This document shows positions 1-35,516 of a stretch of 35,516 nucleotides of DNA, in pieces. The stretch spans positions 1 to 35,516 of the forward strand of contig JAFCDN010000013.1 in NCBI GenBank assembly GCA_017609625.1, in the 5' to 3' direction. How positions within the stretch are numbered: position 1 is the stretch's first letter; the number at the start of each line of letters is the position of its first letter. The stretch is from Candidatus Iainarchaeum sp. (GTDB lineage: Archaea; Iainarchaeota; Iainarchaeia; Iainarchaeales; 1-14-0-10-31-34). Under the pieces are notes generated by a model. It saw nothing but the letters and a program-made list of their open reading frames with translations, was not told the origin of the DNA and did not search any database. Made by a program: the position numbers and the translations under genes.

Positions 1-1
1 A

Positions 2-79
2 GTATGGGATCCGCATAATGAAATTACAGAAACAAATGAGTCAAACAATGAAATGACAAAAACTATTAGTGTGGAATAA
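2..79 (+). CDS. C-terminal end of a CDS truncated by the window start; CARDB-like domain tail
   Basis: Frame 2 reads VWDPHNEITETNESNNEMTKTISVE*; the 'DPxNEIxExNExNNExTKTI' pattern resembles the C-terminal strand of CARDB/APHP adhesion domains. Confidence 0.5.
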   Translation, partial: VWDPHNEITETNESNNEMTKTISVE

Positions 80-94
80 TTAATTATTCGTTTT

Positions 95-3000
95 CTAATC
101 AAAGAAATATTCTGCTTTTTTTGGCTCTGGATCCATGCCTTTTCTTTTCCTGATGTCAACTGTAGTTTTATTCTGTAATTCTCTTGGAAGCATTTCATAC
201 CCTGAATATTCTGCTGTCCAGACTGCTCTTCCTTGTGTTGCCCCGCGAATCGCAGCGCTAAATCCAATTAGTTCTTTTACTGGAGCTTTTCCTATAATAA
301 TTGTTTGATCTCCTTCGTTTCTCATGTCTTTAATCTGTGTTCTTCTAGAACCTAATTCTTTGCTTACTGCTCCCATGAAATTCTCAGGAACCAGAATTGA
401 TAAAGTCTGTTTTGGCTCTAACAATATTGGATCTGCTTGCAGCATGCATGCATAAATTCCTCTTGTAACTGCAGGCAGAACTTGTGCCGGCCCGCGATGA
501 ATTGCATCTTCATGCAGTTTTGCATCTACTATTACAACTTTTACTCCATGGACTTTTTCTTTTGCTAAAGGCCCCTGGTTTGTTGCGTCATTAAATGCCT
601 GAATAATAAGTTCTTTTACTTCAAATAATGCTTCAATTCCTTTTGTTGCATTAACTATAATATTGTTGTTGTTTACTGCCCAGATTCTTTTTGCCTGGTC
701 TCTTTCAAATCCCATTTCAATAAACTGTTCAACCAAATGTTTGTCTTTGTCTCTGATTTTTCCCTGGATTTTTGATTCAATTAATTTTTCCAGTATTTCT
801 TCCGGGATTTTTTCAACATGCATTAAGAATTTATTGTGCTTGTTTGGAGTTTTTGCCTCGTGTTTTAATGGAGAATTTTTTGTTATTGTTTCTCTATACA
901 CTACTATTGGCGAACTAACCGTAATCGGAACTTTATGGTCAACCTCAATTCTGTGCTGGGTTACTTCTAAGTGTAATTCTCCCATTCCTGAAAGCAAGTG
1001 TTCTCCTGTATCCTGATTTATTGCTGCTTTAATATTTGGGTCTTCTTTTGTTATCTGCCTTATTACTTCAATTAATTTCGGCAGATTTTTTGCTTCTTTT
1101 GCTTCAACTGAAACAGTCATTACTGGTTCAGCGTTTGACATAAAGCTTTCAAATTCATTTATTTGTTTTGTTGAAATTGTTTCTCCTGCATAAACTTCTT
1201 TTAATCCAACCAATGCAGCAATGTTTCCTGCCGGCACTTCGCTTACTGCAACTCTTTCCGGCCCCATGAATAATCCTACCTGTTGAACTTTGATTTCTTT
1301 TTGTGAGCCAATTAATTTTACATCAGTTCCTTTCTGGACTTTTCCTGAATAAATTCTTCCTGTTGCAACGTCTCCTGCATGAGGGTCAACGCTTACATCT
1401 ACAACCATCATTGCTAATGGTCCGTCTGGATCACAGTTTAACATTGCTTTTCCTTCTTCGCTTTCTATTTCTCCTGCCCAGATTTTTGGAATCCTGTATT
1501 TTTGTGCTTCTAATGGGTTTGGCAAATGCTGTATTACTAATTCAACTATTGCTTCATATAAAGGACTTTTTTCTGCCAAAGTTTTTTGGTCTTCGTTTTT
1601 GCAGAAATCAAATACATCTTTAAAGCTGATTCCAGTTGTTTTCATATGTGAAGCAGAAACTGCCCAGTTATAATAAGCTGAACCAAAAACAACTGAACCT
1701 TTTTCTACATTTACTTTCCATTTTTCCTTAAACTGTTCTGGGGCATTTTTGTCTATCAGCCTGTTAACTTGAGTTATTGTTTTTACAAATCTTTCCTGCA
1801 TTTTTTCCGGAGTCAACTGCAGTTCATTAACCAGTCTGTCAACTTTATTTATAAACAAACAAGGTTTTACATTTTCTTTTAATGCCTGCCTTATTACTGT
1901 TTCTGTCTGCGGCATTACTCCTTCAACCGCATCCACTACTAATATTACTCCGTCTACTGCTCTCATTGCTCGAATTACTTCTCCTCCAAAGTCAATGTGC
2001 CCTGGAGTGTCAATTATATTAATCAGATGATCTTTGCCTTTGTAATTCTGTACAATTGAAACATTTGCTGCGTTGATTGTTATTCCTCTTTGCTGTTCAA
2101 GTTCATAATAATCCATGAACTGCTGTTTTCCTGCCAGCTCTGTTGAAATTATGCCTGAAGCAGCAATCAAATTGTCTGTCATTGTTGTGTTGTGAATAAT
2201 TAAACCATTTCCAATAAAGTTATGTGTGTCCTCTACACTAAAGTCATAAACAAATTCTTCTCTTTGAAATTCTTTTTTTGTAACAAATAGAGTTGAACAG
2301 TCAAACAATGTTTTTTCAATTTCCTGTATTTTGTTCCATGCTTCAGGATTCTTAATTTTTGGGTTTCCAACAAAAGAATAAACAGTAGAAATAAATTCCT
2401 GAAAATTCAGTGAGTAAACTTTTTGCTTGCCTAATTCAATTGCTTCCTGTGTTTTTTTGAATACATTTAATGGAATTTGCAGTTCTTTTCTTACTTGTTT
2501 CAGAATTCTGCCAGAAATTGGTAATGCATCAGTATTCCTGTTTGTTTGTGTAATTGCAGCAAACTTTAATGCTTTAACCTGCTTTCTTTCCAGTCTAAAA
2601 CCAACCTCTTCACTAAAAGTTTTTAAATTTGTTCCAGAAACATAAATAGTTTTATTTTTTGCATTAAATGTAGCAAGACACCCAAACCTTAAAAGACTAA
2701 TTTGAAGCTGCTTTAAAATTTTTATTGATTTAGAGTTTAAGCTGGCAGCCCTTCTAGATGTTTCAACTGTTCCATCTGAGTCAAAATAGCCTTGGATGAA
2801 TGCTTTGAGAAGCTGGTTTGAAGAGCTCTGAATAAGTTTTGGGATTTCAATGCTTTCAGATTTTTTCTCTAAAGGAAAATTAAATGCTTGTTCCAGAATT
2901 TTCAAAAAAGTTAATCCTGCTCCCAAGTCAATTCTTGTTGCTTTGCCTTTATATTTTCTTTCAATAGCTTTAACTTTGAAGACTTTTTCCATTATTGATT

Positions 3001-3931
3001 TTGTTTCATTAATTATTTGTCTGTCTTCATTTGTTATTCTGATTTCTTTTCCTGATTTTCCGCCATCTCCCCATATTAGCCCAAGAAGATACATAAATTC
3101 AGTGAACTCATATTCTGTTTTTGGAAGTTTTAAATCAATTGAAGAGTGACCTTCTTTTTTCAGGCTTTTTCTGTAGTTGATTGATTCAATCTGTTCAAAG
3201 CAGTTGTATTTGAATTTTTCGCATATTTTTTTGAAATCCTTTAATCGGTATCTTCCATTGTATGCTCCATGATAAAAAGATTTGTTTTTAAGTTTTGAGT
3301 CAATTTCCTTTCTTGTTTTTTCCAAACCGTAATCAAGAATTTTTCTTTTAACTTCTAATGAATTCCTTCCATTTAACCTGACAAAAAAGCCTTTGTCTCT
3401 TGTAAGGAGTTTCAGAATATTTTGTTTTAATTCATTTAAGTTTGTTGAAGTTGTTTTAATGAACTTTGGAGTTAAAATAAAATCATTTAATTTTATTTCT
3501 TTTGCTGTTCTTTCTGAAATTTCCCCATGCTCATTCAAGCACAAAAATTTGTGTTCAAAGGTTGTTTTAATTGTAGATCCATTAGAAAGAGTTAATTTAA
3601 CAAGTTTTTTGTCTGTCTTGAGCTTCCAAATATGGGTAATTTTTTTTGGAGCTATTTCTTTTTTGTTTTTGTCAAAGCTTAAAACTTTTTCATTTAAATT
3701 TGATACATCAAAAACTATTTCATTTTTAGTTTCTTTTACTTTTTTTCCTTTCTCTGATAATTCAAATAAATTTTCTGCTTTTTCAATTCTTCCGTCCGCA
3801 AGCAACAAATTTGTTTCTCTGCTAACACATTTTCCATGGTCAATATGTGCTACAACACCGATATTCCTTATGTTTTCTCTTTGGCTCATGTATTTTTGTG
3901 CTTCTTTTGCTACTTCTTCCCGTTTGCTCAT
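95..3931 (-). CDS. fusA: Translation elongation factor 2 (aEF-2) precursor interrupted by an intein
   Basis: Exteins carry GHIDHGK/TTMTDNL (G1), DTPGHIDF (G3), NKVDRL (G4) and the diphthamide region LHEDAIHRGPAQ. Extein total is about 731 aa, normal for aEF-2. Upstream 'AGGTGATGAAATG' gives an SD. Confidence 0.97.
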   Translation of the reverse strand: MSKREEVAKEAQKYMSQRENIRNIGVVAHIDHGKCVSRETNLLLADGRIEKAENLFELSEKGKKVKETKNEIVFDVSNLNEKVLSFDKNKKEIAPKKITHIWKLKTDKKLVKLTLSNGSTIKTTFEHKFLCLNEHGEISERTAKEIKLNDFILTPKFIKTTSTNLNELKQNILKLLTRDKGFFVRLNGRNSLEVKRKILDYGLEKTRKEIDSKLKNKSFYHGAYNGRYRLKDFKKICEKFKYNCFEQIESINYRKSLKKEGHSSIDLKLPKTEYEFTEFMYLLGLIWGDGGKSGKEIRITNEDRQIINETKSIMEKVFKVKAIERKYKGKATRIDLGAGLTFLKILEQAFNFPLEKKSESIEIPKLIQSSSNQLLKAFIQGYFDSDGTVETSRRAASLNSKSIKILKQLQISLLRFGCLATFNAKNKTIYVSGTNLKTFSEEVGFRLERKQVKALKFAAITQTNRNTDALPISGRILKQVRKELQIPLNVFKKTQEAIELGKQKVYSLNFQEFISTVYSFVGNPKIKNPEAWNKIQEIEKTLFDCSTLFVTKKEFQREEFVYDFSVEDTHNFIGNGLIIHNTTMTDNLIAASGIISTELAGKQQFMDYYELEQQRGITINAANVSIVQNYKGKDHLINIIDTPGHIDFGGEVIRAMRAVDGVILVVDAVEGVMPQTETVIRQALKENVKPCLFINKVDRLVNELQLTPEKMQERFVKTITQVNRLIDKNAPEQFKEKWKVNVEKGSVVFGSAYYNWAVSASHMKTTGISFKDVFDFCKNEDQKTLAEKSPLYEAIVELVIQHLPNPLEAQKYRIPKIWAGEIESEEGKAMLNCDPDGPLAMMVVDVSVDPHAGDVATGRIYSGKVQKGTDVKLIGSQKEIKVQQVGLFMGPERVAVSEVPAGNIAALVGLKEVYAGETISTKQINEFESFMSNAEPVMTVSVEAKEAKNLPKLIEVIRQITKEDPNIKAAINQDTGEHLLSGMGELHLEVTQHRIEVDHKVPITVSSPIVVYRETITKNSPLKHEAKTPNKHNKFLMHVEKIPEEILEKLIESKIQGKIRDKDKHLVEQFIEMGFERDQAKRIWAVNNNNIIVNATKGIEALFEVKELIIQAFNDATNQGPLAKEKVHGVKVVIVDAKLHEDAIHRGPAQVLPAVTRGIYACMLQADPILLEPKQTLSILVPENFMGAVSKELGSRRTQIKDMRNEGDQTIIIGKAPVKELIGFSAAIRGATQGRAVWTAEYSGYEMLPRELQNKTTVDIRKRKGMDPEPKKAEYFFD
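2189..3829 (-). mobile_element. Intein (547 aa) with LAGLIDADG homing endonuclease inside EF-2
   Basis: N-terminal block CVSRETNLLLADGRIEKAENLFE, B-block-like LSNGSTIKTTFEHKFL, two LAGLIDADG-type motifs (LLGLIWGDGG; FIQGYFDSDGTVE), C-terminal block YDFSVEDTHNFIGNGLIIHN followed by T. Removal restores GHIDHGK-TTMTDNL. Confidence 0.96.
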
Positions 3932-3981
3932 TTCATCACCTAAACTTTTTCTAAAAGCTTATATATTAATCAAAAATATTA

Positions 3982-4587
3982 TTACCTTGAACTTACTGCG
4001 ATTCTTTCTACTTCGTTTTTTCTTTTAACAGAAAAAGAGTTTGAATCATTTTTTGAAGCTAAAATCAGTTCTTTTGCCAGAGTCTGTGAAGCTTTAACTT
4101 TTTTGTTGAAAGAAGAAGCAAATGCAGATAATGCAATGTTTTTCAATGCCTCATCTATTCTTTTTAACGGAGCTAAATCAACTGAAATTGTGTAAGCGAT
4201 TCCGCCTTTTTTTATTCTTGTAATGTCTTCTCTTGGGGCAGAATTTTCTAATGCTTTTACCAACACCTGCAATGGATTTTGTTTTGTTTCATTTTCTATT
4301 ATAAAAAAAGCATCTTCAACTATTTTCATTGCATGCAGTTTTTTTCCACAGCTTTTTCTTCCTCTAATATACTTTCCTGATAATTTTCTTTTTCCTTGCC
4401 CTGAACGCATTACTTTGTTTATCAGTCTTTCAACTATGTTCAGGGTTCCTTTTGAAAGTCTTTTTCTTGTGTTTTTTCCAAAAGTGTGCGGAATTATTTT
4501 GTCTTCAAAGTTTATGTATTTCACTAAACTAATGTCTTGTATTTGCACTTCTTCTGAACTCCATTTTCCAAATAATGCTGTTTTCAT
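3982..4587 (-). CDS. rps7: 30S ribosomal protein S7 (uS7)
   Basis: Motifs NIVERLINKVMRSGQGKRKLSGKYIRGRKS and LENSAPREDITRIKKGGIAYTISVDLAPLKRIDEALKNI; operon context. Confidence 0.95.
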   Translation of the reverse strand: MKTALFGKWSSEEVQIQDISLVKYINFEDKIIPHTFGKNTRKRLSKGTLNIVERLINKVMRSGQGKRKLSGKYIRGRKSCGKKLHAMKIVEDAFFIIENETKQNPLQVLVKALENSAPREDITRIKKGGIAYTISVDLAPLKRIDEALKNIALSAFASSFNKKVKASQTLAKELILASKNDSNSFSVKRKNEVERIAVSSR

Positions 4588-4592
4588 TTTAT

Positions 4593-5024
4593 TTACCTTT
4601 TAATTTTTTCTTTCTTTCCTTTTCTTAACATCTCTAATGACTGGTTGTTAACTTTTATAACCTTGAATTTTACTCCCCATAAATCGCCTTTTGCTCCTTT
4701 TTTTCTTCCTCCGCCGCCTTCAATTAAAACTTCGTCGTGCTCGTCAATAAACTTTATTGCCCCGTCATATGGAGCCAGTGCAGTCAATTGTTTTCCGTTT
4801 TTAATTAACTGAACCCTTACGCATTTTCTTATGCCTGAGTTTGGCTGCCTTGCTGTTACTCCTCTTTTTTCTAATACAATTCCTCTTGCCTGCGGAGAAC
4901 CTTCTAAAATATCCTTTAGTTTTTTCTTTTTCCTTCTGGTTCTAATCTTTTCTTTTGGATTCTTTTTTTTCCATTTCTTTCTCTTCTTTTGAAGACTTTT
5001 TGCACTGAATTCTCCTCTTGCCAT
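4593..5024 (-). CDS. rps12: 30S ribosomal protein S12 (uS12)
   Basis: [62 protein letters not shown]; lysine-rich N-terminus. Confidence 0.95.
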
Positions 5025-5028
5025 TCTT

Positions 5029-5439
5029 TCACCGTATTCTTATGTTTTCTATGTTATAATTTCTCTTCATAATCTCTTTTATTTTTTTCAGTTTGTTGCT
5101 TTGAGATAAAATCTTCCTTTTGTTCTCTGTTTCTAGCGAAATATAAAGGTTTTTTTTTTCTTCTTCTTTTAATTCTACTCCGTCTATTTTTATTTCTTTT
5201 AATGCATTTCTAACAAATTTTTCAGGTTTTTCTGTAAAACCGTAAACTTCAATGTTTTTTTTCAGCTTCATTCTGAGCCTTTTAATTTTTTCTCCTTTTT
5301 TTCCTATTGTGTTCCCCACATCTTTTTCATTTACCACAAAAAGGATGTTTTTGTTTCCTATTATGCAGTCTCTTGCAGTTACTCCTGAAGAGTTCTGCAA
5401 TGCGTTTATTAATAGTATTTCTTCGTTTGATATTTTCAT
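5029..5439 (-). CDS. nusA: NusA-like KH-domain transcription factor
   Basis: [49 protein letters not shown] (KH GxxG); position between L30e and S12. Confidence 0.88.
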
Positions 5440-5789
5440 TTCTTTTTCACTGTCTTTTTTGGTTTTCTTGTTTTCCTTGCTTTTGTTTTTCTTTCTTTTT
5501 TGATTTCAAGGATTTTTGATTTTCCTTTGCTTAACACTGTTAAAACTGAAACCGGAAAAGGCTTTCCACAAATAGAACCCAATTCAACTGAAGTTCCAGG
5601 AAATTCATAAAAAGGAATTTCGCTTAACTTTGCATAATGTTCCAGTCTTTCTTTCAAGAGTTTTTTTGTATTGGAACTTATAATAATTAATTCTCCGTTT
5701 CCCTTTAAAATGTTTTTTTCTGCCTGTTTTTCTCCAAATTGGGCTTTTCCTGTGTCAACTGCTCTTCTGATTTCAATGTTTACTTCCAT
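5436..5789 (-). CDS. rpl30e: Ribosomal protein L30e
   Basis: IEIRRAVDTGKAQFGEKQAEKNILKGNGELIIISSN...YEFPGTSVELGSICGKPFPVSVLTVLSKGKS; operon position. Confidence 0.92.
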   Translation of the reverse strand: MEVNIEIRRAVDTGKAQFGEKQAEKNILKGNGELIIISSNTKKLLKERLEHYAKLSEIPFYEFPGTSVELGSICGKPFPVSVLTVLSKGKSKILEIKKERKTKARKTRKPKKTVKKK

Positions 5790-5794
5790 TAGAA

Positions 5795-7006
<1,212 letters not shown>

Positions 7007-9613
7007 TTATTTATTCAGTTTTTCCAGTTCTCTTGCAATATTTATTGTTTTTCCTCTAGAGCTTTTCATTGGAAATACTCCGTCATCTCCGTAATTAAAC
7101 TGGATTATGTTTTCGCTTGCACTTCTTGTAGTTGTGTCGTTTGCTATATTTAAATCCTTTAATGAATTTGCAAGCCTTCTGTATAAATATCCTGATACTT
7201 TTGTTGAAACACCTGTGTCTACTTCTCCTTGCCTTCCTCCCATTGAGTGGTAGAAGAATTCTTTTACTTTCATTCCCTGCATGAAATTCTGTTTTATAAA
7301 TCCGCCCGCCATTGCGCCTACGTCTTTTTGTTTATTGGTTGCAATCAGTCTTTCTTTAAATCCTCTCCTTGGCCTTCCTTCTCTTACTGAAGCCTGGCCC
7401 CATAAAGCCATAATGTTTGTTAAATTTAGTGCGGAACCTCTTGAACCAGACATTATCATCACTGTTGAGTTTAATTTAGGGTTGCTTGAAAGCAGTTCTT
7501 CTATTTTTTGTTTCATTATTACCTGCTGGATTTTTTCTTTTGTTCCTGCTCCTAATCTCATCATTCTTAATTCAAAAGATTCTTCATATGTTCTTCCCGG
7601 AATAAGTTCTAAATTTCCTTTGTGAAACTGTTCTACAAGTTTTTCTGCTTGTTCTAGTTCTTCTTTTACTGCTTTTTCTTTTACTTTTTCTATTTCTGAG
7701 TTGGTTTCATATTCATCTAATCCTACGCTCATTCCTTTTTTTGTTAAAATATCTCCTACTATTCTGTTTGCATTGTGATAGAATTTTTCAACTGTTTCAG
7801 GCCCGTATTCGCTGAAAAGCGTGTGGATTAGTGTTCCTTTTCCTTCTCCTAAGGAGGCATCATCTATTACTCCTGAAGTCAGTTCTCCGTCTTCTATTTT
7901 CAGGAATGCGTCGCTGTCGCATTTTTCTTTTTTGCAGACTGAACACATTCCTCTTTTTATCAGTTCTTTGCATGTGTTTGTTTTATAAGCTAAATTTAAT
8001 CCTTTTGGAAGCAGAGCGGAAAAAACTTGTTTTCCTGAAAAAGCGTTTTCGTTTTTTGTTTTTGGAAGTTCTGTTACTCCCATTTCATAATAATACTGCA
8101 TTGTCTCTTCTTTTGAAAGCTTAGTGCTTTTCATTGTTAAAACATAGCATCCTGAAACCCCGTCTTCATCTAAAATCAATACCGGTGCACCATATCTTGG
8201 GGAAATTATCTGGTCTTGTGCATACATTAATTCTCTTGCTTCTGTTTTTCCTTCTTCTGTCTGCGGCACGTGTAAATTCATTTCGTCTCCGTCAAAGTCA
8301 GCGTTATAAGGTTTGCATGTAATTGGATTCATTTTGAAAGTCTTTCCTGGCATTACCCTTGCTTTGTGTGCCATCATTGAAAGCCTGTGTAATGAAGGCT
8401 GTCTGTTAAACAAAATAATATCTCCGTTTTGAAGTGTTCTTTCTATTTTGCATCCTGGCTCTATTTCTTCCATTATTTCTTTTTTTGTTGCATCAGAAAC
8501 TTTTTTTCTTGCTCCGTTTAACCTGACAAAATATTTCACATTTTCAGAGTCTTTAATCATTTTAATTATTTCTTTTTGGTTCCATTCTGTTACCAGTTCA
8601 GGAACAGTCAAGTCATCTGCTATTTCTTTTGGCACTCCAACTTCATTAATTGAAATAAACGGGTCTGGAGTTATTGTAGATCTTGCTGCATGGTTTACTC
8701 TTTTTCCAGTCAAATTATATCTAAATCTTCCTTTTTTTCCTTTTAATCTCTGGACTAAAGTTCTTAATGCCCTGCCGCTTCTGTGTTTTGCAGGAGGAAC
8801 CCCTGCTGTGTTGTTGTCAAAAAAAGTTGTTATATGATATTGTAACAAATCCCATAAATCTTCTATAATCAATTGCGGCGCGCCTGCTTCAATATTGTCT
8901 TTCAATCTTGTGTTTATTCTTATTACATCAACTAATTTGTGTGTTAAATCGTCTTCTGATTTTATTCCTGATTCTAATGTAATTGAAGGTCTCATTGTAA
9001 TTGAAGGAACTAATAAAACCGTAAGTACAAACCATTCTGGCCTTACTTTTTCCGGGTTATACCCTAGTAATTCCAAATCCTCGTTTGGAATTTTTTCCAG
9101 CCATTCTCTTATCTGTGTTGGGTAAATTCTTTCTTTATTTGAATAAAAGTTTGTAGGCTTGTCTAATAAAATTTCTTTTTTTGCTATTCCGCAGTGCGGG
9201 CATTTTTTTGCTTTTTTTGTTCTTAATAAAATTCTTTTTGTTTTTTGTTCTACTGGTTCATCTAATTCTCTTATTTGTTTTAGTTTTTCTTCCGTCACTG
9301 CAATTCTTCCGCATGAATCGCAGGTTGCATGCAATGCATCTTCTACTTTTTTGCCGAACTCTGAATGCACTACAGGCCTTACCAGTTCTAATGAACCAAA
9401 GTGTCCTGGGCATTGTTTCATTTTTTGACCGCAAGTCTTACATCTTAAACCTGGATTAATTACTCCCAAATGCGGGTCCATTAATCCTCCTTCCATTGGA
9501 TAACCGTCTTTGTCATAAGTGTCTGGTGTTTTTATTTCTAATGCACTAAGCTTTCTGCTTTTTTCAGGGCTTATTACATTGAATTCTATTTGTGCAATTC
9601 TTTTCATTAACAT
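7007..9613 (-). CDS. rpoA1: DNA-directed RNA polymerase subunit A'
   Basis: NADFDGDEMNLHVPQ catalytic motif; zinc motif CKTCGQKMKQCPGHFG; NRQPSLHRLSMMAHKARVMPG; ends QFNYGDDGVFPMKSS as usual at the A'/A'' split. Confidence 0.97.
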   Translation of the reverse strand: MLMKRIAQIEFNVISPEKSRKLSALEIKTPDTYDKDGYPMEGGLMDPHLGVINPGLRCKTCGQKMKQCPGHFGSLELVRPVVHSEFGKKVEDALHATCDSCGRIAVTEEKLKQIRELDEPVEQKTKRILLRTKKAKKCPHCGIAKKEILLDKPTNFYSNKERIYPTQIREWLEKIPNEDLELLGYNPEKVRPEWFVLTVLLVPSITMRPSITLESGIKSEDDLTHKLVDVIRINTRLKDNIEAGAPQLIIEDLWDLLQYHITTFFDNNTAGVPPAKHRSGRALRTLVQRLKGKKGRFRYNLTGKRVNHAARSTITPDPFISINEVGVPKEIADDLTVPELVTEWNQKEIIKMIKDSENVKYFVRLNGARKKVSDATKKEIMEEIEPGCKIERTLQNGDIILFNRQPSLHRLSMMAHKARVMPGKTFKMNPITCKPYNADFDGDEMNLHVPQTEEGKTEARELMYAQDQIISPRYGAPVLILDEDGVSGCYVLTMKSTKLSKEETMQYYYEMGVTELPKTKNENAFSGKQVFSALLPKGLNLAYKTNTCKELIKRGMCSVCKKEKCDSDAFLKIEDGELTSGVIDDASLGEGKGTLIHTLFSEYGPETVEKFYHNANRIVGDILTKKGMSVGLDEYETNSEIEKVKEKAVKEELEQAEKLVEQFHKGNLELIPGRTYEESFELRMMRLGAGTKEKIQQVIMKQKIEELLSSNPKLNSTVMIMSGSRGSALNLTNIMALWGQASVREGRPRRGFKERLIATNKQKDVGAMAGGFIKQNFMQGMKVKEFFYHSMGGRQGEVDTGVSTKVSGYLYRRLANSLKDLNIANDTTTRSASENIIQFNYGDDGVFPMKSSRGKTINIARELEKLNK

Positions 9614-9617
9614 ATAT

Positions 9618-11432
9618 TTACACCTTATCCTTTATGACTAATTTTGGCAGTATTCCAAGAGTTTTTAATTCATCTAACAATAACTTGAATCCATAACTCA
9701 TTTCAACCGGATAAACTGCACTTGAATTGCATACTGAACAATATCTTCTGTTTCTTATCTGGTCGTTTATTGCAATCAAACCGCATTTTTCGCATACAAA
9801 TTCAACCATTTTGTCTGAATCTTCCATTAATTTTTCCTGCAACAGCATTGCTGCTCCGTGACCAACTAAGGTTTCTCCTTCCATTTCTCCAAATCTTAGC
9901 CCGCCTTCTTTTTCTTTTCCTTCTGTTGGCTGTCTTGTTAAAATCTGTACCGGCCCTCTGCTTCTTGACTGCATTTTATGTGCAACCATATGGAATAATC
10001 TCCTGTAAGCTACTATTCCATTGAAGATTTCTCCTTCTAATTTTTTTCCGCTTAATCCGTCAAAAAATGTTTCTTTTCCGTCTGCCCTGAATCCTGTTTC
10101 TTCAAGCATTTTTCCTATTTCTTTTTGTGAAACTGAACTAAATGGAGTTCCGTCAATTTCTTTTCCTTTCATTGAACCTGCTTTTCCTCCAAGCATTTCA
10201 ATTAAATGTCCTATAGTCATTCTTGAAGGAATTGAGTGCGGATTCAAAAGAAGATCAGGTTTTACTCCGTCTTCAGTAAAAGGCATGTCTTCTTCTGGAA
10301 TTATTGCTCCTACAACTCCTTTTTGCCCGTGTTTTGAGGAAAATTTGTCTCCTACTTCCGGTACCATGTCGCTTCTGATTTTTATTTTAACTAATTTGTT
10401 TCCTTCTAAATCTTCTGCAATAAAAACTTTATCCACATATCCTGGTTTTCCTTTTCTTACTGTAATAGAGCTTTCTCTTCTTTTTTCCTGCACAACCCCG
10501 AATTCTGAAACTTCTTCCAAAAACCTTGGAGGAGAAGTTTTTCCTACTATTACATCTTTTTCTGAAACATATTCTTCTAATTCTACTATTCCGTCTTCTC
10601 CTAGTTTTTTGTAAAACTCTTCTCCCAGGTAGCCGACTGTTTCTTCTTTTGGAATTTCAAAGCTGTCAATCTGTCCTCCAGGATATCTTGATTCTGCGGT
10701 TTCATATGTCCTGAAATAAGCGCTTCTTCCTAATCCTCTTTCTATTGCTCCTTTGTTTATTACTACTGCATCCAAAGTATTGAATCCATAATATGGCATA
10801 ATAGCCACAACAAAATTCTGAACCTGAGGCCTTTTGTCAAACTCCATTAAATCGCTTGTTTTTGTTTTTACTATTGCTTTCTGTGGGTAATGCAGTAAAT
10901 GGCCTTCAGTGTCTGTTCTTAAATTATAGTTTATTCCTGGAATTCCTAAAGCCTGCTTGAACATTTTTGCTCCATGCAATGCCTTTCCTGCCATATTGTG
11001 TTCTAAGTAAGGTACTAAAGAACTTACAACAGATAAAATTTCTGCTGAGTCAATTTCTATATGAGTATGTTCTTTGGTAATTTCTTCAGGGGTTGTTGCG
11101 ACCAATGCATTTTCTTCTTCTTCTGCATCTAAGTATTCTATTATTCCTTCTTTTACTAAATCATTCCAGGAAAGTTTTCCGTCTTTTACTTGTTTTAATT
11201 GTTCGTCTTTTAATTTCAGCTTTCCATTTTCTACAACAAGCAAAGGCCTTTGCACTCTTCCTGCATCAGTGTTAATGTAAACTTCTCCTGTGTCTTCATC
11301 AAAAGCAATGTTTGCCTGTGCATTTATTTTTCCTTTTCTTCTCTGTAAAATTAAGTCTTTAGTTAATTTCTCTGGGTTTTTGTGAAACCCAATTAATCTT
11401 CCATTAATGTAAACTTTTCCTTGAGAAAACAT
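9618..11432 (-). CDS. rpoB1: DNA-directed RNA polymerase subunit B'
   Basis: GDKFSSKHGQKGVVG; FHMVAHKMQSRSRGPVQILTRQPTEG; C-terminal zinc motif CEKCG..CSVC. Confidence 0.97.
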   Translation of the reverse strand: MFSQGKVYINGRLIGFHKNPEKLTKDLILQRRKGKINAQANIAFDEDTGEVYINTDAGRVQRPLLVVENGKLKLKDEQLKQVKDGKLSWNDLVKEGIIEYLDAEEEENALVATTPEEITKEHTHIEIDSAEILSVVSSLVPYLEHNMAGKALHGAKMFKQALGIPGINYNLRTDTEGHLLHYPQKAIVKTKTSDLMEFDKRPQVQNFVVAIMPYYGFNTLDAVVINKGAIERGLGRSAYFRTYETAESRYPGGQIDSFEIPKEETVGYLGEEFYKKLGEDGIVELEEYVSEKDVIVGKTSPPRFLEEVSEFGVVQEKRRESSITVRKGKPGYVDKVFIAEDLEGNKLVKIKIRSDMVPEVGDKFSSKHGQKGVVGAIIPEEDMPFTEDGVKPDLLLNPHSIPSRMTIGHLIEMLGGKAGSMKGKEIDGTPFSSVSQKEIGKMLEETGFRADGKETFFDGLSGKKLEGEIFNGIVAYRRLFHMVAHKMQSRSRGPVQILTRQPTEGKEKEGGLRFGEMEGETLVGHGAAMLLQEKLMEDSDKMVEFVCEKCGLIAINDQIRNRRYCSVCNSSAVYPVEMSYGFKLLLDELKTLGILPKLVIKDKV

Positions 11433-11436
11433 TTTA

Positions 11437-12903
11437 TCACAACTTTTTCAGCTTTACTCCCATTTCATCCAGAATTTTTTCTATTGGCTCTTCTGGAGAG
11501 TCAACTGTAACTTCTGCTAATAAACTAAGATTTTTTACTAAACCGCATTGAGGTCCGTCTGGAGTTTCAATTGGATCAAGCCTTCCCCAGTGTGTTCCAT
11601 GGACATCTCTTGCTTCATAAAGCTCGCGATTTTTATCCAAAGGACTTTTTACTTTTCTTAAATCAGTTAATGGAGCCAAGTAATTTACTCTTTCCATGAA
11701 TTTTGATACTCCGGTTGCTCTTCCAATCCAGTTTCCTGTAGACATTGCAAACCTTATTCTTTCACTTATTGCTCCAGGCCTTACTACAGTTGAAATATTT
11801 AATTTTCTTCTTCTGGTAACTGTCCTGTCAATCTGAAACTTTAAATCTTTAATAAAGTATTTGAATGAATATCTAAACAAGTGTTCCATTAATTTTCCGC
11901 TTAATTCCAGTCTTTTGTTTTTGTAATGGTCTTTGTCGTCTTCTTTTCTTATTCCATAGCTTAATTCAATTGATTTTGTTGCCATCATTGCCAGATAATA
12001 TGCTTTTGCTAATCTGTCTTCTGCTCTTTGTCCAATATGCGGCAGCAAGAAAGCATCTATTACTTCTTTTGCTCTTCTTAACCTGTATTCTATCACTTGC
12101 CCTGGTGCAACATATTTTCCTATTTTATCCAGTGCATCTGATTCTTTTTTAATGTCATCAAGTTCTAAGTTCAGTAAAACATCATTCATTATTTCTTTTT
12201 CTTCTGGAAACGCTCCGACAATTTCTTTTTCTGATTTTAATCCCAAAGCTTTTAGCAAAACAAACAGCTTTAGTTTTTTTGGAGAAGAAGGAAATGTAAC
12301 TGACAAAACTCCGTCAATGCTTCTTGTAATTCTAACTCTTCCTTTAAATGCTCCTTTAGTGGAAATAACTTCTGCGATATCCCTGTCCATTTGTTTTGAA
12401 ACCAAAACCCTGTCTGAAGACAAAACCTCTTGTGTCATCAGGGATTTTTCTGAACCATTAATTATAAAGTATGCCCCAAAATCCATTGGGTCTTCCCCAA
12501 ATTCTATTAATTCTTCTGAATTTAATCCTTCAAGCCAGCACCTGTTTGATTTAAGCATTATAGGCATTTCTCCTATATAAGCTCTTTTTTCATCTTGTTC
12601 TACATCTCTTCTAAGCAGTTTCATTGTCAAAAACAAAGGACCAGAATAAGTTCTGTTTCTTGTTCTTGCTTCCATTGGAAAAAAGTTTGATCTAGGAGAA
12701 CCATCTGCTTCAATTATTCTTGGCTTTAATACTTCAATATTGTGTAATTCGATTTTTACTTCTTCTATTTTTGGCACAATTGTTTTGTTTTCTTCTACTA
12801 TTTCATCTAATTTTGAATCAATAAACTGGTTGTAAGAATCTATTTCCTGTTGTGCAAGGTTTTTGTTTGAAAAATAAGAGCGAATTAATGGCCAGCCATT
12901 CAT
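11437..12903 (-). CDS. rpoB2: DNA-directed RNA polymerase subunit B''
   Basis: GAYFIINGSEKSLMTQEVLSSDRVLV; THWGRLDPIETPDGPQCGLVKNLSLLA. Confidence 0.96.
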   Translation of the reverse strand: MNGWPLIRSYFSNKNLAQQEIDSYNQFIDSKLDEIVEENKTIVPKIEEVKIELHNIEVLKPRIIEADGSPRSNFFPMEARTRNRTYSGPLFLTMKLLRRDVEQDEKRAYIGEMPIMLKSNRCWLEGLNSEELIEFGEDPMDFGAYFIINGSEKSLMTQEVLSSDRVLVSKQMDRDIAEVISTKGAFKGRVRITRSIDGVLSVTFPSSPKKLKLFVLLKALGLKSEKEIVGAFPEEKEIMNDVLLNLELDDIKKESDALDKIGKYVAPGQVIEYRLRRAKEVIDAFLLPHIGQRAEDRLAKAYYLAMMATKSIELSYGIRKEDDKDHYKNKRLELSGKLMEHLFRYSFKYFIKDLKFQIDRTVTRRRKLNISTVVRPGAISERIRFAMSTGNWIGRATGVSKFMERVNYLAPLTDLRKVKSPLDKNRELYEARDVHGTHWGRLDPIETPDGPQCGLVKNLSLLAEVTVDSPEEPIEKILDEMGVKLKKL

Positions 12904-13115
12904 TTGACCACCACTCTGTAATAAACAGTTTTCCCTGCAGTCGGAGTCTCTCTTGTAATCCTGATTAAGTCGCCTTTTTTTGCTTCAAGCTCTTCTATTA
13001 CTGGATCTAAAAGTAGAATGTTAGGAAAGTTTTCTTTTTTTCCGTATTTTTTTATTATTCTCTCTGCTTCTTCTTCACCTACAATTTCGTGTATTGGAAC
13101 TAGCAAATGGTTCAT
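12900..13115 (-). CDS. rpoH: DNA-directed RNA polymerase subunit H (start trimmed from ORF-track TTG at 13139 to ATG at 13115)
   Basis: MNHLLVPIHEIVGEEEAERIIKKYGKKENFPNILLLDPVIEELEAKKGDLIRITRETPTAGKTVYYRVVVK matches the archaeal RpoH/RPB5 pattern; ATGA overlap with rpoB''. Confidence 0.92.
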   Translation of the reverse strand: MNHLLVPIHEIVGEEEAERIIKKYGKKENFPNILLLDPVIEELEAKKGDLIRITRETPTAGKTVYYRVVVK

Positions 13116-13346
13116 TATAGAACTTAGCGTCTTTTCCAAAAAATCATCTCCAAAGAGAAAAATGCCTTTTCAAGGGAAACTTTATATTAATAAACAATGA
13201 ATTTTCAACTTTTATAATTGACACTGAAAACGACTAACTTGTGCAAACTAACTATTTAGCTTGGGAAAAGCATTTAAATATTATGTTTAAACTAGCTTTT
13301 CTTTGGATTCAGTATTGTTTTTAACCAGATTTTTTCTTATTTGTTT

Positions 13347-13997
13347 ATGCACCCTATAGAAAAAGATTTTTCTCTTTTGCTTTTCATTGCAAAAAAATCC
13401 TTAAACTCTTGTTTTCATGCTTCAACTTCAGAGATTGCATTGGAATTAAATTCTTCCCAGCAGACTGTTTCAAGAAAACTTTTTTTTCTCTCAGAAAAAG
13501 GTTTGATTGAAAGAAAAGTCCTTGCTTCAGGAAACATTCTTTCTTTAACAGAAAAAGGAAAAAAAGTTCTTTTGAAAAGAAAAAACGAATTAGAAGAAGT
13601 TTTTTCTTTGAAAAAACAAAACAAAATTTCAGGAAGAGTTCAGTCAGGCTTGGGTGAAGGAAAATATTATATAAATTTAGCCGGCTATCAAAAACAGTTT
13701 GTGGAAAAATTAGGCCAAAAAGTTTTTGCAGGAACACTAAATTTGAAAATAGATGAAACCAAACTGGAAGGTTTTCTTTCCTCCAAAGAAAAAATTCAAA
13801 TGCAAGGATTTTCAACTAAAGAAAGAAAATTCGGCTCGGCAGTTTTATTCAAAGTTAAATTAAACAATTCAGTTAATGCTGCATTAATAATTCCTGAAAG
13901 AACAAACCATCCTTCTGATGTTGTAGAAATAATTTCTCCTTTTTTTCTGAGAAAAAAATTAAAATTAAAAGACAACTCAAATGTTTTCATTTCTTGA
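13347..13997 (+). CDS. CTP-dependent archaeal riboflavin kinase with N-terminal winged HTH (RbkR-like); ORF track starts at TTG 13341, ATG at 13347 preferred
   Basis: HTH half: ASTSEIALELNSSQQTVSRKLFFLSEKGLIERK. Kinase half (DUF120-type): GRVQSGLGEGKYYINLAGYQKQFVEKLGQKVFAGTLNLKI...LIIPERTNHPSDVVEIISPFFLRKKLKLKDNS. Confidence 0.88.
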   Translation: MHPIEKDFSLLLFIAKKSLNSCFHASTSEIALELNSSQQTVSRKLFFLSEKGLIERKVLASGNILSLTEKGKKVLLKRKNELEEVFSLKKQNKISGRVQSGLGEGKYYINLAGYQKQFVEKLGQKVFAGTLNLKIDETKLEGFLSSKEKIQMQGFSTKERKFGSAVLFKVKLNNSVNAALIIPERTNHPSDVVEIISPFFLRKKLKLKDNSNVFIS

Positions 13998-14589
13998 ATG
14001 GTTTTTTTAGTTTAGAAAAAAAGCTTTCTTTTTTATTTTCTTTTTTTTCTGGTTTCCTTCCGGCATAAGAAACTTTTCCTAACTCCCTTTCAGTTTCTTC
14101 GACTAATTTGTTAACTTTTTCTGTCAGCCTGTCTTTTTTTAACAGGTCATCATCTTTTTTCAGAAACCCTATCATTTTTTCTATTTCTTTTTCTCGAGCT
14201 GTTTTTTCCAAAGTTTTGGCAACATTTTTTTGGTCAAGCTTTTTTTCTAAAAAAGGTTGCGGTGCAGCTTTTTCTGAAAAAGGTGTTTCAGCATCTTTTT
14301 TTTCTTCAGATTCAGCTGGTTTGTTCATTCCTTTTTTTTCATTTATTTCTTTAACTTTTTCTTTAAGCTTTTTTCCGATATCTTCTTTTTTTTTCACAGG
14401 AATTTTTGTTTCAGATTTTTGTTCAATCTGTTCATTCTTTTTCTTAGTTTTTTGTTCACTAACAAAACCTTGATTTTGTTGTGCACTCAAACCTTTGGTT
14501 TGAGTTGCAACCTTTTTTTTCAAAAAAGGTTGTTTCTTTTCAATAAGGGTCATCATTTCTTCAATATTTTCTTTTTGTTTTTCTCCCAT
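13987..14589 (-). CDS. Hypothetical low-complexity Lys/Glu-rich protein
   Basis: Intact 200-aa ORF ending 4 nt from the next gene; strongly biased composition; contains palindromic DNA (see findings). Confidence 0.65.
   Translation of the reverse strand: MGEKQKENIEEMMTLIEKKQPFLKKKVATQTKGLSAQQNQGFVSEQKTKKKNEQIEQKSETKIPVKKKEDIGKKLKEKVKEINEKKGMNKPAESEEKKDAETPFSEKAAPQPFLEKKLDQKNVAKTLEKTAREKEIEKMIGFLKKDDDLLKKDRLTEKVNKLVEETERELGKVSYAGRKPEKKENKKESFFSKLKKPFKK
14461..14532. repeat. Three consecutive perfect inverted repeats (hairpins)
   Basis: aacaaaa-n6-ttttgtt (14461-14480); actcaaacc-ttt-ggtttgagt (14485-14505); caacctttttt-n3-aaaaaaggttg (14508-14532). Confidence 0.85.
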
Positions 14590-14590
14590 T

Positions 14591-15514
14591 TTATCCCTCT
14601 ATTTTTAGGTAATCCTTTAATTCCACTTTTTCGTTGAAAGTGATGTTGTATTTTCTTGTTTTTATGATTATTTCTGCTTCGTAACCTGAAGGAATTTTTT
14701 CCATGCTTAAAATTTTTACTTCAGTTGTTCCAAGGCCTTTTTCCAGTTCTTTTCTCATTTTTCCTTTTATCTCTTCTTCTGATTTAGGAAAAAGTTCTTC
14801 TGATGTTCTTTTTTTCCACACTACATAAATTACTCCTACAATAATAAGAGAAATAAATCCTCCTGCAACCAAAAGGAAAGGAAATTCTTCTGGCGTGGTT
14901 CTTTCAAATTTTATTTCAATCAATTCTTGTTTTCCATGAAAATAAGTGAAACCTTCTGTTAAAACAAAATCGTTTGGGGTTACTTCCAGAACTTTCTCGT
15001 TTACTTTCACTTTTGTTTCTTCGTAAGATATGTTTGAAGAAAAAAAATCTTCTTGTTCTTCAATTTTAAGCAGATAAAAATCTTCTTTTTCTTCCAGGCT
15101 GAAGCTTTCGTCTGAAAGTTCGCTTAATTTTTTCACTGCGGTTTTGGAGTTTTCAAAGTTTATTTTAAGTTCTCCTACTTCTTCATTTTTTTTCATGCTG
15201 CAGGTTAAAGTGTTCTTCATTTCTTTCAGCAGAATAATTTTTGTTCTAAGAATTTCTTTTTTGTATTGATTTGCTTCTGTAATCTGTGAATCAAATTCTT
15301 TTTCTTTTGCTGTAATCAGTTCTTTTATTTCTGTTGTGCAGTTTGAAACAGTTTTTCCTTTTCCACTCAGAGTTCCTGCATAAAAGATTTCTGTTTTTAT
15401 TATTTTTTCCCCGATCTCTATTGAAGTCGTTTTTTCTGCTGAATCAAAGTAGTTAATGCATCCGCTGGAAAACAGCAGCAAAACCAATGCAGTGAAAGCA
15501 ATTATTTTTTTCAT
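14591..15514 (-). CDS. Hypothetical lipoprotein with a C-terminal TM segment and a cytoplasmic tail
   Basis: MKKIIAFTALVLLLFSSGC lipobox; TM segment FPFLLVAGGFISLIIVGVIYVVWKK. Confidence 0.75.
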   Translation of the reverse strand: MKKIIAFTALVLLLFSSGCINYFDSAEKTTSIEIGEKIIKTEIFYAGTLSGKGKTVSNCTTEIKELITAKEKEFDSQITEANQYKKEILRTKIILLKEMKNTLTCSMKKNEEVGELKINFENSKTAVKKLSELSDESFSLEEKEDFYLLKIEEQEDFFSSNISYEETKVKVNEKVLEVTPNDFVLTEGFTYFHGKQELIEIKFERTTPEEFPFLLVAGGFISLIIVGVIYVVWKKRTSEELFPKSEEEIKGKMRKELEKGLGTTEVKILSMEKIPSGYEAEIIIKTRKYNITFNEKVELKDYLKIEG

Positions 15515-15557
15515 CCATTAACATTAGTTTTATCATCTTAATAAAATTTTGCTTTCT

Positions 15558-15734
15558 TTATAATCTCATATACATGAGGTTTCCAACAGCTAGAAACATA
15601 TAAAGAGAAACAGCGCCTATTGGAGTAAAAATGAATTCTCCTAAAAATTCAATTTCAAATATGTTTAGAAATAACACAAGCAAGTATGTGATTATCCACA
15701 GCCAAAGTCCCTGAATTAAAGATTTTTTTATCAT
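15558..15734 (-). CDS. Small membrane protein (58 aa), second copy of the small module component
   Basis: My translation: MIKKSLIQGLWLWIITYLLVLFLNIFEIEFLGEFIFTPIGAVSLYMFLAVGNLMYMRL*. Below the ORF-track cutoff; two hydrophobic segments; same C-terminal MRL and same position as the 16107-16277 ORF. Confidence 0.6.
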   Translation of the reverse strand: MIKKSLIQGLWLWIITYLLVLFLNIFEIEFLGEFIFTPIGAVSLYMFLAVGNLMYMRL

Positions 15735-15742
15735 TTAATCAC

Positions 15743-16105
15743 TTACCCAAATACATTCATTTTAAACAAAACAATCATTACTGCAGCATATGCTGTCAAA
15801 ACTAAAGGGATTTTTCCTTTTAGTGAAGGAACTGTTTCAGTAAAATTCAGAAGGACAACTTCTAGGGTGTAATAAACAAACAAAAAGCCTGCAACCAAAA
15901 CAACCAAATTGACTCCTGCTAAAAACTCTAGGTAACCAAAAATTCCTAACACTAAAATAATCAGAAACTTCCATGTGAATTTTTCGTTGTAAACAAAAAC
16001 AATTGCAAAGAACATAAATGCCCAGAGCAGATTGCCCATTATTAGTTCAACAAACCACATCAAGTCCAGTGAAATTAACCTTGGAATCCATTCAACTGAA
16101 AGCAT
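15743..16105 (-). CDS. Membrane protein of unknown family (120 aa), module copy 2
   Basis: MLSVEWIPRLISLDLMWFVELIMGNLLWAFMFF...; paralogous to 16281-16643. Confidence 0.75.
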   Translation of the reverse strand: MLSVEWIPRLISLDLMWFVELIMGNLLWAFMFFAIVFVYNEKFTWKFLIILVLGIFGYLEFLAGVNLVVLVAGFLFVYYTLEVVLLNFTETVPSLKGKIPLVLTAYAAVMIVLFKMNVFG

Positions 16106-16106
16106 T

Positions 16107-16277
16107 TCATAACCTCATAAACAAATTATTCAGAATTGAAATCAAAAATAATCCTGCAATTCCTTCTACTGAGTAAAGAATGTCTGAAAAAAATCTTATT
16201 CCAACTAAATTCAAGACAAAGAGAGCAGTAAACAAAACGCAGAAAACTTTTATTCCTCCTGAAAATCCTTTTACCAT
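16107..16277 (-). CDS. Small membrane protein (56 aa), first copy of the small module component
   Basis: My translation: MVKGFSGGIKVFCVLFTALFVLNLVGIRFFSDILYSVEGIAGLFLISILNNLFMRL*. Its stop (TGA) is 1 nt from the next ATG. Confidence 0.6.
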   Translation of the reverse strand: MVKGFSGGIKVFCVLFTALFVLNLVGIRFFSDILYSVEGIAGLFLISILNNLFMRL

Positions 16278-16280
16278 TTT

Positions 16281-16643
16281 TTACACCAAAAACAAATTAT
16301 AGTAAATTAACACTAGCCAGAACTGCACTGCCATAATTGCAGGAAAGCTCTCTTTTAGTGATTCAATATTTCCTGCAAAAGTTAATATTATGACTCTGCT
16401 AATATAGTTAAGGAAGAAAAATCCGCCTACTAAATAAACCCAGCCAACCATTGGCACAAAATTGATTAAAGTCCAAATATAAAATACGCTGACAAAAAAA
16501 TATTTTGAGCTCCACTTCATATTATTATAAATAAAAGCAGCCATTCCAAAAACAAAAACCCAAACAAGGTTATCCATAGCTAACTGGACAAACCACATTA
16601 AATCTAGTGCCAGAAGCCTGCTAAAAAACTCAAATACAAGCAT
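16281..16643 (-). CDS. Membrane protein of unknown family (120 aa), module copy 1
   Basis: MLVFEFFSRLLALDLMWFVQLAMDNLVWVFVFG...; shares RL(S/A)LDLMWFVxLxMxNLxWxF with 15743-16105. Confidence 0.75.
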   Translation of the reverse strand: MLVFEFFSRLLALDLMWFVQLAMDNLVWVFVFGMAAFIYNNMKWSSKYFFVSVFYIWTLINFVPMVGWVYLVGGFFFLNYISRVIILTFAGNIESLKESFPAIMAVQFWLVLIYYNLFLV

Positions 16644-16727
16644 TTTATCTACCTTAAACTAACCAATTATGTATAAAATAGGCAAGAAAAAGCTTAAATA
16701 ATCATTTTTTCACTGAAATAGGTTACT

Positions 16728-17477
16728 TTATAGAAATGAAATCACTATATAAAAAACCCCTAAAGCAAAACAAAAATAGCTGAAATTAATTCTTTTTGCA
16801 GCTTTAATCAAATATTTTATGCTTAAATAGCCAACAGCAAATGCAACGAAAACTGCAATCAGCAGGTTTGCTTCAAACACAATTCCTTCTTTTAACCCAA
16901 ACAACGCTTCTGCAAGAAACACTGAAGGGATTGAAAGCAGAAAACTCAATCTAAAAGCTTTTTCCGGAGTAAAACCTGTAAACAATAAAACTGAAGTTGT
17001 TACTCCGCTTCGGCTTATCCCTGGCAAAACAGAAAACCCTTGTCCTAATCCAAGCAAGAAAGCATTTTTTTTTGTTTTTCCTGCAGTTTTTTCTTTTTTC
17101 TTTTTCCACTGCAAAAAACCTGTAACCAAAAGCATCAAACCAATAAGCAAAGAGAGATAAAATGAACTGGAAGAAATTTGTTTCAAAAACAAATACATTG
17201 GAATTCCGGTTATTGCTGTTGACAATACTGCTATGCCCAAAAACTGCAAAAGGTTTTTTTCCCGTAAAGAGATTATTTCTTTTATTTCTTTTCTAAAGTA
17301 TAATAGAGCAGCTAACATGGTTCCTGCATGCAAAAAGATTGCATAAGAAAAAGCTTTTTCTGCAGGAATTCCAAACAATTCTGTTGCTGCAATTATTGTC
17401 TGCCCTTGTGAACTAATCGGAAGCCATTCAGTTATTCCCTGCAAGAGTCCTAAAAAAATCGCCTGAAATAAATCCAT
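16728..17477 (-). CDS. uppP: Undecaprenyl-diphosphatase / polyprenyl-diphosphate phosphatase
   Basis: LQGITEWLPISSQGQTII and VLPGISRSGVTTSVLL signatures of the BacA/UppP family; multiple TM segments. Confidence 0.93.
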   Translation of the reverse strand: MDLFQAIFLGLLQGITEWLPISSQGQTIIAATELFGIPAEKAFSYAIFLHAGTMLAALLYFRKEIKEIISLREKNLLQFLGIAVLSTAITGIPMYLFLKQISSSSFYLSLLIGLMLLVTGFLQWKKKKEKTAGKTKKNAFLLGLGQGFSVLPGISRSGVTTSVLLFTGFTPEKAFRLSFLLSIPSVFLAEALFGLKEGIVFEANLLIAVFVAFAVGYLSIKYLIKAAKRINFSYFCFALGVFYIVISFL

Positions 17478-17494
17478 TTATATAATCTGAACCA

Positions 17495-17540
17495 CAAGTT
17501 TTAAATATGTGATTACGCATAATAATTATGTGATATTATG
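17495..17540. promoter_or_regulatory. Divergent promoter/operator between uppP and the vapBC-like pair
   Basis: Near-symmetric TATA-like ttttaaatat at about 17499-17509. Imperfect inverted repeat CATAAT-a-ATTATG (17518-17530) and a repeated 'atgtgat' just before the antitoxin ATG. Confidence 0.4.
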
Positions 17541-17780
17541 CCTAATCTTACTTTATCTGTGAGTGATGAAACAAAAAGAAGAATGGATGAACATCCTTCA
17601 ATTAGATGGTCTAATGTAGTTCGTTCAATTATAGAAAAAAAACTAGAAGATTTTGAGGAAGCAGAAAAGCTTGCAAGAAAAGGAAAGCTTTCTATGGAAG
17701 ACTTTAAGGAAGTCTCAAGAAAAATTGATTCTGCTGCTTCAAAGCACGCAAAGGCGTTGTTGAATGAAAATAACAGTTGA
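17538..17780 (+). CDS. VapB-like antitoxin (RHH-type)
   Basis: MPNLTLSVSDETKRRMDEHPSIRWSNVVRSIIEKKLEDFEEAEKLARK; overlaps the downstream PIN ORF. Confidence 0.8.
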   Translation: MPNLTLSVSDETKRRMDEHPSIRWSNVVRSIIEKKLEDFEEAEKLARKGKLSMEDFKEVSRKIDSAASKHAKALLNENNS

Positions 17781-18174
17781 CGCTAACATATTGTTTGCCT
17801 GTTTGATTAGAGAAGGACAAACAAGGAAAATGTGGTTTAATCCTGAACTTCAGTTATTTGCTCCTTCTTTTATTATAGTTGAATTTTTGAAATACAAAAA
17901 GCTGATCCAAAAGAAATTTGGTTCAAAAGAAAAAGAATTTGACAGGCTGGTTGAATTAGTTTTAAATCAAATTAATTTTGTTTCTGATGATGAACTTAAA
18001 CCTTTTCTTCCTGCAGCAGTTTTTCTTTTAGAGGATTCTAAGGACTGGCTTTATTTGGCTTGTGCCTTAAAAGAAGATACAATAGTCTGGAGCAATGACA
18101 AAGGATTCAAAAAACAGAAAAGAGTTGGAGTTAAAACTACTTCTGAAATGATTGAAGCTGATTATTCTCTTTAA
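17764..18174 (+). CDS. VapC-like PIN-domain toxin
   Basis: MKITVDANILFACLI N-terminal Asp motif, EFLKYK Glu, EDSKDWLYLACALKEDTIVWSNDKGFKKQ acidic motif. Confidence 0.85.
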   Translation: MKITVDANILFACLIREGQTRKMWFNPELQLFAPSFIIVEFLKYKKLIQKKFGSKEKEFDRLVELVLNQINFVSDDELKPFLPAAVFLLEDSKDWLYLACALKEDTIVWSNDKGFKKQKRVGVKTTSEMIEADYSL

Positions 18175-18244
18175 TGAAAATTTTTTTGATTAAATCCGCG
18201 TAAACCAACTTTTATATATTAGATTAAACTTATAATAAAGCTAT

Positions 18245-18745
18245 ATGAAAAGAATTTTTTTTATAGGATTTATTTTAATTTTAGCAGCAGGCTGTACTGA
18301 AATAGGTGACAAAGGTTCAATAGATAAATCTGGTGCAAAATACTGTGAAACAAAAGAAGACTGTGTAATTAAATACAATGTTTTGTATAACGGAGAATGT
18401 TCTGCTGGGTGTTTTAATACTGAATCTAAAGTTGATTCTCAATGTAATTCAACAACAAAATGGGAGCCTTTTGCTCCAAACAAAACATGTGTTTGTGAAA
18501 ACAACAAATGTATAATGAAAGAGAAAACCTCTTATGATGAACTGGAAAATTATCCTCCTCAAACAAAAGAGTTATGTGAATCTGGCGGAGCAGAATATGC
18601 AGGCTTTAATACAGGCTGTCATGATGAATGTGTTTATGAAAGATGGTCTTTAGAAGAACCTTTTATTTGTACTCAGGCTTTATCTTCTGGCTGTGACTGT
18701 GGTCAAGATAAATGCTGGAATGGAATCGAATGTGAATCTAATTGA
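18245..18745 (+). CDS. Cys-rich hypothetical lipoprotein
   Basis: MKRIFFIGFILILAAGC lipobox; many Cys residues; TATA-like tttatatatt about 30 nt upstream of ATG. Confidence 0.75.
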   Translation: MKRIFFIGFILILAAGCTEIGDKGSIDKSGAKYCETKEDCVIKYNVLYNGECSAGCFNTESKVDSQCNSTTKWEPFAPNKTCVCENNKCIMKEKTSYDELENYPPQTKELCESGGAEYAGFNTGCHDECVYERWSLEEPFICTQALSSGCDCGQDKCWNGIECESN

Positions 18746-20090
18746 TTTGCTTTAATTCTTTTGGAATCCACAAACTTGTTTTATACACTAAAACAGTTAT
18801 CCCTGTTCCGGCTAAAGCTGAAAACAAGAATGCAAACCAAATCCCTTCTAATCCTTGATTTTCTTTCAGAAAAAATGCAAGTACGATTATCAGAACCCAA
18901 TACACTCCTGTTAAAACCATTGCAAGAAAAGTTTTTCCTGCTCCCTGAAAGCCCGCAGAGATTGTCATTAAAATTCCTCTAAAAGGATAAGAAAAAGCAA
19001 TTATTGAAAGATAAACTATTCCAATTGAAACAACTTCTTTGTCTGAAGAAAACAATTCAAAAAACGGTTTTGGAAACAAAAAAAGTATTGCTGCAACCAA
19101 AGTCATTAATACAGCAGAAATTGTTGTGGAATAAAAAATAGTTTTTTTTGCTCTATGAAGTTTTTTTGCGCCAATATTCTGCCCTACAATTGCAATTGTT
19201 GCACTGATTAATCCAAGAATTGGAAGTATTGCCAAAGAATCTAATCTTGTTCCAATTCCATATGCAGCTAATGCAAAAATTCCAAAGCCTCCGACAAAAC
19301 TCATTACCAGAGTTAATCCAACTGAAATAGTCAAATGTCCTGCAGAGGCTGGTGCTCCAAGAAAAAAAATGTCTTTCAAAATCTTTGGCTTGAAAGAAAA
19401 ATCTTTTGGTTTGATTTTGATTATTCCTCTTGATTTCAGAATATGCCAAACATTCAGCCCTGCTCCAATGCTTCTGGAAATAACTGTTGCTAAAGCTGCG
19501 CCAAAAATTCCTAAAGCTGGAAAGCCAAACAAACCAAAAATCATTATTGGATCCAGAATAATATTTATTACAACACTTATTGCCATGTTAATCATTGGAG
19601 TTTTAGAGTTTCCTTCTGCCTGCATTATTCCTTGGGAAATAAATCCAATAAACAGAAAGATAAAACCGATAAAAATTGTGTTTGAATACAATAAAGTGAG
19701 TTCAAGAATCTCCGGGGTTGCACCCATAAAAACAAAAATCGGTTCTCCAAAAATAATTCCAAGAACTGCAATTATTATTCCAACCATCCCTGCTAAAATA
19801 AGAGAGTGTTCTGCAACGTTGTCTGCTTTTTTGTAATTCTTTGCTCCAATTGCCTGTGCAACCAGAGTAGTTGAACCTACTGCCAAACCTGAAGCCAAAG
19901 CAATGAAAATAAAAACTACAGGAAAAGTTATTGCAACTGCAGCTAAAGCTTCTGCTCCCAGCATTCCAATAAAAATAGTGTCAATTATATTGAATGCAGT
20001 CTGCAAAAGCATTCCAACCATTATCGGCAGTGCAAGAAAAACCAAGTTTCTGAGAATGCTTCCTTGAGTAAGATTGTTTTTTTTGTTCAT
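18738..20090 (-). CDS. MATE family efflux transporter
   Basis: LTQGSILRNLVFLALPIMVGMLLQTAFNIIDTIFIGMLGAEALAAVAITFPV; GLAVGSTTLVAQAIGAKNYKKAD; 12-TM pattern. Confidence 0.93.
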   Translation of the reverse strand: MNKKNNLTQGSILRNLVFLALPIMVGMLLQTAFNIIDTIFIGMLGAEALAAVAITFPVVFIFIALASGLAVGSTTLVAQAIGAKNYKKADNVAEHSLILAGMVGIIIAVLGIIFGEPIFVFMGATPEILELTLLYSNTIFIGFIFLFIGFISQGIMQAEGNSKTPMINMAISVVINIILDPIMIFGLFGFPALGIFGAALATVISRSIGAGLNVWHILKSRGIIKIKPKDFSFKPKILKDIFFLGAPASAGHLTISVGLTLVMSFVGGFGIFALAAYGIGTRLDSLAILPILGLISATIAIVGQNIGAKKLHRAKKTIFYSTTISAVLMTLVAAILFLFPKPFFELFSSDKEVVSIGIVYLSIIAFSYPFRGILMTISAGFQGAGKTFLAMVLTGVYWVLIIVLAFFLKENQGLEGIWFAFLFSALAGTGITVLVYKTSLWIPKELKQIN

Positions 20091-20205
20091 AAAAATCAGT
20101 TCTAAAAAACAAAAAGATTAAGTTAGGCTAACCAAACATTTAATAATAATTATATGCAACAATCGCTTTTTATTTCTTTTCCTCTTTTTCTAATAACAGA
20201 TTCAG

Positions 20206-21921
20206 ATGAATGATTTTGTTAACTGGAAGATAGGCGGAGAAGCAGGGTATGGAATCCTTTCTGTCGGGATTTTGTTTGGAAAATTCTGCACAAGAAACGG
20301 TTTGTATGCTTTTTATTCAAGTGAATTCCCTTCTCTTGTAAGAGGGGGGCACAATACTGTTCAGCTGATGGCAAAAAAAAACCCTGTTTTATCCCAGCAT
20401 TCTGAGATTAATTTGTTGATTGCATTAAACAAAGAAACAATAGAAAAACACCTGCATGAATTAAGTCCTGATGCAGCAATAATTTATGATTCAAAAGAAT
20501 TTGACTTAAAAGGAATCAAATTAAAAAAATCTCTTGTTTTGATTGATATTCCTTTAACTGAGATTGCAGAAAAGCACGGAAAAAAAATAATGAGAAACAC
20601 TGTAGCATTAGGTGCTTCAATTTCTTTGCTTGAGCTGGAATTCAATGAACTTGAAGGATTAATTAAAGAAGCTTTTTCAGGAAAAAAAGATGCTTTGATT
20701 CCGATTAACATTGCTGCAGCAAAAGAAGGATTTAATTTCATTAAAAACAGAAACATTAAATTCAACTACAAATTAAAAGCACAGAAAAAGAAAAACAATA
20801 TTTTCATTAATGCAAACGATGCTTTTTCTTTTGGGGCAGTTAAATCAGGATTAAAGTTTGTTGCAGAATACCCTATGACTCCTTCTTCTTCTATTCTTTC
20901 TTTTATGGCTGCAAATGAACTGAATTATGATATTGTAGTAAAACAAACCGAAGACGAGATTGCAGCAATTAATATGATTATTGGCGGAGCTTTTGCCGGA
21001 GCAAGATCTCTTACAGCCACTTCCGGCGGAGGATTTTCTTTAATGGTTGAAGGCCTTGGTTTAGCTGGAATGACTGAAACTCCAATTGTAGTGGTTGAAT
21101 CCCAAAGGCCTGGGCCTAGTACTGGCCTTCCAACAATGACAGAGCAAGGCGATTTATCTTTTGTTTTAACTGCTTCTCAAGGAGAATTCCCAAGACTGAT
21201 TATGGCCCCAGGAGACGTGCAGGAAGCATTTGAAACAGGATTATATTCTTTTAATTATGCAGAAAAATACCAGCTGCCGGTTATTGTTTTACTGGACAAA
21301 TATGTTTCTGAAGGAAACACTACAACAAAAATGTTTGATTCAAATAAATTCAAAATTGAACGCGGGAAGTTACTTTCAAAAGCTCCAAAAAATTATTTAC
21401 GTTATGCTTTTACTAAAGACGGAGTCTCTCCGCGTGTGCTGCCAGGAACTCTTGGAACAGTGTATAAAGCAAACGGAGACGAGCATACTGAAAAAGGGGT
21501 TTCAGATGAAGAAGAAGCTAACAGGATTGAAATGATGAACAAGAGAATGCGCAAATTAGAGTATTTGAAGAAAGAAATTCCTGAACCAAAGTTGTATGGA
21601 GACAAAAACGCTAAAACAACTTTAATCTGCTGGGGCTCAACTAAAGGAATTGCATTGGAAGCAATAGAAGAATTAAAAAAACACAAAATTAAAGCAAACT
21701 TATTGCATTATAATTTCATTTTTCCTTTTAAAGAAAAAACTCTTTTGAAATTATTGAAGAAATCAAAAAAAGTTCTGCTTGTGGAAAACAACAAAACCGC
21801 GCAGTTAGGAAAACTTATTGCAGAAGAAACCGGAATAAAAATTAAAAACAAATTTTTGAAATACACTGGAAGACAATTTTATCCCCAGGAAATTGTAAAA
21901 AAAGTGAGGTCTTTGAAATGA
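20206..21921 (+). CDS. 2-oxoacid:ferredoxin oxidoreductase, fused gamma-alpha subunit
   Basis: N-terminal gamma domain GGEAGYGILSVGILFGKFCTRNGLYAFYSSEFPSLVRGGHNTVQ; alpha domain AEYPMTPSSSILSFMAA, TSGGGFSLMVEGLGLAGMTETPIVVVESQRPGPSTGLPT. Confidence 0.93.
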   Translation: MNDFVNWKIGGEAGYGILSVGILFGKFCTRNGLYAFYSSEFPSLVRGGHNTVQLMAKKNPVLSQHSEINLLIALNKETIEKHLHELSPDAAIIYDSKEFDLKGIKLKKSLVLIDIPLTEIAEKHGKKIMRNTVALGASISLLELEFNELEGLIKEAFSGKKDALIPINIAAAKEGFNFIKNRNIKFNYKLKAQKKKNNIFINANDAFSFGAVKSGLKFVAEYPMTPSSSILSFMAANELNYDIVVKQTEDEIAAINMIIGGAFAGARSLTATSGGGFSLMVEGLGLAGMTETPIVVVESQRPGPSTGLPTMTEQGDLSFVLTASQGEFPRLIMAPGDVQEAFETGLYSFNYAEKYQLPVIVLLDKYVSEGNTTTKMFDSNKFKIERGKLLSKAPKNYLRYAFTKDGVSPRVLPGTLGTVYKANGDEHTEKGVSDEEEANRIEMMNKRMRKLEYLKKEIPEPKLYGDKNAKTTLICWGSTKGIALEAIEELKKHKIKANLLHYNFIFPFKEKTLLKLLKKSKKVLLVENNKTAQLGKLIAEETGIKIKNKFLKYTGRQFYPQEIVKKVRSLK

Positions 21922-22775
21922 CTAAACAAAAACTGGAATGTTTTCATACAAAAGAAAATCCAACCTGGTGCCCTGGCTGCGGAAACCATTTAATTCTTTC
22001 AGCATTAAAGAAAGCGCTTACAAAAATGGATTTAGATCCAACTCAAGTTGTAGTTGTTTCCGGCATTGGATGCAGTTCTGGTTTGCCTCACTGGATTGAA
22101 ACTTATGGTTTTCATTCAATTCATGGAAGAGCTGTTCCTGTTGCAACCGGAGTAAAATTAGTTAACCATGATTTAAATGTTTTTGTTGTTTCCGGTGACG
22201 GAGATGGTTATGGCATTGGATTAAATCATTTAATTCATGCAATGCGAAGAAATTTAGACATAACTTACCTTGGCCATGACAACCAGATTTACGGCTTAAC
22301 TTTAGGCCAGACTTCTCCTACTTCTGAGAGAGGAGCTAAAACTGTTTCTACTCCTCATGGTTCAATTGAAACTCCGATTAATCCTCTTGCTTTAGGCTTG
22401 GCTTCTGGTGCAACTTTTATAGCAAGAGGTTATGCAGGAAAAACAGCCCATTTGGCTGATTTGATTGTTAAAGGAACTGAACACAAAGGTTTTGCTTTGA
22501 TTGACATATTCCAGCCATGCGTTACTTTAAACAAAGTAAATACTTTTGAATTTTTTAATAAAAGAGTTTATGAATTAACAGAACACAATCCTGCAGATTT
22601 CAATAATGCCTTTTCCAAGTCTTTTGAGTGGGGAGAAAAAATCCCGATTGGATTGTTTTACCAGACAAAAAGAGACACTTATTCTGAAGACCTTCCGCAA
22701 TTAAAAGAAACACCTTTAGTAAAGCAGAAAATAAATAATGTTGATATTAGTTCTGTTTTAGAAAAGTATAAATAG
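21918..22775 (+). CDS. 2-oxoacid:ferredoxin oxidoreductase, beta subunit (TPP-binding)
   Basis: TWCPGCGNHLILSALKKAL; SGIGCSSGLPHWI; VVSGDGDGYGIGLNHLIHAMRRNLD (TPP GDGD motif); ATGA-type overlap with the upstream subunit. Confidence 0.94.
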   Translation: MTKQKLECFHTKENPTWCPGCGNHLILSALKKALTKMDLDPTQVVVVSGIGCSSGLPHWIETYGFHSIHGRAVPVATGVKLVNHDLNVFVVSGDGDGYGIGLNHLIHAMRRNLDITYLGHDNQIYGLTLGQTSPTSERGAKTVSTPHGSIETPINPLALGLASGATFIARGYAGKTAHLADLIVKGTEHKGFALIDIFQPCVTLNKVNTFEFFNKRVYELTEHNPADFNNAFSKSFEWGEKIPIGLFYQTKRDTYSEDLPQLKETPLVKQKINNVDISSVLEKYK

Positions 22776-25757
22776 TTATTTTGGGATAATAATTTTAACT
22801 TCTGTTTTTTCTAGGTCTTGTTCTAGTTCTGGATATTCTTTTGTCAACTCTTCTATGCTTGAATATCCTTGGATAGTTGTTGTTGGGCTTGCTGGTTGTT
22901 CGCAGTTTCCGCAAGGGCATTCAGGAACATTTTTTTTGTAAACCCAGTTAATCATATAAACCACATCAGTTGGGTTAATAGTTCCATCATCGTTTATATC
23001 CCCACAGGGAACATAACAGGCTGTAGGATCTTCAAGATTCTTGTAAACATAGTTTATCAGGTATACAACGTCTGTTGGAGAGATTGTTTTATCTCTGTCA
23101 AGGTCTCCGCAGAAATCAAACATTTTTTCAGCATTAATTCTTTTTCCAATTGGTTTGTCTGTTTCTATATAATCTCCTGTCCCAACTATTATTTCCTTAA
23201 CTTTTTCTTTAGATAATTCTGGGTTTTTGGATAACAACAATCCCGCTAATCCTGCAACATAAGGACAAGCCATTGAAGTTCCGGAAGCAACATAATAATT
23301 TTCATTAACAATTCTTCCTAAAGTTCCATACATGTCAGACCCTTCAGCTCTTAGAGATAAAATGTCTTTTCCTGGTGCAGCAACATCAACCCATTCCCCG
23401 TAGTTTGAAAATGATGCTTTTTGGTCATATGCATCTGTTGCTGCAACTGCAATAACATTTTCATAACCAGCAGGATAAAATTTCAAGTCAGTATTATTAT
23501 TTCCTGCAGCTGCAACCAATAAAACTCCTTTATCATAAGCATAATTCAAAGCGTTCTTAATTGACATTGATTCTTCAAAACCTCCAAAACTCATGCTTAT
23601 TACATCTGCTCCATTGTCTGCGGCATAGTATACAGCCTGTAGTATATCTTTTAGTTCTAAAGTTCCTGCAAGGCTTCCTGCAACATCTAAAGCAAAACCT
23701 GTTCTTATAGGCATTATTTTGCAGTCAGGGCATATTCCAGCAATTCCTATTGAATTGTCAGTGCTAGCTGCAACAATTCCTGCACAATGTGTTCCATGTC
23801 CATGAACATCAAAAGGATAATTATCCTCTTCTGTATAATCTTCTTCTGGTAAACCAAAATAACACCAGGTTTCATAATTATCAAGAATTATATCTACAAA
23901 ATCATAACCTGTTCCTTCAGGACAGCCATTACTGCAATCTGCCAGCATATTATCTCTTAAATCCTCGTGAAGAAAAACTATTCCAGTATCAAGAATAGCA
24001 ATAATTGGTTCTTTTAGGGATGGCTTATCCCAAACACTAACAGCACTTACATCAGCTCCAGACGTCCCTTGATTAAATACAAGTTCTTCTGTTCTGCTCA
24101 AATCTAAAACCGCATATAAATCTCCAAGTAAATTTTCTTCAATATCTGAAATAATTGAATTATAAGGAAGCCCTTGAGAAAAAACACTCCAATTTTCGTC
24201 TTCTTTTTTCCATATGCTTTTATCTTCAGAAAAAACTATTGGATTAGGGCATGAAGTGTGTATATCACGGTCATCATTAAGGTAAGATAATCCAGCATAA
24301 ATAATATCCCCATTTTTTTCAATAGATGTTACTCTTTTATATCCAAAAACAGAATCTCTTTCCCAAAGATTTCCTGCATCTGTTGTTTTATAGAAACCAT
24401 ATCTCCCTCCAGCAAAAAGAACATTTGAATCAATTGCTTCAGTCTCTAAATCATGAATAATGTAATTATTGCCAGAAAAAGTATCAATAATCTCTTCATT
24501 TATTGCAAACCAATTTTCTCCAGAATCAGTTGATTTGTAAATTCCATTGTAGCCCAATGAGGCAGCATAAATATTATTATTGTTAAAATGGTCAATTTCT
24601 ATGTCAACAATATTACGAAGATATGAAAAAAGAGGTTTTTTTATCCATGTTAACCCTTTATTGGTTGTTTTATAAAAATTAAAAAACTGTTCACTATTTG
24701 AGCCAATGTCCCCCACAGCATACAATACATTTGGGTTAATAGGATCTGATTTAACAACACTAAACGCTTCAGAATATCGATCAAAATTAGTGAGATGTTC
24801 CCATGTTAAACCTTTATCAAAACTTCTATAAATCTTGTCATTGGTTGCAGCAAAAAGCACTCCGTCTGAAGTAAAAGTTATATCCATAACAGAAAAATTT
24901 TCGAGACCTACCCTGAACCAGCTGTTTCCACCATCTGTTGTTTTATAAATACCAGCTTCTGGATGGAAACCATCCCCTGCTGAACCAAAACCTCCTTCTT
25001 TTTTCAAAACGCCTGCTCCAATATACATGGTTTCAGTATTATCAGGATCAAATAATATCCTGCTCAGGAACAAATCAGGAAGCCCAGTAGAAACATCCAC
25101 CCACATTTTTTGAACAGGATCAAATTTAAACAATCCTCCGTTTTTCTTTTGAGGTGTATAGTAATTTTGCTCTGTGTTTTTCAGAGGCCACTGGTATTCA
25201 AAAAGAGGGTCATCTGGTATGTAAGAAGTATAAAATAAATAATTTGGTTCTGCATATTCAACATTTGGGTCAGCTTTATAGTATTCTGCTAGCGCAGGAA
25301 TATCTGCACTTAAATCAACATTAATAAGAAAAATTGTATTTAAGCTGTAAGTGTCAGCAACTACATCCTTTTTGATTAACCTTTCTATTTTTTTAATATT
25401 TGATATGGTAGAAGCAGTTTTTACCTTTGAGTTCTGCAAATATGAAGAAGCTTGGGAATCAGTTGTAATTCCTGTATTTTGTTTAAATTTAATAATCAAT
25501 TCTCCAGAAACATATCTAGGTAATTGCTTTTCCTCTTCCTCCTCAAATTTAACACAAACATTTCCTTCATCTATTTCTTTGTCGCAGTCATTATCTTTTC
25601 CATCACACACTTCAGTTGATGGAAAACAAACTGGTTCTTTTGGAATCAGTTCTTTTTCCACACTTAAAGATTTTATTGCTATTCCTACTCCGTCTTCTGT
25701 ACAGCCGCTGAACATAATTACAAAGATCAGAAAAAATGTAATGAATTTTTTTTTCAT
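22776..25757 (-). CDS. Secreted lipoprotein subtilase: MopE-like motif, I9-like propeptide, Asp-box propeller insertion, S8 catalytic domain, C-terminal dockerin
   Basis: Start trimmed from 25775 to 25757 (MKKKFITFF). Lipobox MFSGC; CFPSTEVCDGKDNDCDKEIDE; S8 motifs IIAILDTGI, GHGTHCAGIVAA, GTSMACPYVAGLAGLLLS; dockerin repeats CGDLDRDKTISPTDVVYLINYVY / CGDINDDGTINPTDVVYMINWVY. Confidence 0.92.
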   Translation of the reverse strand: MKKKFITFFLIFVIMFSGCTEDGVGIAIKSLSVEKELIPKEPVCFPSTEVCDGKDNDCDKEIDEGNVCVKFEEEEEKQLPRYVSGELIIKFKQNTGITTDSQASSYLQNSKVKTASTISNIKKIERLIKKDVVADTYSLNTIFLINVDLSADIPALAEYYKADPNVEYAEPNYLFYTSYIPDDPLFEYQWPLKNTEQNYYTPQKKNGGLFKFDPVQKMWVDVSTGLPDLFLSRILFDPDNTETMYIGAGVLKKEGGFGSAGDGFHPEAGIYKTTDGGNSWFRVGLENFSVMDITFTSDGVLFAATNDKIYRSFDKGLTWEHLTNFDRYSEAFSVVKSDPINPNVLYAVGDIGSNSEQFFNFYKTTNKGLTWIKKPLFSYLRNIVDIEIDHFNNNNIYAASLGYNGIYKSTDSGENWFAINEEIIDTFSGNNYIIHDLETEAIDSNVLFAGGRYGFYKTTDAGNLWERDSVFGYKRVTSIEKNGDIIYAGLSYLNDDRDIHTSCPNPIVFSEDKSIWKKEDENWSVFSQGLPYNSIISDIEENLLGDLYAVLDLSRTEELVFNQGTSGADVSAVSVWDKPSLKEPIIAILDTGIVFLHEDLRDNMLADCSNGCPEGTGYDFVDIILDNYETWCYFGLPEEDYTEEDNYPFDVHGHGTHCAGIVAASTDNSIGIAGICPDCKIMPIRTGFALDVAGSLAGTLELKDILQAVYYAADNGADVISMSFGGFEESMSIKNALNYAYDKGVLLVAAAGNNNTDLKFYPAGYENVIAVAATDAYDQKASFSNYGEWVDVAAPGKDILSLRAEGSDMYGTLGRIVNENYYVASGTSMACPYVAGLAGLLLSKNPELSKEKVKEIIVGTGDYIETDKPIGKRINAEKMFDFCGDLDRDKTISPTDVVYLINYVYKNLEDPTACYVPCGDINDDGTINPTDVVYMINWVYKKNVPECPCGNCEQPASPTTTIQGYSSIEELTKEYPELEQDLEKTEVKIIIPK

Positions 25758-25780
25758 ATAATTAAGTTTATGCATTAGTA

Positions 25781-25790
25781 GAATAAAAAG
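25781..25790 (-). promoter_or_regulatory. TATA-like element for the S8 protease gene
   Basis: Minus-strand CTTTTTATTC centred about 29 nt upstream of ATG 25757; matched at the M6 gene. Confidence 0.5.
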
Positions 25791-25816
25791 TTTTGCTTTA
25801 ATCCGATTTTTTCTCT

Positions 25817-25906
25817 AAAAAAGTGGCTACAAGCCAGCGGGTTTTTGAAAGATGTAGTCACATGGTTTTTGGGCGCCTACATTTCACTTTTTTGTGGCCA
25901 CCTTTA
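25817..25906. other. Candidate structured intergenic element (several inverted repeats)
   Basis: aaaaaagtg (25817-25825)/cactttttt (25885-25893); gtggctac (25823-25830)/gtagtcac (25854-25861, one G.U); atgtag/ctacat; palindrome gtggccac. Confidence 0.4.
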
Positions 25907-25922
25907 ATTGTTTTCTGGGAAT

Positions 25923-26495
25923 TCAGATTACTTTAATCAGTTCAAAAGCATAGATGATTATTCCAACTAAAACTCCTGCTCCAATCATTTCTATTCCATG
26001 GATTAATCTTCTTTCTTTTGCGATTTCTCCGATGAAATATCCTAAAGCAAAAAGCGCTAAAATAATCAATAGAATTGAAGTAAAATATGCCTGTATTTTT
26101 GAAATAAAATTTAATTGTGCAAGAAAAAACGGAATGATTAATACTGAAGAAACAATGCTTGAACTCAACCCATTTGCTAAACCCATTGCTAGACTCATTT
26201 TTTTGTATTCTTTTTCTATTTCTGTTTTTCCTAATTTTCTCAGCAAATGTTTTTCTAATATTTTTAGGGTTCTCTTTCTTTCAGCTTTTTCTGCTGAATA
26301 GCCTCCCCAGATTCCTGAAACGCCTGTTGCAATTATCACTCCCATTGAAGAAATGATTACAATCTTTGGTTCTAATGCTCCTGCTATAAGCATTGCAATT
26401 ACTATTCCTAAAATAGTTAAAACTCCGTCAAAAGAGTTCATTATAATATATCGTCTGATGATTTCGTTTTTCTTTATTAATTTCAGGAAAAGCAT
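25923..26495 (-). CDS. VIT1/CCC1-like integral membrane protein
   Basis: RRYIIMNSFDGVLTILGIVIAML, GVSGIWGGYSAEKAERKRTLKILE, and C-terminal TM segments resemble the VIT1/CCC1 family. Confidence 0.65.
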   Translation of the reverse strand: MLFLKLIKKNEIIRRYIIMNSFDGVLTILGIVIAMLIAGALEPKIVIISSMGVIIATGVSGIWGGYSAEKAERKRTLKILEKHLLRKLGKTEIEKEYKKMSLAMGLANGLSSSIVSSVLIIPFFLAQLNFISKIQAYFTSILLIILALFALGYFIGEIAKERRLIHGIEMIGAGVLVGIIIYAFELIKVI

Positions 26496-26539
26496 TTTAC
26501 AACCCTTTTTTGTTTTTATTTTTTTTGCAGGATTTTTCT

Positions 26540-26863
26540 TTATTTTGTTACTTCTTTTGCGTTAACTTTTGGAACATCAATTACTTTTTTCTTTCCTACA
26601 ATTACTTTGTCTACTGAATGAATTACTGCACCATATGCATCAATTATTTTTTCCACTGCTTCAAAGTCTATGTTGTCTCCTTCTAGCGTTACCTTGATTG
26701 ATTCTGTTTTTTCGTCTATTGCATAAACTGAAAGGTTTGCGTTTCCAACAGTTTTTATTCCGCACAATGCTTTTCCTAATTCCACCAGATTTGGTTTATG
26801 TGGTTTTAATACATCCACTTCTATTACTTTTATTCTCTGCTTTGCAGATTCTTTTTCTGTCAT
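26540..26863 (-). CDS. DUF211 family protein
   Basis: IKVIEVDVLKPHKPNLVELGKALCGIKTVGNANLSVYAIDEKTESIKVTLEGDNIDFEAVEKIIDAYGAVIHSVDKVIVGKK follows the archaeal DUF211 pattern. Confidence 0.85.
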   Translation of the reverse strand: MTEKESAKQRIKVIEVDVLKPHKPNLVELGKALCGIKTVGNANLSVYAIDEKTESIKVTLEGDNIDFEAVEKIIDAYGAVIHSVDKVIVGKKKVIDVPKVNAKEVTK

Positions 26864-26914
26864 GCAATAAATAACACTATTTTAGTTAAAAAAACTTTGG
26901 GTTCTTTTAACTTT

Positions 26915-27988
26915 ATGGAGAAGATTAAAGTAGATATTCTCTGCCTTTATGCAAAAAAGACCGGGCAGACAGTTTATCTTGATAATCTGGCAGAAGAACT
27001 GAAAAACCTTGTTGACCTGAAAATAATTTATCCAAACAATAGTTATGTTTTTAGTTTTTTGAACCGCTTTAATAGTCCTTTGGCAATAAAATCCCTTCCT
27101 TTTGTTGTAAAAAAAAGAATCAGAAAAGACTCTATTGTCCATATAGTAAACCAAGAAATCTTTTTTCTAATTCCCCTAATTAAAAACCCTTTAGTGGTTA
27201 CCCTGCATGATTTTGGCTTGTACACTTACTATTTGGTTTGGAAGAAAAAAGAAATTCAGCTTTTGGATAAAGTTGAAAAAATAATCTGTGGTTCAGATTC
27301 AACAAAAAAAGAATTATTAAAACATTTTCCAAGGTTTGAAGAAAAAGCTGTTGCAGTACATAATTCTTTAAGAAAAAAATTCAAAAAAAGCACGCAGGAT
27401 TTAAGAAAAAAATTCAATTTAAAGCCGACTGACAGGATTATTTTGTTTGTTGGAAGCGATGACTCAAAAAAAAATTTTCTATCTCTTTTGAAAGCGTTTT
27501 CTGAATTAAAACAAGATAATTTAATTCTAGCCAAAGTAGGGCTTCCCTGGAGTTTTAATGGAAACCAGAGGAAAAATTTTGCAGAGTTTATTTTGAAAAA
27601 CAATTTAGAGGAAAAAGTAAAGTTTTTTGATTCTCTTCCAACACAGGATTTAATTGATTTGTATTTTGAAGCAGAAGTTTATGTTCAGCCATCGCATTAC
27701 GAAGGTTTTGGTTTGACTTTATTGGAGGCAATGGCTTCTGGGACTCCAGTAATTTCTGCAGACAATACTTCTCTTCCAGAAGTTGCAGGAAACGCAGCAT
27801 TATTTTTTAACAGTAAAAACGAAAAAGAACTAAAAGAAAAACTTGAAGAAATTCTGAACAACAAAAACCTGCAGAAAGAATTAATCCAAAAAGGCTTTGA
27901 AAATGTAAAAAGATTCAGCTGGAAAGATTCTGCAGAAAAAGTTTTTGGGGTTTATAAAAAAATAAAAAGAAAAGAAAAAGAAGATTAA
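26915..27988 (+). CDS. Glycosyltransferase family 4 (GT-B); start trimmed from TTG 26897 to ATG 26915
   Basis: DRIILFVGSDDSKKNFLSLLKAF; VYVQPSHYEGFGLTLLEAMASGTPVISADNTSLPEVAGNAALFF. Confidence 0.9.
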   Translation: MEKIKVDILCLYAKKTGQTVYLDNLAEELKNLVDLKIIYPNNSYVFSFLNRFNSPLAIKSLPFVVKKRIRKDSIVHIVNQEIFFLIPLIKNPLVVTLHDFGLYTYYLVWKKKEIQLLDKVEKIICGSDSTKKELLKHFPRFEEKAVAVHNSLRKKFKKSTQDLRKKFNLKPTDRIILFVGSDDSKKNFLSLLKAFSELKQDNLILAKVGLPWSFNGNQRKNFAEFILKNNLEEKVKFFDSLPTQDLIDLYFEAEVYVQPSHYEGFGLTLLEAMASGTPVISADNTSLPEVAGNAALFFNSKNEKELKEKLEEILNNKNLQKELIQKGFENVKRFSWKDSAEKVFGVYKKIKRKEKED

Positions 27989-29979
27989 TAGTATTTAGGG
28001 TAATTGTTTTCTTCTTTTTCTGCCATTACAAGGGTTTTTATCAGGCTTAAATCTTCAAGAGAGTTTGCCAGAATTTTGTTGTTTGAAATAGTGTAAAGAA
28101 CATCTCCGATAAATAAAGATCTTTTTACTTCAGTTCCTCCTCCTGAATAATAATAGCCGGATTTTTCCAGTGAATCATCGTCTTCATCAAGGTGAGTGAT
28201 TCTTCCCTGCAACTGGAAACCGTTTTCTAATGAAAGATTATACACATAGGCTCCTTGGAAAGTAAAGTCTCCATACATTGGACCCCAACGGTCTCCTCTT
28301 TCATATGCTTCTCTCTGCTCATCTGAAATCTCTGCTAACTGCACTGGAATCACTAATAAGTTTTTTTCTTTATCAAAAAGAAATGCTTTATGGTCTTGTA
28401 ATGCATAAGATTCTGTTCCTCTGTCTCCAATTATTTCTTTGTACATTTCTTTTGGGTGCTCTACATCAGAAACATCAAACACTGCTATTTTGATTCCCTG
28501 ATACCATGCAAAGTCTCCTTCTTTTGCTTCAATTGTGTCTTTTCCTATTCCAATTAAATGAGTTTCATCTATTGGGTGCAAATAATCAGAGTATCCAGGA
28601 ATTTTTAGTTTTCCTAAAACTTTTGGGTTTTCTGCATTACTTAAATCTATTACAAACAATGGGTCAATTTTTTTGAATGTCACTAAATAACCTTTTTTGC
28701 CCATAAATCTTGCGGAATAAATCTGTTCTCCTGGAGCAAGGTCTTCTAGTTTTCCTTTTATTTCCAGATCTTCTCCAAAGATGTAAATATTGTTTGATGT
28801 GTTTCCTCCCATTCTTGATGCATTGCCTGCTGTAGTTGCTATTCTAAAGTTTCCTTCAAATTCGTCCATTGAAAACTGGTTTAATATTCTTCCTGGAGCC
28901 TGCATTACCCCTAAGTAACCAATTTTTCCGTTTTGCAGAGAAAACTTGTGAACTGAAGTTTGTTCTGTATTGTTTGATATGACACTTTTTACTACATCAA
29001 CTACTTCTGATACAATTGGAATGTAATCAGTGTAATTGTATTGAGTCTGTGCAATGTATAAATTTTCCTGTGATGCATAAAGGTTTTGTGCTGAACCAAC
29101 TACTGTTTCTTTTTCTATTTCTGAATTAAAGTTGTTCATTGAAATTGAAGCTAAAGTAACAAAGCTTTCTGGGTTGATTGGAGGCAGATATCCAATATCA
29201 GTACATCTGCTTATTTCTTTGAATTCATCTCCTTTATCTGAATCAGAATACAATGGAACAATTCCATCTCCGCCATCTTCCAAAACCCTATAGTTTGGAT
29301 AAGAGTTTATTACAAAATAAACATTTTCATTTATTTTTCTTGAATTCAGATAAGAACCTTCAAATTCAACTGTTCTTTTAATCTCTGGATTTTCTTTGCT
29401 GCTTATGTCAATCATTTTTATTACTGCTAAATTGCTTCCATAATAAGGATAATATTCTCCTGGCGCAATTGATTTTTCTGCATTTTGTTTTTCATATTCT
29501 CTGTAACTTTGTCCAAAAACCAATACAACATCTTTGTGAATAAAAATTTCTGTTGGATTAAACTCTAAATCTGTTTTTGATAAAATTTGTGCTGTTTCTG
29601 CTGGAAAAGCTTCTGCTATAATCAAATTTTTGTTTGATATAACATAAATGTATTTTCCGTCTGTTTTTACTATGTCTGCTTCATCTACTCCTTCTACCTG
29701 AATGTTTGTTTCAGAATATCTTGGAGTTGCTGAACTTGAGCTGTCACTTTTTGCTGTTCCGGATTCTGACATCATTGGAGCTCCAATCATGTCCATTATT
29801 CCATAACTTCTTCCATAATTGTTTTGTGCTGCTTCAAAAGTGTTTTTTATTTCTGTGCAAGAAGAAAATTTTGGGATTTCTTTTGTCTGCTTTACTGGCT
29901 CTGGCGGGGTAATGCACCCTGCAATAAATAAACTTGAAACTAAAAACAAAACTAAAACAATTTTTAAACTTTTTTCCAT
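27985..29979 (-). CDS. Beta-propeller domain-containing lipoprotein (archaeal secreted beta-propeller family)
   Basis: LFIAGC lipobox; YSETNIQVEGVDEADIVKTDGKYIYVISNKNLIIAEAFPAE; DLSNAENPKVLGKLKIPGYSDYLHPIDETHLIGIGKD. Confidence 0.88.
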   Translation of the reverse strand: MEKSLKIVLVLFLVSSLFIAGCITPPEPVKQTKEIPKFSSCTEIKNTFEAAQNNYGRSYGIMDMIGAPMMSESGTAKSDSSSSATPRYSETNIQVEGVDEADIVKTDGKYIYVISNKNLIIAEAFPAETAQILSKTDLEFNPTEIFIHKDVVLVFGQSYREYEKQNAEKSIAPGEYYPYYGSNLAVIKMIDISSKENPEIKRTVEFEGSYLNSRKINENVYFVINSYPNYRVLEDGGDGIVPLYSDSDKGDEFKEISRCTDIGYLPPINPESFVTLASISMNNFNSEIEKETVVGSAQNLYASQENLYIAQTQYNYTDYIPIVSEVVDVVKSVISNNTEQTSVHKFSLQNGKIGYLGVMQAPGRILNQFSMDEFEGNFRIATTAGNASRMGGNTSNNIYIFGEDLEIKGKLEDLAPGEQIYSARFMGKKGYLVTFKKIDPLFVIDLSNAENPKVLGKLKIPGYSDYLHPIDETHLIGIGKDTIEAKEGDFAWYQGIKIAVFDVSDVEHPKEMYKEIIGDRGTESYALQDHKAFLFDKEKNLLVIPVQLAEISDEQREAYERGDRWGPMYGDFTFQGAYVYNLSLENGFQLQGRITHLDEDDDSLEKSGYYYSGGGTEVKRSLFIGDVLYTISNNKILANSLEDLSLIKTLVMAEKEENNYPKYY

Positions 29980-30087
29980 TAAATCACCTGCAATGAATTG
30001 TAGCTTTTTCTTTTAATAATCCTTGCTGTTTTTGTAAGGAAAAAAGCTAATTTTTTCACCAGCTGAAACTTTTAAACTAAAAGTAAT

Positions 30088-33000
30088 TTAAGTTATATCT
30101 ATATCCCCACAGTTTGTGGGATAAACCCAGGATTCTGTTTTTTTGTCATAATATGGCGTGCAAGTTGTTATGCATGTTCCTTCAATGCACCCTATTGAAC
30201 AGTATTCAGGTATTTTTTCTTCACAGTTTCCATAAGGGTCTGGGCAAGCATATTTTATTATTCTGCTTGAATCTAAACAGTAATTGGAGTGTAAGCCTTG
30301 ATTGTCTGTGCAGCCATTTGAGGTCACTGTACAAATTGGATTGCATTTTCCATCTGAACAGCCTCCATAACAAATTGTTGGGGGATAATAATCACAAAAC
30401 CCTTGTTCTCCTGAATTACAGTAAGCTTCATTTATGTTGTCGCCAGAACAATAATCGGAATTAACACTAATCCCCTTCTCAAAAATTTCTGAACAAGTTC
30501 CTGTAACAGTATTATTTATTCCATTATCTGAATCTTTGCAGCTAAGGCATTCTCCACCTCTGCACCCATACCTGCATGTTGAATCAAAAGATTCTTGATT
30601 GAGGATATAAACAGATCTGTCATTATTTGAATTACAATAATTTTCTACAATGCCACAATTTTGTTGTGTTTCAGTGCATGAAAAAACTTCGACACCATTA
30701 AGAGTGCAGTAATCATAAGTATCATGCGCGCCCTCCAAAACATCTTGAAGGTCTTTTGTCAAGCCTTTTTCAAATATTTTTATTCCATTATCAGAATCTG
30801 TGCAAGGACTTGGGCAAAATGTTTCATTGCATCTATAATATTGTTCTCCACAATCTGTTTTTTCTATACAAAGCGGATTTTCATCAAAGTAGTTTGGAAA
30901 TCCAGGAGAAACTTTTTCAACACAAACCCAAACCCCTGTTCCTCTGCAACCAAACCAACCATAAAAATTTCCGCCAACAAAACAATCTTCATTGCATTGG
31001 TCTCCATAAGGATTGTTGATTCCTAATGGCGCAGCATAATCACATAATTCTCCTTCATCTAATGTGCCATTGCCACAGCTGTTTGAAACGAGTTCATCAA
31101 ATGTGCTGTTCCAATTATTTAGTTCTTCTTCAAAGTTTCCGTTTTTTATAATATTTTCATAAGTTTGTGTAGCATTTGGATAAGCATCTTTATAATTTCC
31201 GTAATTAATTTTTTTTTCTAATTCCCATTTCCCGTCTGCTTGCTCTAATGCAACCATATAGTGTCCATCATCAGTGTGGCTTGGATACCATTGTTTGTTA
31301 TTTCTTGTATTGACAGTTTCATCAATATGCCATATTAAAAGACCTTTTCCAGGCAAGTATGTGTCATAGCCTATTTTTTGCCTGTTTTCAATAAGAAAAT
31401 ATTCTTCACTAGAAAGATCATTGTCTGTCCATAAACGAAAAACTCCTTGGTTAGAATTTTCTGAATTAGGGAGCTGAATTGTTGCAGGAGATGTTGCAGG
31501 TGTTTTTGGATTTATAAAACCCAGTTTAACTTTGCTCCATGCATCAAAATGTGAAGGATAGCTTCCATCATAATTTGGACCACTCCATGAACCAAGTGCC
31601 ATTACACTCCATAATCCTAATCCATGCGAGTCATAATCATAATCATATAAATCAGGCAAGCCAAATAAATGTCCTATTTCATGACAATAAACTCCTATTG
31701 TCATGTCTTCAGGGTTAGTCCAGTATTCAGGCTGAATTGAATATCTAGAAATATCAACTCCGTCTCGATTTTGTGTAGAAATGCCCCATGCATGTGACCA
31801 AATGTCATTTGAACTCCCTGTTTTTTCTGCGCCAGGACCTGTATGAACTATAACTAAACCTTCAACTTTACCATCTCCATCATTGTCGTATTCAGAAAAG
31901 TCTACTGTCGGATCAATAATTTCTATTAAGTCTTCCGCTAATTTTTGGCTGTTTTGTGGATATCCTCCAATTCCTTGCTGTGCATTAACATAGTATGAAT
32001 ATGTTTCTGGAGCTCTTTTCCATCCCATAGAAGAAGGAAGATTAACTGTTATTATATCAAGCTGGCTGTAAGAATTTTCTCTGTAATATAATCTGACAGA
32101 ACTCTCAGTTTCTGAAAAAATAAGTGAATCAAAAAACAATGGTTCTACTTGAGAAACATTGTCTGAGAAGTCTGCCAAAATAACAAGAATTTTAAAGTCA
32201 GTTGCAGAATCAGCTTCTGATATTGTTTTTGTCAATGCTTTTGATTCTAAATAATCTATAAGCTTAAATTCCCCTGGCTGGTCTAAACCTTTTTCTATTA
32301 GTTCATTCCTTTTTTTTATAGCATAAGGAATTTCTATTATTCCTTCTTTTATTTTTTCTTCAAGGTCTGGATGTGAGGGCATTGGAGAAGGTGCAGATAC
32401 AGAAACAGTTGCAGTCATTGTAGATTCCGAACCTGAAATGTTTTCAATGCTGATTCCAGTATCAGTTCCATCATAATTTCTTGAATCTGGTTGGGTGTCA
32501 AATTTAAATGCAATATTTCCTTCACCGGTTTTTCTTAATTCTACATCATCAACATAATTATATAATGACAAATCCAAATTTCCTGAGCCAGCAGTAATAA
32601 CAAGTTTTGGATTGTCATTTGTTGAATCAGGAGTTGTAAATACACATTTTGTTTGATTCCAGTCTTCTGTTACATTTCCATCGCAGCCCAAACTTCCAAA
32701 ATATGTCTCTCCGCAATAGCTTAAATCATTATCAGAACATATTGTAATTCTTGTTCCTTCTGAATAATTTCCTAATAAACTCCAGTAAGAAAGTATATAT
32801 TCAGTATTTGGTTCAAGAGTTAGAGGTTGATAAAGTTCTAAATTTCCTTTAATTGCCTTTACACAATAATTTCCCGAATGACACTGAAGAGCTGTTATAG
32901 CTTGAGCAGAAGTTTCACAAACTCTTTCTTCGTCTATTTGTGTATCGCAGTCGTTGTCTTTTCCGTCGCAGATTTCAGTTGAGGGAAAACAAGCAGCTTC

Positions 33001-33099
33001 TTTAGACAAAGGTTTAAACGCTTCTCCTATTCCATCTTCAGCACAACCAGAAAAAAGAATAGCAAAAACCAAAAAAAAAAATGCAAAGTTTTTATTCAT
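30088..33099 (-). CDS. Secreted lipoprotein M6-family metalloprotease with MopE-like motif, CBM-like N-terminal domain and Cys-rich C-terminal repeats
   Basis: Lipobox ILFSGC; CFPSTEICDGKDNDCDTQIDE; HEIGHLFGLPDLYDYDYDSHGLGLWSVMALGSW (HExxHxxGLPDLYD); repeated C-DSDNGI-...-DYC-...-GGC/GGEC units. Confidence 0.9.
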   Translation of the reverse strand: MNKNFAFFFLVFAILFSGCAEDGIGEAFKPLSKEAACFPSTEICDGKDNDCDTQIDEERVCETSAQAITALQCHSGNYCVKAIKGNLELYQPLTLEPNTEYILSYWSLLGNYSEGTRITICSDNDLSYCGETYFGSLGCDGNVTEDWNQTKCVFTTPDSTNDNPKLVITAGSGNLDLSLYNYVDDVELRKTGEGNIAFKFDTQPDSRNYDGTDTGISIENISGSESTMTATVSVSAPSPMPSHPDLEEKIKEGIIEIPYAIKKRNELIEKGLDQPGEFKLIDYLESKALTKTISEADSATDFKILVILADFSDNVSQVEPLFFDSLIFSETESSVRLYYRENSYSQLDIITVNLPSSMGWKRAPETYSYYVNAQQGIGGYPQNSQKLAEDLIEIIDPTVDFSEYDNDGDGKVEGLVIVHTGPGAEKTGSSNDIWSHAWGISTQNRDGVDISRYSIQPEYWTNPEDMTIGVYCHEIGHLFGLPDLYDYDYDSHGLGLWSVMALGSWSGPNYDGSYPSHFDAWSKVKLGFINPKTPATSPATIQLPNSENSNQGVFRLWTDNDLSSEEYFLIENRQKIGYDTYLPGKGLLIWHIDETVNTRNNKQWYPSHTDDGHYMVALEQADGKWELEKKINYGNYKDAYPNATQTYENIIKNGNFEEELNNWNSTFDELVSNSCGNGTLDEGELCDYAAPLGINNPYGDQCNEDCFVGGNFYGWFGCRGTGVWVCVEKVSPGFPNYFDENPLCIEKTDCGEQYYRCNETFCPSPCTDSDNGIKIFEKGLTKDLQDVLEGAHDTYDYCTLNGVEVFSCTETQQNCGIVENYCNSNNDRSVYILNQESFDSTCRYGCRGGECLSCKDSDNGINNTVTGTCSEIFEKGISVNSDYCSGDNINEAYCNSGEQGFCDYYPPTICYGGCSDGKCNPICTVTSNGCTDNQGLHSNYCLDSSRIIKYACPDPYGNCEEKIPEYCSIGCIEGTCITTCTPYYDKKTESWVYPTNCGDIDIT

Positions 33100-33121
33100 A
33101 TAATTAATTAATGCATTACTA

Positions 33122-33132
33122 GTATAAAAAAG
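33122..33132 (-). promoter_or_regulatory. TATA-like element for the M6 protease gene
   Basis: Minus-strand CTTTTTTATAC centred about 28 nt upstream of ATG 33099; near-identical context at the S8 gene. Confidence 0.5.
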
Positions 33133-33145
33133 TATTCTTAAAACA

Positions 33146-34126
33146 CTATTTCTTCATTTCTAAAACGTCTTTTACTGCCTGGATTATTTCTTTTGAAGTA
33201 CAGCCAAACTTTTCTAATAGTTCTTCTGGTTCTCCTGATTCTCCAAACCTGTCTTGTATTCCGACAAACTTGATTGGAACAGGAAAACTTTCAGCTAAAA
33301 CTTCTGCTACTGCAGAGCCCATTCCTCCTTGAACCTGGTGTTCTTCTGCTGTAACTACTGCGCCGGTTTTTTTTGCTGCTTCTATAAGAGTTTTTTTGTC
33401 TATTGGTTTTACTGTATGGTTGTTGATTACCATTACTTCAATTCCTTGTTCTTCTAGTTTTTCTGCTGCAATCAAAGCTTCATAAACCATTATTCCGCAT
33501 GCTATAACACAAACATCTTTTCCTTCCCTGAAAACTTCTGCTCTGCCGATTTTGAATGGAGTTTGTTCTGTTGTAATTGTAGGAACTTTTTCTCTTCCAA
33601 ATCTTAAATAAACCGGACCTTTTAGCAGACCTGATTCTATTGTTGCTTTTTCTCCTTCAACTGCATCTGCCGGCACAACCACAACCAGATTTGGAATGCA
33701 TCTGGTTATTGCAATATCTTCTAATGCCTGGTGTGTTGCTCCATCCGGCCCGACAGAAATTCCTGCATGAGCTCCTTCGATTTTTACATTTGCCTGAGAA
33801 TAGCATACACTAATCCTTAATTGATCCCAGTTTCTTCCTGGACTAAATACTGCATAAGAGCTTACAAAAGGAATTTTTCCTTCATCTGACAAGCCAGCTG
33901 CAATTCCCATCATATTTTGTTCTGCTACTCCGACTTCAATAAATCTTTCTGGAAACTTTTCTTCAAACCAGCCCATTCTGGTTGAATCAGATAAATCACA
34001 GCATAATGCAACTATGTTTTCATTTTTTTCTCCTAATGCAACCAATCCTTTTCCATATCCGTCTCTGCTTGGAATTCCTTTTGCTTCATGAATATTTTTT
34101 ATTAAATGCATGTCCTGATTAATCAT
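33146..34126 (-). CDS. Transketolase, C-terminal subunit
   Basis: RDGYGKGLVALGEKNENIVALCCDLSDSTRMGWFEEKFPERFIEVGVAEQNMMGIAAGLSDEGKIPFVSSYAVF. Confidence 0.93.
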   Translation of the reverse strand: MINQDMHLIKNIHEAKGIPSRDGYGKGLVALGEKNENIVALCCDLSDSTRMGWFEEKFPERFIEVGVAEQNMMGIAAGLSDEGKIPFVSSYAVFSPGRNWDQLRISVCYSQANVKIEGAHAGISVGPDGATHQALEDIAITRCIPNLVVVVPADAVEGEKATIESGLLKGPVYLRFGREKVPTITTEQTPFKIGRAEVFREGKDVCVIACGIMVYEALIAAEKLEEQGIEVMVINNHTVKPIDKKTLIEAAKKTGAVVTAEEHQVQGGMGSAVAEVLAESFPVPIKFVGIQDRFGESGEPEELLEKFGCTSKEIIQAVKDVLEMKK

Positions 34127-34127
34127 T

Positions 34128-34979
34128 TTATTCGCCTTCCTTTATTTTTTTTTCTATTTCATTTAATTCTTTCAAAGCTTTTTCTTTTTCTTCTTGGTTT
34201 GGAGCCCTTCCATGCCATGTATGTTTTCCTTCAATAAAAGAAACATCTTTTCCTGGAATAGTGTTTGCAATTATTGCAATGGGTTTTCCTTCAACTTTTT
34301 TTGCTTTTTCAAATGCGTCAATCAGTTCTTCCACTGAATTTCCATTACATGTTATTACATGAAAATTAAATGCCTCAAATTTTTTATCTAATGGATCTAA
34401 TGGCATTACTTTTTCTGTGTTGCCGTCAATCTGAATATAGTTTCTGTCAATCACTATAATATAATTATCTAATTTGTGTTTTGCTGCAAACATAAATGCT
34501 TCCCATGCCTGTCCTTCATTTATTTCTCCGTCTCCAACCAGACAAAACACTTTGAATTTTTTGTTATCCATTTTTGCTGCCAAAGCAATTCCTGCTGTAA
34601 GAGAAGTTCCCTGCCCTAAAGGGCCTGAAGTGCTTTCTATTCCAGGCAAAGCAAGGTTGTGCGGATGGCCTTGCAATCTTGTTCCTAATTTTCTCAGGGT
34701 TTTTAGTTCTTCTACTGGAAAAAAACCAGCTCTAGCCATTGCAGCATATCTTACAGGGCATACATGCCCGTGAGATAAAATTAATCTGTCTCTTTCTTTC
34801 ATTTCAGGGTTTTTGGGATCATGATTTAATGTATTAAAATATAATACAGCCAGCATGTCTGCCATTCCTAATGACCCTGCAGAATGCCCTGATTTTGCTT
34901 CTGCAAGCATTTCAATAATATCTTTTCTTATAGTATTTGACATTAATTTCAATTCTTTTATTTCAGTAATTTTTTCCAT
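34128..34979 (-). CDS. Transketolase, N-terminal subunit (TPP-binding)
   Basis: KSGHSAGSLGMADMLAVLYFNTLNHDPKNP; LSHGHVCPVRYAAMARAGFF; VFCLVGDGEINEGQAWEAFMFAAKHKLDNYIIVIDRN. Confidence 0.94.
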   Translation of the reverse strand: MEKITEIKELKLMSNTIRKDIIEMLAEAKSGHSAGSLGMADMLAVLYFNTLNHDPKNPEMKERDRLILSHGHVCPVRYAAMARAGFFPVEELKTLRKLGTRLQGHPHNLALPGIESTSGPLGQGTSLTAGIALAAKMDNKKFKVFCLVGDGEINEGQAWEAFMFAAKHKLDNYIIVIDRNYIQIDGNTEKVMPLDPLDKKFEAFNFHVITCNGNSVEELIDAFEKAKKVEGKPIAIIANTIPGKDVSFIEGKHTWHGRAPNQEEKEKALKELNEIEKKIKEGE

Positions 34980-35075
34980 TTTTTATCACTCACAAAAATC
35001 AGGTATTGGTTCTAAATGAGTTTAACTTGGAAAATCTTTTTAAACTTATTTCGCAGGGGATTGACGAAAACTGCT

Positions 35076-35516
35076 TTAAGTGATGTTAGGCGTGTCTCCG
35101 TTATCTGCAACGCAAACCATTGTTCCTCCAACTTTTGTGCATGTCTGTCCTATTGGGCAGCCGCATTCCCAGCACCAGCTTTCAAATTCTCCGTTGTTGC
35201 AGTAATTTAATCCAGAGCATTCTCCTGTTGGAGTGCCGTTAGAGCAGAGTGGACATTTTCCTGGGCTTTGTGCGGTTCCATTTAATATTTGTGCAAGCAT
35301 TACAACATCAACTGCGCCTAAACTTCCGTTCCTGCTTAAATCTGCACAGCAGACATTTTCTGGAACAGGAGTTGTTCCTCTGTAAACAATTTCTGTTAAT
35401 AAATTCAGGTCTGTTTCTGTAATGTTTTGGTCTCCGTCTACATCTCCAATCTTTTGTCCTGTTATGCAGGGAGTTAAATTTACTGGGCCTTCAACATAGA
35501 CTTCTTTGTTTATTAT
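35076..35516 (-). CDS. Dockerin-containing, Cys-rich secreted protein, 5' end beyond the window
   Basis: Open frame extends to the window edge: IINKEVYVEGPVNLTPCITGQKIGDVDGDQNITETDLNLLTEIVYRG...CCADLSRNGSLGAVDVVMLAQILNG...; the ORF-track M at 35300 is internal. Two dockerin-like Ca-binding repeats. Confidence 0.8.
   Translation of the reverse strand: MINKEVYVEGPVNLTPCITGQKIGDVDGDQNITETDLNLLTEIVYRGTTPVPENVCCADLSRNGSLGAVDVVMLAQILNGTAQSPGKCPLCSNGTPTGECSGLNYCNNGEFESWCWECGCPIGQTCTKVGGTMVCVADNGDTPNIT

Follow-up and report, generated by a model that had tools for sequence, protein, structure and literature searches.

A predicted Asp-box beta-propeller nested within the catalytic domain of a subtilase from Candidatus Iainarchaeum sp.

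A stretch of 35,516 nucleotides of Candidatus Iainarchaeum sp. DNA (hereafter the window) encodes a 999-residue subtilase in which, as alignments and structural models together support well, a beta-propeller is nested in an otherwise contiguous S8 domain. The source genome (1.35 Mb, 70 contigs, completeness 91.7%) has 16S and 23S genes whose best fit is to archaeal models. The Asp/His/Ser triad (DTG, HGTH and GTSMA motifs) and the oxyanion Asn are intact, and by its sequence the protein is an active-looking S8 subtilase of the thermitase/MCP-01 type; the best PDB match of the modelled core is thermitase (TM 0.87 on target, rmsd 2.1 Å). The parts of the gene are listed in Table 1.

Table 1. Features of the subtilase gene, in window coordinates
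Feature	Residues	Position	Strand	Basis
Whole subtilase gene, 999 aa, secreted lipoprotein-type		22776..25775	(-)	One uninterrupted ORF; Pfam/NCBIfam S8 matches
Signal peptide and lipobox FSGC, Cys25		25701..25775	(-)	Sequence; leader common to other secreted proteins of the genome
MopE-like metal-binding motif, weak	54-70	25566..25616	(-)	PF11617 E 0.0012, under cut-off
Prodomain, Fervidolysin_NPro-like	82-178	25242..25532	(-)	PF22148 E 1.3e-7, above cut-off
Mature protease N-terminal segment YIPDDPLFEYQWPLKNTEQ, including predicted Ca1 ligand Asp189	185-203	25167..25223	(-)	Aligns with mature MCP-01, mirolase and kexin starts; pLDDT 70-86
Nested Asp-box beta-propeller of 364 residues; 7 blades predicted, with 2+2 closure	204-567	24075..25166	(-)	Asp-boxes; AF2 pTM 0.71 and strand pattern; Foldseek
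Asp-box 1, TTDGGNSW	279-286	24918..24941	(-)	Motif
Asp-box 2, SFDKGLTW	318-325	24801..24824	(-)	Motif
Asp-box 3, TTNKGLTW	370-377	24645..24668	(-)	Motif
Asp-box 4, STDSGENW	415-422	24510..24533	(-)	Motif
Asp-box 5, TTDAGNLW	464-471	24363..24386	(-)	Motif
S8 catalytic domain, main part: Asp596, His660, Asn759, Ser834	568-880	23136..24074	(-)	PF00082 E 3.9e-57; thermitase fold
Dockerin type I domain	890-943	22947..23108	(-)	PF00404 26.2 bits, cut-off 22.9

The conserved start of the subtilase is split, as the first-pass annotation of this DNA had reported, with DDPLFEYQWPLKNTEQ at residues 188-203, NQGTSGADVSAVSVWD resuming at residue 568, and the 364 residues of the insert between them. With the full-length protein as query, the match to MCP-01 starts only at residue 569, immediately past the insert. 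When the insert is deleted in silico, the check that the annotation had proposed, the flanks join into an MCP-01 match without a gap across the junction, the joined sequence DDPLFEYQWPLKNTEQNQGTSGADVSAVSVWD aligning with positions 5-62 of the mature chain (3vv3), and mirolase and kexin are gained as matches to the same stretch. Relatives retain the joined form: in a subtilase from the same genus, query residues 82-203 and 570-804 match only a few bases apart in a sequence read as IPNDSFFSYQWTLNNTGQTGGTNDADIDAIEAWD, and the junction is likewise uninterrupted in two members of the phylum (L039 and L048) and in most of some 40 viral-contig subtilases with a recognisable segment. AlphaFold prediction of the full protein supports the prodomain (folded, though weak at 126-145), the N-terminal segment (mean pLDDT 70 for residues 181-190 and 86 for 191-200) and the protease core (mostly above 90), leaving the insert without a resolved fold. 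Because relatives are uninterrupted, the insertion is in register, and the N-terminal segment is modelled with fair confidence, we regard the nesting, as read from alignment and model, as well supported. The placement at the pro/mature junction proposed by the annotation was slightly off, since solved mature chains are matched almost from their N-terminus; the insert sits about 19 residues past the likely processing site, within the mature catalytic domain.

All five Asp-box/BNR motifs named previously are present at the positions given in Table 1, whereas in 20,000 shuffles of the insert the count never exceeded three. The insert also matches Sortilin-Vps10 (PF15902; E 2.1e-8, score 33.8 bits, cut-off 33), with PSII_BNR and BNR matching more weakly, so that on sequence grounds a chance string of motifs is ruled out and the insert as a whole resembles Asp-box families. 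It does not qualify as a Vps10 receptor domain, for such receptors are defined by ten blades and a Cys-rich 10CC region, and here there are about seven predicted blades and one Cys (509) in the insert. Assignment to a glycosidase family (F510_1955 NF045728, or GH74) was considered and set aside, the NF045728 score being 63 bits, far short of the curated 175.

As the full-length model left the propeller unresolved, it was folded alone using AF2 with twelve sequences, giving a pTM of 0.71 and a mean pLDDT of 66, with the closing blade weakest (pLDDT below 50). The DSSP strand order, read by eye, gives six full blades, with the two remaining strands at each end pairing up as a seventh, and since this seventh blade is shared, the two ends of the domain would come together, an arrangement that nesting requires. 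A repeat profile built from blades 1-5 scored neither blade 6 nor blade 7 above shuffled sequence, and for this reason seven blades are the probable number and not an established one; the propeller fold itself is predicted with moderate confidence. Foldseek comparison with solved folds places the dispase autolysis-inducing protein DAIP first (1.7e-11, in an entry where it is complexed with part of thermolysin), followed by a Ralstonia BNR protein, GH74 enzymes, the Vps10 domains of SorLA and sortilin, and Ycf48; the matched entries include SorLA Vps10 with its propeptide and Ycf48 with D1 peptide. Binding propellers are matched loosely (TM about 0.5, rmsd 5-6 Å or worse), and GH74 glycosidases are among the matches. 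Searching by sequence again brings DAIP and Ycf48 to the top, weakly. DAIP, the best propeller fold match, was solved with a protease fragment (5fzp, 6fhp); it differs in being a free-standing protein with 14% identity to the propeller described here. DAIP acts on metalloproteases.

The insertion point follows a segment that supplies a predicted calcium ligand. The Ca1 side-chain ligands of thermitase-type enzymes are Asp5, Asp46 and Asn84 in protease C2 numbering (PMC12838322), and we looked for thermitase-type side-chain ligands at Asp5, Asp46/47 and Asn84/85; at the aligned positions of this predicted Ca1 site the protein has Asp189, Asp605 and Asn674. Because all three are kept, the N-terminal segment has reason to stay docked, and we infer that residues 185-203 dock on the core; in that case both ends of the propeller would be tethered.

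Accessory domains nested within subtilases are already known, the PA domain being the established case, and the propeller is a single example. PA domains are inserted between the catalytic His and Ser, unlike the propeller here. PA-domain subtilases likewise hold a complete accessory domain within the S8 catalytic domain, with evidence there for substrate binding (PMC5177683), but the domain is PA and not a propeller; a Pfam scan at E up to 1 gave no match to the PA family in the present protein. Of the solved enzymes, MCP-01 (3vv3), thermitase (1thm) and AK.1 protease (1dbi) share the core fold and catalytic motifs, and MCP-01 and the thermitase-type enzymes share the N-terminal DPxF segment, but in none of the three is there an insert between that segment and the core. 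Asp-box repeats and a subtilase also occur in one protein in Streptomyces avermitilis NP_824495.1, listed as Subt-BNR; by that listing its order is linear, subtilase and then BNR (PMC2605481), whereas here it is nested. In the literature we found one subtilase-then-BNR protein (PMC2605481) and PA insertions (PMC5177683), and no propeller nested within a subtilase.

The annotation had conceded that its novelty would fall if the nested architecture were common. We found no other nested form in the archaeal phylum or in the other sets searched, where it is thus not common. Protein and profile searches through 87 genomes of the phylum gave no second protein combining S8 and propeller, the propeller matches from 297 Actinomycetota genomes included none, and the combination was absent from plasmid and phage collections and from the ORFs of viral contigs. 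A joint screen of 227 loci yielded 148 S8 ORFs and 51 propeller ORFs, the two occurring in one ORF only in copies of this protein; many of these loci had only 1.5 kb of flank, and at these the screen covers a nested arrangement and misses a distant one. The propeller alone gave no match when queried against the viral collection, and a contig scan with rare peptides from the full protein returned a single match, an unrelated actinomycete subtilase. Two plasmid matches (H21 and H23) that seemed to extend into the propeller proved to be ordinary subtilases of 546 and 477 residues, and at two viral loci (L096 and L165) a subtilase and an Asp-box gene lie close together as separate ORFs on tailed-phage-like contigs and bear no relation to the present protein. 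A propeller at this site of a subtilase therefore looks new and so far unique, within the sample searched.

The closest comparison within the genus is a 1367-residue protein (L023, on contig C98 of genome G002; 158-4261, minus strand) whose leader, MopE-like motif, prodomain and N-terminal segment are shared with the present subtilase. Propeller-type repeats occur in it as well, of the FG-GAP kind, but these are C-terminal and its junction is uninterrupted. A Cys-rich insert of roughly 200 residues lies immediately before its catalytic Ser, and subtilases of the genus therefore accept inserts at more than one site. Within the catalytic domain of the Iainarchaeum subtilase there is a CxxC pair, CPDC (residues 682-685; window 23721-23732, minus strand), that is conserved in three subtilases of the phylum (L005, L039 and L048).

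Several other genes in the window and genome are notable. An M6 (immune inhibitor A-type) metalloprotease with a CBM_4_9 match (30088-33099, minus strand) has a leader 68% identical to subtilase residues 4-75, and the lipobox and MopE-like leader recur on a subtilase of contig C64, a metalloprotease of C26 and on C56, as well as in genomes of the same genus. A lipoprotein made up for the most part of a PF09826 'Beta_propel' domain (27985-29979, minus strand) constitutes a second propeller gene near the subtilase, and an elongation factor 2 gene with an intein bearing a LAGLIDADG endonuclease domain lies at 95-3931 (minus strand). Dockerin-bearing proteins are also encoded at 35076-35516 (minus strand) and on contigs C8, C36, C50 and C64. 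A cellulosome-like system would also need a cohesin, and none was matched by PF00963 in the genome as assembled (91.7% complete); a cohesin may be encoded in the missing part, or the dockerins may pair with something else. The dockerin of the subtilase is followed by a C-terminal tail, YSSIEELTKEYPELEQDLEKTEVKIIIPK (22779-22870, minus strand), which is found as well in a dockerin protein of the genome (L008, at about 1440-1530) that is 59% identical to subtilase residues 876-997, and this tail is possibly a sorting or anchoring tag.

We suggest, with a modest preference over the alternatives, that this is a surface subtilase with a complete propeller inserted as an accessory domain anchored at two points, which gives it a peptide- or protein-binding exosite. 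A complete and probably seven-bladed propeller would stand between the mature N-terminal segment and the remainder of the S8 domain. Folding of the enzyme would fall to the prodomain, which would then probably be removed just before YIPDDPLF. The Ca1 site would keep the short N-terminal segment docked against the core, and the propeller, thereby fixed at two points, would still belong to the mature protease. The protease would be lipid-anchored at the cell surface, where the propeller may serve as an accessory binding surface recruiting substrates or a surface partner. An exosite, which the annotation had raised alongside a latency device, is plausible by analogy because the nearest solved folds include peptide- and protein-binding propellers, and the PA domain inserted in subtilase P57, which binds collagen, offers a precedent for a nested domain that binds substrate (PMC5177683). 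That substrate capture by the propeller is mechanically coupled to Ca2+-dependent docking of the segment, which would be a new regulatory design for subtilases, we consider a long shot.

Other interpretations of the propeller deserve consideration. It could belong to an extended propeptide that is cut off C-terminally, serving as a module for folding, secretion or latency absent from the working enzyme; in sequence it does come after the prodomain, and the model folds prodomain and core confidently but not the insert. A segment of mature type is kept upstream of the propeller, however, in register with mature MCP-01 and carrying the Ca1 ligand Asp189, and since maturation of this kind would remove that segment the ligand would be lost, all of which makes an extended propeptide unlikely. 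We give a similarly low probability to a steric gate or latency device that restricts access to the active site. Propellers do gate active-site access in prolyl oligopeptidase and DPP4, and a 364-residue domain with two tethers could shade the cleft, but the insertion is at the Ca1/N-terminal face of the subtilisin fold, which we take to lie away from the cleft. Activity of AcpII is described as rising upon deletion of its PA domain in the passage of PMC5177683 that quotes this result, which is a point in favor of a gate.

Even less probable, in our judgement, is that the protease simply tolerates the propeller, which would then do nothing specific or would only stabilise. This would fit with there being only one example and with relatives, including the one in the same-genus genome G002, that are without the propeller, but the five well-formed Asp-boxes, the 364 open codons, and a base composition and codon use like those of the remaining gene together speak against decay or a very recent arrival. 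These compositional features (insert GC 0.326, third-position GC 0.20, with codon use resembling the remainder of the gene) also bear on whether an assembly or binning artefact has fused two genes, a concern raised by the single copy in a 70-contig, 91.7%-complete assembly. Because GC is alike, both joins are in frame and in register, falling precisely at one homologous site with nothing lost, and the genome has no second propeller copy with which to recombine, we regard such a chimera as highly improbable.

As a single example, the insertion of a propeller in a subtilase is a neat architecture and no surprise in principle. It does show that the subtilisin fold has room, between the N-terminal calcium segment and the catalytic core, for an entire 360-residue propeller. 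If the propeller binds substrate, nature would here have supplied a template for equipping a robust protease with recognition domains, and the protein would give a hint as to how small archaea target proteins on their own surface.
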